Below are positions 1 through 46,317 of a stretch of DNA of 46,317 bases, piece by piece (positions within the stretch are counted from its first letter, which is position 1; each line of letters starts with the position of its first letter). The notes below the pieces were generated by a model. It searched no databases, was not told the origin of the DNA, and saw only the letters and a list, made by a program, of their open reading frames with translations. Source of the DNA: Patescibacteria group bacterium (lineage in GTDB: Bacteria > Patescibacteriota > Patescibacteriia > Patescibacteriales > UBA12465); NCBI GenBank assembly GCA_022710685.1, contig JAKLGM010000005.1:1-46317 (forward strand), written 5' to 3'. Position numbers and translations under genes: made by a program.

Positions 1-440
1 TGGGGGAAGGGGAAGAGAAGGAGAAATACCAAAAGTATATTGCCCAAAATAATTTAAATAATGTTTTGCTTTTTGGCGCCGTGCCCCATGAGTCAATGGG
101 AGAGATCTATGGCCGGTCTCAGTTAGTCTTTTTCCCTTCCACCTTACCCGAGCCTTTCAGCCGGATGATTATCGAAGGTCTAGCTTTCTCTCTGCCAGTG
201 GTAGCTTCTAATATCGGTGGTAATGCCGAAGCGATTACCGACGGCCAGAATGGTTTATTATTTGAAGTCCAAAATTTGCTCGCCGCTAAGGGAAAAATTA
301 TGTCCCTGCTGGATAATCCTGAAAAGTTAACAGCCTTAAAGCAAGGGGCCTATGAGCGCTCTTTGGATTTTACCGAAGATAAGATTATTACTCAGATTGA
401 AGCTGCTTTAATCAAGGCTAAAAATAATTATGTTGCCTAA
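1..440 (+). CDS. Glycosyltransferase family 4, C-terminal part (5' truncated)
   Basis: The reading frame is open from base 3 with no stop, so the gene enters from outside the window; the TTG at 66 is internal. What remains is the C-terminal Rossmann lobe of a GT-B glycosyltransferase. It contains the nucleotide-sugar binding motif EPFSRMIIEGLA (an E-x7-E element), then LPVVASNIGGNAEAI and a typical NGLLFE segment before the closing helix. Such enzymes transfer a sugar from an NDP-sugar to a growing glycan at the cytoplasmic face of the membrane. Its last 11 bases overlap the next glycosyltransferase, so the two are probably translationally coupled. Donor and acceptor cannot be read from the sequence. 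Confidence 0.88.
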   Translation, partial: GEGEEKEKYQKYIAQNNLNNVLLFGAVPHESMGEIYGRSQLVFFPSTLPEPFSRMIIEGLAFSLPVVASNIGGNAEAITDGQNGLLFEVQNLLAAKGKIMSLLDNPEKLTALKQGAYERSLDFTEDKIITQIEAALIKAKNNYVA

Positions 441-1407
441 GATCCTGACAATCATTTTGAATTATAAAAATTACGAGGATACCAAGGAATGCTTAGAGTC
501 TTTACTGTTAGTAAATTATTCTAATTTAAAAGTAGCGGTCGTGGACAATTGTTCTGGCGATGGTTCAGCTGACAAATTGGCGCAAGAGTTTCCTAGTTTT
601 GATCATTTAAGCTTGACCGAAAACTATGGTTTTTCTGGAGGCAATAATCGAGCGATTGAAAAGTACTTGCAAGATGATTTTGACTATCTTTTCCTTTTGA
701 ACAATGATACTAAAGTGGAAAAGGATATTTTTGCCAATTTTTCTCAGGCTATAGAAGGATTAAAGGAATATGATGTTTTTCAGGCTAAGATGCTATATTA
801 TTATGACCCTAAATTGATTGATTCGGCCGGCATTGATTATGCTTATAATTCGCTCGCTTTTAATCGCGGCGCTTTTGCTCTGGCGGAAAAATTTACCGCC
901 GTCCAAGAGGTCTTTGGCGCCTGCGCCGGCGCCGCTTTCTATAGTTTTCGAGCGGTCAAGGCCATCTGGCAAGCGGACGGAGAATTTTTTGACAATGACT
1001 TTTTTGCTTATTGGGAAGATGCTGATTTATCTTTCCGTTTGCGTTGGCGTGGTTTCCGTATCGCCTATTTGCCGACGGTAACGGTTCTACATAAGCGGGG
1101 AAGAACCGCCAGCAAAAAGCTGATTGGCCAGCGCCGTTGGACCGGGCGGAATAATCTCTATGTGTTGTTCAAAAATTTGCCCAATCGTTTTATTTTCTTC
1201 TATTCTCCTTTTATTATTCTGGGTCAGCTCGGTTTTTTGTTAAATAGTCTATTGCAAGGGCCGAAAGCTTTCGCCGCGGCTTTTCAAGGGAAGGTAGAAG
1301 CTTTTAGAAATATTGGCCTGATGCTAGAAAAGAGGAGCCGGATAGCTAAAGACCCGGCGACTTGGAGCAGTATCAAAAAATTTTTGGTTTGGCGTTTCCG
1401 CCCCTAA
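430..1407 (+). CDS. Glycosyltransferase family 2 (rhamnosyltransferase-like)
   Basis: The protein has 325 residues and a GT-A fold at the N-terminus. It starts with TIILNYKNYEDT and has VDNCSGDGS (nucleotide binding), ENYGFSGGNN and LLNNDTKVEKD (a DxD-like metal site), followed by FFAYWEDADLSFRLRWRGF, the ED acceptor/catalytic region typical of GT2. The C-terminal third is basic and hydrophobic, fitting association with the membrane. The overall pattern resembles WbbL-type rhamnosyltransferases, which would suit the dTDP-rhamnose genes near 20-23 kb, but substrate specificity is inference. It overlaps the preceding GT4 gene and is followed after 4 bases by a GT9 gene, so it belongs to one surface-glycan operon. 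Confidence 0.9.
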   Translation: MLPKILTIILNYKNYEDTKECLESLLLVNYSNLKVAVVDNCSGDGSADKLAQEFPSFDHLSLTENYGFSGGNNRAIEKYLQDDFDYLFLLNNDTKVEKDIFANFSQAIEGLKEYDVFQAKMLYYYDPKLIDSAGIDYAYNSLAFNRGAFALAEKFTAVQEVFGACAGAAFYSFRAVKAIWQADGEFFDNDFFAYWEDADLSFRLRWRGFRIAYLPTVTVLHKRGRTASKKLIGQRRWTGRNNLYVLFKNLPNRFIFFYSPFIILGQLGFLLNSLLQGPKAFAAAFQGKVEAFRNIGLMLEKRSRIAKDPATWSSIKKFLVWRFRP

Positions 1408-1411
1408 TTAT

Positions 1412-2539
1412 ATGAAAGATTATAAAAATCCAATTTGGAGGATTGTCGCCAGTATCATTGATGCCTTAGGAGTTTTATTTTTTTCTCCTTTTCAGTCGCG
1501 GCCGAGCCTTGAAGCTCAAGATATCAAGCGTATTCTGATTTTGAAATTTGATAGGATTGGCGATTCTTTTTTGTCTTTGCCGACTATTTCAGGTTTGCGT
1601 CAAATTTTTCCTCGGGCCGAGGTCGTTGTTGCCGTTGCTCCCTGGAATCAAGAAGTGTTTTTGGGGCAGCCGGCTATTGATAGGCAAATAGTTGTGGCTG
1701 ATTTGCCCGATGTCCATAAGTCGGGAGTATTATCATTCTTTAAGTTTGGCCATATAAGCAGGCTTAAACGTCTAATCAAAGAATATCGGCCCGAGATGGT
1801 AGTTGATTTACAAATGTCCCCCATGAACGCCTTAGCGGCTTATCAGAGTCGAGTTAAATATCGTCTAGGCTACCGTCCTAAAATTTTAAGTTGGCTTTTT
1901 AATATTACTGCTAACTATGAGCGGACCTTGCCGCAAGCCGAAATTTATTTTTCTTTAGCCCGTAGGCTCGGTTTTAACGATAGTTTGCCCAAAGCTCAGA
2001 TATATCCAAGTCTGGCTGACCATGCTAGCGCTGCCGCTTTGGCCTCTCCTGGGCATTATGCTGTCTTTCATTTGGGGGTGGGTCGGAGCTACCGCCAATG
2101 GCCGGTAGCTAATTTTTCCGCCCTGGCTAATTTGATGCTGGCGGCCGACAAAGATGTAAGAATTGTTGTTATTGGCCATGAGAGTGATAAAAAATTACTA
2201 TTTGATTTCAAGAGTCAGATTAATAATCAAGATCGCCTAGTTGATTTGATCGGCCAAACTTCGCTGGGCGCCACTTTTGAAATATTGAGTTTAGCGCGGC
2301 TTTTCGTCGGTAATGAATCTGGCCCGGGCCATTTAGCCGCTAGCTTAAATATTCCAGTTTTTTCGTTAATGAGCCCCTGGAGCGGCGTGGAGCGTTGGCA
2401 GGCACGCGGCCAGAAGGTTACTATTTTTTATAAGTCAGCCCACAAATGCCGCGGCCCCAAGTGTCGGGAAATCCCTTGTCCTAATATGGCAGCTATTACT
2501 GTCGATGAAGTCTGGGCTAAGGTCAAAAATATTATATGA
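1412..2539 (+). CDS. Glycosyltransferase family 9 (heptosyltransferase-type)
   Basis: The protein has 375 residues and the GT9 (ADP-heptose:LPS heptosyltransferase family) organisation. The N-terminal lobe has ILILKFDRIGDSFLSLPTI. The C-terminal lobe has AVFHLGVGRSYRQWPVANF and FVGNESGPGHLAASLNIPVF, the conserved nucleotide-sugar site. A late Cys cluster (CRGPKCREIPC) is also typical of the family. Patescibacteria are not thought to make classical LPS, so the acceptor is probably another surface glycan; this is inference. The last four bases (ATGA, 2536-2539) contain the start of the next gene, a translational-coupling overlap that also shows TGA acting as a stop codon here. Confidence 0.88.
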   Translation: MKDYKNPIWRIVASIIDALGVLFFSPFQSRPSLEAQDIKRILILKFDRIGDSFLSLPTISGLRQIFPRAEVVVAVAPWNQEVFLGQPAIDRQIVVADLPDVHKSGVLSFFKFGHISRLKRLIKEYRPEMVVDLQMSPMNALAAYQSRVKYRLGYRPKILSWLFNITANYERTLPQAEIYFSLARRLGFNDSLPKAQIYPSLADHASAAALASPGHYAVFHLGVGRSYRQWPVANFSALANLMLAADKDVRIVVIGHESDKKLLFDFKSQINNQDRLVDLIGQTSLGATFEILSLARLFVGNESGPGHLAASLNIPVFSLMSPWSGVERWQARGQKVTIFYKSAHKCRGPKCREIPCPNMAAITVDEVWAKVKNII

Positions 2540-3639
2540 AAATACTCCAAGTCAACAAATTATACTGGCCGCATTTAGGTGGCATTGAAACAGTGGTGCG
2601 GGATATCGCTGAATATTTAGCTCAGACTGATTCAATTCAATCAGATGTTTTGGTCTGCCAGGAAAAAGGGCAGAGGGCAGCTGATGATATAAATGGCGTC
2701 AGAGTCTACCGCGCTGCTAGTTGGGGTAGGTTGCTGAGCCTGCCTTTATCTTTTGATTTTTTCTTTTTGTTTAGAAAGTTAGTACCGCAATATGATATTA
2801 TATTAATTCACCAGCCCTTTCCGTTGGCCTCTCTGGCTCGTTTCTTCTTCGCCCCAAAAAAGAAAGTAGCGGTCTGGTATCATAGCGATATTATCAGGCA
2901 GAAATTTTTCCGTCTCTTCTTCTATCCCTTCCTTTATCTAGACCTAAAAGCCGCATCAGTGATTTTTGTTTCCAGCCGGCGCTTAGCTGAGAATTCGCCT
3001 CTGTTGAAAAAGTTTGTTGATAAGTGTCAGGTAGTTCCTTTTGGCGTGAAGCTAGCGGAATATGAGGTTGATAACCGTTCTAGGGTGGCTGACCTGCATG
3101 CCCGCTATGGCCGCTTCGCTTTGGCTGCCGGTCGCTTGGTTTACTACAAGGGTTTTGAATATCTGGTTAAGGCTATGGCTGACACCAAGGCTAACTTGCT
3201 AATAGTTGGCGCTGGGCCATTAGAGGCTAGGTTGCGCCAATTGATTAAAGAAAATAATTTGGGTGATAGGGTGTTTCTTTTGACTGAAAGGGTTGAGAGT
3301 CTGATTCCATATTACCAAGCTTGTGAATTCTTAATCCTGCCTTCCATCGCCCGGAGTGAGGCGTTTGGTCTGGTCCAAATTGAGGCTCTGACTTGTGGCA
3401 AACCGGTGATTAACACTAATTTACCCACCGGGGTGCCAGAAGTGAGCTTGGATAGGGAGACTGGCCTGACGGTCCCTGTGGCCGATTCTAGAGCCCTAGG
3501 AGAGGCGATTAATGAGCTTTGGCAGAATGATAGCCTGAGATTGGAGATGGGGCTAAAAGCTAAGGAAAGAGCCACACAGGTCTTTGATTTAGATCAGTTT
3601 AACCAGCAGGTCAAGGAAGTGCTAGAAAAGATGCTTTAG
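2536..3639 (+). CDS. Glycosyltransferase family 4
   Basis: The protein has 367 residues and two Rossmann lobes. The N-terminus KILQVNKLYWPHLGGIETV is the acceptor-side glycine loop typical of GT4 enzymes. The C-terminal lobe has FALAAGRLVYYKGFEYLVKA, LLIVGAGPLEARL, and SEAFGLVQIEALTCGKPVI with the E-x7-E catalytic/donor element, followed by GVPEVSLDRETGLTV. It would add a hexose to a lipid-linked or surface glycan on the cytoplasmic side. It is the last gene of the glycosyltransferase operon and is followed by a strong hairpin terminator. The exact sugar is unknown. Confidence 0.9.
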   Translation: MKILQVNKLYWPHLGGIETVVRDIAEYLAQTDSIQSDVLVCQEKGQRAADDINGVRVYRAASWGRLLSLPLSFDFFFLFRKLVPQYDIILIHQPFPLASLARFFFAPKKKVAVWYHSDIIRQKFFRLFFYPFLYLDLKAASVIFVSSRRLAENSPLLKKFVDKCQVVPFGVKLAEYEVDNRSRVADLHARYGRFALAAGRLVYYKGFEYLVKAMADTKANLLIVGAGPLEARLRQLIKENNLGDRVFLLTERVESLIPYYQACEFLILPSIARSEAFGLVQIEALTCGKPVINTNLPTGVPEVSLDRETGLTVPVADSRALGEAINELWQNDSLRLEMGLKAKERATQVFDLDQFNQQVKEVLEKML

Positions 3640-3651
3640 AAAATGAAATAA

Positions 3652-3679
3652 AAAAGAGGCGCTCTGAGGCGCTTCTTTT
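3652..3679. terminator. Bidirectional terminator between glycosyltransferase operon and sugar transferase
   Basis: An 11-bp stem (AAAAGAGGCGC / GCGCTTCTTTT, one G-U pair) closes a 6-base loop. It has A/T runs on both sides, so it can stop the + operon ending at 3639 and the convergent - gene ending at 3691. Confidence 0.8.
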
Positions 3680-3690
3680 GCTATATATTT

Positions 3691-5064
3691 TTATCTCCCT
3701 TGATAGGCGATGATAGTTTTGACTGTCTTTAACAATATGGTGACGTCCAAATAGATGGAGCGGTTCTTGATATAGAATAAATCATGCTGCAATTTCTTGA
3801 AGGTGTCAAGCGGCAGGGGTGAGTGGTATTCGCCGGATATCTGATCCCAGCCGGTGATGCCAGGTTTGACTAAGGTGCGGATATCAAAGAAGTTCACTTG
3901 TTGTTTTAACTCCACCACCAATTCCGGTCTTTCTGGCCGCGGACCGACAAAACTCATTTGGCCCTTGATGATATTAATCAATTGCGGCAGCTCATCAATT
4001 CTGGTCTGGCGTAATATCTTGCCGCTCCAGGTGATGCGAGAATCGTTCTTGACGGTCATGGTTTGCTGGTTGTCCTTAGTTTTCATGGTGCGGAATTTGT
4101 ACATCTTGAAGGGAATATTATTCTTGCCCAGTCTTATCTGGCTGAAGAATACCGGCCCCGGGCTATTAATTTTAATACTCAAAGCAATCAAGGGCCAGAG
4201 CGGGGAAGTAATTATGAGGCCAAAGACGGAGATCAGGATATCAACTAACCTTTTCGTGTATTCAAAGAATTTCTTGTCCGCTAAATCTAGATTTTCCAAG
4301 AACCAAGCTTGGCCGATTATTTCCAAAGGGACACGACCAGTAATTTTCTCATAGAAGTTGGGCAGGGTGGTATAGCTGATACCTAGAGGCAGGCAGTTGA
4401 ACAGCTGGCGCTGGACGCTGGAATCGGCACTGACGTTTTTAGCCAGAATAATATTATTTATCTTATACTTAGAAGTTAATTCTTCCAGGTTGTCGTTTTC
4501 ATCAAATATTTCCAAGAGTCCTCGGAGTCTGGGATCAATTTGTTCGCCGGCACCCAGGACGATGAATTTGGGGTCAAAGCCCATATGGGGGCTGTTCTTG
4601 AATTCATTAATCAGTTCCAGGAGGTGAGGGTGGTAGCCGATGAAGGCCAGGTTATTTTTGGGCAGGCGGTTTTTCAAGAGATAGGCGAAGAGGAAGCGCC
4701 AGCTCAAGAAGAAGGCTGAGAAGACGCCGGCAAAGATAACTAGGTTGGTTTTAGGGGAGATGTTCTGATGCGGGGAAAGATAGAAAAAGACTACTGACAG
4801 GGTCAGGGCAATAACTAAGCTTTTGAGGTAGCTTTCCAAGAAGCGGCCGCGATGGGCAAAACGTTTCAGGTCGTAGAGACTACCGATGTAGAAGGCCAAA
4901 ATCCAGATCAGGAAGACCCCTAAAAAAGCTCGGCTATTCTGGAGCCAGAGTTCGCCACTCGGGTGCTGGAGGTAGCGCAAATAGAGGGCGATATAGAGGG
5001 CCAGGTAAAAGAAGGCGATATCGCCTAAAAGCAAGGTAATTTGTTTTAATTTGGACTTTAACAT
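3691..5064 (-). CDS. Polyprenyl glycosylphosphotransferase (WbaP/WcaJ-type sugar transferase)
   Basis: The protein has 457 residues. The first ~130 carry four to five hydrophobic helices, followed by a CoA-binding-like Rossmann domain (LAFIGYHPHLLELI). The C-terminal bacterial sugar transferase domain starts at TKRLVDILISVFGLIITSP. It contains SPGPVFFSQIRLGKNN, MYKFRTMKT, the catalytic-type R-x-DELPQLINIIKGQMSFVGPRPERPE, and KPGITGWDQISGEY. These enzymes load the first sugar phosphate of a repeat unit onto undecaprenyl phosphate and so initiate exopolysaccharide or O-antigen-like synthesis. It converges on the glycosyltransferase operon and diverges from the ligase/polymerase gene, completing a glycan-assembly locus. 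Confidence 0.93.
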   Translation of the reverse strand: MLKSKLKQITLLLGDIAFFYLALYIALYLRYLQHPSGELWLQNSRAFLGVFLIWILAFYIGSLYDLKRFAHRGRFLESYLKSLVIALTLSVVFFYLSPHQNISPKTNLVIFAGVFSAFFLSWRFLFAYLLKNRLPKNNLAFIGYHPHLLELINEFKNSPHMGFDPKFIVLGAGEQIDPRLRGLLEIFDENDNLEELTSKYKINNIILAKNVSADSSVQRQLFNCLPLGISYTTLPNFYEKITGRVPLEIIGQAWFLENLDLADKKFFEYTKRLVDILISVFGLIITSPLWPLIALSIKINSPGPVFFSQIRLGKNNIPFKMYKFRTMKTKDNQQTMTVKNDSRITWSGKILRQTRIDELPQLINIIKGQMSFVGPRPERPELVVELKQQVNFFDIRTLVKPGITGWDQISGEYHSPLPLDTFKKLQHDLFYIKNRSIYLDVTILLKTVKTIIAYQGR

Positions 5065-5072
5065 ATAATACT

Positions 5073-5100
5073 AGTATATCAATTTAATACTTAAAATCAA
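5073..5100 (-). promoter_or_regulatory. Candidate promoter of the sugar transferase gene
   Basis: Reading the minus strand, TTGATT, a 16-base spacer and TATACT lie just upstream of the ATG at 5064. The predicted start of transcription is within a few bases of the start codon, so the mRNA would be nearly leaderless. The 43-bp gap is shared with the divergent gene at 5108. Confidence 0.35.
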
Positions 5101-5107
5101 GCCGATT

Positions 5108-7168
5108 ATGAAGCCAAAAATTTATTTGACTATTTTGAAGTTCGGGCTTTTAGCCGTTCCCTTTACCTTCTTGCTGGTCTTTCCCAGCCTGCTTTTCCCT
5201 TATATTACCTCTAAGCAGTTGACCTTCAATATCTTAATGGAAGTATTAGCGGCCATTTGGATCGTTTTCATCATCAAATATCCGGAGTATCGCCTAAAAA
5301 AGAACTGGTTGACCTGGGGGATTGTCGCCTACTTTATCGCTATCGGCCTTTCCTGTCTAGTCGGAGTGGATTTCAATCTAAGTTTCTGGGGTAATGCCGA
5401 AAGAATGCTTGGCTTGTTCCATCTGACTCATTTCTTGCTCTTCTATCTTATCCTGATAACAGTCATGCGGACGCCGCGGGATTGGAATCATTTCTTTGAT
5501 GTTTCAATCGTCGTGTCGGTTCTAATAGTGCTCCATGGTTTAGCTAATAATTATCCGGCAGCAACTATCGGCAATGCCGCCTATGTCGCTGGTTTGATGA
5601 TTTTCAATATTGCTTTTGCAGTCTGGCGCTTAATATCCTGTAAAGAATGGTACGGCAAGGTGTTGTTTAGCTTGGCCCTAGTTTTACTCTTGATCGGCTT
5701 TATCAGGGCTGATATTTCCGGCGCTTACGCCGGTTTGGTAATTGGGGCTATTTCGGCTGGGGTGATTTATTTTCTGGTTCAGAACAAGAAGAAGGGGAAG
5801 ATCGTTGGTTTAAGCGTCGTTGGCAGTCTGGTACTATTGTTAGTATTGCTTTTTGCCTTTAAGTCTAGTCCGGTTTTTGACAATAGTTTTCTGGGTAAGG
5901 CTCTTAGAGATTTTTCTGCTAACAATCCGACTCTAAATACCAGGCTTTTGTCTTGGAAGGCTGCTTACCAGGATTTTTCTCATCATCCCATATTAGGCAC
6001 CGGCCATGGCAACTACGCTGTCACTTTTGACAAATATCTGACTACTGAGTTTTTCCGTTTTTCTCCTAATGAAACTTATTTTGATCGAGCGCATAATAAT
6101 CTGATTGATATTGTTTCCACCACCGGCATCATCGGACTTTTGACTTATATAGCTATCTTTGCCGCTGTGGTCTATTATCTCCGCCGAGCTTTCAAAGAAA
6201 AGAAGGTTAATCCTTGGCAACTGGCAGTTTTGGGTGGATTGTTTATTGCTTACTTTGTCCAAAATCTAGCGGTTTTTGATTCACTTGTCACTTATGTTTC
6301 GCTTTTTGCTTTGTTGGCTTTTGTTTACTATTTATCCCAGTCTCAGCCGGAAGTGAAAAATGAAACTTCTTTGGCTAAAAGCAAGGAAGTTCTGCTTCTG
6401 ATTGGATTATTGCTTCTGGCCCTGATTTTTACCGCTCGCTTTAACCTGCGCGGTTTCCAGATGTTGAGCGGGGCTATCAAGGGTTATTCTTATGTGGCAA
6501 GTGGTTATATCACCGATGGGGTGAACTATTACAAAACTGTCTTTGCATCCGAGGTGGGTTATAATCGGGATAGTCGTTCTTCTTTGGTTAATTTGTTAAT
6601 TTCCAATCCTCAAGCATTGATGTCGCTGCCTCCGACCGAAGCTCGGGCCAATCTCGCTTATGCCGTTGAGTTGGCACAAAAGAATATCGCCTATAATCCA
6701 AACGACAGCATGTTGGAAGCCCAGTTAGCCAAGATTGCCGATGTCGCCGCTCGTTTCAATTACCAGGATATGGAGAAGTTTAATTATTATTCCGCCGAAG
6801 CGGTTACTTCCATTGATTATTCCATCGCCGCCAGTCCGGGTCGCTATCCGCTTTATTTCACTAAGGCCGATATCCACATGACTAGAGGCGAGTTATCGGA
6901 ATCGATTGCTGCTATCAAAAAAGCTTTAGAGCTAAGATCAGACTTTGCTCCGGGCTATTGTCAGCTCGCTAAAGTCTATTACTTCTTTGAGGATTATGAC
7001 AATGCTTATTTAGCGGCCGGGGAGTGCGCTCAGCGGGGGCAAGTCGGACTTTTGACTCCGCGCGAACTCGTAACCAAGTCGGCTAAATATTATTTAGATA
7101 AAGGCGATGAGGTCACTTTGAAGATTCTGCAAGATTATTTAGCAGCTTCAGAACCGCAGGTGGAATAG
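5108..7168 (+). CDS. O-antigen ligase / Wzy-type polymerase with C-terminal TPR region
   Basis: The protein has 686 residues. The first ~450 contain about a dozen hydrophobic helices with a large periplasm-facing loop that includes RLLSWKAAYQDFSHHPILGTGHGNY; the ordered W..A, HPI.G.G and later AHN(N) elements are typical of the Wzy_C/O-antigen ligase family. The remaining ~230 residues are soluble and helical; the segment around ESIAAIKKALELRSDFAPGYCQLA reads as tetratricopeptide repeats. The enzyme would polymerise or ligate lipid-linked glycan at the outer face of the membrane. It is divergent from the sugar transferase and ends at a clear terminator. Confidence 0.88.
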   Translation: MKPKIYLTILKFGLLAVPFTFLLVFPSLLFPYITSKQLTFNILMEVLAAIWIVFIIKYPEYRLKKNWLTWGIVAYFIAIGLSCLVGVDFNLSFWGNAERMLGLFHLTHFLLFYLILITVMRTPRDWNHFFDVSIVVSVLIVLHGLANNYPAATIGNAAYVAGLMIFNIAFAVWRLISCKEWYGKVLFSLALVLLLIGFIRADISGAYAGLVIGAISAGVIYFLVQNKKKGKIVGLSVVGSLVLLLVLLFAFKSSPVFDNSFLGKALRDFSANNPTLNTRLLSWKAAYQDFSHHPILGTGHGNYAVTFDKYLTTEFFRFSPNETYFDRAHNNLIDIVSTTGIIGLLTYIAIFAAVVYYLRRAFKEKKVNPWQLAVLGGLFIAYFVQNLAVFDSLVTYVSLFALLAFVYYLSQSQPEVKNETSLAKSKEVLLLIGLLLLALIFTARFNLRGFQMLSGAIKGYSYVASGYITDGVNYYKTVFASEVGYNRDSRSSLVNLLISNPQALMSLPPTEARANLAYAVELAQKNIAYNPNDSMLEAQLAKIADVAARFNYQDMEKFNYYSAEAVTSIDYSIAASPGRYPLYFTKADIHMTRGELSESIAAIKKALELRSDFAPGYCQLAKVYYFFEDYDNAYLAAGECAQRGQVGLLTPRELVTKSAKYYLDKGDEVTLKILQDYLAASEPQVE

Positions 7169-7207
7169 TCTTTTAATCGAGCTGGAGGTAAAATAGAATT
7201 AAAATAG

Positions 7208-7245
7208 AAAAACTGCCATTTATCGTGGCAGTTTTTTGTTTTTTA
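7208..7245 (+). terminator. Rho-independent terminator after the ligase gene
   Basis: An 11-bp stem (AAAAACTGCCA / TGGCAGTTTTT) with a 7-base loop is followed by a T-rich run. Confidence 0.85.
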
Positions 7246-7292
7246 CTAGAGCGAAAATTGAGCCATTCTTTAAACTGGCTTGATGGTGCTTT

Positions 7293-7301
7293 TGCTATGA
7301 T
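7293..7301 (+). promoter_or_regulatory. Candidate extended -10 promoter for the 7355 gene
   Basis: TGCTATGAT matches the TGnTATAAT extended -10 form seen repeatedly in this window. No convincing -35 lies 17 bases upstream. The leader would be about 45 nt and includes a GC-rich GCGCGCGC stretch near 7330. Confidence 0.4.
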
Positions 7302-7354
7302 GGAAGGGAAATAACAGCCATCTAAGTAGCGCGCGCTGGGATGACTAAAAAATT

Positions 7355-8314
7355 ATGAAAAAAATAAAATTATGGGGGCAGAAATTAATAAGATTCTGCT
7401 CCCGGCATTTAATGTTGGTTTTCGGTATTTTAATATCGTTGTTGATTTTGTTTTTCTTTTATAGAGCTTTTCTTTTTGGTTCTTTGTGGTTGCGGCTACC
7501 AAGCCGATGGCAGGCGCAGATAGCTCTAAATCGTTTAGGCTTGTCAGCCTATAATGACCCGATTTGCCATGAAAAATGCTTCATTTCCCGGGAGATATAT
7601 AAGAAGGTGGTAGCGGCTAATTTAGATGACGAGAGTGTTGAGGCGGCGGTGCAAAAGTTGATTTTGGCCGAAGATAATAATCTAATCTTTCGGCTGGAGT
7701 TAGTGGAGGCGGTAGCCCTGTCTAAACAAGGGGTATTTCCGGATTATCTTAGAAACTATCTAGAAGCTGGTTCTAATTTGGAATTAAAAGATCAAATTCA
7801 GGAATTATTTGTTCCAGGCGGGATAGGTTTAGACGAATTGCGCCGTCGTGCCAGCAGCGGCTTGAGAGAAGATAGAATAGCAGCGCTTGAATTAATGGCA
7901 TCAAACTCTGACAGTGCATTGGCTGGGTTTTATTTGGAGTTAATCACTACTGATCCGGATGTCTTGGTTAAGGGTGCGGCCTTGAGAGCTTTGAGTAATT
8001 TGTCCGTTGATCCTGATTGGTCTGATGACAATTTTTTGACTCAATTAGAATCTGTCACGTTAGATCCGGCTACTAATCAATATTTACGTCGTGATTTGGT
8101 AATGCTTTGGAGTGATTATTTAGCGGAGAAGGAAGATTGGGCCAGCCAAGTAATCTTGTCTGTTTATGAAGATGAAAAATTTGATAAGTTCAGCCGCTTG
8201 TTTGCGGCTGATATTCTTAATCGCCAGAGTTCCAATAATTATCCTAAGCCGGAAATTGGCGCGGCTGAATGGCAGGAATATCGCAATCACAACGTGCTCT
8301 GGGAAAATAATTGA
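7355..8314 (+). CDS. Membrane-anchored HEAT-like repeat protein, function unknown
   Basis: The protein has 319 residues. A basic N-terminus is followed by one strong transmembrane helix (residues ~19-45). The remainder is soluble and predominantly helical; pairs of amphipathic helices such as DDESVEAAVQKLILAEDN, EDRIAALELMASNSDSALAG and DVLVKGAALRALSNLSVDP resemble HEAT/armadillo scaffold repeats. It is probably anchored in the cytoplasmic membrane with the repeat domain outside or inside; topology is not decided by the sequence. It lies 60 bases before the large exported protein, and both could be transcribed together. It ends with TGA. No specific family is recognised. Confidence 0.75.
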   Translation: MKKIKLWGQKLIRFCSRHLMLVFGILISLLILFFFYRAFLFGSLWLRLPSRWQAQIALNRLGLSAYNDPICHEKCFISREIYKKVVAANLDDESVEAAVQKLILAEDNNLIFRLELVEAVALSKQGVFPDYLRNYLEAGSNLELKDQIQELFVPGGIGLDELRRRASSGLREDRIAALELMASNSDSALAGFYLELITTDPDVLVKGAALRALSNLSVDPDWSDDNFLTQLESVTLDPATNQYLRRDLVMLWSDYLAEKEDWASQVILSVYEDEKFDKFSRLFAADILNRQSSNNYPKPEIGAAEWQEYRNHNVLWENN

Positions 8315-8323
8315 TCAGGGATT

Positions 8324-8342
8324 AACCGCTGAAGCAGCGGTT
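8324..8342 (+). other. Intergenic hairpin before the large exported protein gene
   Basis: AACCGCTG / CAGCGGTT forms a perfect 8-bp stem with a 3-base loop, without a T-run after it. A TATAAT (8349-8354) follows, 20 bases before the ATG at 8375. It could be a processing or attenuation site, or lie just upstream of a separate promoter for the large gene. Confidence 0.45.
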
Positions 8343-8374
8343 ATGATTTATAATAGTAAAATAAGTTGAAGATT

Positions 8375-11300
8375 ATGAAGAAAAAAAATGTTTGGTTGAT
8401 GATTGGCGGTTTATTTTTATCTTCTTTTATGTTTTTTATACCGCCGGCAAGAGCTATGCCTCTCGGCACATTACTTTATCGGACCTCTTGGCGTAATAAT
8501 GCTTACGGCTATAGCAGTAAAGACTTATTATTAATTGACAAGAAGGGAATGATCACCGATTTATATACTGGTCACGCCGGAATCTATGTGGGGCAGGAGG
8601 GTGGTGTTGATTATGTGGTTGAGGCTTTGCCGGATGGGCTGGTAAAGGTTCCGGCTAAATATTTTGTTAATACTAGGGCGGGGGAAAAGTTGATTGGGGC
8701 CAGAATCCCTAAAGATTTAAGTGAAGAACAGCGAGAAAAAATTGTAATATTAGCCAAGAATATTGCCAAGAGTCACATGAAATATGATTTCAATTTTAGC
8801 CAACAGAAAGGCCCGGGGAGCGGTGAGTGGACTTGTGTCGGTTTTACGGAAAAGCTTTATGAAAGTGCCAATATTCCTAATCCAAACAATCTGGCCGATT
8901 TAGTTTATAATCCGGATGAATATGCTGTTGATATTACGCCTGATGGTTTTGATAATTATAGCACCTATAATTCTGAGGGGGATTGTTTTTCCACTAGTCG
9001 GGAATTTTCTAAGATTAATCGTCGTCCGAATCTTCGTTTACCCGCTCCGGAATTTATTGGCTATGATGCCGGCCGAGAAAACGGCGTTGATCGTTATTTC
9101 TTCATTCCGCATACCCAGTTTTTGCAACCTATACTGGAAGATGTGCTGGTGGATATTGATTTAGAAAGTGATTTTGACGATGAGACGATTCGGGGAAAAG
9201 TGCCGCAGTTATCTTTAATGTTTAATTGGACTTTCATTAACAATCCTAAGTCCACCTTGCGTCAATTAGCAATTAGAGCCAAAGATGCTGTTAAGTCTTG
9301 GTTTCGACCGAAAGAAACTGAGGTTGAGGTTATCGCTTCGGATAAAAAGACAACCACAGCGACCAAGGAGACTACTACAGCTTCTAAGGCAAAAAGCGCT
9401 AGTACTAAAAAAACAGCGGTCAAGAAAGCTACAACCGCCAAAACAACAACTAAGAAGGTTGCTGCTGCTAGCCCAGCTAGTGTTGTTGCTAAAAATAATA
9501 CCGTTGCTGGAGCTCAGGCTAAAAAAGAGACTGCCGTCGTTACTGCTCCGGCATCTAAGGTGACAACTAAAAAAAACTCGGATGTCTCACCTCGTTTAAG
9601 CATAAAGACTCCAGCTTCAATTACGCCTGCTGCGAAAATAGACCCGGTAGTCAATAATTATAATACCACTGTTGTTAACAACACCCCCGATGTTAAAAGG
9701 ATTATATTAATCGCTAGAGTCGGATCGGATTGGATGGAGTTATATAATCCTAATGACGAAGCCATAGATTTGGCCGACGAAGGGTATCGTTTAGAGAAGA
9801 CCAAGGCGGCAGCTGATCCCGGGATTATGATCCGTTTTGGCAATACGGCTGACGGTAGTTATCCGGGCGGTACTGAAATTGATGCGCATGGTTCGTACCT
9901 GATTGCCTCAGAGAAATCAGAGGCCGATATTCAGGATAATGCCCAGGCTATCGTTGTTAATAGCAATTTTACCTGGAATTTTTCTGGTTACACCATATAT
10001 TTGGGCGCCGGAGCTATTAGTAGCGATAGCGATAGTGATATTTTAGATAAGATCGGCTTCGGCTCCGATTCTAATTATTACGAGGGCTCTCCGGCTCCAG
10101 CATTGTCAGCAAATGGCGTTTTGATTCGTAAGGCCAGCGCTAATTCTTCGCTTTTCACTTTAGACAACAGTGAAATCAATGCCGGGCATGGCTATGATAG
10201 CCAAAATAATAGTTTTGATTTTCTCCTCCTAGCACCAGAGGAGCCGGAGGTAGATCCAGTTGACGCTCCGAATTCAGAAGACGACGGCGTCGCCACTTCT
10301 TCCGACCCGATAGCTACTTCTTCTGATCCAATATTAGTTGAGACTCCGAAAATTGTCATTGCCCGCATTGGAGCTACTGGAGATGATGACTGGATTGATT
10401 TGTATAATTCCAGCCCGGAAGATTTTGACCTAGCTTTAAATAATTATCGTCTAGAAAAAACTAAGACCGCCAGTGATCCGGCAATCATTATCAGGGTTGG
10501 TAATGAAAATGACGGAACCTATCCGGGCGGGACAATTATCCCGGCCCAAAATTATTATCGTTTAGTTCGGGATGATGCTTCGGCTGATTTGTTAGCAACG
10601 GCTGATGCTGTTGCGAGTGGCAATAATTTTACCTTTGATGGTTCTGGCTATACTATTTATCTCGGCTCAGACAGTATCAGCGCTCCGGATGATATTGATA
10701 TAATTGACGCGGTTGGTTTCGGTCCGGATGCTAATTATTATGAGGGCCCAGCTCCAGCATCGGAAATCACCATTGACGGAGTATTGGTTAGAAAAGCTTA
10801 TGCTACTTCTACGGCTGAAAGTTTGGCGGAGGGAGGGAGTGACTTTGAGTCCGGCAGCGGTTATGACAGCAATGATAATAGTTTTGATTTCCTGCTTTTA
10901 GGCGGGGAAGAAGTGGAGGAGAATATTGTATCCGGATATGATTCTCCGGGGTTGTCGCATCTATGGCATTTTGATGAGTGTCGGGGCAATAATATTTATG
11001 ATTCAATCGGGAACAGCAATTTTTCCTTCCCCGTTGTTTGGCGCTTAGGCCAATGGGGCTGCGCTTCAGAGCAGTCTTATCGGGAGGCTAATTTAAGCAC
11101 AGAATTCAAAGAGCCGATAGATGCTAAAGGTCTGACTTTTGTCTTTAATTATAAGGGGATTTCCCCGTATAGCCGTACTCAATTTAAGCTATTTGGTCCC
11201 TCAGGCGATGTTATCCTGAATCTTAGCCCAAGCTATACGAAGATTGAGGGCTTGCCTACTTTATTTTATTCTAAGGAAATTACTTGGCCGGCTGATAGCA

Positions 11301-12151
11301 CTTGGCATCAAGGAGCGCTGGTGATTGATGGTCAGAATGATTACTGGGAGTTATATAGGGACGGGGAATTAGTCCATCGGGAATATTTTCAGGCGATATT
11401 TTCTAAGATCTTTTCTGGGATAGAATTGAGCGGTAGCAGCGGGTACACATATATAGACGAGCTGGCCATTTGGCAGCGGGCTTTAAGCGCGGCGGAGATC
11501 GATGCATTATTAGATTCGGAACAGGAATTAGCGCCAGCTACTATTCGCCCGGAACAATCAGTTCCTGTCAAGATTCATCATTGGAGTTTTGGCGAGCGAA
11601 CCGGAGGGGCAGCAATTGATGATATTGGCGGCTTAGCTTTCTCTGTACCTGATGGTCAGTGGGTTTTGTCGGGCCATGATGGTCCAGCGATTTATTTGGA
11701 TAGGTATATAAACCAGTCAATGGAAGCTGTTTTTTCTGAGCCAACGAAGAGTCCGGATTGGAGTTTGGATTTTTGGTGGCGTAATCGCGAATATCCTAAT
11801 GATGGCCGCGGCGAAATTATTCTTTGGAGCGGAGCCAAAAGATACTTCGCTTTAAACCCAGCGCGCTATCGCCCTAGTTATTATTTTGATGGCAACTATG
11901 GCATGATTAGCGAAGGGTATGGTCTTACCATACCAGATGATTCTTCTTGGCATCACCTAGTATTGGTCTATGATTCTTATCGGTACATGATGGATTTTTA
12001 TGTTGATGGAGAGTTAAAATATAGCGTTCCTCAGACTTGGCTGGGAGATGAAGTGGTAGATAAAATACAGATTTATAGCGCCGGATGGCAATATGAGCTT
12101 GATGAACTAAGTATTTGGCGCGGCGCTTTAAGTGCTGAACAAGTGCAGTAG
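8375..12151 (+). CDS. Large exported multidomain protein: papain-like peptidase domain, lamin-tail-like repeats, LamG-like domains
   Basis: The ATG at 8375 is preferred over an in-frame TTG at 8366 because it gives a clean signal peptide (residues 1-27, ending PPARA), for 1258 residues. Residues ~28-300 look like a NlpC/P60- or YiiX-type permuted papain-like domain, with GHAGIYVG (His67) and EWTCVGFTEKLY (Cys154) as the likely catalytic pair. Residues ~315-420 are a K/T/A-rich linker. Two homologous blocks (~430-600 and ~645-815) share RLEKTK.A.DP.I.IR.GN, DG.YPGGT and YTIYLG, and resemble lamin-tail domains. Two LamG/concanavalin-like domains follow, starting LSHLWHFDECRG and KIHHWSFGERTGG and ending in similar (Y)IDELAIWQRALSAAE and LDELSIWRGALSAEQ. 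It is probably a cell-surface or wall-attached enzyme or adhesin. Confidence 0.82.
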   Translation: MKKKNVWLMIGGLFLSSFMFFIPPARAMPLGTLLYRTSWRNNAYGYSSKDLLLIDKKGMITDLYTGHAGIYVGQEGGVDYVVEALPDGLVKVPAKYFVNTRAGEKLIGARIPKDLSEEQREKIVILAKNIAKSHMKYDFNFSQQKGPGSGEWTCVGFTEKLYESANIPNPNNLADLVYNPDEYAVDITPDGFDNYSTYNSEGDCFSTSREFSKINRRPNLRLPAPEFIGYDAGRENGVDRYFFIPHTQFLQPILEDVLVDIDLESDFDDETIRGKVPQLSLMFNWTFINNPKSTLRQLAIRAKDAVKSWFRPKETEVEVIASDKKTTTATKETTTASKAKSASTKKTAVKKATTAKTTTKKVAAASPASVVAKNNTVAGAQAKKETAVVTAPASKVTTKKNSDVSPRLSIKTPASITPAAKIDPVVNNYNTTVVNNTPDVKRIILIARVGSDWMELYNPNDEAIDLADEGYRLEKTKAAADPGIMIRFGNTADGSYPGGTEIDAHGSYLIASEKSEADIQDNAQAIVVNSNFTWNFSGYTIYLGAGAISSDSDSDILDKIGFGSDSNYYEGSPAPALSANGVLIRKASANSSLFTLDNSEINAGHGYDSQNNSFDFLLLAPEEPEVDPVDAPNSEDDGVATSSDPIATSSDPILVETPKIVIARIGATGDDDWIDLYNSSPEDFDLALNNYRLEKTKTASDPAIIIRVGNENDGTYPGGTIIPAQNYYRLVRDDASADLLATADAVASGNNFTFDGSGYTIYLGSDSISAPDDIDIIDAVGFGPDANYYEGPAPASEITIDGVLVRKAYATSTAESLAEGGSDFESGSGYDSNDNSFDFLLLGGEEVEENIVSGYDSPGLSHLWHFDECRGNNIYDSIGNSNFSFPVVWRLGQWGCASEQSYREANLSTEFKEPIDAKGLTFVFNYKGISPYSRTQFKLFGPSGDVILNLSPSYTKIEGLPTLFYSKEITWPADSTWHQGALVIDGQNDYWELYRDGELVHREYFQAIFSKIFSGIELSGSSGYTYIDELAIWQRALSAAEIDALLDSEQELAPATIRPEQSVPVKIHHWSFGERTGGAAIDDIGGLAFSVPDGQWVLSGHDGPAIYLDRYINQSMEAVFSEPTKSPDWSLDFWWRNREYPNDGRGEIILWSGAKRYFALNPARYRPSYYFDGNYGMISEGYGLTIPDDSSWHHLVLVYDSYRYMMDFYVDGELKYSVPQTWLGDEVVDKIQIYSAGWQYELDELSIWRGALSAEQVQ
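9696..10890 (+). repeat. Two tandem lamin-tail-like coding repeats
   Basis: Copies start near 9696 and 10356, about 660 bases apart. Both encode the same order of motifs: an I.IARIG/V start, W(M/I)(E/D)LYN, RLEKTK, YPGGT, a Y-T-I-Y-L-G strand, GFG.D.NYYEG, and a closing GYDS..NSFDFLLL. They look like a diverged internal duplication within the large exported protein. Confidence 0.75.
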
Positions 12152-12188
12152 ATTTGCCAGTGAAACAGGTGGCAAATAATTGTGACTT

Positions 12189-12230
12189 AATTAAAAAACA
12201 CCCGATTGCCAGGGTGTTTTTTAATTTTTT
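12189..12230. terminator. Bidirectional terminator between the large exported protein gene and fic
   Basis: A perfect 15-bp stem (arms 12189-12203 and 12212-12226, AACACCC/GGGTGTT core) has an 8-base loop. It is followed by T's on + and is A/T-rich on the other side, so it can end both convergent genes. Confidence 0.85.
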
Positions 12231-12232
12231 GT

Positions 12233-13264
12233 CTAATAATTAAGTTGGTAGTAGGTCGCTCGGCCGTGGCCGACTCTTTTGATTTCCCCCGCTTCTACTA
12301 ATCTTTTAAGGTCTAAACTCCTAGTGGCTCTCGCCCTGTCGGTAATCTTGGCATATTCTTTGTCGCTAATACTGCCATTTTCTTTTACATACCAGATAAT
12401 TTTATTCTGGTATTCAGAAATAGATTTTTTAGAAAGATTAGTTTCTAGTTCCAATTCTTTTTTTACCCTCAGCAACTCGTCGATGATTCCGTCGGTAAAA
12501 TATTCCAACCATTCGGTGAAGTCAATGTCATTTTGGAAGTCATAGTAATTTCCCATAACCCCGACTTGTTGGAAGTAACGGCCGACATTTTTGTTATAAT
12601 AATTTTCAAAGCTAAAGAGATTGAACGTATTTAACCCCATCTTGGCCAGTAGAGCTTTAGTACCAAGACGCGCTGTCCGACCGTTGCCATCAATGAAGGG
12701 ATGGATTATCACAAATTGCTTATGAAAGATCCCGGCTAATATTAATGGATCAATTTTGCCTTCGTTTTGTTTTATATATTTTAGCAACTCCGTTAGCATG
12801 TCTGGCACGTCGTCGTGGTTCGGCGGCAGGTAAATTGTTCGGCTGGTCCGAGGATCATTTACAAACACCGGTTCTTTCCTTATCCGGCCGCAACGGTATT
12901 TGTCTATTAGACTCTGGGTAATTGATTTTTGGATTTTTAATAGCAAAGATAAATCAAAGTCGTATTTTTTTTCTTTGATATACTCGTTCAATTCTGACAG
13001 CGCTTTATTGTAGTTCAATATTTCCTTCTCGCTGTCGCGGATATATTCCGGTTTGGTCTTTAATATCTGCCGGACTTCAGTCAGCGGCAGGGGATTACCT
13101 TCAATGCTGACCGAGGAATAGGTTGAAATTTCTCTAGCTTTCTTCTCAAATTCGGCTAAGACTACAAAAGAAAAGCGACGGCTATTTAATTCAGTCGTGA
13201 TTTCTGCCACCTTCTTTATGTTGGCTAATAGTTTATTGGAAATATTGTATTTTGGCGCAAACAT
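12233..13264 (-). CDS. Fic/DOC-family protein (AMPylase-type) with winged-helix C-terminus
   Basis: The protein has 343 residues. The Fic core motif HPFIDGNGRTAR is at residues 188-199 and matches the full HPFx(D/N)GNGRxxR consensus, so catalysis (usually AMP transfer to a hydroxyl side chain) should be possible. An upstream helix, SVSIEGN (residues 51-57, Glu55), fits the (S/T)xxxE(G/N) inhibitory motif of class II Fic proteins, which blocks ATP binding in cis. The last ~65 residues (NKIIWYVKENGSISDKEYAK...RSLDLKRLVEAG) read as a winged helix, so the protein may bind DNA, possibly at the repeats in its own promoter. No antitoxin-like partner gene is adjacent. Target unknown. Confidence 0.9.
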   Translation of the reverse strand: MFAPKYNISNKLLANIKKVAEITTELNSRRFSFVVLAEFEKKAREISTYSSVSIEGNPLPLTEVRQILKTKPEYIRDSEKEILNYNKALSELNEYIKEKKYDFDLSLLLKIQKSITQSLIDKYRCGRIRKEPVFVNDPRTSRTIYLPPNHDDVPDMLTELLKYIKQNEGKIDPLILAGIFHKQFVIIHPFIDGNGRTARLGTKALLAKMGLNTFNLFSFENYYNKNVGRYFQQVGVMGNYYDFQNDIDFTEWLEYFTDGIIDELLRVKKELELETNLSKKSISEYQNKIIWYVKENGSISDKEYAKITDRARATRSLDLKRLVEAGEIKRVGHGRATYYQLNY

Positions 13265-13290
13265 TTGTTTTTTGATTATTGTATAGCTAT

Positions 13291-13319
13291 ATTATAGACA
13301 AAAAATAGACAATTGTCAA
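13291..13319 (-). promoter_or_regulatory. Consensus promoter of fic with embedded operator
   Basis: Reading the minus strand, TTGACA, exactly 17 bases and TATAAT form a perfect consensus promoter 27 bases upstream of the fic ATG. A 10-bp palindrome, GACAATTGTC (13308-13317), overlaps the -35 box, and GTCTA copies sit in the spacer and against the -10 box. This arrangement suggests a tightly repressed strong promoter. Confidence 0.8.
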
Positions 13320-13400
13320 TGGCTTCATTATTTATATTATTGGCTAATATTAAATAAATAATATATAATAATATAGACAATTATTAGACAATTTGTAGAC
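13295..13400. repeat. Two clusters of TAGAC repeats spaced 11 bp
   Basis: TAGAC occurs at 13295 and 13306 (11 bp apart) and again at 13374, 13385 and 13396 (11 bp apart each), four of the five followed by AA. An 11-bp step places the copies on about the same helix face, as in phased operator arrays or iterons. The first cluster lies inside the fic promoter. Confidence 0.75.
13340..13369 (+). promoter_or_regulatory. Weak candidate plus-strand promoter in the fic control region
   Basis: TTGGCT, 18 bases and TATAAT point toward the TAGAC triplet and the terminator at 13461. No coding frame follows, so if active it would give an RNA of only about 110 nt. Confidence 0.25.
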
Positions 13401-13415
13401 GATTTTTTGGAAGTG

Positions 13416-13459
13416 AAACTTTATAAGGTTTGCTAATTTGCCCAAACTTTATAAAGTTT
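13416..13459. repeat. Pair of 16-bp palindromes (AAACTTTATAARGTTT)
   Basis: The copy at 13444-13459 is a perfect palindrome. The copy at 13416-13431 differs at one base. Centres are 28 bp apart. The outer arms can also pair as one long hairpin. The pair sits between the fic control region and the aldolase terminator. Confidence 0.7.
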
Positions 13460-13460
13460 C

Positions 13461-13487
13461 AAAAAACAGGCCTGGGGCCTGTTTTTT
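13461..13487. terminator. Terminator after the aldolase gene
   Basis: A perfect 12-bp stem (AAAAAACAGGCC / GGCCTGTTTTTT) with a 3-base loop has T-runs on both strands. It mainly serves the minus-strand aldolase gene ending at 13507. Confidence 0.85.
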
Positions 13488-13506
13488 AGTTCTATAATTT
13501 TATTAT

Positions 13507-14412
13507 TTATTTTTCCATTATCTTCAAGGTTTTGGCTAGTGGATAATCGTGGTAGATGATGCCGGCGATAGCTTTAGCTAATTTGACCGCTTCTTTCAGC
13601 GGATATTGGTGGAGATTGCGGCCGATAGCGTTGCCATTGGTGTGGGCAATATGGATTTGTTGATCGATATTCGTTAATAGTTCTTTCGGCGATAGTTTGG
13701 AGCCGCCGACTGAAATTATTTTTGTCCGGCCGGCCGCAGCGACTACTTTCCGAAATTCTTTGGCGGTAGCCTCTTGGCCGGTATAGGGATATTTTACCTT
13801 GACGAAGTCGGCGCCCAAGCAGGCAGCGACGCCCGCGCCGCCAGCGATAATATTAATATCATCTTCGTTGGGAACATTTTTGCCTCGAGGATACATCCAG
13901 ATAATCGCAACTAAGCCATTTTGGTGCGCGTCTTTGATAATCTGGGCAGCTTCGCGCAGTATTTCTGATTCATATTCACCGCCGAGATAGACGGTATAGC
14001 CTACGCCCACGATATTCAAGCGGCTTTGTTTTTTAAATTTAGCCACGTCATTGACGCTATACCAGCTATAACTGATGGGATCATGGTCTTTGATTGAGAC
14101 TAAGTTACTCTTAGAGTTGATTTTTACCACATAGGGGACTTGTTTGTAATCTCGGCCGTATTTATCTATCAGTCCTAGTTGGGTGGCAAAAGCTCCGATT
14201 TCCGCCTGGCTGGCGATTTTGAATAAATGTTCCGGGTCCTGGTCTTCGGCATCAATGTCGGGACCGGAAAAATCAGAGTTGAGATGCTCTACTTTTTGGT
14301 CGCCGGCAAAAAGAAAAAGCCGGCCCGTGTCCTTGGTTATTAGGCGGTAATTCTTGATATATTCTTTGGCGCTCGCCGCCGGAACGGTCAGAGGAGTGTC
14401 GATTTTCAGCAT
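13507..14412 (-). CDS. Class I fructose-bisphosphate aldolase, archaeal/DhnA type
   Basis: The protein has 301 residues with the DeoC/FbaB/DhnA TIM-barrel signature. It has FLFAGDQKVEHLN near the N-terminus, IWMYPRG in the middle, ADFVKVKYPY with the likely Schiff-base Lys205, then KIISVGGSK and GNAIGRN, which bind the phosphate group. It would cleave fructose 1,6-bisphosphate to dihydroxyacetone phosphate and glyceraldehyde 3-phosphate. This metal-independent aldolase type is common in archaea and in Patescibacteria. GAPDH at 40136 uses one of its products. It shares a symmetrical divergent promoter with the gene at 14456. Confidence 0.88.
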   Translation of the reverse strand: MLKIDTPLTVPAASAKEYIKNYRLITKDTGRLFLFAGDQKVEHLNSDFSGPDIDAEDQDPEHLFKIASQAEIGAFATQLGLIDKYGRDYKQVPYVVKINSKSNLVSIKDHDPISYSWYSVNDVAKFKKQSRLNIVGVGYTVYLGGEYESEILREAAQIIKDAHQNGLVAIIWMYPRGKNVPNEDDINIIAGGAGVAACLGADFVKVKYPYTGQEATAKEFRKVVAAAGRTKIISVGGSKLSPKELLTNIDQQIHIAHTNGNAIGRNLHQYPLKEAVKLAKAIAGIIYHDYPLAKTLKIMEK

Positions 14413-14431
14413 AGTTTTATAATTATATTAG

Positions 14432-14455
14432 TTTATGCTATAATTATAGCATAAA
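14432..14455. promoter_or_regulatory. Symmetrical divergent promoter (24-bp palindrome)
   Basis: A perfect 24-bp palindrome contains the extended -10 element TGCTATAAT on both strands (plus 14436-14444, minus 14451-14443), overlapping head to head. One direction serves the aldolase (leader about 24 nt); the other serves the gene at 14456, with transcription starting only a few bases before the ATG. Both polymerases cannot occupy it at once. Confidence 0.7.
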
Positions 14456-15379
14456 ATGATAAATAAACCTATGCCTAAAAACGACCTAAATAAAAATTTA
14501 GATTTGAAGCGTTATGATTCTTCCAGCGGTATTACCGCTAGCAAATTAAATTTAGGCCTCTGGATAGTTTCTCATCGCCGCCAATTTGTTTTGGGCGTCA
14601 TCGGCGTTTTGATTGCCGCCTCGGCGGTCTTTTATGGTTATTCCATTTATAATTATATTGATTATTTGTTTTTTGGTGGCAAACAGGAGCGGTTGGCGAT
14701 TGAGCAGATGGCTACTACTTCGCCGATTGACGAACAGCAGCGTTTAAAGAACCTGGCGAAAAAACTGGAGGAATCGGCACCGCAGGTATTCTTAAATAAT
14801 GAGAAATATGATTTTATCGCCCAGGTCAAGAATCCGAATAATAATTTTTTCGCCCGCTTTACCTATTGTTTTACTGATAATAGCCAGGAGCTAGCTTGCG
14901 GCTCGGCGTTTATCATGCCGGACGAGACTCGCTACGTTTTATCTTGGGCTAATGATTTAAAATTTAAGCCAGCCCAAGTCGGCGTAGTTTTAAAAGGCAT
15001 TACCTGGCAGCGTTTGGATTATCATAAGTATCCCGACTGGAAAACATTTTCAGCTTCCCATTTGAATTTTGCCGTGGAGAACGCTTCTTTTACCGCAGCG
15101 GCATCTAGCGGTTTATCGGAAAAGATTAATCTGGATGTGCTTCAATTTGATATCGTGAATAAAACTGCTTATAATTATTGGGAAGTGCCATTAAATATAG
15201 TATTATTATCGGGTAATGCCCCGATTGCTATTAATCATCACGTCTTGAATGAGTTCAAGTCGGGGGAGACTAGATCGGTCCGTCTGTCCTGGCCGGATTC
15301 AATTTCCCAGCCCAGCCAGATTACTGTTCTGCCGGACATCAATATCACGGATGATAATGTTTATATGAAATATCAATAG
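14456..15379 (+). CDS. Membrane-anchored protein of unknown function
   Basis: The protein has 307 residues. A polar ~45-residue N-terminus is followed by a basic patch (SHRRQ) and one transmembrane helix (FVLGVIGVLIAASAVFYGY). The large remaining part would be extracytoplasmic and beta-rich, with a Cys pair (FTYCFTDNSQELACG) that could form a disulfide. The ATG at 14456 is only 11 bases after the -10 box; an in-frame ATG at 14471 is an alternative start with a normal leader. It ends 57 bases before rodA, with a terminator-like hairpin between them. No known family is recognised. Confidence 0.72.
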   Translation: MINKPMPKNDLNKNLDLKRYDSSSGITASKLNLGLWIVSHRRQFVLGVIGVLIAASAVFYGYSIYNYIDYLFFGGKQERLAIEQMATTSPIDEQQRLKNLAKKLEESAPQVFLNNEKYDFIAQVKNPNNNFFARFTYCFTDNSQELACGSAFIMPDETRYVLSWANDLKFKPAQVGVVLKGITWQRLDYHKYPDWKTFSASHLNFAVENASFTAAASSGLSEKINLDVLQFDIVNKTAYNYWEVPLNIVLLSGNAPIAINHHVLNEFKSGETRSVRLSWPDSISQPSQITVLPDINITDDNVYMKYQ

Positions 15380-15393
15380 TTTTTATTGTTTTT

Positions 15394-15421
15394 AGCCCAT
15401 AAAGCTCGGGCTTTATGGGCT
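15394..15421 (+). terminator. Terminator-like hairpin between the 14456 gene and rodA
   Basis: A perfect 12-bp stem (AGCCCATAAAGC / GCTTTATGGGCT) with loop TCGG is followed by TTTACTTTATTATTT. The hairpin makes a TTG start for rodA at 15386 unlikely and favours the ATG at 15437. Partial read-through is probably needed for rodA unless a promoter lies in the T-rich stretch. Confidence 0.65.
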
Positions 15422-15436
15422 TTTACTTTATTATTT

Positions 15437-16537
15437 ATGTGGGGTCAGATTAAGTTGTATTTAAAAAATTTAGATTGGTTGTTGTTCTCCGCCATTTTGC
15501 TCCTGGCGATTTTCGGTTTGGTAGAGATCTATAGTATCGCCCTAGGGCAGGGCGGTGAGAACTTTTTAAATTTTCAGAAACAGATCGGCTTTATAATTTT
15601 AGGAACGGTAGCCCTCCTGAGTTTGTCTTTCATAGATTTTCAGTTTCTAAAAAGCATCAATCGTTACCTCTATATCGGGGCTATATTAATTTTGTTGGCA
15701 GTCTTAGTCGTGGGCGATACAATCAATGGTACCAAGGGCTGGTTCAACGTCTTCGGTTTTGGTATTCAGCCGGTTGAGGTGGTCAAGATTGTCCTAATTA
15801 TCTTCTTGGCCCGGATGTTCTCTACGGCGACCTTCAAGACTAGGCCGTTAAAATATTTTGTTTTATCCGGTCTGGCTACATTAGGTTTGGTAGCTTTGGT
15901 TCTGGTTCAGCCTGATTTTGGTTCAGCTTTGATTTTGTCTTTCATTTGGGTCTTCATGTTGATAGTCGCCGGCTTTAATAAACGTTATTTTATCATCATC
16001 TTTCTAGGGGCGGCCATAATCTTTACCAGCGCCTGGCTTTTCTTTTTCCAGGACTATCAGAAAGAAAGAATCATGACTTTTCTTAACCCGACCCATAATT
16101 CTTTGGACCAAGGCTATAATATGTCCCAGGCCATTATTGCCGTCGGGTCGGGTGGTATTACCGGCCGGGGGGTCGGTTTTGGCTCTCAATCCCAATTAAA
16201 ATTCTTACCGGAATCGCATACTGACTTCATTTTTGCCGTTATCGGCGAGGAATTGGGCTTTATGGGGGTGACGCTATTATTCTTATTTTATGGCATATTT
16301 TTCTTCCGTTCGGTTGCGGCTATTAGGAAAAGTAAGGATGATTTTGCCATTTTCTTCATTTTGGGGTCTTTGGGCTTGATTTTTGTGGAAATGTTTATTA
16401 ATATTGGTATGAATATCGGGATTATGCCAGTGGTCGGTATTGCTTTGCCGTTCATCAGCTATGGCGGCAGCTCTATTATTGCCACTTTTATGTTGATTGG
16501 TATTATCCAGAATATAATTATAAAGTCTAAAATTTAA
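15437..16537 (+). CDS. rodA: RodA/FtsW-family peptidoglycan glycosyltransferase (SEDS)
   Basis: The protein has 366 residues from the ATG at 15437, with about ten transmembrane helices. SEDS landmarks are GWFNVFGFGIQPVEVVKI, VQPDFGSALIL, SGGITGRGVGFGSQSQLKFLPESHTDFIFAVIGEELGF, and the closing GIALPFISYGGSS. The order GSGGI.G.G.G..SQ..FLPE.HTDFIFAV..EELG is closer to RodA than to FtsW. It polymerises lipid II into glycan strands together with a class B PBP, which is not in the window. An upstream in-frame TTG (15386) is rejected because it would place a terminator-type hairpin in the coding sequence. Confidence 0.88.
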   Translation: MWGQIKLYLKNLDWLLFSAILLLAIFGLVEIYSIALGQGGENFLNFQKQIGFIILGTVALLSLSFIDFQFLKSINRYLYIGAILILLAVLVVGDTINGTKGWFNVFGFGIQPVEVVKIVLIIFLARMFSTATFKTRPLKYFVLSGLATLGLVALVLVQPDFGSALILSFIWVFMLIVAGFNKRYFIIIFLGAAIIFTSAWLFFFQDYQKERIMTFLNPTHNSLDQGYNMSQAIIAVGSGGITGRGVGFGSQSQLKFLPESHTDFIFAVIGEELGFMGVTLLFLFYGIFFFRSVAAIRKSKDDFAIFFILGSLGLIFVEMFINIGMNIGIMPVVGIALPFISYGGSSIIATFMLIGIIQNIIIKSKI

Positions 16538-16545
16538 CTAACTAT

Positions 16546-17172
16546 ATGGAAATCAAATTACAAGCGCAAGCGCGAGAGTTGAAAGAGAATTTGGCGGCTG
16601 ATTTCGTTCCGGCAGTATTATACGGTCCGGGCGTGGCTAACCAAAACCTCAAAGTGAGAAAAATAGATTTAGAAAGAGCGGTGGAGGCTGGCGGCGAATC
16701 GACTTTGGTCGATTTAGAAATCACCGGCGGCCAGACTGTCAAAGTCCTATTAAAGGATTTGCAGTTTAACCCGATCAAGGGGACTGTCCGTCATGTTGAC
16801 CTTTATCAGGTTGATATGAAAAAGAAAATTACCACTGAGATTCCGTTGCATTTCGTGGGCGAGAGCAAGGCTGTCAAAGAGTTGGGCTGCTTGTTGGTCA
16901 AGAACATGGATTCAGTCGAGGTGGAATGTTTGCCGACTGACTTAGTCAGTTTTATCGAAGTCGATATTTCCGCTTTGAAGGAGATGCATGATACCATCAG
17001 CGTCGGCGATTTAAAATTGCCTAAAGGTATGGAGGCTTTGGATGATGCTGAGAATAGCATCGTTACCGTGACCGAACAGGAAGAAGAAGAGGTCGCTCCA
17101 GCTCCGGCTGCTGCTGAGGCTGCTCCGGCTGCTGCTCCGGCTGCCACCGAAAAGAAAGAAGAAAAGAAATAA
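16546..17172 (+). CDS. rplY: 50S ribosomal protein L25 (general stress protein CTC type)
   Basis: The protein has 208 residues. The N-terminal L25 beta-barrel (MEIKLQAQAR...VPAVLYGPGV, VLLKDLQFNPIKGTVRHVDLYQV) binds 5S rRNA. It is followed by the TL5/CTC-type C-terminal domain (TTEIPLHFVGESKAVKELGCLL...VECLPTDLVSFIEVDISALKE). The tail is an E/A/P-rich low-complexity segment ending in lysines. Length matches the two-domain CTC form rather than the short E. coli L25. It starts 8 bases after rodA and ends before a strong terminator, so it may be co-transcribed with rodA. Confidence 0.95.
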   Translation: MEIKLQAQARELKENLAADFVPAVLYGPGVANQNLKVRKIDLERAVEAGGESTLVDLEITGGQTVKVLLKDLQFNPIKGTVRHVDLYQVDMKKKITTEIPLHFVGESKAVKELGCLLVKNMDSVEVECLPTDLVSFIEVDISALKEMHDTISVGDLKLPKGMEALDDAENSIVTVTEQEEEEVAPAPAAAEAAPAAAPAATEKKEEKK

Positions 17173-17184
17173 TCATCACGATAT

Positions 17185-17215
17185 AAAAGACGCCCTATTG
17201 TTAGGGCGTCTTTTT
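17185..17215. terminator. Bidirectional terminator between rplY and prmC
   Basis: A 13-bp perfect stem (AAAAGACGCCCTA / TAGGGCGTCTTTT) has a 4-base loop and flanking A/T runs, suited to both convergent genes. Confidence 0.88.
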
Positions 17216-17225
17216 GTTTGAAAGG

Positions 17226-18089
17226 TTATTGGTTTTTTATCTTTATCACTACTATTCTTTCTTGGCCGCGTAAATCTATTTTGATGCTGGTTTCGGCTTG
17301 GGGCCAGTATTCTTTAGCTAATTTTCTGATAGCTTGGTTTTGGCTCGGGTCGATTTCTAGGACAAAGGTGATGTCTTTAGCTTTGAGCTTAATGCTTTGC
17401 TTGAAGAAGCGACGGTAGGCATCAAGGCCGTCAAGACCGGAGATCAAGGCCAGGCGAGGCTCCTTTTGGATGGAAGGTGAAGCGGCAAATTGTTCTGGAG
17501 TTAGATAGGGCAGGTTAGCGGTAATGATCAGCGGAAAAGAAAATTCTTTTGTCAAAATCGGAGAGAGTAAGTCGCCCTTGAGCCATTTTATCTTTTTTGC
17601 GACACCATTCCTGGCAGCATTAATTTGGGCAGTTTTTAGCGCCAAACGGGAAATATCGATGCCAGTATAGGCAACGGTAGGGTGTGGCATGTTTTTGGCT
17701 AGGGAAATAATAATGCAGCCAGAGCCGGTGCCGATATCTACGATTTCTCGCGGACTCTGTGATGGCGCTAGTTCAATTGCTGTTTCTACTAGAAGCTCAG
17801 TTTCCGGGCGGGGGATCAGGGTATGGCGGTTAACTAAAAAATTAGAGTTGAAAAATTCTTGGTAGCCCAGAAGATAGGCCACGGGCCAGCCGCTAAGGCG
17901 GCGGCGTATTAATCTCCGGTATTTTCTGGTTTGCCCCCAACTTATTTTATCTTCAGAGTGGGACAGGAGCCAGACTCGATCTTTGCTAAGGGCGTGCGCC
18001 AAAAGAATCTCAGCCTCTAAGTATGATGCTTCTAGGCCTTTTTGCTTTAATTTTTGGCTAGAGGTTGTTAGCGCTTGCTTTATTGTCAT
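17226..18089 (-). CDS. prmC: Release factor glutamine methyltransferase PrmC
   Basis: The protein has 287 residues. The N-terminal helical domain binds the release factor (EAEILLAHAL, GWPVAYLLGYQEFF). It is followed by LIPRPETELLVE and the SAM-binding Rossmann fold with DIGTGSGCI (118-126). It methylates the GGQ glutamine of release factors. The catalytic NPPY motif reads NLPY here (192-195), an unusual substitution of the first proline. The downstream EPRLALISGLDGLDAYRRF is typical of PrmC, so the assignment stands. prfA lies upstream on the same strand but is separated by an opposite-strand small gene. Confidence 0.9.
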   Translation of the reverse strand: MTIKQALTTSSQKLKQKGLEASYLEAEILLAHALSKDRVWLLSHSEDKISWGQTRKYRRLIRRRLSGWPVAYLLGYQEFFNSNFLVNRHTLIPRPETELLVETAIELAPSQSPREIVDIGTGSGCIIISLAKNMPHPTVAYTGIDISRLALKTAQINAARNGVAKKIKWLKGDLLSPILTKEFSFPLIITANLPYLTPEQFAASPSIQKEPRLALISGLDGLDAYRRFFKQSIKLKAKDITFVLEIDPSQNQAIRKLAKEYWPQAETSIKIDLRGQERIVVIKIKNQ

Positions 18090-18133
18090 TTTTGTAGTAG
18101 TTTTATGAGTAGTAACTTTAAAACCTAGTCCTT

Positions 18134-18478
18134 ATGGCGTTCAGAAGTAAAAGGAAGAAAATTCTTTCTGTCAAAAAGAAAGAGTCCGAGGTCCGTATTA
18201 TTTTATATGGTTTCCGGGCTGAGACCCACAAGATTGTAGCTGATTTTAACCGATTTTTTGCCGCTAATCCAGCTTTGTCTTGCCGAGTCCTAGTACTTAA
18301 TTTCTCCGATGCCAGAGTCGCTGATTTGGATGGGGATAATAATGACGTTGATTACATTGTGATAAAATGTAACAAAGCCAAGACCCTGAAAAAGATAGAG
18401 ATTGCTCTGTCGTGCGATGCTGAGCTTAAGAAACATCTGATTGATTTTCAGTCGGTTGTTTTTACCAGTTCTTTCTAA
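18134..18478 (+). CDS. Small basic protein of unknown function between prmC and prfA
   Basis: The protein has 114 residues and a strongly basic N-terminus (FRSKRKKILSVKKKESE), followed by an alternating strand/helix pattern. The segments VRIILYGF, CRVLVLNFSDARVADL and DYIVIKC look like beta strands of a small alpha/beta domain. It is transcribed opposite to prmC and prfA and ends at its own terminator. It interrupts the common rpmE-prfA-prmC order. No family is recognised; nucleic-acid binding is possible from the basic tail but not shown. Confidence 0.65.
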   Translation: MAFRSKRKKILSVKKKESEVRIILYGFRAETHKIVADFNRFFAANPALSCRVLVLNFSDARVADLDGDNNDVDYIVIKCNKAKTLKKIEIALSCDAELKKHLIDFQSVVFTSSF

Positions 18479-18508
18479 AATCCCGAAGGTTAACCCCCGG
18501 GATTTTTT
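18477..18508. terminator. Terminator between the 18134 gene and prfA
   Basis: The stem AAAATCCCG / CGGGATTTT (9 bp, 12-base loop) is followed by T's on +. It also lies just past the end of prfA on the minus strand. Confidence 0.75.
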
Positions 18509-18514
18509 ATTTTA

Positions 18515-19549
18515 TCAATTCAATTTTTCTTTGAGGGCTGAGATTATATCATCCAAATCACCGTCCATAATGGTAGAGATATTATGCCAGGATTCACCGA
18601 TGCGATGGTCAGTGATACGATCTTGCGGAAAATTATAAGTGCGGATTTTGTCGCTGCGGTCGCCGCCGCCGACTTGGCTTTTTCTTTCTACTGACTCTCG
18701 GGCTTGGCGGTCTTCTTCCGCTTTGGCCAATAGGCGGGAGCGCAATATCTGTAAAGCCTTTTCTTTGTTTTGGTGTTGGGATTTTTGATCTTGGCAACTG
18801 ACAATCATGCCAGTGGGAATATGAAGCACCCGGATGGCAGAATAGGTAGTGTTGACGCTCTGACCGCCTGGACCGGAAGAACAGAAAGTATCAATTCGGA
18901 TATCGCTCATCTTTATCTCTAAATCAACTTCCTCGGCCTTAGGCAGCACCACGACAGTTGAAGTTGAGGTATGAATGCGGCCTTGTTTTTCGGTTTCCGG
19001 GACGCGTTGGACGCGGTGAGTGCCGGCTTCATATTTCAAAAGGCCATAGGCACCAGTGCCTTTGACTTCAAAGATGACTTCTTTGTAGCCGCCAATACCG
19101 ATAACGCTAGAGTTTAGTAATTCCACTTTAAAGCCATGGGTTTCGGCAAAACGGGAATACATCCGGAAAAGATCGGCGGTAAACAAGGCTGATTCATCGC
19201 CACCGGTGCCGCCCCGGATTTCAATAATAGCATCTTTTTTGTCGTTTGGATTGGCTGGGTGGAGTTCTTCTTTGATAGCCGCTTCTAATTTGGCCTTCTT
19301 ATTTTCCAATTCTTCAATCTCGCTCTGGGCGATGGCTTTCAGCTCGGCGTCACTTTCGTTCTTGATAATTTCTTGGTTGCCGGTTAAGTCATTGTCGATT
19401 TTTTCCCACTCTAAAATCATCTCATAGGCCGGCTTGAGATTAGAGTGCTCCTTGGAAACCTTGGTCATTTCAGTTCGGTCATTAATAAGCGCCGGGTCTA
19501 CCAGTTTGTTTTCCAGGTCTTTATATTTTTGCTTAATGTCTTCGTACAT
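18515..19549 (-). CDS. prfA: Peptide chain release factor 1
   Basis: The protein has 344 residues. An N-terminal coiled coil is followed by the release-factor core. The GGQ motif (SSGPGGQSVNTTYSAIRV, Gln230) enters the peptidyl-transferase centre. The stop-codon recognition tripeptide reads PET (RVPETEKQGRIHTS, 184-186), the PxT form of RF1, not the SPF of RF2, so it should read UAA and UAG. The length is slightly short of the usual ~355-360. It is preceded on the same strand by rpmE, a common bacterial order. Confidence 0.95.
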   Translation of the reverse strand: MYEDIKQKYKDLENKLVDPALINDRTEMTKVSKEHSNLKPAYEMILEWEKIDNDLTGNQEIIKNESDAELKAIAQSEIEELENKKAKLEAAIKEELHPANPNDKKDAIIEIRGGTGGDESALFTADLFRMYSRFAETHGFKVELLNSSVIGIGGYKEVIFEVKGTGAYGLLKYEAGTHRVQRVPETEKQGRIHTSTSTVVVLPKAEEVDLEIKMSDIRIDTFCSSGPGGQSVNTTYSAIRVLHIPTGMIVSCQDQKSQHQNKEKALQILRSRLLAKAEEDRQARESVERKSQVGGGDRSDKIRTYNFPQDRITDHRIGESWHNISTIMDGDLDDIISALKEKLN

Positions 19550-19564
19550 AATAAAGGTTATAAA

Positions 19565-19625
19565 AAATTGGCCTCCGACAGCTATAGTCTACCATAAGTA
19601 GACCACAATTGTTAGAGGCCAATTT
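19565..19625 (-). terminator. Two-stem terminator between rpmE and prfA
   Basis: On the minus strand an outer 11-bp stem (AAATTGGCCTC / GAGGCCAATTT) encloses a second stem (GTCTAC/GTAGAC), and a T-run follows. It ends before the prfA ATG, so it could terminate rpmE mRNA or attenuate prfA expression. Confidence 0.65.
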
Positions 19626-19632
19626 ATCTCAG

Positions 19633-19923
19633 TTATTTTTTGCTTTTGGCGCTTTTCTTTTCAGCTAAAGCGGCTCTTTTTACCTTTTTGCCTTTTCTGG
19701 TTTCCGCGGCTTCCTTCTGTTTTTCAACTTTAGCCTGGAATTTTTCGGCGCGGCGGGCAGTGTCTACTAATTTCTGCTTGCCAGTGTAAAAAGGATGGCA
19801 CTTGGAGCATAAGTCAATTTTTAACTCCGGTTCAGTGGAACCAGTTTCAAAAGTATTGCCGCAGGCGCAGCTAACCTTGATTTTGTCATGATATTTCGGA
19901 TGGATGTCCTTTTTCATATTCAT
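19633..19923 (-). CDS. rpmE: 50S ribosomal protein L31 (zinc-binding form) with lysine-rich tail
   Basis: The protein has 96 residues. The core [20 protein letters not shown]...[18 protein letters not shown] is L31, and the CACG and CSKC cysteines mark the zinc-containing C+ form. About 30 extra residues at the C-terminus are Lys/Ala/Glu-rich. Two starts are possible: 19923 (MNMKK), which overlaps a TATAAT-like element, and 19917 (MKK), which I think equally likely. It precedes prfA on the same strand. A double-stem structure directly upstream may regulate it. Confidence 0.93.
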
Positions 19924-19928
19924 TATAA

Positions 19929-19962
19929 AAAGCGAGCTTAACCATAGTGGTTAAATCGCTTT
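19929..19962 (-). promoter_or_regulatory. Candidate structured leader or attenuator upstream of rpmE
   Basis: On the minus strand AAAGCGA / TCGCTTT (7 bp) encloses TTAACCA / TGGTTAA (7 bp, 3-base loop), followed by TT and the start codons. L31 autoregulatory leaders are known in other phyla. This could be an analogous leader, or an attenuator acting on rpmE. Confidence 0.5.
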
Positions 19963-20023
19963 GTTTTGCTTATTTTTTGATAAAACTACAATATCATAGT
20001 TAAAAAATTTAATCAAGGGGGCG

Positions 20024-20052
20024 TTGAAAAAATCGCTTTGGGGTGTTAGTAT
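20024..20052 (+). promoter_or_regulatory. Candidate promoter of the rfbB gene
   Basis: TTGAAA, 17 bases and TAGTAT lie about 28 bases upstream of the rfbB ATG. Confidence 0.45.
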
Positions 20053-20080
20053 ATAGGAAAATATAAAATAACTAAAAAAT

Positions 20081-21046
20081 ATGAAGATATTGGTTACTGG
20101 CGGGGCCGGTTTTATCGGCTCCAATTTCATTATTTATTGGCTCAAGAATCATCCAGCCGACTCCATTATTAATCTAGATAAGCTGACCTACGCCGGCAAT
20201 CTGGATAATTTAGCCGAACTAGCCGGTGATAGCCGCTATAGTTTTGTCCAGGGCGATATTTGCGACTTTGCTTTAGTGAGTGGCTTGTTAAAGGATGTGG
20301 AACTGATTGTTCATTTTGCGGCAGAGAGCCACGTCGACAGATCTATCGCCAATAGTGCCGAATTCATCAAAACCAACGTGGAGGGAACTAGAACTTTGCT
20401 GGAGGCTGCTCGCCTAAATGGAAATATTCGTTTTCATCATATTTCTACCGACGAAGTTTTTGGCTCATTGAATCCGGGCGAGCCGAAATTTAATGAACAG
20501 ACCCCTTATGACCCCCACTCTCCTTACAGTGCTTCTAAAGCAGCCTCCGACCATTTAGTCCGCGCTTATTATCACACCCATAACCTGCCGATTACGATTT
20601 CTAACTGCTCTAATAATTACGGACCGCGACAGTTTCCGGAAAAGTTAATCCCGCTTTTCGTCACTAACCTGATAGAGGGCAAGAAAGTTCCGGTCTATGG
20701 TCAAGGGAAGAATGTCCGAGATTGGATTTATGTCGATGACCATAACCGCGGTGTTGATTTGATTATTCAGAAGGGTGAAATCGGCGAGACCTACTGCTTG
20801 GGCGGTAATAATGAGTTAACCAACATGGAGATTACCAAAGATATTTTGGTTCTGATGGGGCGGGGAGAGGAGATGATTGAGTACGTGGCTGACCGTCCGG
20901 GTCATGATTTCCGTTATGCTATTAATTTTTCTAAGGCTCAAAATGATTTAGGCTGGGAACCACAAGTAAATTTTTCCGCTGGGTTGAAATTAACTATTGA
21001 GTGGTATCAGGATAATCAGGAATGGTGGCAGAAGTTGAAAAAATAG
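20081..21046 (+). CDS. rfbB: dTDP-glucose 4,6-dehydratase
   Basis: The protein has 321 residues and an extended SDR fold. It has the NAD-binding GGAGFIGSNF at the N-terminus, STDEVFGSL, and the catalytic YSASKAASDH (YxxxK). The RDWIYVDDH and GETYCLGGNNELTN segments are typical of RmlB/RfbB. It dehydrates dTDP-glucose to dTDP-4-keto-6-deoxyglucose, the second step of dTDP-L-rhamnose synthesis. rfbD and rfbA follow, but separated by a terminator and a tRNA-like element, so they are probably not on the same transcript. Confidence 0.95.
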   Translation: MKILVTGGAGFIGSNFIIYWLKNHPADSIINLDKLTYAGNLDNLAELAGDSRYSFVQGDICDFALVSGLLKDVELIVHFAAESHVDRSIANSAEFIKTNVEGTRTLLEAARLNGNIRFHHISTDEVFGSLNPGEPKFNEQTPYDPHSPYSASKAASDHLVRAYYHTHNLPITISNCSNNYGPRQFPEKLIPLFVTNLIEGKKVPVYGQGKNVRDWIYVDDHNRGVDLIIQKGEIGETYCLGGNNELTNMEITKDILVLMGRGEEMIEYVADRPGHDFRYAINFSKAQNDLGWEPQVNFSAGLKLTIEWYQDNQEWWQKLKK

Positions 21047-21047
21047 C

Positions 21048-21074
21048 AAAAAACTCCCCAGAGGAGAGTTTTTT
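21048..21074 (+). terminator. Terminator after rfbB
   Basis: A stem AAAAAACTC / GAGTTTTTT plus two further G-C pairs after a mismatch, with a short A/G-rich loop, lies immediately after the rfbB stop codon. Confidence 0.75.
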
Positions 21075-21157
21075 GTATAAACTTTGCGGAAAAAATGTAA
21101 TTTTAATCTTGACCATAATATTTTAGCATTTTAAATATTAATGTCAATTTTTTCTAG

Positions 21158-21226
21158 TGGACCAGCGGGGAGTTGAACCCCGAAAGTTTAACTGTCAAGA
21201 TTAAATCCGCGACCGCCGCCTGGCCC
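21158..21226 (-). ncRNA. 69-nt tRNA-like element (acceptor and T arm intact, D arm degenerate)
   Basis: On the minus strand GGGCCAG (7 nt) pairs with CTGGTCC, followed by a discriminator A. A 5-bp T arm, CGGGG-TTCAACT-CCCCG, has a canonical T-loop. A middle stem TTTAA/TTAAA with a possible U-G closing pair leaves a 7-base loop CTTGACA, and the variable region is 4 nt. Only 14 nt separate the acceptor and middle stems and they form no normal D arm, so an ordinary tRNA is unlikely. It may be a tRNA pseudogene, a reduced tmRNA-like tRNA domain without tag frame, or an unusual tRNA. CCA is not encoded. Confidence 0.5.
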
Positions 21227-21297
21227 AGGCTAATATTCTAGCATTTAGGCCATCAAGCGACGGTAAAGAGGCGGTAAAATTTAATTAAAATAATTCT

Positions 21298-22149
21298 ATG
21301 GCAATACTTATTTTAGGAGCTCAAGGTAATTTAGGAGCGCAATTAGTTTCTGTTTTCGGGTCCGAGGCTATAGCCTGGGATCGGGAAGATTTGGATATTA
21401 CCGATAGGGATAAAGTTTTAGAAAAAATTTCTGGCTTGAAGCCAGAGGTTATCATAAATGCTACTGCCTATAACGCTGTTGATAAATGCGAATCTGATCC
21501 GGCTGAGCTTGATTTAGCCAAGAAGCTTAATGGTGCTGCGGTCGGTTATTTAGCCGAAGCGGCCTTGGTGACTGGGGCAATTTTGATCCATTATTCCACC
21601 GATTATGTCTTTAACGGCGAGGCTGATGGATACAGAGAAGAGGCTATCCCCAATCCAATTAATAATTATGGCCGGACTAAATTGTTGGGAGAGCAGGAGT
21701 TGAGTAAAAAAAGTGTACAAGGATTAAAATATTATTTAATCAGGACTTCAAAATTGTTCGGACCAAAAGGACCGGCGGCTGTTTCTAAGCCGAGCTTCTT
21801 TGATTTGATGCTTGGTTTGTCTAAAGACAGGGAAGAGCTTAAGGCAGTGGACGAAGAATTGAGTTGTTTCACTTACACTGCCGATCTGGCCTCGGCGACC
21901 AAGGATTTATTAGAAAAGGGATATCCCTACGGAATTTATCATATTGTTAACAGTCATCCGGCTACTTGGTATGAGGCGGTGTCTAGCTTGTTTGCCATTG
22001 CCGGGATTAATGTTAAACTGGTAGCGGTCAAGGGCGTTGATTTCCCCCGCCCGGCCCAGCGGCCGAAATGTTCGGTCCTTATTAATACTAAATTCCCGCC
22101 CTTAAGAGATTATCAGGTGGCTTTGCGGGAGTATTTAAAATTAAATTAA
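21298..22149 (+). CDS. rfbD: dTDP-4-dehydrorhamnose reductase
   Basis: The protein has 283 residues and a Rossmann-fold SDR. It has [17 protein letters not shown] (NAD(P)H binding), [27 protein letters not shown], and [12 protein letters not shown] (YxxxK), all RmlD landmarks. It reduces the 4-keto group in the last step to dTDP-L-rhamnose. rfbA follows after only 4 bases, so the two are co-transcribed. The preceding step needs RfbC (3,5-epimerase), which is not in the window and is not fused here. Confidence 0.92.
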
Positions 22150-22153
22150 AACT

Positions 22154-22879
22154 ATGAAAGGCATCATTCTCTCCGGCGGCAGCGCTACACGCCTGCGCCC
22201 CTGCACCAAGGTCACTTCCAAGCAACTATTGCCAGTCTATAATCGCCCCATGATTTATTACCCTTTAAATACCCTGATTAAGGCTGGGATCAAGGAGATT
22301 TTGATTATCGTGGCGCCGGAACGGGCCGGTGATTATCTAAATCTTTTGGGTAGCGGCAAAGAATTCGGCGTCAAGTTTACTTATGAAGTCCAGGACAAGC
22401 CGGAAGGTTTGGCCCAGGCTTTTATCATTGGTGAAAAATTCATTGATGAAGATTCGGTCTGCATGATTTTGGGTGATAATATTTTTGAAGACGATTTGGC
22501 TGACGATATTAAGAGCTTCAAGGGCGGGGCTAAGGTTTTTGCTCGCCCCGTGCCGGACCCGGAACGTTTCGGCGTAGTCGAGTTTGACGCTAATATGAAA
22601 GCCATATCCATCGAAGAAAAACCGGCTCAACCGAAATCTAATTATTGCGTTACCGGCATGTATGTCTATGATAATCGGGTGGTTGAGGTGGCTAAGAATC
22701 TGAAGCCATCGGCACGCGGGGAATTAGAGATAACTGATCTGAATCGTTGGTATCTAGAAAAAGGAGAGCTGGAAGTGGCGATGATCAAGGGGGCCTGGAT
22801 TGATGCCGGTACTTTTGATAGCTTGCTCGAAGCGCAGAATTTAGCAAAAGAGAGATTGCAAAGCAAGTTAATCATTTAA
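22154..22879 (+). CDS. rfbA: Glucose-1-phosphate thymidylyltransferase (short form)
   Basis: The protein has 241 residues with the nucleotidyltransferase signature [22 protein letters not shown]. It continues with [25 protein letters not shown] (metal site), [27 protein letters not shown] and [13 protein letters not shown]. It makes dTDP-glucose from glucose 1-phosphate and dTTP, feeding rfbB. It is about 50 residues shorter than E. coli RmlA and lacks the C-terminal helical extension, a form common in many bacteria and archaea. It ends at a terminator. Confidence 0.93.
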
Positions 22880-22893
22880 TCTTTTTAATAAAT

Positions 22894-22926
22894 AAACCCT
22901 TCTGTGACCAGAAGGGTTTTGTGTTT
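22894..22926. terminator. Terminator after rfbA, also facing the 36-residue peptide gene
   Basis: An 11-bp perfect stem (AAACCCTTCTG / CAGAAGGGTTT) has a 4-base loop, with T's after it on +. It can also end the convergent minus-strand micro-gene. Confidence 0.83.
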
Positions 22927-22952
22927 TATGGTAGGTTTTTCTTTTAGGGGGA

Positions 22953-23063
22953 TTAACTGACGAAAAGGGCAATCGTGGCGATAATTGACATAAAAATCAG
23001 CGCTTCAACAGTGCCGGTTTGGATTTGGGCCTTTTCAAGAGTCTTTTTGATTTTTGCTTTCAT
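22953..23063 (-). CDS. 36-residue single-helix membrane peptide
   Basis: The minus-strand frame runs from ATG (23063) to TAA (22953). The N-terminus is a short basic amphipathic segment (MKAKIKKTLEKAQ). It is followed by QTGTVEALIF and one hydrophobic helix MSIIATIALFVS that ends at the stop. The case for a real gene is a strong promoter (TTGACA-17-TATACT) exactly placed upstream, with a ~42-nt leader and a terminator downstream. The start lacks a Shine-Dalgarno, as do most genes here. Function is unknown; small membrane proteins of this shape often modulate a larger membrane complex, or can be toxic peptides. Confidence 0.6.
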   Translation of the reverse strand: MKAKIKKTLEKAQIQTGTVEALIFMSIIATIALFVS

Positions 23064-23112
23064 GAGGAACGGGTTTTTGGGGTTAAAAAATGTTTTAATT
23101 AATTGTGCAGGG

Positions 23113-23141
23113 AGTATACAACGTTTTTATTGTTTTGTCAA
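23113..23141 (-). promoter_or_regulatory. Near-consensus promoter for the 36-residue peptide
   Basis: On the minus strand TTGACA, 17 bases and TATACT; transcription would start near 23106, 42 bases before the ATG. Confidence 0.75.
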
Positions 23142-23156
23142 TATGTAGTATTTGGT

Positions 23157-23185
23157 TTGAAAAACGGGCCTAGATACTGTATAAT
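23157..23185 (+). promoter_or_regulatory. hisS: Promoter of hisS
   Basis: TTGAAA, 17 bases and TATAAT (preceded directly by TG) lie 26 bases upstream of the hisS ATG. Confidence 0.7.
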
Positions 23186-23211
23186 AATGGTATTATAACA
23201 ACTTATCATTT

Positions 23212-24495
23212 ATGGCTAAAAAAGTATTATCTAATCAGGCAGTTAAGGGTATGGCGGACTGGACTCCGGCGGAGTTTAAGATCCGGCAATATATTTTTTC
23301 AACTTGGCGCCGGGTTTGCGAGTCTTATGGTTTTGAGGAATATTTGACCCCCATTTTGGAGAACGCTGAAATTTATCGCGCTAAAAGCGGCGAGGATGTT
23401 GGCAACAAGGAGTTAATGGTGTTTGTGGACCAGGGCGGCCGGGAACTGGCTTTACGGCCGGAGATGACGCCTTCGGTTACCCGCTTGGTGGCGAAAAATT
23501 ATGATGCCGCCCCTAAGCCGCTGCGTTATTTTTCTATCGCTAACTTCGTGCGGAACGAACGTCCCCAGCGCGGCCGCAATCGTGAATTCTGGCAATTGAA
23601 TTGCGATATCTTTGGCAGCGATAGCTTAAATTCCGATATTGAGATTCTGACTTTGGCTTTAGATTTGGTGTTAGCATTTAATCCGCCTAAAGATTCTTTC
23701 GTGCTCTCTTTAAATAGCCGCCGCTTGCTGGACGGGTTATTGGAATTAATCGCAGTTGAGTCAGATGTCAAAATAAAGGTGGCGCGAATTTTGGATAAAT
23801 ATCTTAAGTTTAGCGCGAGCGATTTTTCCCGCAGCTTGGAAGATTTAGGTCTCAAGAGTGAAGCGGTCAAGACTATTATCAAATTCATGACCGCTATCAG
23901 TCTGGAAGATTTGAAGCAGCGTTTGCCCCAATTAGCTGATAATTCGGGGTTGAAAGAGTTGGAACAAACCATGTCTGTCTTAAAAAAATTGGGTTATCAA
24001 AAATATGTGAATTTTAATCCGAGTGTAATCCGGGGTTTTGATTATTATGACGGTGTTATCTTTGAGGTTTTTGACAAGCACCCGGAAAACAACCGGGCGA
24101 TGTTCGGTGGTGGTCGCTATAACGGTTTAGCTGAGCTTTTCGGGGCCAAAAGCTTCCCGGCAGTCGGCTTTGCTCCAGGCGATGAAACCACTAAACTCTT
24201 CTTGGAGGCTTGGGGTTTGCTCAAAAAGATTCCGGAGCCGCAAATAGATAAATATTATTTGCCTTTGCTCCAGACTGATTTAGCTGGCCCGGCCATGGCT
24301 TTAGCGCATCAGCTGAGATCGACTGGGGCCGTGGTAGAGATCGGGTTTGAACCGGTTAAGATTGGCAAGGCTTTAGAGCTGGCTAATAAGAAGGGAATCA
24401 GCCGAGTGATAATTTTAGGTGAGGATGAATTGAAACAGAAAGTTTATAAAATTAAAGACATGAAGACTGGCAAAGAAAAAAAGATTAAATTATAA
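23212..24495 (+). CDS. hisS: Histidyl-tRNA synthetase
   Basis: The protein has 427 residues and class II synthetase features. Motif 2 is YFSIANFVRNERPQRGRNREFWQLNCDIFG. The histidine-specific segments are GFDYYDGVIFEVFD (HisA-type) and motif 3 FGGGRYNGLAELFG...AVGFAPGDE. The C-terminal ~90 residues form the anticodon-binding domain (YYLPLLQTDLAGPAMALAHQLR...VIILGEDEL). It charges tRNA-His. It has its own promoter, and a GerMN-type gene follows 12 bases later. Confidence 0.96.
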   Translation: MAKKVLSNQAVKGMADWTPAEFKIRQYIFSTWRRVCESYGFEEYLTPILENAEIYRAKSGEDVGNKELMVFVDQGGRELALRPEMTPSVTRLVAKNYDAAPKPLRYFSIANFVRNERPQRGRNREFWQLNCDIFGSDSLNSDIEILTLALDLVLAFNPPKDSFVLSLNSRRLLDGLLELIAVESDVKIKVARILDKYLKFSASDFSRSLEDLGLKSEAVKTIIKFMTAISLEDLKQRLPQLADNSGLKELEQTMSVLKKLGYQKYVNFNPSVIRGFDYYDGVIFEVFDKHPENNRAMFGGGRYNGLAELFGAKSFPAVGFAPGDETTKLFLEAWGLLKKIPEPQIDKYYLPLLQTDLAGPAMALAHQLRSTGAVVEIGFEPVKIGKALELANKKGISRVIILGEDELKQKVYKIKDMKTGKEKKIKL

Positions 24496-24507
24496 TTTTT
24501 ATATTTT

Positions 24508-25128
24508 ATGAAAAGAAACATTCTTATTTTTCTCTTCCTGCTGTCGTTTGTCATTTTGGGTTTGTTAATTTTTCGTGGTATCAGCGGCGAGGACGATTGG
24601 ATTTGCGACAATGGCCAATGGATCAGGCATGGTAATCCGAGCTCACCTCAGCCGACTGCGGCTTGTCCGGAGTTTAAGTCTGACGATGCGGCTATTTCTC
24701 AGGTTGTTCCAACCAGCACGGTTGCTACTTCTACGGCCCAGGGGGTGGTCAAGGTTTTTTTCGGTAACAGTAAAAATGATCCCAATGTCATAAATTGCCA
24801 GACTACCTATAGCGTGACGCGGCAGATTTCCGCCAGTGAGGACAAGTATCTAGCTGTTTTGCGAGAACTGCTAGCTGGCCCGACTGAGGCGGAAAAAACT
24901 TCTGGCTTTTTTACCACAATTAATGAGGCCGTGGCTTTGCCGGAAATTACTTTGGTTGATGGAATACTGACAGCTGATTTTGCGCCGGATTTAGAAAAAG
25001 GCATTGGCGGTTCTTGCCGGGTCGCGGCAATCAATTCCCAATTAGTTAATACCCTCCAGCAATTTCCGGAAGTCAAACAAGTCGTTATTTCTATTGACGG
25101 TCGCACTGCTGATATTCTTCAGCCCTAG
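24508..25128 (+). CDS. GerMN-domain lipoprotein/exported-type protein
   Basis: The protein has 206 residues. The N-terminal hydrophobic helix (ILIFLFLLSFVILGLLIF) acts as signal anchor. A Cys-containing linker follows, rich in S/T/P. The C-terminal ~115 residues match a GerMN (sporulation/spore germination) domain: VKVFFGNSKND, a YLAVLRELLAGPTEAEKTSGFFTTI segment, then LTADFAPDLEKGIGGSCRVAAINSQLVNTLQQFPEVKQVVISIDG. GerMN domains occur widely in non-sporulating bacteria in envelope proteins. It follows hisS by 12 bases and is probably co-transcribed. Confidence 0.85.
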   Translation: MKRNILIFLFLLSFVILGLLIFRGISGEDDWICDNGQWIRHGNPSSPQPTAACPEFKSDDAAISQVVPTSTVATSTAQGVVKVFFGNSKNDPNVINCQTTYSVTRQISASEDKYLAVLRELLAGPTEAEKTSGFFTTINEAVALPEITLVDGILTADFAPDLEKGIGGSCRVAAINSQLVNTLQQFPEVKQVVISIDGRTADILQP

Positions 25129-25131
25129 GAT

Positions 25132-25160
25132 TTGACAAAATAAAGATAAAATATTAAGAT
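25132..25160 (+). promoter_or_regulatory. Promoter upstream of the NDK-like gene
   Basis: TTGACA, 17 bases and TAAGAT. Transcription would start at about 25167, which coincides with the base of the leader hairpin. Confidence 0.65.
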
Positions 25161-25166
25161 AGTCTG

Positions 25167-25200
25167 TTAAAAAGAATTACGTTAAAGTGATTCTTTTTAA
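25167..25200 (+). promoter_or_regulatory. Leader hairpin of the NDK-like mRNA
   Basis: An 11-bp A/U-rich stem (TTAAAAAGAAT / ATTCTTTTTAA) with a 12-base loop sits at the predicted 5' end. A 5' hairpin of this kind can protect mRNA from decay or respond to temperature; neither is shown. Confidence 0.5.
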
Positions 25201-25226
25201 TTAAAATCAATTGATCATTAACAAAA

Positions 25227-25235
25227 AAAGGAGGT
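25227..25235 (+). promoter_or_regulatory. Strong Shine-Dalgarno that sets a TTG start
   Basis: AAAGGAGGT ends 4 bases before the TTG at 25240. This is the best Shine-Dalgarno in the window and the reason for choosing the TTG start. Confidence 0.8.
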
Positions 25236-25239
25236 AGTT

Positions 25240-25800
25240 TTGGAAAAAAAAGATGCCCAGTCTAACCCGGAATTAGTTTTAGTCATCCTGCGGGATGATA
25301 TTTACCGACAGAAAAAGATAGCCGCCGCTTTGGCCTATCTGGAAAACTTGGAACATGCGGAAATTGTAGCGCTGGAGTTAATCACTCCGACTCGGTCGTT
25401 GGCCGAAGCTCATTATGACAAAGATGAAGCCTGGAAAGTTAAAGTTGGGAAAAGAATCATTGAATCCCGACAGGGCCAATCTCTCCCGATTGAATTTTCG
25501 GAATTGCAATACGGCCAGATGGTCTACGACGATCTGCTTAATTACATGACCGAAGGTCCGGTGGTTGTTCTCATTCTTTCTGGCATTGATGTGGTGGCTC
25601 GCGTGCGCGAGATTGTTGGACACACCAATCCGGCTGAGGCTCGCCCAGGAACGATGCGCGCCATATTCGGCACTGTTTCTAATGATCCGAATGAGGTCGC
25701 TACGATGCGTAATGCCGTCCATAGTTCCGAAAGTTACGAGGAGGCGCTGAGGGAAATCAAACTCTGGCTTCCTCGAGTAGTAATCTTAGATTTGTTTTAA
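25240..25800 (+). CDS. Nucleoside diphosphate kinase-like protein (divergent)
   Basis: The protein has 186 residues from a TTG start with a strong Shine-Dalgarno. The family pattern is visible: PELVLVILRDDIY at the N-terminus, AEAHYDKD, EGPVVVLILSGIDVVARVREIVGHTNPAEARPGTMRAIFG, and NAVHSSESYEEALREI with the phosphate-accepting His. Two positions deviate: the KPD lysine near the N-terminus is Arg (LRDD), and the usual HGSDS reads HSSES. It has ~40 residues more than classical NDK. It may exchange phosphate between NTPs and NDPs, or serve as a nucleotide-sensing relative. A small membrane protein gene follows 18 bases later. Confidence 0.8.
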   Translation: MEKKDAQSNPELVLVILRDDIYRQKKIAAALAYLENLEHAEIVALELITPTRSLAEAHYDKDEAWKVKVGKRIIESRQGQSLPIEFSELQYGQMVYDDLLNYMTEGPVVVLILSGIDVVARVREIVGHTNPAEARPGTMRAIFGTVSNDPNEVATMRNAVHSSESYEEALREIKLWLPRVVILDLF

Positions 25801-25818
25801 TTTTTTATTACAGCAAAA

Positions 25819-26034
25819 ATGGTTATCTCTCTTCCAAACAAAAGACGGAGGATTTTCCGTGAACAATGGGGCTTTCTCCGACAAGATTGGGAACCCGTTA
25901 AGGAAATCCTGGAAAATTTAGTGGAGCTGAAGCTCCTGGCCATCTTCGGTTTATTTATCTTTTTTTCTGCCGTGGTGATAGAATTTCTATTTATCTTAGT
26001 TGTCGTCACCTGCGGAATAGAGCAAAAAGCTTAA
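25819..26034 (+). CDS. Small membrane protein, unknown function
   Basis: The protein has 71 residues. A basic, aromatic N-terminal part (RRRIFREQWGFLRQDWEP) and an amphipathic helix precede a hydrophobic stretch of ~27 residues (LLAIFGLFIFFSAVVIEFLFILVVVTC), enough for one transmembrane helix. It starts 18 bases after the NDK-like gene and ends 17 bases before a terminator, so it fits as the last gene of that operon. No family is recognised. Confidence 0.6.
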   Translation: MVISLPNKRRRIFREQWGFLRQDWEPVKEILENLVELKLLAIFGLFIFFSAVVIEFLFILVVVTCGIEQKA

Positions 26035-26051
26035 CAAAACTGACAAAGCAC

Positions 26052-26081
26052 AAAAGCGCTTGGAAAACAGCGCTTTTTTTA
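26052..26081 (+). terminator. Terminator of the NDK-like operon
   Basis: A 9-bp stem (AAAAGCGCT / AGCGCTTTT) with an 8-base loop is followed by T's. Confidence 0.83.
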
Positions 26082-26086
26082 TTTTC

Positions 26087-26115
26087 TTGACCTTTTTAGC
26101 TGCCCGTGTTATATT
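26087..26115 (+). promoter_or_regulatory. Promoter of the candidate non-coding RNA
   Basis: TTGACC, 17 bases and TATATT lie immediately after the preceding terminator. Transcription would begin at about 26122. Confidence 0.7.
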
Positions 26116-26121
26116 ATTAGT

Positions 26122-26530
26122 GGATCATTACATAATTATTCAGGAATGAATTCTTTTGCCCTATTGTCGCCAGCTGTGAAGCTCGCATTAAACAATTCGG
26201 CCCACCGCCATTGCCAAGAGTTCTGGCTTAAAAGAGTTTATTTTTGGAAAAAAATATCGTGGGATAAAACCCTAAAAAATTGTCCTTTTGAAAACTGAAG
26301 GCGTTTAGCTGCCAAGTATTTATTCAAAAAGCTACTAAGAGCTGCTGTTACCTAGCTAGGCTGTGTTTACCAAGTTGATGTATTTTTATATCGTCAAACA
26401 AAATAATTGCCTAAACACAAAACATCCAGCCATCTGAAACCTAATTGAATACCTGCTTCCAAGCTAATACCCTTAACAAGGTTAACCAAATCAAAAAGAC
26501 GAAGCTCCTGACACCCATGCCAGGAGCTTT
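26122..26530 (+). ncRNA. Candidate non-coding RNA, about 410 nt, family unknown
   Basis: This 400-base stretch between a promoter (26087-26115) and a strong terminator (26502-26533) has no convincing coding frame. The longest frame I traced (26146-26298, 50 residues) has no Shine-Dalgarno and an unconvincing composition. Visible local stems include AGCT-GTGA-AGCT, GGG-ATAAAA-CCC and CCTAGCTAGG. I looked for conserved cores of RNase P RNA (GAGGAAAGTCCGG), tmRNA (tag frame ending in LAA plus TTCAA arm) and SRP RNA (tetraloop arm) and did not see them. It may be a diverged member of one of these, or a new RNA. Confidence 0.6.
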
Positions 26531-26533
26531 TTT
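26502..26533. terminator. Terminator of the candidate RNA, overlapping the rnhB stop
   Basis: A 9-bp stem (AAGCTCCTG / CAGGAGCTT) with a 10-base loop is followed by six or more T's. The convergent rnhB ends at 26532. Confidence 0.85.
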
Positions 26534-27152
26534 ATTTTATGTAATCTTTGATGGGGGCAAAGCTGCGGCGATGGACCGGTGCCGGGCCATGTTCGGCTAT
26601 TTTAGCTAGATGCAGTTTGGTGCCGTAGCCTTTATGTTGAGCAAAATTATATTGCGGATATTTTTTATCAATTTCTGCCATCAGGTAGTCGCGGCTGACT
26701 TTGGCGATAATGGAAGCGGCGGCAATAGTGAATATCTTGCTGTCGCCAGAGATAATGGCTTCTTGCGGCGTGCTCAAGCCGGGCAGGGGAAACTTGCCAT
26801 CAACCATTAGGTAGCTGGGAGAAACTTTGGCGCTCTGAACAGCTTTTCTCATGGCCACGAAAGTAGCTTGGAGGATGTTAATGCGGTCAATTATCTGGTG
26901 GCTGACGACGCCGATACTGACGGCGGTTGCCTTGGCTTTTATCAGAGCAAACAGTTTTTCTCTTTGCAGCGCCGATAGCTTCTTGGAGTCCTGGACCAGC
27001 TCTAATTCGGTGCCGGAAATAGAAAAGTTAGCGTCAACTATGACACAGGCCGCTACCACCGGACCGGCCAAGGGGCCGCGTCCAGCCTCGTCAATGCCGG
27101 CAACTAATTGATAGCCTTGGGCGAAGAGGGATTGTTCCTGACTTAAATCCAT
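26532..27152 (-). CDS. rnhB: Ribonuclease HII
   Basis: The protein has 206 residues. The active-site glycine-rich segment GIDEAGRGPLAGPVVAACVI carries the DE acidic pair. LVQDSKKLSALQREKLF follows, and YLMVDGKFPLP supplies a third acid. GDSKIFTIAAASIIAKVSRD is the standard RNase HII signature with the fourth acidic residue (A-x-SIIAKV.RD). It cleaves RNA-DNA hybrids and single embedded ribonucleotides. The gene has a -10 box only 8 bases before its start codon and a terminator shared with the RNA at 26122. Confidence 0.96.
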   Translation of the reverse strand: MDLSQEQSLFAQGYQLVAGIDEAGRGPLAGPVVAACVIVDANFSISGTELELVQDSKKLSALQREKLFALIKAKATAVSIGVVSHQIIDRINILQATFVAMRKAVQSAKVSPSYLMVDGKFPLPGLSTPQEAIISGDSKIFTIAAASIIAKVSRDYLMAEIDKKYPQYNFAQHKGYGTKLHLAKIAEHGPAPVHRRSFAPIKDYIK

Positions 27153-27160
27153 ATGGATCT

Positions 27161-27169
27161 ATTATAGCA
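27161..27169 (-). promoter_or_regulatory. Extended -10 promoter of rnhB (near leaderless)
   Basis: TGCTATAAT on the minus strand ends 8 bases before the rnhB ATG, which leaves a leader of only one or two nucleotides. Confidence 0.65.
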
Positions 27170-27180
27170 TAAAAATAGTA

Positions 27181-27212
27181 AAGGCTGCTCTTTTTTTGAG
27201 CAGCCTTTTTTT
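27181..27212. terminator. Terminator after the 27225 gene
   Basis: A 10-bp stem (AAGGCTGCTC / GAGCAGCCTT) with a T7 loop. T-runs lie on both sides, longer on the plus strand. Confidence 0.75.
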
Positions 27213-27224
27213 CTTTTGTCGGCA

Positions 27225-27599
27225 TTAGTTGCTGGCAATGAAATTTTTTTGTTTTTCTACCCAATTTACAACCTCTTCCGGGTTATAGATTATCTGTTCT
27301 TTGGGGCCGAGCTTGACCGGAGGGCAATTGCGCGGCGAACGAGTGGATAGGGTTAAATCATGATAGCAACGTTGAAGGATTATATACCTTTTGTTGCTGA
27401 TTATTTCTTCAACTTTTCTGGGTACATTGATTTGACTGGTGTCTTCGGCAACGAACCCGTTTTGTTCAGCGGCGCAGACGATCCTTTTGATGTTTTCCGG
27501 ATCGTGGCCGTTTGATGGGAAGTAGATTCTTTCGAAATTATTAGAAACTACTGGGGCAATGTGACTGGATTCTTCCATCTTGATTAAATTTGATTGCAT
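27225..27599 (-). CDS. Small soluble protein, unknown function
   Basis: The protein has 124 residues, without signal peptide or membrane helix. It contains three Cys (VCAAEQNGF, QRCYHDLTL, RNCPPVKLG) and ends in a helix, EEVVNWVEKQKNF. The middle part (INVPRKVEEIISNKRYIILQRCYHD) predicts an alpha/beta fold. It is a single-gene unit between its own promoter and a terminator. I recognise no family. Confidence 0.6.
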   Translation of the reverse strand: MQSNLIKMEESSHIAPVVSNNFERIYFPSNGHDPENIKRIVCAAEQNGFVAEDTSQINVPRKVEEIISNKRYIILQRCYHDLTLSTRSPRNCPPVKLGPKEQIIYNPEEVVNWVEKQKNFIASN

Positions 27600-27603
27600 T
27601 AAT

Positions 27604-27630
27604 ATTATAATAATATTTGATGTTTGTCAA
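27604..27630 (-). promoter_or_regulatory. Candidate promoter of the 27225 gene
   Basis: On the minus strand TTGACA is followed after 15 bases by TATAAT (or after 17 by TAATAT), close to the start codon at 27599. Confidence 0.45.
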
Positions 27631-27644
27631 CATAATAAAATAGT

Positions 27645-27673
27645 TTGGTTTTAGGGACTATTTGTGCTATAAT
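27645..27673 (+). promoter_or_regulatory. Promoter of the 27690 gene
   Basis: TTGGTT, 17 bases and TATAAT preceded by TGC (extended -10). The TTG of the -35 box could be mistaken for a start codon; the promoter shows that the gene begins downstream at 27690. Confidence 0.7.
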
Positions 27674-27689
27674 GAGCTTAGCTAGCTAT

Positions 27690-28199
27690 ATGAAATTTTC
27701 TTATCTTTACGCCGCTTTAACCGCTCCGGGAGTGATGGTCCATGAGCTGGCCCACGCTCTTTTTTGCTTATTAAGCGGAGTCAAAATCCGCAAAATCAAT
27801 CTTTTTCGCTTCCAAACAGTGGCGGGATATGTTGTCCATGACGAGCCGGATGGTTTTGTCAGCAGTTTTTTGATTTCTTTCGGTCCTTTGATAGTAAATT
27901 CTTATCTAGCAATGTTCTTTTTCGCTCAAATTCAGCCAATTTACGGTTGGTGGGATTTGCTTTGGCTTTATCTGGGCTTAGCAGTGGCGCTTCAGGCTAT
28001 ACCATCAACTGGCGATGCCGATTCACTGCGGCAAATGGCACGGCGTAATTTTTGGAAGAATCCTTTGGTTTTATTGCTTTTTCCTCTAGTTCTAGTGTTG
28101 TTGCTATTAAATTTTTTAAAACGGATTTATTTTGACTGGGCTTATGCGATCTTTTTGCTTTATATCGCCCAAAATTATTTTATTAATTACATTAAATAA
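27690..28199 (+). CDS. Membrane protein with HELAH zinc-metallopeptidase motif (M50-like)
   Basis: The protein has 169 residues from the ATG at 27690; earlier in-frame starts lie inside the promoter. HELAH (residues 18-22) in the first hydrophobic helix is an HExxH zinc site in membrane context, as in site-2 proteases. GYVVHDE, ISFGPLIVNS and a later STGDADSLRQ (possible third zinc ligand, Asp) match M50-like proteins. Four or five hydrophobic helices are visible. It may cleave membrane-embedded substrates or be a divergent relative. It starts a long co-directional gene run. Confidence 0.75.
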   Translation: MKFSYLYAALTAPGVMVHELAHALFCLLSGVKIRKINLFRFQTVAGYVVHDEPDGFVSSFLISFGPLIVNSYLAMFFFAQIQPIYGWWDLLWLYLGLAVALQAIPSTGDADSLRQMARRNFWKNPLVLLLFPLVLVLLLLNFLKRIYFDWAYAIFLLYIAQNYFINYIK

Positions 28200-28201
28200 T
28201 T

Positions 28202-29569
28202 ATGATTAAACTATCCTTCCATGGCGCTTGCCGTGAAGTTACCGGTTCTTGCAATCTGGTGGAATATAACGGGAAAAGATTTTTGGTTGATTGTGGCATC
28301 TTTCAGGGAGAGCGTTTTGCGCTAGAACGCAATGCGGAAGATTTTCATTTTCAGCCGCAAGGGATTGAATATGTTTTTTTGACCCATTCCCACATGGATC
28401 ACTGCGGCCGCTTACCTAAATTGTATAAGGATGGCTTTAGGGGGAAGATTTATTGCACGGCCGCTACGCGGGATTTAGCGGATATCATGTTGCAGGACGC
28501 CGCTCATATTATTGCCCAAGAGGCGCTGGCTAACGGCCATGAACCTTTGTATGAATTGGCTGACGTCGTTAATGTGATGCGCCACTTTGAAACTCTACCC
28601 TATGACCAAACGGTTACAATTAGCAACGAGTTAAAGGTAAAGCTCCGTGATGCTGGTCACATTTTAGGTTCGGCTTTCATGGAATTTTATATAGATGATG
28701 CGGGGCAAGAAAAAAAGCTGGTCTTCTCCGGTGATTTAGGAAATTCACCTTCGCCTATTATTCGCGATTTGGAATTTGCCACCGGCGCTGATGCCGTTAT
28801 CGTGGAATCAACTTATGCCAAGAGCCAGCATGAGAGCAAGGAAGAGGGCGTGGAAAAATTGCGCCGGGCGATCTTGGAAACAGCCAGCCGCGGCGGCACT
28901 TTGATGATTCCGATTTTTGTGATTGAAAAGACCCAAGAGATTTTATTTGAGTTGAACTATTTAATGGAGAACAAAAAGATTCCGAAAGTCCCGATTTTCC
29001 TTGATAGCCCTTTAGCTATTAAGGCCGTTGATATCTATCGTAAGTATGAAGATTTATATAATCGCAGTTCTCAAAATTTGATTAAGTATGGCGATGATAT
29101 CTTTGATTTTCCTGGGTTAAAGTTCACTTTGACTAAGGATGAATCCAAGCAAATTAACTTGGTTCATCCGCCTAAGGTTATTTTAGCTTCTTCCGGCATG
29201 TGCGTCGGCGGCCGCATCCCGTATCATCTATTACAGAATTTAGACCATCGTTTGAGTCATTTGCTCTTTGTGGCCTATCAGGCTCCGGGTTCTTTGGGGC
29301 GGAAGATTTTGCAAGGAGACCAGCGGGTTTATATTGATAATCAAGAAGTGGAGGTCAAGGCTCAGGTCTCAGTTATTAATTCCTTTTCATCCCACGCCGA
29401 TGCGCCTCGGATTATGGATTGGCTGAAACATATTTCCCAACCTAAACCCAAGACTGTCTTCGTCAACCACGGCGAGGAAGATTCTAATAATGTTTTGGCT
29501 GAGAGAATCAAGAAGGAAATTAAAGGCAAGCCTCTAGTGCCGGAGTATGGCCGAATTTATGAAATTTAA
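28202..29569 (+). CDS. Metallo-beta-lactamase / beta-CASP RNA nuclease
   Basis: The protein has 455 residues. The metal-binding HSHMDHCGRLP (62-72) and the GHILGSAFMEF segment are MBL-fold motifs; LVFSGDLGNS supplies a further acidic ligand. The inserted beta-CASP domain has IFLDSPLAIKAVDIYRK, IILASSGMCVGGRIPYHL and SFSSHADAPRIMDWL. A C-terminal VNHGEEDSNNVLAERIKKE is the RMMBL-type part. The arrangement fits the CPSF73/YSH1-like group of prokaryotic mRNA nucleases, distinct from RNase J. It starts 3 bases after the M50-like gene. Confidence 0.92.
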   Translation: MIKLSFHGACREVTGSCNLVEYNGKRFLVDCGIFQGERFALERNAEDFHFQPQGIEYVFLTHSHMDHCGRLPKLYKDGFRGKIYCTAATRDLADIMLQDAAHIIAQEALANGHEPLYELADVVNVMRHFETLPYDQTVTISNELKVKLRDAGHILGSAFMEFYIDDAGQEKKLVFSGDLGNSPSPIIRDLEFATGADAVIVESTYAKSQHESKEEGVEKLRRAILETASRGGTLMIPIFVIEKTQEILFELNYLMENKKIPKVPIFLDSPLAIKAVDIYRKYEDLYNRSSQNLIKYGDDIFDFPGLKFTLTKDESKQINLVHPPKVILASSGMCVGGRIPYHLLQNLDHRLSHLLFVAYQAPGSLGRKILQGDQRVYIDNQEVEVKAQVSVINSFSSHADAPRIMDWLKHISQPKPKTVFVNHGEEDSNNVLAERIKKEIKGKPLVPEYGRIYEI

Positions 29570-29585
29570 TTGTAAATAAAATAAT

Positions 29586-29924
29586 ATGAAACTAATAATT
29601 CGTTTGATCTTGAGTGCGTTAAGTCTTTTGACTGCGCCTTATCTGATTAGCGGGGTAGAGGTTGGCAGTTTTTATACCGCTTTGATTGCGGCAGTAATTT
29701 TAGGATTGATTAACGCCGTTATCCGTCCGTTGATTATCATCCTAACTTTGCCAATCAATATTTTGACCCTGGGTCTTTTTACTTTCGTTATCAACTCCTT
29801 GTTGGTCTTGTTCGTGGCTAGCTTCGTCCAGGGCTTTACTGTCGGCGGCTTTTGGCCGGCTCTTTGGTTGTCATTATGGCTCTGGCTAGTTTCTTGGATT
29901 ACCAATATGTTTTTAAAGGACTAA
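29586..29924 (+). CDS. Phage holin family 4-like membrane protein (YvlD/DUF family)
   Basis: The protein has 112 residues and four hydrophobic helices. The pattern LLTAPYLISGVEVGSFYTALIAA, LGLINAVIRPLIIILTLPINILTLGLFTFVINSLL and GFWPALWLSLWLWLVSWI matches the widespread holin superfamily IV / YvlD type. Despite the name it is usually chromosomal and not phage-derived; its role in the envelope is unknown. No phage genes are nearby. Confidence 0.85.
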   Translation: MKLIIRLILSALSLLTAPYLISGVEVGSFYTALIAAVILGLINAVIRPLIIILTLPINILTLGLFTFVINSLLVLFVASFVQGFTVGGFWPALWLSLWLWLVSWITNMFLKD

Positions 29925-29928
29925 TTTT

Positions 29929-30708
29929 ATGTCAGCTTATTACACGCCCATCAGAACTAAGAACCTATTTGATCCGAAGAGCTCGGAGCCTTTCAAGTTG
30001 AGCCGTTCTAAAATTGATCTATTTTTGAACTGCCCTCGTTGTTTTTATCTGGACCGCCGTTTGGGGGTCGGACAACCGCCGAGTTTTCCTTTCAATCTAA
30101 ATAGTGCGGTTGACACCTTGCTCAAGAAAGAATTTGATATTCATCGGGCTCAATCTAGCCAACATCCGTTAATGGCGGCCTACGGCCTGGATTTGGTGCC
30201 TTTCAAACATCGCTTAATGGACGAATGGCGGACTAATTTTACCGGTGTCCAAGCGCTCCATCCGGCCACTAATTTGCTTATTTTTGGGGCGGTTGATGAT
30301 GTTTGGGTGGATAAAGCCGGGACTTTATATATAGTGGACTACAAGTCGACCAGCAAAGAAACTGAAGTCAATTTGGATGCTGACTGGCAGATCGGTTACA
30401 AACGGCAGATGGAGGTCTATCAATGGCTAATGCGCCGCCAGGGCTTTACCGTTTCCAACACCGGTTACTTCGTCTATTGTAATGGCCAAACTGATCGCCA
30501 AGCATTTGATGCCAAACTGGAGTTTGACATCAAACTCATCCCTTACGAAGGTAATGATTCCTGGGTAGAGGGTACAATCGTGAAGGCGAACGATTGTTTG
30601 CGCGCTAAAGATATTCCACTGCCTAGCCCAAATTGTGATTATTGCAACTTCATTGCCGCCGTCAATCAAGTTACCAAGACCGACAAAAAACAAACTAGCT
30701 TATTTTAA
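29929..30708 (+). CDS. PD-(D/E)XK nuclease with Cas4/AddB-like cysteines
   Basis: The protein has 259 residues. FGAVDDVWVD (Asp123/124) and YIVDYKSTS (Asp137, Lys139) form the PD-(D/E)XK active site, with Gln160 in motif IV position. Two Cys pairs, NCPRC (35, 38) and NCDYC (236, 239), flank the nuclease core as in the Fe-S bearing Cas4/AddB/RecB-type nucleases, so an Fe-S cluster or zinc is plausible. No cas genes or helicase are in the window, so this is probably a DNA-repair or DNA-processing enzyme. It follows the holin-like gene by 4 bases. Confidence 0.83.
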   Translation: MSAYYTPIRTKNLFDPKSSEPFKLSRSKIDLFLNCPRCFYLDRRLGVGQPPSFPFNLNSAVDTLLKKEFDIHRAQSSQHPLMAAYGLDLVPFKHRLMDEWRTNFTGVQALHPATNLLIFGAVDDVWVDKAGTLYIVDYKSTSKETEVNLDADWQIGYKRQMEVYQWLMRRQGFTVSNTGYFVYCNGQTDRQAFDAKLEFDIKLIPYEGNDSWVEGTIVKANDCLRAKDIPLPSPNCDYCNFIAAVNQVTKTDKKQTSLF

Positions 30709-30712
30709 TCAT

Positions 30713-31186
30713 ATGGCCGAAGTATTAAAATCATATAAAATGCCTAAGTCCGTCTTGGCCTTTCACCTGGTCCGGATCGGCTTAGTATTTCTAATTGGCG
30801 TTCTGCCGACCTGGTTTTTGTCCCACGATTTCAAATTAACCGGGACTATCGCTTTGCTCTTGGGCTTGTTGGGGATAATCGTTTTTTTCATCCTTTATCT
30901 GGAATATTATTATTTCAGCATTGCCGTGGAAAGCGATCGCTTTACCGTTCGTTCCGGAATTATCATTAAGAATATCAAGACCATCGCTTTTAATTCCATT
31001 CAGACAATCGATGTTACCTATGATCCGATCATCTGGGTTTTTAACTTGGTAGTTTTGCGGATTTGGACAGCTTCACCGGAACAATTGAACATCAGTGGCG
31101 GTGATAGCGCCAGCCGACCAGTCTTGGCTTTCTATATGTCCAAGGCTGAGGCTGAGGCTATTAAAGATTTAGTCGCTCGCCGCTAA
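30713..31186 (+). CDS. Bacterial PH-domain membrane protein
   Basis: The protein has 157 residues from the ATG at 30713, 4 bases after the previous stop; longer in-frame forms would overlap the nuclease gene. Two hydrophobic helices (VLAFHLVRIGLVFLIGVLP and GTIALLLGLLGIIVFFILYLEY) are followed by a bPH2-type domain: FSIAVESDRFTVRSGIIIKNIKTIAFNSIQTIDVTYDPIIWVFNLVVLRIWTASPEQ. The RSG...I.F..IQ.V pattern is typical of YdbS/YdbT proteins. Its role is unknown. Confidence 0.85.
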   Translation: MAEVLKSYKMPKSVLAFHLVRIGLVFLIGVLPTWFLSHDFKLTGTIALLLGLLGIIVFFILYLEYYYFSIAVESDRFTVRSGIIIKNIKTIAFNSIQTIDVTYDPIIWVFNLVVLRIWTASPEQLNISGGDSASRPVLAFYMSKAEAEAIKDLVARR

Positions 31187-31188
31187 CT

Positions 31189-31881
31189 ATGGCTGGGATT
31201 GCTACCGACTTGAAGCGTTTAGGAAGAAAAGACAAGGCCGCTATCCTGTCCCGTTTTTTCAAGACAGGACCAGGAGAGTATGGCGCCGGTGATATTTTTT
31301 TGGGAGTGACAGTGCCGGAGCAGAGAGCTCTGGCAAAAAAATATTTTCATTTGGAATTAACTGAAATACAGGTTTTGCTCTCATCGCCCATCCATGAGTT
31401 CCGTCTGACCGCCTTGTTGATCTTGGTATCAAAATTTGAAAAAAGCCTTAGTTTAGAGCGGAAAAAGCTCGTTGACTTTTACCTGAAAAACACCAATAAT
31501 ATAAACAATTGGGACTTGGTGGATTTGTCGGTTTATAAGATTCTGGGTTGTTATTTGCTAGATAAGCCACGCGCGGTCCTTTATCGATTAGCTTGTTCCA
31601 AGAATCTCTGGGAGCGTCGGATAGCAATCATTGCCACCTTCGCCTTTATTAGACAAAATGATTTTACCGATACTTTCCAGATCGCTCAGAAGCTTTTGCT
31701 AGATAAGCATGACTTGATTCAAAAAGCTGTCGGTTGGATGTTGCGTGAAGTCGGAAAGAGAGATTTAGCCCGAGAAGAAGATTTTTTGCGCCAGCACTAT
31801 CGTTTGATGCCGCGGACCATGCTCCGTTATGCTATTGAAAAATTTTCTGAAGCAAAAAGAAAAAAATATTTAACTAAATAA
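31189..31881 (+). CDS. DNA alkylation repair protein (AlkD-like)
   Basis: The protein has 230 residues, an all-helical HEAT-like protein. The family markers are FKTGPGEYGAGDIFLGVTVPEQRALAKKY near the N-terminus, the NNINNWDLVDLS segment, and LWERRIAIIATFAFIRQNDF, with the tail VGWMLREVGKRD. AlkD enzymes excise positively charged alkylated bases without base flipping. It lies between the PH-domain gene and the 31883 gene, both within 3 bases. Confidence 0.9.
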   Translation: MAGIATDLKRLGRKDKAAILSRFFKTGPGEYGAGDIFLGVTVPEQRALAKKYFHLELTEIQVLLSSPIHEFRLTALLILVSKFEKSLSLERKKLVDFYLKNTNNINNWDLVDLSVYKILGCYLLDKPRAVLYRLACSKNLWERRIAIIATFAFIRQNDFTDTFQIAQKLLLDKHDLIQKAVGWMLREVGKRDLAREEDFLRQHYRLMPRTMLRYAIEKFSEAKRKKYLTK

Positions 31882-31882
31882 T

Positions 31883-32902
31883 ATGACAGAAAAATTTGGA
31901 CAAAACAAGCTGAAGATAGTCGGTAAGATCGATTTGAGCCAGTTTGAAAAAAAGAAAACTGATAGTTTTGAAAAGCGAAAAAATAATTATGAAATTCTGG
32001 ATAACAGCCTCAAGGCAATGGCCGAGAAGGTTAACGCTGAGTACGGTTATTTTTTGAAACCCGATGGCAGCATTGATATGATGGCCGATGATTATCTTTT
32101 TAGTAACAAGGGTGTTGATATGGAGTATATTGTTGACAAGGAAAAGATTTTTGCCAGCAAGGATGGCCTGGGTCGGGAACAATGGGCGGAGAAGCGGGAG
32201 CAATCGCCTGGCATCGTGACGGAAAAATTATTGACTTTAGTGCTGCATAAATTTTTGGGCGATAATTTTATCGTGGCGCGGACGGCTACTTTTGATGATT
32301 ACTATCATGGCGTTGATAATCTGATTATTGATAAGGAGACCGGCACTCCAATCTGCGGTTTTGATGAGATGGGAGCGGACGAGGAAACCAGCTATCGCCA
32401 AAAAGGAGAGAAGATTTATAACTCTATCATCAAGCGCAATGGAGTTTACGTAAAGTATGGCGCCACCATCAGACACGAGTCCGAGGAGCCAAACCCGGCT
32501 GGTGAATTATATAAGAAATCATTGAAAAATGTGCCGGCTTTTTATCTTTCTATGGGTAAGGAGGATTTAAATGCCCTTTTGCCTTTGGTGGGGCAAGACG
32601 GGAAGTCAGCGGCTGAATTAGCGGTCTTTGAACGGTTATTGCGCTCCATTGAGACACAATTAGGATCCTTGTATAAGGACTATATTAATTTGGATCGTGA
32701 TTTAGCGGCTCGCCGCCACGAATTACTCCTAGAACAGGAAGAGTTGAAGGATCGCTTGGGCGACCCGGATTGGTCGCAAACTAATGAAGGGCGGAATTGG
32801 AAGTGGCGTATGGGGAAGAATAATTTGCGCTTGAATATTAAAAACTTTCAAAAGTCTCTAGACAAGATGAAAGCGATATTAGAAAAGAATAAAACCGCAT
32901 AA
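31883..32902 (+). CDS. Unknown protein with possible nuclease-like core and coiled-coil tail
   Basis: The protein has 339 residues. The first ~60 are charged and helical. The middle part has TFDDYYHGVDNLIIDKETGTPICGFDEMGA, a strand-rich arrangement with spaced acids. I have seen similar GVD...D patterns in nuclease-like proteins, but no confident PD-(D/E)XK core can be set out. Residues ~240-335 form a long charged helix (RDLAARRHELLLEQEELKDRLG...FQKSLDKMKAILEKN), probably a coiled coil. It sits two bases after the AlkD-like gene and 3 bases before cysS, so it is part of the same run. Confidence 0.7.
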   Translation: MTEKFGQNKLKIVGKIDLSQFEKKKTDSFEKRKNNYEILDNSLKAMAEKVNAEYGYFLKPDGSIDMMADDYLFSNKGVDMEYIVDKEKIFASKDGLGREQWAEKREQSPGIVTEKLLTLVLHKFLGDNFIVARTATFDDYYHGVDNLIIDKETGTPICGFDEMGADEETSYRQKGEKIYNSIIKRNGVYVKYGATIRHESEEPNPAGELYKKSLKNVPAFYLSMGKEDLNALLPLVGQDGKSAAELAVFERLLRSIETQLGSLYKDYINLDRDLAARRHELLLEQEELKDRLGDPDWSQTNEGRNWKWRMGKNNLRLNIKNFQKSLDKMKAILEKNKTA

Positions 32903-32904
32903 TT

Positions 32905-34275
32905 ATGGCCGAAATATTTTTTTACAACACGTTAAGCCGGACGGTAGAAAAGTTTGTTCCGATTAATGATAATATGGTCGGTCTTTATACTTGCGGCCCG
33001 ACGGTTTATAATTTTGCCCATATCGGTAATTTGCGTTCTTATCTCTTTGAAGATTTATTAAAGAGGGTTTTGTTGTATAACGGTTATAGAGTCAAGCATA
33101 TCATGAACATCACCGATGTCGGCCATTTGGCCGGTGATATGGATATGGGTGAGGACAAGATGGAAAAAGAAGCTTTGGCTAAAGGTCAGAGCGCTTGGGA
33201 TTTAGCAGCGTTCTATACAGCCGCTTTCCAGGCCGATCTTAAAGCTTTGAATATTTTAGAGCCTGATGTTTGGTGTCGGGCTACTGATAATATCCCGGAA
33301 CAGATTGGATTGATAAAAACCTTGGAAGATAAGGGTTATGTCTACAAGACTAGCGATGGTCTTTATTTCGCTACTGCCAAGTTCCCGGAATATAATAAAT
33401 TGAGCCACTTGCCTCTGGCTGATTTACAGGAAGGAGCGCGGGTAGAGAAGAATGAAGAGAAGCAGAGCCCGACTGATTTTGCCTTATGGAAGTTTTCCCC
33501 TAAAGATCAGAAACGGCAGATGGAGTGGGATTCGCCTTGGGGCGTCGGTTTTCCCGGCTGGCATATCGAATGTTCGGCTATGAGTTTGAAATATCTGGCT
33601 GACAATCTGGATATTCATTGCGGCGGCATGGACCACATTAATATCCATCATACTAATGAGATTGCTCAAAGCGAAGCAGCCACTGGTCGGAAATTCTTTA
33701 ACTATTGGATTCATGGAGCCTTTTTGAATATTGCCGGAGGCAAGAAGATGGCTAAGAGCGAGGGTAATTTTTTGACCGTCAAGAATGCTTTGATTGAGTC
33801 TGGAATTAACCCTTTAGCCTACCGCTATGCCGTCCTGAGCGTCAGTTATCGCAAGCCGATGGAATATAGCGAGGAGATTATCAAAAATGCCGAGAGCGCT
33901 TTTGTCCACCTACGCCATCAAGTCAGCGATTTAGGGCAGGATGTCGGCGCGGTTAATCCGGATTATAAGTATAAATTTTTAGAAGTTATCAATAATGATT
34001 TGAATTTTCCTCAGGCCCTGGCTATCGTCCAGGAGTTGCTTAAGTCGGAAATCTCTAATCCGGACAAGCTGGCTACTATTTTAGATTTTGATCAGGTTTT
34101 GGGTTTGAAGTTAGGCGGCGAGATTCCGGCTGAGATTATGGCTTTAGCCCAAGAAAGGGAAGAAGCGCGTGCCGCTAAAGATTGGTCGCGTTCGGACGAA
34201 CTGCGTCAGACTATTGAATCCCAAGGTTATATTATTAAGGATGGTTCGAGCGGCTTTACTATCATGATGCAATAA
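32905..34275 (+). CDS. cysS: Cysteinyl-tRNA synthetase
   Basis: The protein has 456 residues, the usual length. The class I HIGH motif reads HIGN (39-42) in YTCGPTVYNFAHIGNLRSYLFED. Zinc-site cysteines include Cys30 and the Cys in GWHIECSAMSLKYL; HCGGMDHINIHHTNEIAQSEAATG is diagnostic. The KMSKS motif is KMAKSEGNFLTV. The C-terminal anticodon-binding part has ALAQEREEARAAKDWSRSDELRQTIESQGY. It charges tRNA-Cys. Genes before and after abut within 3 bases. Confidence 0.97.
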   Translation: MAEIFFYNTLSRTVEKFVPINDNMVGLYTCGPTVYNFAHIGNLRSYLFEDLLKRVLLYNGYRVKHIMNITDVGHLAGDMDMGEDKMEKEALAKGQSAWDLAAFYTAAFQADLKALNILEPDVWCRATDNIPEQIGLIKTLEDKGYVYKTSDGLYFATAKFPEYNKLSHLPLADLQEGARVEKNEEKQSPTDFALWKFSPKDQKRQMEWDSPWGVGFPGWHIECSAMSLKYLADNLDIHCGGMDHINIHHTNEIAQSEAATGRKFFNYWIHGAFLNIAGGKKMAKSEGNFLTVKNALIESGINPLAYRYAVLSVSYRKPMEYSEEIIKNAESAFVHLRHQVSDLGQDVGAVNPDYKYKFLEVINNDLNFPQALAIVQELLKSEISNPDKLATILDFDQVLGLKLGGEIPAEIMALAQEREEARAAKDWSRSDELRQTIESQGYIIKDGSSGFTIMMQ

Positions 34276-34277
34276 TT

Positions 34278-35210
34278 ATGGCTGCTAATTTTTGGGTAAA
34301 ATTGAAGCGGCCGATTCTGGCGCTAGCACCGCTTGCCGGAGTGACTGACAGCTCTTTGCGCCGTTTAGCCAAAAAATATGGCGCCGCCGTAGTCTACAGC
34401 GAAATGGCGAGCGCCACCGCTTTGGTCTATAATCCTAAGGCCACCTTGGAATTATTGCAGTTTGACAAGAGCGAGCAGCCTTATGTTGTCCAGCTTTTCG
34501 GCGCCGAACCTAAGCATTTTGCGCTGGCGGCCCGGTTGATAGAAAAAAAGATAAAGCCGGATGGCTTGGATATTAACTTCGGTTGTCCAGTGCGCAAAGT
34601 TATTAAGCAGGGAGCTGGAGCTGCGCTGATGGCTGATTTAAAAAAATCGCGGGCGGTGATCGAGGCAGTGCTCGCTAATACTAAGTTGCCGCTTTCTATT
34701 AAGGTTAGAACCCAATCAGGCAAAGTGAAGCTCAAAGATTTTTTACAAAATATTTCAGATTTACCGCTAGCTGCCCTGATGATCCATGGCCGAACTTTGA
34801 AACAAGGTTTTGCTGGGACTATAGATTCAGCGGCAATCAAGGCAGCGCGCCAATATTTTTCTGGTGTCATTCTAGCTAATGGCGGCATTAACAACTATCA
34901 AGACGCCAAATCGGTTCTAGCGGCTACTGGCGCTGACGGTATTGCTGTCGGCCGCGGCGTTTTAGGCCATCCCTGGATATTCAAAGAATTAAAAAATCCC
35001 AAATTCAAAATTAGCCAGAAGGAAATTTCCGCTTTAGCTTGGAAGCACGCCCAATTAATGTTCAAACTTAAGGGCGAGGCGGGAATACTGGAAATGCGCA
35101 AGCATTTATGTTGGTACGCCAGTGGTTGGGCCGGCGCGCGACAGCAACGGGAGAAGATGGTTCAGGTCAAAACTCTAGCCGATATCAAAAAAGTTTTAGC
35201 TTTAAAATAA
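34278..35210 (+). CDS. dus: tRNA-dihydrouridine synthase
   Basis: The protein has 310 residues, a TIM barrel. LALAPLAGVTDSSLRRLAKKYGAAVVYSEM is the FMN-binding start; LDINFGCPVRKVIKQGAGAALM contains the catalytic Cys. LMIHGRTLKQGFAG, ANGGINNYQDAKSVLA and GIAVGRGVLGHPWIF follow in family order. It reduces uridine to dihydrouridine in tRNA D-loops with NADPH. Its placement beside cysS and tsaB groups tRNA charging and modification genes. Confidence 0.95.
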   Translation: MAANFWVKLKRPILALAPLAGVTDSSLRRLAKKYGAAVVYSEMASATALVYNPKATLELLQFDKSEQPYVVQLFGAEPKHFALAARLIEKKIKPDGLDINFGCPVRKVIKQGAGAALMADLKKSRAVIEAVLANTKLPLSIKVRTQSGKVKLKDFLQNISDLPLAALMIHGRTLKQGFAGTIDSAAIKAARQYFSGVILANGGINNYQDAKSVLAATGADGIAVGRGVLGHPWIFKELKNPKFKISQKEISALAWKHAQLMFKLKGEAGILEMRKHLCWYASGWAGARQQREKMVQVKTLADIKKVLALK

Positions 35211-35213
35211 TTT

Positions 35214-35570
35214 ATGATTTTATTTATCGATACTTCAGACCAAGCTAAAGTAATCATTGCCTTGAAGCAGGGGCAGGTGGTTTTAGCGCAAAAGAAATTT
35301 TTAGCGCCTAAGCGTCAGGCAGAAAAATTATTGCCGGCAATCAATCTTTTGTTGCGTGGGATGAAGAAGAAGCTAACGGATTTAAAAGGCATCGAGGTAG
35401 CCGATAGTGGCAGCAGCTTTACCGCTCTGCGTATCGGGGTTCTGACTGCCAATGCACTTGGTTTTGCCTTGAATATTCCGGTTAAGGCTGCCTCTCAGGC
35501 AAAGACTCTGAGCCGAAACAAGATAAAAGTAGTGGCCCCTAAATATGATAAAATGCCTAATATTGGCTAA
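35214..35570 (+). CDS. tsaB: TsaB-like protein, N-terminal domain only
   Basis: The protein has 118 residues. It starts MILFIDTSDQAKVIIALKQG and has DSGSSFTALRIGVLTANALGFAL, the ASKHA-fold N-terminal half of TsaB. The normal protein is ~220 residues, so the C-terminal half is missing here without any visible frameshift; the frame ends in NKIKVVAPKYDKM. Short TsaB proteins are common in Patescibacteria. TsaB works with TsaD and TsaE in t6A modification of tRNA; partners are not in the window. Confidence 0.82.
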   Translation: MILFIDTSDQAKVIIALKQGQVVLAQKKFLAPKRQAEKLLPAINLLLRGMKKKLTDLKGIEVADSGSSFTALRIGVLTANALGFALNIPVKAASQAKTLSRNKIKVVAPKYDKMPNIG

Positions 35571-35575
35571 AATAT

Positions 35576-37051
35576 ATGAAAAAAATTATCGTTTTCGTCA
35601 TTTCCGCCATAACCATTTTGTCTTTTTTGCCCCAACCGGTTGAAGCCGCCTCTATTTTTTCTGGCCGGATTTTTTTGCAAGTCCAAGACAAGGGTCAAGC
35701 TTGGTATGTCTATCCGCCTGATAGTAAAAGATATTATTTAGGCCGTCCAGCCGATGCCTTTGATGTTATGCGGAAGTTAGGCTTGGGAATATCAGAAAAA
35801 GATTTTTATGCGGCCGCTATCAAGGCGCCGCGAAATGTGTTGGGCCGTATTATTTTGCGCGTCCAAGACAAGGGTCAAGCTTATTATGTTGATCCGGTTT
35901 CCGGTCGCTTAAGCTATTTGGGCCGCCCCATCGACGCTTTCAATATCATGCGCAGCCACGGCGAGGGAATCACTAATGCTGATTTAGAAAAGATTGCTAG
36001 CGGCAGTTTGGATTTAACCACATTCGGGTCTCCGGCGGGCGCTAGCGTTACCTTGACGCCTGATCAAAAGCTGGTGCAGTTTTCTTGGAAATATAAGAAC
36101 AAGACATATAAATTAGATCAAATATTAAGTAAATCTTTGTATGCTCAATATCAGGCAATGCCTCGAGTCCTGACTTATAACTCTGATGAAGTCCCGGCTA
36201 ACTTGCGTGATAGTTTTTATGCGATGTTTTTAGTGCCTCGGAGCGGTGATGATTCTTTGACTAAAATTTTAGCCGAACTTAAACGGTTGGCCCAATTAGA
36301 AAATATCAGTGGTGATGATTTGGCGGATTTTGTCATGGCTTTTGTCCAATATATCCCTTATGATACGGCCAAAGCGGCAGGAGATAATAAGGCTAATTAT
36401 CTTTATGAAACTTTGTATCGCAACATGGGCGTCTGCTCAGACAAGAGTTTTTTGGCCCTGGCTTTATTGCGCCAATTAGGTTATGGCGCCTCCATCCTCG
36501 ATTTTCCTGATAGCAAGCACTCCGCCGTTGGTATTTCTTGTCCTCGCGACCAGTCAACTTCAGCTTCGGGCTATTGCTATACGGAAACTACTAGTTTTTT
36601 CCCCATCGGTGCCGCGCCGCAGTCTTTTGTTTCTGGCCAAGCCGAGAGTATCGTCCAATTTGACAAGGTTTTTGACACTAATGAGTTAGGGAAAATGGAA
36701 ATTTATCAAGAAAATGAAGGAAAAACTTACCAAAATATCATTAAGACCAGGGAACAGGTAGAGGTGATCAAAAAATTAGCTCAGACTATCAATGAAAGTC
36801 GGAGCGCCTTGGGGGACCTATCCCTGGAGCTGGCGACTGATCGGACTAATCTGGACAATATGTTGGCCCAACTGGAGGTTTACAAGAATGGTGGCGATTG
36901 GACTAATTATAATAGTTTAGTGGTTCAATATAATGCGGCAGCTAAGGATTATAATGATAAAGCGACTAATTATCAGCTGAAAATTGATATCTATAACACC
37001 AATGTCCGGGAATATAACAGCCTCAGCCAGGGTTTTTACCAGCAAAACTAA
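35576..37051 (+). CDS. Exported protein with two YLGRP repeats and a transglutaminase-like domain
   Basis: The protein has 491 residues. The signal peptide ends PVEA-A (~25). Two ~60-residue repeats begin GRIFLQVQDKGQAWYVYP (30) and GRIILRVQDKGQAYYVDP (90). Each contains YLGRP.DAF..MR and a glycine-rich G(L/E)GI turn. Residues ~250-330 look like a transglutaminase-like core: GVCSDKSFLALALLRQLGYG with Cys287 and DSKHSAVGI with His315. A coiled coil (~385-470) ends the protein. It is probably a surface enzyme or wall-associated protein. Confidence 0.78.
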   Translation: MKKIIVFVISAITILSFLPQPVEAASIFSGRIFLQVQDKGQAWYVYPPDSKRYYLGRPADAFDVMRKLGLGISEKDFYAAAIKAPRNVLGRIILRVQDKGQAYYVDPVSGRLSYLGRPIDAFNIMRSHGEGITNADLEKIASGSLDLTTFGSPAGASVTLTPDQKLVQFSWKYKNKTYKLDQILSKSLYAQYQAMPRVLTYNSDEVPANLRDSFYAMFLVPRSGDDSLTKILAELKRLAQLENISGDDLADFVMAFVQYIPYDTAKAAGDNKANYLYETLYRNMGVCSDKSFLALALLRQLGYGASILDFPDSKHSAVGISCPRDQSTSASGYCYTETTSFFPIGAAPQSFVSGQAESIVQFDKVFDTNELGKMEIYQENEGKTYQNIIKTREQVEVIKKLAQTINESRSALGDLSLELATDRTNLDNMLAQLEVYKNGGDWTNYNSLVVQYNAAAKDYNDKATNYQLKIDIYNTNVREYNSLSQGFYQQN

Positions 37052-37057
37052 GTAATA

Positions 37058-37206
37058 TTGACATAATTTAATAAATCCGTTAGTTTATAAGGTAGAGGTT
37101 AGAGCCTCTATTTTATAATTTTCTAATTAAAAAACATCACATTCGACATATTTTCTTGTCCGCTATTATTAGCGGATCCGTCGAATGGACGTTTAAAGAA
37201 AACACT
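37058..37206 (+). promoter_or_regulatory. Promoter and structured leader of rpsB
   Basis: TTGACA (37058), 17 bases and a weak TAGTTT may start a leader of about 115 nt. A first hairpin TAGAGG / CCTCTA (37093-37110) is followed by TTTTATAATTTT. A second element has an outer 8-bp stem CATTCGAC / GTCGAATG (37140-37187) enclosing TCCGCTA / TAGCGGA (7 bp, 4-base loop), 19 bases before the ATG. An S2-type autoregulatory leader is plausible but not shown. Confidence 0.6.
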
Positions 37207-37899
37207 ATGAACATCCCCAAAATTGAGGAACTGTTTAAAGCCGGGGCCCACTTTGGTCATCGCACCAATCGTTGGCACCCGAAAATGAAACCGTACATTT
37301 TTTGCTCCAAGAAGGGCGTGTACGTAATTGATTTGAATAAAACCCAGGAGTGCTTAGAAAAGGCTTTGGGTTATATTGAGAAGTTGGTCCAGGAAGAGAA
37401 GTCAATTCTTTTTGTCGGCACCAAGAACCAAGTCAAGAAACCGATGCGAGCCGTAGCTGAAGCTACCGGCATGCCTTATATCGTCGGTAAATGGTCCGGC
37501 GGTTATTTGACTAACTTCCCGGTAATCAAGCGCTCCATCAAGAAATACACCGATTTATTATCCCAGAAAGAATTGGGTCGCTTGGATAAATATACCAAGA
37601 AAGAACGTTTGAATATTGATCGGGAATTAAAGAAGATGGAAGCTAAATTGGGCGGCTTGGTCAGCTTGAATAAATTACCGGACGCTTTGTTCGTCTGGGA
37701 TATCAAAGAGGAGTCAACGGCCGTCGAAGAAGCTATTAACAAGAAAGTCCCGGTTATCGCTATTGTCGATACTAATGTTAACCCGGAATTGGTAAAATAT
37801 CCGATCCCGGCTAACGATGACTCTACCAAGACTGTTAAGGTGATATTAGATGCAGTCAAGGATACCATCTTGGGAGCTAAGAAGGCCAAGAAAGATTAA
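37207..37899 (+). CDS. rpsB: 30S ribosomal protein S2
   Basis: The protein has 230 residues from the ATG at 37207; an upstream in-frame TTG at 37156 lies in the leader structure. NIPKIEELFKAGAHFGHRTNRWHPKMKPYIF, ILFVGTKNQVKKP, GKWSGGYLTNFPVI and LPDALFVWDIKEESTAVEEAINKKVPVIAIVDTNVNPE are standard S2. EF-Ts follows 22 bases later, the usual rpsB-tsf pair. Confidence 0.97.
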   Translation: MNIPKIEELFKAGAHFGHRTNRWHPKMKPYIFCSKKGVYVIDLNKTQECLEKALGYIEKLVQEEKSILFVGTKNQVKKPMRAVAEATGMPYIVGKWSGGYLTNFPVIKRSIKKYTDLLSQKELGRLDKYTKKERLNIDRELKKMEAKLGGLVSLNKLPDALFVWDIKEESTAVEEAINKKVPVIAIVDTNVNPELVKYPIPANDDSTKTVKVILDAVKDTILGAKKAKKD

Positions 37900-37921
37900 T
37901 TATTTAATTCTCATAAATTAT

Positions 37922-38716
37922 ATGGAACAGATAAAAGTCCTGCGGGAAAAAACCGGCGCTGGCATGGTGGAATGCAAAAAAGCTTTGGATGAAGCCGGCG
38001 GTGATTTGGAAAAAGCCGTAGAAATTTTACGTAAGAAAGGCATTGCTAAGGCAGCCAAGAGAACTGAGCGCGAAGCAAGCGAGGGCTTGGTTTTGTTGGC
38101 GGTCAATGAAGCTGGCAATGAAGGCTATATCGTGGAAATTAATTCGGAGACTGATTTTGTGGCCCGCAATGAGAAATTCCAGGAATTCGGTCAGAAGGTA
38201 TTGGCTTTAATCAAAGACAATAAGCCGGCTGACCTGGATGCTTTGTTTGCCTTGTCTTTGGATGGATTGTCAGTCAAAGATACTTTGGATAATTTGAGCG
38301 GTACTATCGGCGAGAAGTTAGGCATTAATCAGTTTGCCATATTAACGGGCGCTACTGTATCTAGCTACTCTCATTTGGGTGGCCGAATTGGCGTTTTAGT
38401 GGCATTAAATGAGGCCGGGAAGGCTGAACTAGCTACTGATATTGCTATGCAAGTCGCCGCGGCTAATCCGAGATATCTATCTCCGGCTGAAGTTTCGGCC
38501 GAAGAAATTGCCAAAGAAAAAGAAATCTATCGGGAACAGCTTTTGAAGGAAGGCAAGCCGGAGCAAATGATCGAAAAAATTGCCGAAGGCAAGATTAATA
38601 AGTATTATTCCGAGGTCTGTCTTTTGAAACAGGAATATATCAAGGATGACAAGAAGACTGTTGAAAATATTCTGGGCAGCACTAAGATTGAAAAGTTCAT
38701 CCGCTATAGCCTCTAA
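37922..38716 (+). CDS. tsf: Elongation factor Ts
   Basis: The protein has 264 residues from the ATG at 37922; extended frames would overlap rpsB. The N-terminal EF-Tu-binding UBA-like part KVLREKTGAGMVECKKALDEAGGDLEKAVEILRKKG is classic, followed by EREASEGLV, YIVEINSETDFVARNEKFQEF, and the core AMQVAAANPRYLSPAEV...EKEIYREQLLKEGKPE. It exchanges GDP for GTP on EF-Tu. Co-transcription with rpsB is likely. Confidence 0.97.
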   Translation: MEQIKVLREKTGAGMVECKKALDEAGGDLEKAVEILRKKGIAKAAKRTEREASEGLVLLAVNEAGNEGYIVEINSETDFVARNEKFQEFGQKVLALIKDNKPADLDALFALSLDGLSVKDTLDNLSGTIGEKLGINQFAILTGATVSSYSHLGGRIGVLVALNEAGKAELATDIAMQVAAANPRYLSPAEVSAEEIAKEKEIYREQLLKEGKPEQMIEKIAEGKINKYYSEVCLLKQEYIKDDKKTVENILGSTKIEKFIRYSL

Positions 38717-38726
38717 TTTCTCTCTT

Positions 38727-38750
38727 CAATTCCGCCTTTCGGCGGAATTG
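38727..38750 (+). terminator. Hairpin after tsf
   Basis: A 10-bp stem (CAATTCCGCC / GGCGGAATTG) with loop TTTC is followed by TCTTAT, a weak U-tract. Termination may be partial, letting transcription continue to the PSP1 gene. Confidence 0.6.
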
Positions 38751-38773
38751 TCTTATCACTTATATTACAACAT

Positions 38774-39616
38774 ATGCAAATAGTCCAAGTTCAGTTTTCA
38801 CCCTGGGATAAAAAGTATAATTTTAGCAACCCGGATGATATTAAGCTTCAGCTTGACGATCAGGTGATCGTGGATACTGATTTGGGTTTGGAAATTGGTC
38901 AGGTGGCCAGTTTTATCAAAGAGTCCGAAGCCCCGAGCGGTGAAGAAATCAAACCGGTAGTGCGCTTAGCTAATGCTGAGGATTTGGCTAAGATGCCGAG
39001 TCCGGAGAAGAAACAAGAAGCCTTGGAATATTGCCAGGAGATGATTAACAAATATCAGTTGCCGATGAAATTAGTTGATGTCCATTTTGCCTTAAATGGC
39101 GCTCGTCTTAATTTCGCTTTTGCGGCTGAGGGCCGAGTGGATTTTCGGCAATTGGTCAAAGATCTAACCACCCATTTCAATACTAGCATCCGCTTGACTC
39201 AGATTGGGGCGCGCGATGAAGCTCGGGTTAATGGTGATTGCGGCCATTGCGGCCGGAACCTTTGTTGCCAGAAATTCATCCGCGATTTTTCTTCCATTAC
39301 TTCAGAAATGGCTGAAGCTCAGCAAGTAGTCCATCGCGGTAGTGAAAGGATTTCGGGCATGTGCGGCCGTTTGATGTGCTGCCTGTCCTATGAATATGAC
39401 GGCTACCAAGAGTTAGCTAAAAAAATGCCGCCCCTTGGAGCTAGGGTCAATGTTGATGGTCAAAGAGGCGAAGTGGTCGGCCATCATGTCTTGAAGCAAT
39501 CAGTGGATGTCAAATTCCCAGGCGAAAAAGGCGAAGGGTATGTAGTCATTGAAGTTGATCTTAATCGAAAGAACAAGGCTAACACTAATCCGCATCCAGG
39601 TAAAAAAAGAAGATAG
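38774..39616 (+). CDS. PSP1-domain protein (YaaT/RicT type)
   Basis: The protein has 280 residues. The PSP1 C-terminal domain is defined by the cysteine-rich GDCGHCGRNLCCQKFIRDF (170s), then SGMCGRLMCCLSYEYDGYQE. The N-terminal half carries VQFSPWDKKYNFS...VIVDTDLGLEIGQV. In Bacillus the homologue RicT acts in the Y-complex with RicA/RicF, carrying Fe-S clusters and guiding RNase Y mRNA processing. No ricA or ricF is near. It lies downstream of tsf and ends at a strong terminator. Confidence 0.93.
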   Translation: MQIVQVQFSPWDKKYNFSNPDDIKLQLDDQVIVDTDLGLEIGQVASFIKESEAPSGEEIKPVVRLANAEDLAKMPSPEKKQEALEYCQEMINKYQLPMKLVDVHFALNGARLNFAFAAEGRVDFRQLVKDLTTHFNTSIRLTQIGARDEARVNGDCGHCGRNLCCQKFIRDFSSITSEMAEAQQVVHRGSERISGMCGRLMCCLSYEYDGYQELAKKMPPLGARVNVDGQRGEVVGHHVLKQSVDVKFPGEKGEGYVVIEVDLNRKNKANTNPHPGKKRR

Positions 39617-39626
39617 AATGAAATAA

Positions 39627-39654
39627 AAAAGCGCTTCCGGCCGGAGGCGCTTTT
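39627..39654. terminator. Terminator between the PSP1 gene and the 39673 gene
   Basis: A 12-bp stem (AAAAGCGCTTCC / GGAGGCGCTTTT, one G-U pair) with loop GGCC serves both convergent genes. Confidence 0.88.
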
Positions 39655-39672
39655 GGTTTCTAGGCCAATATT

Positions 39673-40011
39673 TTATTTTTTGATGTTAATCACTAACGGC
39701 AAGTCAGCGAAGTTCGTAGCTTCAGCGCCGGTTCGGGTGCAGTAGCTACAGGAAACCTCATAATTCAGGCCGATAATTTTTGGGGTTAATGACCGCAGGT
39801 AATTATAGGAGCAAAAGTCATCGTTTTTCCGGACTAAAGGCCGGAGCAGTTTTTTTACTTTCCGAGTCTCTTTTTCGTTTAAGATTATTGAGAGGTCGGA
39901 TAATTCAGCATAATTATGTCTGATTAATTTTTCAATAATCGCCCCTAAGGGTCGGCGGGCGGAGAAGGTCCCTAAATCAATTTTTTCTCCTTGATTTAAT
40001 GAATATTCCAT
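39673..40011 (-). CDS. Small protein of unknown function with Cys pair
   Basis: The protein has 112 residues, soluble, with helices (GAIIEKLIRHNYAELSDL, KVKKLLRPLVRK) and a YEVSCSYCTRTGA segment near the C-terminus that resembles a metal- or disulfide-forming CxxC. The start has an AAAGGA Shine-Dalgarno-like sequence. It is a single-gene unit with its own promoter, convergent with the PSP1 gene and divergent from gap. No family is recognised. Confidence 0.6.
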   Translation of the reverse strand: MEYSLNQGEKIDLGTFSARRPLGAIIEKLIRHNYAELSDLSIILNEKETRKVKKLLRPLVRKNDDFCSYNYLRSLTPKIIGLNYEVSCSYCTRTGAEATNFADLPLVINIKK

Positions 40012-40037
40012 GGCTGTCCTTTTTTGATTTTGCCTTA

Positions 40038-40066
40038 ATGTTAATATAGAAGTAAAATATTGTCAA
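40038..40066 (-). promoter_or_regulatory. Candidate promoter of the 39673 gene
   Basis: On the minus strand TTGACA, 17 bases and TAACAT lie 26 bases before the start codon. Confidence 0.45.
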
Positions 40067-40078
40067 ATAGCTTAATAT

Positions 40079-40107
40079 TTATCATTTTATCGTTTTTGTG
40101 CTATAAT
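40079..40107 (+). promoter_or_regulatory. Promoter of gap (extended -10)
   Basis: TTATCA, 17 bases and TGCTATAAT with the TGC overlapping the spacer end. The leader would be about 22 nt. Confidence 0.7.
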
Positions 40108-40135
40108 TTCACTATAACTTATTTAACCTTTATTT

Positions 40136-41146
40136 ATGATTAAGCTAGCTATCAACGGCTTTGGTCGTATTGGCCGCGCCACTCTGAAGGCGATTTTAGA
40201 AAGACATCGCGACGTCCAAATCGTCGCTATTAATGATCTAACTGACACCAAAACTTTAGCTCATCTATTGCAATATGACTCTTGCTATGGAATCTATCAA
40301 AACAAGGTTACTTCTGACGCTAAACATATTATTATTGGTAAGCATAAGATCCCAGTCTTGGCCGAGAAAGATCCGACTCTATTACCCTGGGGCAAACTGG
40401 GAGTCGATGTGGTGTTAGAATGCACCGGCCGTTTTACCAACAAAGAGGGTCTGTCTTTTCATTTAAAAGCGGGAGCTAAGAAGGTTATTCTTTCCGCTCC
40501 GGCCAAAGGGAAAGAAGACAAGGTCAAGACTATTGTGTTGGGCGTTAATGAGGACAAGATTAGCCGATCGGATAAACTGTTATCTTGCGCTTCTTGCACG
40601 ACTAATTGCTTAGCGCCAGTGTCAGATGTCATCCGTCAATATTTCGGCATCAAGAAAGCTATTATGACGACAATCCATTCCTATACGGCCGATCAGAATT
40701 TGGTTGACGGCCCGCACAAGGATTTGCGCCGGGCTCGAGCCGCCGCTTTAAATATGGTCCCGACTACTACCGGCGCCGCGCTTGCGGCCGCGGAAACTAT
40801 TCCGTCCTTGAAAAATAAATTTGACGGCCTGTCGGTCCGCGTTCCCACCCCGGTTGGTTCTTTATGCGATATTGTTTTTATTACCAAGAAAAAAGTTGAC
40901 GTTGATAAGGTAAAAGCGGTGTTTAAAAAGATTGCTAAGCAAAAGAAATATCAAGATATTATTGAAGTGAGTGAAGCGCCTTTGGTCTCTATTGATATTG
41001 TGGGTAATCCTCACAGCGCTATCGTTGATTTGCCGATGACTAAAGTGGTTGATGGCGATTTATTAAAAGTCACTGCTTGGTATGATAATGAGTGGGGTTA
41101 TTCCAATCGCTTAGCCGATTTAGCGGTTTTATTCGCTAAGAAATAA
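40136..41146 (+). CDS. gap: Glyceraldehyde-3-phosphate dehydrogenase
   Basis: The protein has 336 residues. INGFGRIGRATLKAI is the NAD-binding start; SCASCTTNCLAPV holds the catalytic Cys154; DGPHKDLRRARAAALNMVPTTTGAA and a late WYDNEWGYSNRL complete the type I pattern. It oxidises glyceraldehyde 3-phosphate to 1,3-bisphosphoglycerate, giving NADH. With the aldolase at 13507 it supports glycolysis, and the downstream NuoF-like/HydA genes could recycle its NADH as H2. A Nudix gene follows after 8 bases. Confidence 0.97.
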   Translation: MIKLAINGFGRIGRATLKAILERHRDVQIVAINDLTDTKTLAHLLQYDSCYGIYQNKVTSDAKHIIIGKHKIPVLAEKDPTLLPWGKLGVDVVLECTGRFTNKEGLSFHLKAGAKKVILSAPAKGKEDKVKTIVLGVNEDKISRSDKLLSCASCTTNCLAPVSDVIRQYFGIKKAIMTTIHSYTADQNLVDGPHKDLRRARAAALNMVPTTTGAALAAAETIPSLKNKFDGLSVRVPTPVGSLCDIVFITKKKVDVDKVKAVFKKIAKQKKYQDIIEVSEAPLVSIDIVGNPHSAIVDLPMTKVVDGDLLKVTAWYDNEWGYSNRLADLAVLFAKK

Positions 41147-41154
41147 TTTGTTTT

Positions 41155-41553
41155 ATGTCTAACGTTGTCATTGTTTCCGGCCCAGTTATTGTCCAGGACG
41201 GCAAGGTGTTATTGAACAAACATGGCGATGATAGTTTTTGGAAGTTTTGTGGCGGCCGGGTAGAGGACTTTGATTTAGGTTTATTAGAAACAGCCCGGCG
41301 GGAAGCTCGAGAAGAAATGGGAGCCAATTTAGAAATATTAGATCCACAGCCTTTTTTGCTCTATACTGCCAAGGAGACAGCTGCTGGCCACATTGAAGTT
41401 ATTCTGGTTCATTATTTAGCGCAGACTAAAGATGAAATTAGGCCCGGGGCTGATATCCGGGAATGGGCTTGGCTAGATATTGCGGATATAGCCCAGGAAG
41501 ATCTAGCTCCAAATATTATGCCAACTTTAAGGCATTTTGGTTTTATTAAATAA
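41155..41553 (+). CDS. Nudix hydrolase
   Basis: The protein has 132 residues. The Nudix box is GGRVEDFDLGLLETARREAREEMGA. It has the RE..EE.G metal-binding end but one extra residue between the Gly and the helix, and the second acid is Asp rather than Glu. The fold is otherwise typical (VIVSGPVIVQDGKVLLN start, LEILDPQPFLLYTAKE). It would hydrolyse a nucleoside diphosphate linked to another moiety; substrate unknown. It lies between gap and the NuoF-like gene, each within 8 bases. Confidence 0.88.
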   Translation: MSNVVIVSGPVIVQDGKVLLNKHGDDSFWKFCGGRVEDFDLGLLETARREAREEMGANLEILDPQPFLLYTAKETAAGHIEVILVHYLAQTKDEIRPGADIREWAWLDIADIAQEDLAPNIMPTLRHFGFIK

Positions 41554-41555
41554 TT

Positions 41556-42563
41556 ATGGATATTCTGACTAAAATTAAACAAGCTAATCTGGTCGGCCGG
41601 GGCGGCGCCAGCTTTCCCACGGCTTTGAAGTGGGAGGCGGTCAAGCAAGCCGACAGTCTGGCTAAGTATGTTGTTATTAATGCGGCCGAGGGTGAGCCGG
41701 GCGTAAAGAAAGATGGCTATATCTTAGAGCATTACGCCGACCGAGTGGTTGACGGCGCCCGCTTAGCCGTGGAATATTTGGGCGCTACCCGTTGTTATCT
41801 TTTTATCAATCCAAAGTACTATGAAGTTTATCGTCCCCGGATAATGAAAGCAGTCAAGGCGGCTAAGCTGGAAAAGAAGTTTGGTTTCTTTGTAAAGCCG
41901 CATCAAGCTGGTTATATCGGCGGTGAGGAAACTGCCATCTTGAATGCTTTGGAGGGGAAGAAGATAGAGCCACGGTTGAAACCACCGTTTCCGACAATCA
42001 ATGGCTTGTGGGATGAGCCGACTCTGATTAATAATGTTGAAACTTTATATAATGTTTCTTTAGTTGATAAGGGGGAGTTCCATAATGAGCGTTTCTATAC
42101 TATTAATGGTGCAGTCAAAAAGAAAGGCGTCTATGCTTTTCCAGCCGATTGGACGATAGAAAAAGTTTTACGCCAGAGCGGCAATTATCCTAATTTTCCT
42201 TTCTTCGTTCAGGTCGGCGGCGATGCCAGCGGCGATGTCCTTAACCAGAAGCAATTAAAAGTTCCGGCGAGCGGCGCCGCCTCGATTACGGTTTATGATT
42301 TTAAAAAACATGATTCAGCCAAGCTATTGCGCTATTGGTTAAAGTTCTTCCAAGCTGAATCTTGCGGCCAATGCACGCCTTGCCGTGAGGGCACATATCG
42401 TTTGAATCGGATATTGGAGAAGAAGAAGGTTGATTGGAAAATGTTTCAAGCCATCCTAACTGATTTAAGCGAAACTTCTTTCTGCGCTTTAGGCGCCAGC
42501 GTCCCAGTCCCAATTTGGAGTTATTTTAAGAATATTTTAAATAATAAAAACGTTAGTTTATAA
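41556..42563 (+). CDS. NuoF/HydB-like NADH-binding flavoprotein (short form)
   Basis: The protein has 335 residues. GRGGASFPTALKWEAV and INAAEGEPGVKKDGYILEH bind FMN and NADH, GYIGGEETAILNALEGK and EPTLINNVETLYNV follow, and SCGQCTPCREGTYRL (Cys270, 273, 276) plus Cys310 form the 4Fe-4S site. The N-terminal thioredoxin-like and C-terminal ferredoxin domains of full HydB proteins are absent, and no NuoE/HydC gene is adjacent. It probably passes electrons from NADH to the hydrogenase at 43375, possibly with a partner elsewhere. Confidence 0.92.
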   Translation: MDILTKIKQANLVGRGGASFPTALKWEAVKQADSLAKYVVINAAEGEPGVKKDGYILEHYADRVVDGARLAVEYLGATRCYLFINPKYYEVYRPRIMKAVKAAKLEKKFGFFVKPHQAGYIGGEETAILNALEGKKIEPRLKPPFPTINGLWDEPTLINNVETLYNVSLVDKGEFHNERFYTINGAVKKKGVYAFPADWTIEKVLRQSGNYPNFPFFVQVGGDASGDVLNQKQLKVPASGAASITVYDFKKHDSAKLLRYWLKFFQAESCGQCTPCREGTYRLNRILEKKKVDWKMFQAILTDLSETSFCALGASVPVPIWSYFKNILNNKNVSL

Positions 42564-42606
42564 TTTTTCGGCGATAAATATTTTTTATAGTCGAATTACA
42601 AAATTT

Positions 42607-43368
42607 ATGAGCGAAAATCAAACCATGGAAACTCCAGTAGTTTCCGCCGCTCCGGCTCGATTGTCAATGACCGGCGTGGATGAATTAGTGTCTCAAGCTT
42701 TCAAGTTCTATCGTAACAATTTCAAGCAGTTCATTTGGATGCTTTTAGTCGGTTTCTTGGCGGCCTTACCTTTCTATCTCTTTGCTTTCTTGATGGGATT
42801 GAATGGGGTTCGAGGTGTCGGTGATATAATTCTTGGCCTCCTAGCCTTCGCAGCCGTGATCTTTATGATCTATTATACTGTCAGGTCCCAAATCGGTGTG
42901 TACTTCATCTTGAAGGATCCTAAAATCAGTTTCAAGGAAAATTTCAAGAATACCAGAACTCATTTCTGGAAATTTTTCGGCTTAAGCTTGCTGGTTGGCG
43001 TTTTAGTCCTGCTGTGGAGCTTGCTTTTGATAATTCCTGGCATTATCTTTGGTGTTTTTTACGGTTTTGCCATTTATATCTTGGTATTTGAAAATATCGG
43101 AGGCATGGCCGCTATCAAAAAAAGCCAGCAGCTGGTTACCGGCTATTGGTGGCCGGTTTTTGGTCGGACTTTATTTATGGTGCTAGGGGCTTTGTTGGCT
43201 TCTTTTGTCTTGAGCATCCCTTACATCTTCTTCCCTGAAGGCGGCGTCTTATATTACATCTATACCTTCTTGCATAATATTTTTTGGGTAGTTGTCGCCC
43301 CGATTTTCTTGGTATTTAGTTATTTGATGTATAAGGACTTAGTGCGCATTAAGGGTACGGCTAAATAA
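42607..43368 (+). CDS. Multi-pass membrane protein (glycerophosphoryl-diester-type/DUF975-like)
   Basis: The protein has 253 residues and about six hydrophobic helices. It begins with a short polar segment and then VDELVSQAFKFYRNNFKQFIWMLLVGF, the start typical of DUF975-like and GDPD-membrane-domain proteins. A later AIYILVFENIGGMAAIKKSQQLVTGYWWPVFGRTLF segment is also typical. It separates the NuoF-like gene and hydA, with 43 bases before it and 6 after. No role in hydrogenase function is known; it may be an unrelated passenger. Confidence 0.8.
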   Translation: MSENQTMETPVVSAAPARLSMTGVDELVSQAFKFYRNNFKQFIWMLLVGFLAALPFYLFAFLMGLNGVRGVGDIILGLLAFAAVIFMIYYTVRSQIGVYFILKDPKISFKENFKNTRTHFWKFFGLSLLVGVLVLLWSLLLIIPGIIFGVFYGFAIYILVFENIGGMAAIKKSQQLVTGYWWPVFGRTLFMVLGALLASFVLSIPYIFFPEGGVLYYIYTFLHNIFWVVVAPIFLVFSYLMYKDLVRIKGTAK

Positions 43369-43374
43369 TTAACT

Positions 43375-45096
43375 ATGGCTGAAATTAAGGTCAAAATAAC
43401 AATTGATGGCAAAAAGTATTCTGTCCCGAAGGGGCAGAGCATTCTTGAGGCGGCGCGAGATAATAATATCTTCTTGCCGTCTTTGTGCTATCATCCCGAC
43501 TTGGATGTCAAAGCTAATTGTCGCGTTTGCGTCGTGGAAATTAAGGGTCAGAAAAAGCTGGCAACTTCCTGTTCCACTATCGTCAAGGAGGGAATGGAAA
43601 TTCTTACCGATTCGCCTCGAGTCAAACAAGCGCGTAATCTTAATATTGAATTGATATTTGCCGAACATATTGAAAAGTGTCCGACCTGCACCTTGCGCTA
43701 TAATTGCACTTTGCTCGATTTGGCGCGGCGCTATAAGATAAAGATTAGCGATTTTCCGGATCGGAAAGGGAAGCGGAAGACCTATAAATTCGCTCAAGCG
43801 GTAGAGATTGACGGCAGCCAATGCATTGATTGCCGCAATTGTGTCGATGCTTGTTCTAATATGCAGCGGATCGATTATTTGGAGGTTAAAGGCAAGGGCA
43901 TCAGGCAAGAAATAGCGCCGACGGCTGACAAGGATACTGATTGTATCTATTGTGGCCAATGCGCCTTACATTGTCCGGTGGCCAGCGCGCAAGAGCAAGA
44001 TAATTGGTCCCAAGTCGAAAAATTATTGAAAGACAAGAATAAGATAGTCGTTGCCCAGTTTGCTCCTTCGGTTCGAGTCACAATTGGCGAAGAATTCGGC
44101 TTGCCTTATGGCCAAGAGAGTACGGGCCGAACCGTGACGGCCTTGAAAAAATTAGGCTTCAAGCATGTTTTTGATGTTAATTTCAGCGCCGACATTACTA
44201 CGATGGTGGAGGCGGAGGAATTGTTAGAGCGCTTGCAAGACAAAAAGGCTAAAATGCCGATGATTACTTCTTGCTGCCCAGCTTGGGTAAAATATGCCGA
44301 ATTCTATCACCCGGAATTATTACCGAATCTGACAACCTCCCGCTCGCCTCAGATCCATCTGGGGGGAGTCATCAAAACTTATTGGGCCAAGAAGATGAAG
44401 GTTGACCCCAAAAAGATAGTGGTCGTTTCAGTGATGCCTTGCACAGCTAAAAAGTTTGAAGCTCGGCGGGCGGAATTAAAAGTGAACGGCTTATATCCGG
44501 TGGATTATGTCATCACTACCAGGGAGTTTGCTTTCATGTTGAAGAAGAATAATATTAATTTTGGCCAGTTGCCCGAGAGCCAGAGCGACAAGATTTTTAA
44601 TGAAGGTAGCGGCGCGGCTGTTATTTATGGTTCTTCCGGCGGCGTTATGGAGTCAGCTTTGAGAACAGCTTATGCCTTGGCTTGTCGCGATGACAAGGCT
44701 AAATTTTGCCAGTCCCGGATAGATTTCCATGAGGTCCGAGGTTTGGGCGATATCAAAGAGGCGGTAATCGATATTGCCGGCAAAAAACTGCGGGTAGCAG
44801 TGGTCAATGGTATCGGCTCAATTTCCCAAGTCCTGGCTAATCTGAAAAAATATGACTATATCGAAGTCATGGCTTGCCCCGGCGGCTGTATCGGCGGCGG
44901 CGGTCAGCCTATACCCACCACGGCTAAGATTAGGAAAGAACGGATTATGGCTTTGTATCGGATTGATAAGTTCAAGGAGATTAGAAAGGCCCATGATAAT
45001 AAAGAGGTGCTAGAGGTTTTGGCTTGGCTGAAACAGCAAAAATTATCCCATCCGGTTCTTCATACTAAATATAAAAAGAGGATTAGAACCAAATAA
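43375..45096 (+). CDS. hydA: [FeFe] hydrogenase, catalytic subunit
   Basis: The protein has 573 residues, the size of clostridial CpI. Domains in order: plant-type 2Fe-2S (Cys38, 49, 52, 66), His-Cys 4Fe-4S (His98, Cys102, 105, 111), two 4Fe-4S sites (Cys150-160, 190-200), and the H domain. The H-cluster motifs are complete: ITSCCPAW (Cys300 proton relay, Cys301 ligand), VMPCTAKKFEA (Cys356) and MACPGGCIGGGGQP (Cys501, Cys505). It should reduce protons to H2 or the reverse. The maturases HydE, HydF and HydG are not in the window. A membrane protein and a TM1266-type gene follow. Confidence 0.97.
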   Translation: MAEIKVKITIDGKKYSVPKGQSILEAARDNNIFLPSLCYHPDLDVKANCRVCVVEIKGQKKLATSCSTIVKEGMEILTDSPRVKQARNLNIELIFAEHIEKCPTCTLRYNCTLLDLARRYKIKISDFPDRKGKRKTYKFAQAVEIDGSQCIDCRNCVDACSNMQRIDYLEVKGKGIRQEIAPTADKDTDCIYCGQCALHCPVASAQEQDNWSQVEKLLKDKNKIVVAQFAPSVRVTIGEEFGLPYGQESTGRTVTALKKLGFKHVFDVNFSADITTMVEAEELLERLQDKKAKMPMITSCCPAWVKYAEFYHPELLPNLTTSRSPQIHLGGVIKTYWAKKMKVDPKKIVVVSVMPCTAKKFEARRAELKVNGLYPVDYVITTREFAFMLKKNNINFGQLPESQSDKIFNEGSGAAVIYGSSGGVMESALRTAYALACRDDKAKFCQSRIDFHEVRGLGDIKEAVIDIAGKKLRVAVVNGIGSISQVLANLKKYDYIEVMACPGGCIGGGGQPIPTTAKIRKERIMALYRIDKFKEIRKAHDNKEVLEVLAWLKQQKLSHPVLHTKYKKRIRTK

Positions 45097-45100
45097 TCAT

Positions 45101-45631
45101 ATGGAATATATCAAGGAGGCAGTTTTAGGTCGGGTCGGAACTAAGGAGCTAGCCGCTATTATAATTTTGGGTGGCGTTGCTTCGTTCTTGCCATTCTTTA
45201 TCCACTTGCAATGGATAACCGGTCCAGTGATTAACGCTATATTGATTATAGTGTTGTTCCTGAGCGGTCTGAGGGCGGCCATAGTAGTTTCGGCCGTTCC
45301 TAGTTTAATGGCCTTGGCCGGCGGTTTACTGCCAGTATTTTTAGCTCCGGCAGTTCCTTTCATTATTCTAGGGAATATCTTGTTTGTGGCAGTTATCGGT
45401 TATCTCTATTACCACTCTAATAAGAGTGACGCTTATTGGCGTAGCACTTTTGTCGGCGCTTTGGTTAAATTTACCTTGCTTTTTATCAGCGCTAAATTTT
45501 TGGTATTTTTCATCCAAAATTCTAAAGCGGCAGTAGTGCTGGCGACAATGCTCGGCGTTAATCAATTATTTACAGCTTTGGCCGGCAGCATTATCGCTTT
45601 CTTGATATTAAAAATGTTAAAACGAATTTAA
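45101..45631 (+). CDS. Hydrogenase-linked membrane protein, ECF S-component-like
   Basis: The protein has 176 residues with five to six hydrophobic helices. ELAAIIILGGVASFLPFFIHLQWITGPVINAILI is followed by AAIVVSAVPSLMALAGGLLP. The whole layout resembles the small substrate-binding S components of ECF transporters, but no ATPase partner is adjacent. It begins 4 bases after hydA and precedes the TM1266-type gene, which suggests that it serves the hydrogenase system. Function is unknown. Confidence 0.75.
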   Translation: MEYIKEAVLGRVGTKELAAIIILGGVASFLPFFIHLQWITGPVINAILIIVLFLSGLRAAIVVSAVPSLMALAGGLLPVFLAPAVPFIILGNILFVAVIGYLYYHSNKSDAYWRSTFVGALVKFTLLFISAKFLVFFIQNSKAAVVLATMLGVNQLFTALAGSIIAFLILKMLKRI

Positions 45632-45648
45632 TAATTAATAAAAATTAT

Positions 45649-45915
45649 ATGAGCCAGAGAGCCTTAGGCACTATTTCTATCTTGACGAGCAACCGGCAAA
45701 ATAGTTCAGCGGCGATGAATAAGCTGTTGACTGATTTCGGCCACCACATCATGGCCCGCATGGGTGTCCACGTCAATCGGAAATGCGTAGAGAATTGTCC
45801 GGGTTTGATTACGCTAGCAGTTGATTCTAACCGAGCCGACCTGGAAAATATTGTTAAAGAATTGAATGCTATTCCGGAGATTAAGGCTGAACTGTGTATC
45901 CTAATGGAAGAATAA
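45649..45915 (+). CDS. Putative iron-only hydrogenase system regulator (TM1266 family)
   Basis: The protein has 88 residues with an ACT-like fold pattern. TISILTSNRQNSSAAMNKLLTDFGHHIMARMGVH matches the TM1266 type, and NRKCVENCPGLITLAVDSNRADLENIVKELNAI follows. The CVENCPG Cys pair is unusual in the small family as I recall it and might bind metal. TM1266-like genes often accompany [FeFe] hydrogenase genes, and this one is 18 bases after the membrane protein. It ends the hydrogenase operon before a terminator. Confidence 0.85.
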   Translation: MSQRALGTISILTSNRQNSSAAMNKLLTDFGHHIMARMGVHVNRKCVENCPGLITLAVDSNRADLENIVKELNAIPEIKAELCILMEE

Positions 45916-45930
45916 TATTATTTAGAATAT

Positions 45931-45961
45931 AAAAAATCCTGTTGATTAGACAGGATTTTTT
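45931..45961 (+). terminator. Terminator of the hydrogenase operon
   Basis: A 12-bp stem (AAAAAATCCTGT / ACAGGATTTTTT) with a 7-base loop is followed by an A/T-rich run. Confidence 0.85.
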
Positions 45962-45975
45962 ATATTTGTCAATAT

Positions 45976-46004
45976 TTGCCTGGAAATGGTAAATATATTA
46001 TACT
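45976..46004 (+). promoter_or_regulatory. Promoter of the nucleotidyltransferase gene
   Basis: TTGCCT, 17 bases and TATACT lie 33 bases upstream of the ATG at 46038. Confidence 0.55.
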
Positions 46005-46037
46005 GAAATCAAAGGAAAATAAATAAATTATGTTATT

Positions 46038-46317
46038 ATGGCGATTCCAGCCTTTGTTTTAGATATTATCAAAAAATTGCAAGCAGGGGGCTTTTCGGCT
46101 TATTTGGTCGGCGGCTCGGTGCGAGATTTACTAATGGGGCAAGAGCCCAAAGACTGGGACATCACCACCAACGCCCGACCGGAGGCCATGCTCCAGCTTT
46201 TGCCTGGTTCCAAGTATGAGAATGAATTTGGCACGGTTCTGGTGCCGATTAGGGACGAGGCTAACAACGTGGTGGAGGTTACCACCTATCGCTCGGAACA
46301 GGGTTATTCTGACCGGC
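46038..46317 (+). CDS. CCA-adding enzyme / poly(A) polymerase, N-terminal part (3' truncated)
   Basis: The frame from the ATG at 46038 runs off the window after 93 codons. The N-terminal class II nucleotidyltransferase signature is clear: SAYLVGGSVRDLLMGQEPKDWDITTNARPEAM contains GGSVRD and the DxD-like DWD acids. Next come FGTVLVPI and VEVTTYRSEQGYSDR. It would add or repair CCA at tRNA 3' ends (or polyadenylate RNA); the truncated part decides which. An ATG at 46030 is in another frame and is not used. Confidence 0.88.
   Translation, partial: MAIPAFVLDIIKKLQAGGFSAYLVGGSVRDLLMGQEPKDWDITTNARPEAMLQLLPGSKYENEFGTVLVPIRDEANNVVEVTTYRSEQGYSDR

Follow-up and report, generated by a model that had tools for sequence, protein, structure and literature searches.

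A putative direct-repeat operator in the promoter of a patescibacterial gene encoding a Fic–winged-helix protein

The promoter of a fic gene in a Patescibacteria group bacterium is interleaved with 7-bp direct repeats set 11 bp apart, and we propose, at a probability of about 0.83, that these repeats serve as operator to a self-contained gene whose product would read them through its own C-terminal winged helix-turn-helix (wHTH) and so repress its own promoter. The proposal comes from comparison of sequences: the repeats recur upstream of orthologous fic genes, and the recognition helix covaries with them, which lends strong support to the autoregulation of Fic that an initial annotation of this DNA had suggested. 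Few of the widespread Fic enzymes have been characterised, and for the helix-turn-helix at the end of many of them a purpose is seldom known; to our knowledge, regulation in Patescibacteria is almost unstudied. Coordinates below are those of the window, that is, the whole stretch of 46,317 nucleotides that was analysed.

The fic gene, its promoter and the repeats

The features of the locus and of the encoded protein are as follows.

12233-13264, minus strand: fic gene, 343 aa (Pfam Fic, E 1.3e-17)
Residues S51 to G56 of the protein: inhibitory-type motif S51-VSI-E55-G56, pattern (S/T)xxxE(G/N), N-terminal to the Fic motif
Residues 188-199: Fic motif HPFIDGNGRTAR, fitting HxFx[D/E]GN[G/K]RxxR
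Residues about 283-343: C-terminal wHTH in the AlphaFold models
12281-12331, minus strand: codons 312-328, recognition helix and the turn following it (helix 312-324 in the model, with S316 inside it)
13290-13284, minus strand: candidate operator copy R3, ATAGCTA, degenerate here, over the predicted transcription start
13296-13291, minus strand: -10 box TATAAT, 17-bp spacer to the -35 box
13301-13295, minus strand: candidate operator copy R2, TTGTCTA, overlapping the first two bases of the -10 box
13312-13306, minus strand: candidate operator copy R1, TTGTCTA, inside the promoter spacer
13308-13317: dyad GACAATTGTC, the -35 hexamer adjoining R1; as a dyad not conserved
13319-13314, minus strand: -35 box TTGACA, 12/12 consensus together with the -10 box
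13374-13402, minus strand: distal array of three copies (TTGTCTA 13374-13380, TTGTCTA 13385-13391, TCGTCTA 13396-13402)
13466-13482: stem-loop ACAGGCC-CCA-GGCCTGT, then a T run at 13465-13461 (minus strand), read directly from the sequence
13507-14412, minus strand: upstream DeoC-family gene

Fic is the sole Pfam family above cut-off in the protein. The AlphaFold2 models (single chains without DNA; pLDDT 84 for the whole protein and 88 for the C-terminal domain alone) match solved Fic structures and display a Fic domain together with a canonical winged helix, bearing out the winged-helix C-terminus named in the initial annotation. The shape of this wHTH resembles MarR/ArsR-type domains and the DIP2311 C-terminal domain; since a Foldseek search with the wHTH alone retrieved nothing at E < 0.001 (best 2.3e-3), the domain is placed by fold type, as MarR/ArsR-like, and not by family. 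The C-terminal 79 residues have a weak likeness to DIP2311-like_C/DeoR-type HTH domains, and Trans_reg_C is not among the matches listed. S51, E55 and G56 are invariant across 45 orthologs. The protein is predicted to be a class II AMPylator, its AMPylation activity and toxicity being what we infer from the family. Plasmid relatives are all below 60% identity (22-30% among the matches listed).

The stem-loop with its T run, which is missing from the scan listing, likely represents a terminator isolating fic from the upstream DeoC-family gene. The downstream neighbor is convergent, and no flanking gene, partner or antitoxin is conserved among the ortholog loci, the commonest families being found in 3/36 of them. 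On account of these three features the gene looks monocistronic.

The fic promoter on the minus strand is a perfect sigma-70-type promoter, as the initial annotation had stated (TTGACA, 17 bp, TATAAT; 12/12 match), and GTCTA copies do lie in its spacer and -10 box at the positions given there. The five TAGAC words of the plus strand (GTCTA on the minus strand) start at 13295 and 13306, and at 13374, 13385 and 13396, in steps of 11 bp inside each group. The positions and phasing originally reported thus hold; however, the repeat unit is in fact 7 bp long, T[C/T]G[T/A]CTA, running head to tail every 11 bp with GTCTA as its core, and there is an extra degenerate copy, R3. The two groups themselves lie 68 bp apart, a distance that is not a multiple of 11. 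When the 242-bp intergenic region was shuffled with dinucleotides preserved, three 11-bp-phased pairs appeared in 0/20,000 shuffles and a single phased pair in one of 20,000, so the arrangement is not due to chance. The TTGTCTA of the window is an uncommon spelling among the orthologs, with C changed to T at base 2. The distal array carries a 5/6 match to the -10 consensus and a poor -35; an exact second array was found nowhere else among the loci scanned, and the one in the window may serve in added cooperative binding or be a decayed duplicate of the promoter-operator.

Two AAACTTTATAAAGTTT-type palindromes (13416-13431 and 13444-13459, 28 bp apart) lie between fic and the putative terminator of the DeoC-family gene, and are the only sites of this type in the 886-kb genome. 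In a sister genome (L087), palindromes of the same type stand 29 bp apart over the promoter of a different Fic class, marked by an XRE-like HTH at the N-terminus, and L091 has one clear copy; the pair near fic is possibly the remnant operator of a lost XRE-Fic gene.

The repeats and the recognition helix in fic orthologs

We drew orthologs from a contig search, from the family of the window gene itself and from 380 genomes of the phylum, 29 of which (the window's own counted) have fic at E < 1e-60. After removal of near-copies there remained 85 non-redundant orthologs at 48-67% identity, comprising Patescibacteria plus records labelled as other phyla. The initial annotation had set the presence of the repeats upstream of related fic genes as a check, and they are indeed there: the module TTGACA-w-T[C]G[T/A]CTA-4-T[C]G[T/A]CTA-TAAT-..-YGWCTA has a match in 85/85, scoring 26-37 of 37 vs at most 27 in 1188 control windows from the same loci. 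R1 and R2 are both within one mismatch of TYGWCTA in 77/85 orthologs, and R3 is within one mismatch in 55/85 and within two in 78/85. Word matches collected without an imposed spacing fall at distances of 11 and 22 bp, plus a series at 7, 18 and 29 bp that stems from the -35 sequence, since TTGACAA differs from the word at a single position. The word is near-invariant apart from base 4, and positions outside the sigma-70 elements are nearly invariant too; unlike the spacer word, the UTR and the far-upstream sequence vary. Some orthologs have a weak -35 (TTGTAA, TTGCAA), and many, including that of the window, have a perfect -35/-10 pair.

The conserved protein start lies at most 2 nt from the end of the 37-base module in 44/85 orthologs, so that an mRNA starting ~7 nt past the -10 box would be leaderless or nearly so; in many orthologs the ATG directly follows R3 (e.g., L022, L035, L064, L102). 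The fic leader of the window genome is about 20 nt. Two Microgenomates loci (L018, L021) have a 55-76-nt leader, with the shared sequence ..TTTGTAGC..GCTACAAAGAGCGCTT..GCGGGCAC.. between operator and ATG, and a similar, weaker leader sequence is seen in L036 and L038. Rfam matches in the window, L021, L022 and L038 are tRNA only, with none to the leader element in L021 or L038.

Most orthologs have T at base 4 of the word and about a quarter have A, or in rare cases G; the class of this base is equal in R1 and R2 in 81/85. This base tracks residue 316 of the protein (Ser in the window), which sits in the modelled recognition helix adjoining the invariant T314 and R315. At R1, base 4 is T or C in 64/64 orthologs that have Ala, Asn or Ser at 316, and A or G in 20/21 of those that have Thr, Ile or Arg; the classes of residue and base agree in 84/85 orthologs for R1 and 82/85 for R2, and R3 follows the rule weakly (61/85). 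The exception is L144, where Ile accompanies GTC/GGC words, and L017 and L123 have mixed operator copies. Residue 316 tops the 343 protein columns in excess mutual information with base 4, both for R1 (0.65; next 0.34) and for R2 (0.60; next column 0.28). Neutral simulations on a tree from which the wHTH was left out reached the observed phi of 0.97 (R1) and 0.91 (R2) in 0/5000 runs (largest values 0.67 and 0.73), the simulated column having been chosen because it stood out and the residue grouping having been set after the table was viewed. The class of residue 316 changes at least 8 times on this tree; because the strongly supported branches hold only 2 of the switches, the case for phylogenetic independence leans in part on branches that are not resolved, and an independent-pairs test on supported branches gives 2 pairs, both in the expected direction and too few for significance. 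That base 4 tracks the recognition helix of the Fic protein itself points to a functional link between protein and operator.

Predicted autorepression and its alternatives

In the mechanism that we envisage, the recognition helix would read T[C/T]G[T/A]CTA, with one Fic protomer per helical turn on one face of the DNA. As two or three copies 11 bp apart thread through the spacer, the -10 box and the start, protomers ranged side by side and head to tail would cover the promoter and keep RNA polymerase off it, and this negative feedback would hold a potentially toxic enzyme at a low level. Repression might be relieved as the protein is diluted or lost, or as it changes conformation upon nucleotide binding or self-AMPylation. 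The physical binding, the head-to-tail arrangement and the repression are inferred from the layout of the site and the covariation, with repression favored over activation because of where the operator lies in the promoter. The Fic protein might instead bind the repeats yet activate, or mainly poise, its promoter: the weak -35 of some orthologs could need help, and the distal array of the window is placed where activators can bind. We consider this improbable, given that R1-R3 occupy the spacer, the -10 box and the start, which polymerase needs free, that many orthologs have the perfect -35/-10 pair, and that CccR (YPK_0951) of Yersinia pseudotuberculosis, the studied relative in kind, is a Fic-HTH protein which binds and represses its own promoter via the HTH (PMC9755527).

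Slightly less probable still is control of fic in trans, by a separate unlinked transcription factor reading the repeats. The Fic protein is a predicted binder, and repressors of defence genes that act on direct repeats and are encoded elsewhere in the locus do exist, as with RptR (PMC12255303). Against this, base 4 follows Fic's own recognition helix; no conserved neighbor could supply another regulator, which backs autoregulation; and the site is present almost only at fic, so that the factor would have to be a one-gene regulator that nevertheless tracks residue 316 of Fic. The pair TCGWCTA-N4-TCGWCTA occurs in 21/380 phylum genomes and stands upstream of this fic in 17/21, and GTCTA-N6-GTCTA has 4 sites in the 886-kb genome of the window, 3 of them in the fic upstream region.

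A larger regulon was considered and rejected: the exact pair lies away from this fic in only 4/21 genomes (L103, L104, L111, L117), with no fic within 1.6 kb downstream of it in these four. One of them (L104, G131:C25) has an orphan TTGCAAATCGTCTAAAAATCGTCTA, a -35-like hexamer plus two copies with no -10; fic is absent from its 3-kb locus, and the orphan site is a possible relic of a lost fic.

That the repeats are merely inherited or shared promoter sequence, copied horizontally with fic and devoid of an operator role, strikes us as very unlikely. The gene and its promoter do seem to move as a unit, judging from differing neighbors and from records labelled as different phyla, but at 48-67% protein identity an unconstrained spacer should diverge, as the UTR and the far-upstream sequence did, whereas the spacer word is nearly invariant; moreover, R1 and R2 change jointly, and a covariation of base with residue needs a functional link. 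We give equally little credence to the palindrome GACAATTGTC as the true operator of a Fic dimer with the direct repeats secondary, for although dyads bound by dimers are usual for wHTH repressors, and the dyad which the initial annotation had pointed out at the -35 is present at 13308-13317 and in 35/85 orthologs, it arises because TTGACA abuts GTCTA, is broken in most orthologs, and disappears with a TCGACTA word or with a -35 of TTGTAA or TTGCAA while the direct repeats stay.

Relation to known operators and wider significance

We found no published description of this fic operator in the literature searched. To that extent the initial remark that no operator of this form had been described stands, qualified by the fact that autorepression by CccR (PMC9755527) and a 7+4 site layout for PhoP (PMC4832192) are both published. 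CccR, like the present protein, has an N-terminal Fic domain with a class II inhibitory motif and a C-terminal HTH; it binds its own promoter near the -35 and -10 and represses it, as is predicted here. Its footprinted sites are palindromes separated by 26 bp, to which a dimer binds back to back (PMC9755527), and are known from one organism, in contrast to the non-palindromic 7-bp words 11 bp apart that are seen here in scores of species; palindromes with the ~26-bp spacing of CccR were not found, the only dyad being the one that is not conserved. Also in distinction from CccR, nothing here implies that this Fic protein is secreted or acts in other cells.

The site itself has the layout of OmpR/PhoB-type sites, with T[CT]G[TA]CTA followed by 4 AT-rich bases at a period of 11, a likeness that concerns the sites only. 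Thus, PhoP of Mycobacterium tuberculosis binds a 7-bp direct repeat with a 4-bp spacer as cooperative wHTH tandems, the recognition helix entering the major groove of the 7-bp motif (PMC4832192). PhoP is a response regulator that has a receiver domain and controls a many-gene regulon, as against a Fic domain and apparently one target here, and the combination of OmpR/PhoB receiver domain and Trans_reg_C is absent from the Fic protein. Cooperative binding to promoter direct repeats is likewise described for BldC (PMC5859096), which is MerR-like, has no second domain and is not a Fic enzyme. RptR represses via three promoter direct repeats that overlap the -10 and are conserved with the regulator, but each repeat holds a palindrome, TAGCTA, read by a homodimer, and RptR is not a Fic enzyme (PMC12255303). 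SoFic (NCBIfam NF046030; PADLOC SoFic) shares with the present protein a Fic domain and a C-terminal wHTH; the PADLOC SoFic profile matches residues 50-340 (E 6e-45), and the score against the SoFic equivalog NF046030 is 68.2 bits, below the curated cut-off of 550 bits. Fic-HTH autorepression as such is known from CccR, and what would set the present system apart is the direct-repeat operator with its apparent one-residue, one-base switch.

The SoFic-like class in sister genomes also has direct repeats, but with a different word and period: at L158-L167 repeats of ~10 bp lie over the -10, the words varying from one subgroup to another (L163/L164 have CTGCTAT three times, L159 has CATATAATC, and ATAATTGGA is seen as well), and these look like the same operator principle at another period. 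Distant Fic genes on viral contigs (~30% identity) have 11-bp direct repeats, with CGGCAAT in L169/L170 and a TATCGGCGGTT-type word in L172; both these and the SoFic-like repeats were read by eye in few sequences. Other Fic classes in these genomes have palindromes over their promoters. In the window genome, the two remaining Fic genes that are HTH-like, L097 (G000:C31:9620) and L154 (G000:C8:5588), have long inverted repeats over their promoters (AGAGCTTAATATGGTAT..ATACCATATTAAGCTCT; AGGTATAATT..AATTATACCT). The word of the present fic, looked for at the paralogous Fic genes L081-L098, is absent from them, other repeats or palindromes being found there instead. Plausibly, self-control is common among Fic genes that bear an HTH, each class using a word of its own. 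More tentatively, and with the odds in our estimation somewhat against it, there might be a whole branch of Fic-wHTH enzymes that bind in head-to-tail rows to direct repeats one turn apart in their own promoters, using class-specific words, and whose specificity would evolve in matched steps (residue 316 with base 4), which would insulate each fic from its paralogs and make it transplantable between phyla as a self-limiting unit.

The findings would give a whole Fic family a named target sequence, together with a predicted one-to-one contact of amino acid and base; this pairing of residue 316 and base 4 opens the function of the wHTH to direct test. The 85 matched pairs of protein and operator offer a natural series for the evolution of regulator specificity. 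Finally, autorepression of this kind would explain the persistence and spread among Patescibacteria of a fic gene that stands alone, is possibly toxic and has no antitoxin.

What the first reader, a model, noticed from the sequence alone, without database searches (positions are those of the whole stretch)
22953..23141. Unlisted 36-residue membrane peptide driven by a near-consensus promoter
The frame is too short for usual gene calling, but it has a TTGACA-17-TATACT promoter, a sensible leader, a basic amphipathic start plus a hydrophobic helix, and a terminator after it. Isolated single-helix peptides of this type include toxins and complex regulators.
Basis: partly seen in the sequence, partly recalled or inferred. 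Interest (0 to 1): 0.58.

Follow-up and report, generated by a model that had tools for sequence, protein, structure and literature searches.

The report
Orphan 36-residue membrane peptide gene
In a small-genome bacterium, a short stretch found in no relative examined sits between two genes that are direct neighbours in its closest kin, and it appears to hold a complete tiny gene for a single-helix membrane peptide of unproven function.

Summary
An ATG frame for 36 residues (minus strand, 22953-23063) has a TTGACA-17-TATACT promoter and a two-sided terminator. An ORF of this length is unremarkable in such a stretch (40% of simulations). The combination with a hydrophobic helix, a basic N-terminus and that promoter occurred in 0 of 20,000. 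Codon usage is that of the window's genes and begins at the ATG. The transcript has no structure beyond the terminator. This favours a peptide gene over an RNA gene, but translation is not shown.

New here: the whole 332-bp rfbA-hisS gap is lineage-specific. In three relatives, one of the same genus, rfbA is followed by hisS after 9-26 bp. A second gap in the same cluster (rfbB-rfbD, 251 bp) is also new relative to the genus-mate.

Best reading: a recently gained orphan gene for an N-in, C-out single-pass peptide, more likely a helix-packing modulator of a larger membrane protein than a type I toxin. The function is inference. Modest interest.

The parts
22953..23063 (-). ORF of 36 aa, MKAKIKKTLEKAQIQTGTVEALIFMSIIATIALFVS, including stop codon: basic N-terminal half, hydrophobic helix from about residue 19 to 35
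23113..23141 (-). sigma-70-type promoter TTGACA-17-TATACT of the peptide gene
23064..23106 (-). predicted untranslated leader, unstructured, no Shine-Dalgarno-like motif (start inferred as 7 nt after the -10 box)
22894..22919 (.). two-sided intrinsic-terminator-like hairpin shared by the peptide transcript (-) and rfbA (+)
23157..23185 (+). divergent promoter TTGAAA-17-TATAAT, presumably of hisS
22880..23211 (.). 332-bp intergenic stretch absent in three relatives that keep rfbA directly followed by hisS
22871..22878 (+). 8-bp direct repeat ATCATTTA, left copy (second copy 23205-23212); possible insertion scar, weak
23205..23212 (+). 8-bp direct repeat ATCATTTA, right copy
22154..22879 (+). 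rfbA (NTP_transferase family; named glucose-1-phosphate thymidylyltransferase from its cluster), flanking gene
23212..24495 (+). hisS (histidyl-tRNA synthetase), flanking gene

Best explanation
A genuine, unannotated, lineage-specific protein gene. The 332-bp stretch arose between rfbA and hisS after this lineage split from its genus-mate. It brought a minus-strand transcription unit for a 36-residue peptide, a two-sided terminator and a separate hisS promoter. The peptide is inserted in the cytoplasmic membrane as one helix, basic N-terminus inside (inference from the positive-inside rule), and most likely acts by packing its helix, with acidic Glu20 at the membrane edge, against a larger membrane protein whose activity or stability it tunes. 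Shown by sequence: promoter, frame, codon signal, helix prediction, absence in relatives. Inferred: translation, topology, partner.
For: Promoter well above expectation and correctly placed. Coding log-odds 8.9 bits, equal to the median of 328 35-codon pieces of window genes, reached by 0 of 2,000 stop-free shuffles. The signal drops to -8.2 bits in frame upstream of the ATG, and the opposite-strand 57-aa ORF scores -5.4. AlphaFold gives one helix 3-35, mean pLDDT 82.7. No RNA structure apart from the terminator. rfbA-hisS gap of 10, 26 and 9 nt in G001, G016 and G009. Dcr peptides (26-51 aa, hydrophobic, predicted transmembrane, no homologues) picked from random libraries activate a sensor kinase through its transmembrane domain (PMC7790251, abstract and passages), so such a mode is feasible for an orphan peptide.
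Against: No homologue anywhere searched, so no codon-level selection can be shown. Five of the 81 short ATG ORFs in the window score higher on codon usage and overlap longer ORFs, so that measure is not specific. The codon-aligned antisense frame scores higher (11.0 bits), though it holds an in-frame stop. No expression data. Both neighbours are predicted soluble enzymes, so no partner is suggested by context.
Confidence: 0.5

Rival explanations
1. The frame is a chance ORF. The promoter drives a short non-coding or pervasive transcript that ends at the terminator, possibly limiting read-through between rfbA and hisS.
For: ORFs of at least 36 aa arise in 40% of such stretches. No homologue. 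Thymine-rich intergenic regions readily encode membrane segments in yeast (PMC7005711, abstract).
Against: No structure in the transcript beyond the terminator (z +0.3). Coding signal starts at the ATG. Strong helix plus basic N-terminus in 10 of 20,000 simulations, with promoter 0.
Confidence: 0.25
2. A type I-like membrane toxin, silenced by an antisense RNA or by low expression.
For: Under 60 residues, hydrophobic, one helix, like membrane-associated type I toxins (PMC8309996, passages).
Against: The only plus-strand promoter-like site overlapping the gene is 9 of 12, in a scan where shuffles give 3.8 such sites per 2 kb. The leader is open, not locked by structure. No charged residue after Glu20, whereas most such toxins carry positive C-terminal residues. 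No PADLOC match.
Confidence: 0.12
3. A relict: the N-terminal membrane segment of a once larger protein, for example a pilin-like protein.
For: The stretch VEALIFMSIIATIAL looks like pilin N-termini (recalled). One weak search hit was an ORF holding AGTSLIEALVAISIFAVL near its start.
Against: Gln, not Gly, would stand before the cleavage point when Glu is placed at +5 (motif recalled). No pilin family among Pfam matches up to E = 1. Own promoter and terminator.
Confidence: 0.08

Closest known systems
Small single-pass regulatory membrane proteins (recalled examples: CydX, KdpF, AcrZ, MgtS)
   Same: Length, one hydrophobic helix, likely N-in topology (recalled, inferred)
   Different: No sequence relation found in Pfam, NCBIfam, PHROGs or PDB sequences; not encoded next to a membrane-complex gene
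Membrane-associated type I toxins (Hok, Fst, AapA1, ZorO and others; PMC8309996, passages)
   Same: Short hydrophobic helix peptide
   Different: No convincing antisense antitoxin promoter, no structured leader, no positive C-terminal residues
Dcr peptides selected from random sequence (PMC7790251, abstract and passages)
   Same: 26-51 residues, hydrophobic, predicted transmembrane, no homologues
   Different: Artificial library peptides; this one is genomic, with its own promoter and gene-like codon usage

Membership tests
Membrane-associated type I toxin-antitoxin | Hydrophobic peptide under 60 residues with one helix | tested here: met
Membrane-associated type I toxin-antitoxin | Antisense or trans RNA antitoxin | tested here: inconclusive
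   only a 9-of-12 plus-strand site overlapping the gene, at chance level; a trans RNA cannot be excluded
Membrane-associated type I toxin-antitoxin | Structured 5' leader that holds back translation (recalled as common) | tested here: not met
   leader and first codons unfolded, -0.7 kcal/mol, z +1.0
Membrane-associated type I toxin-antitoxin | Toxicity on expression | not testable with these tools
   needs an expression experiment
Small regulatory membrane proteins | Single membrane helix, short | tested here: met
Small regulatory membrane proteins | Linked to or conserved with a membrane partner gene | tested here: not met
   neighbours rfbA and hisS encode predicted soluble enzymes; no conservation
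Type IV pilin-like proteins | Gly before cleavage and Glu at +5 (recalled motif), pilin N-terminal profile | tested here: not met
   Gln at the -1 place; no pilin profile at E up to 1
DUF2786 (PF10979) | Score over the gathering cut-off | tested here: not met
   14.6 bits against 23.9
Lineage-specific (orphan) small gene | No homologue and empty site in close relatives | tested here: met

The most novel reading that the evidence does not exclude
In this reduced-genome bacterium a compact rfbB-rfbD-rfbA-hisS cluster, still tight in the genus-mate, is being split by newly arisen intergenic units, one of which is a newborn or newly acquired gene for a functional membrane peptide complete with promoter, terminator and a replacement promoter for the gene it cut off.
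Probability: 0.25. Interest if true: 0.5.

Novelty: new member of a known kind. Interest (0 to 1): 0.3.

Why it matters
Peptides of this size fall below usual gene-calling limits, and orphan ones are also discarded by family catalogues: the FESNov catalogue required families from at least two species (PMC10849945, passage). [quoted passage not shown] If translated, this is a cleanly placed gene gain with the empty site known in three relatives.

Tried and rejected
Homologue search: the peptide alone in 98 relatives (2 of 98 at E up to 10, own genome and a 0.36 match inside a 591-residue frame), 379 phylum genomes (8 of 379 at E up to 1, own included), 380 class genomes (4 of 380 at E up to 0.5, own included), and as a one-sequence profile in 111 order genomes (22 of 111 at E up to 10, own included; best non-self 0.0037 over 18 residues inside a 596-residue frame). 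These sets overlap and E-values are per genome, so the non-self matches are at chance level. Of the non-self matches I looked at the ORFs around those in L039, L040, L045, L086, L087 and L088; these lay in larger or unrelated frames. The rest were judged from the tables only.

Degenerate pattern QTGTVEALI: 1 of 111 genomes, own; 2 stretches in genome contigs, short frames without a membrane helix; 2 in viral contigs, opposite to longer ORFs. Viral scan with the 57-residue open frame: 21 stretches matched a pattern, none confirmed.

DNA similarity of the 332-bp stretch in 39 family genomes: besides itself only short scraps of about 16-57 bases; the genus-mate scrap (L052) looks like a promoter of another gene region; the others were not read.

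Structured RNA: no Rfam family at the gathering score in the window; weak matches over the gap region are below cut-off.

Plus-strand 57-residue ORF: coding score -5.4, no relatives beyond weak matches in 3 of the 38 other family genomes at E 0.02-0.18; rejected. Pilin relict: see rivals. Insertion scar: the 8-bp repeat has chance 0.4-1.6% and no convincing inverted ends were seen, so no element type is claimed.

Literature: searches listed no papers; some searches listed papers of which four were opened (PMC7790251, PMC8309996, PMC7005711, PMC10849945), in outline, abstract or passages only. No paper on this peptide was seen in those searches.

Full report
Setting. The window is contig 32 of an 885,608-base genome in 36 contigs, 89% complete. 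Ribosomal protein L30 was not found there, while 13 of 14 control genomes have it. The finding lies between rfbA (22154-22879 plus) and hisS (23212-24495 plus), identified by Pfam families.

What is there. The minus strand carries TTGACA-17-TATACT (23141-23113), an ATG frame of 36 codons (23063-22953) and, 33 nt after the stop, an 11-bp hairpin (22919-22894) scored as terminator on both strands. On the plus strand, TTGAAA-17-TATAAT (23157-23185) points at hisS. Matches of at least 11 of 12 are expected 0.13 times in the window's intergenic DNA; 4 occur, two of them here. A perfect 12 of 12 site stands before the 12233-13264 minus gene, so consensus promoters appear to be in use in this genome.

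Is it coding? Length alone says nothing: 8,020 of 20,000 simulated stretches of the same composition have an ATG ORF this long. A helix as hydrophobic: 101. With a basic N-terminus too: 10. With the promoter too: 0 (criteria chosen after the fact). Codon log-odds against composition are 8.9 bits, at the 50th percentile of 328 gene pieces of the same length, and 0 of 2,000 stop-free shuffles reach it. The same frame upstream of the ATG scores -8.2; the plus-strand 57-residue ORF scores -5.4. Against: among 81 short ATG ORFs in the window five score higher per codon, all overlapping longer ORFs. Also the codon-aligned antisense frame scores 11.0, but my score skipped stops and that frame has an in-frame TGA (read). 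In gene pieces whose antisense is open, the sense strand scores higher in 295 of 317. There is no Shine-Dalgarno-like motif, as in 33 of 38 window genes; the leader and first codons are unfolded. The transcript without its terminator folds no better than shuffles (z +0.3), which speaks against a structured RNA gene.

The peptide. MKAKIKKTLEKAQIQTGTVEALIFMSIIATIALFVS: net charge +3, all lysines in the first 11 residues, peak Kyte-Doolittle 2.46 over 17 residues. AlphaFold2 without an alignment gives a single helix 3-35, mean pLDDT 82.7. An N-in, C-out membrane helix is inferred.

Relatives. No family at cut-off in Pfam or NCBIfam and none at E below 0.03 in Pfam, NCBIfam, PHROGs or PADLOC, and no PDB sequence better than E 6.9. 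Genome searches gave only chance-level matches. The family's hisS loci (30 held of 39 genomes with a match, own included) and rfbA loci (30 held of 38 genomes with a match, own included) show why: in G001 (same genus, hisS 76% and rfbA 89% identical), G016 and G009, rfbA is followed by hisS after 10, 26 and 9 nt, with no room for the peptide. In none of the other 26 relatives' rfbA loci does a hisS-length ORF start right after rfbA at such a distance with hisS known to be there; in genomes where both lie on one contig they are several kilobases or more apart (tables). The third genus member, G002, has no rfbA match and only a distant hisS-like match in its incomplete genome and cannot be used. 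The simplest history is a gain of 332 bp in this lineage rather than losses in the other branches. An 8-bp repeat ATCATTTA flanks the gain; such a match has a chance of 0.4-1.6%, suggestive only. The stretch ends the old co-directional arrangement with a terminator and gives hisS a promoter of its own, which is itself a plausible selected effect.

A second gain. The rfbB-rfbD gap is 251 bp here, but only about 10 bp in G001. It holds a tRNA-like element and another minus-strand promoter-like site. So this lineage has opened two gaps in one compact cluster.

Mechanism. With translation likely but unproven, the most probable action is intramembrane packing against a larger protein. Precedent for homologue-free peptides of this size: Dcr peptides that activate the sensor kinase PmrB through its transmembrane domain (PMC7790251, abstract and passages). 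Emerging yeast ORFs with adaptive effects also tend to encode membrane segments (PMC7005711, abstract). The toxin reading is weaker: an open leader, no good antisense promoter, no positive C-terminal residues. A chance ORF over a non-coding transcript remains a serious rival (0.25).

Verdict. Observation confirmed, coding reading likely, function open. A new orphan member of a known kind (tiny membrane peptides); the clean empty site in relatives is the most useful addition.

Noticed in passing
21159-21226 minus, in the rfbB-rfbD gap (21047-21297): tRNA-like element: Rfam mascRNA-menRNA match at E 3.5e-4 below its cut-off. Default ARAGORN finds nothing; at relaxed settings it calls tRNA-Leu(taa). 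Its T-arm motif was not found in the other 29 rfbA loci held. Possibly a degenerate or unusual tRNA.
   Followed up: partly
21047-21297: This rfbB-rfbD gap is 251 bp here but about 10 bp in the genus-mate G001: a second lineage-specific gain in the same cluster.
   Followed up: partly
21120-21147 minus: Promoter-like TTGACA-16-TAAAAT (11 of 12) just past the tRNA-like element, pointing at a hairpin after rfbB; no sensible product seen.
   Followed up: no
20081-22879: No rmlC was identified among the dTDP-rhamnose genes here; the genome's only PF00908 match is on contig 3.
   Followed up: partly
whole window: Only 5 of 38 genes of at least 450 bp have a Shine-Dalgarno-like motif; starts follow AT-rich leaders.
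   Followed up: partly
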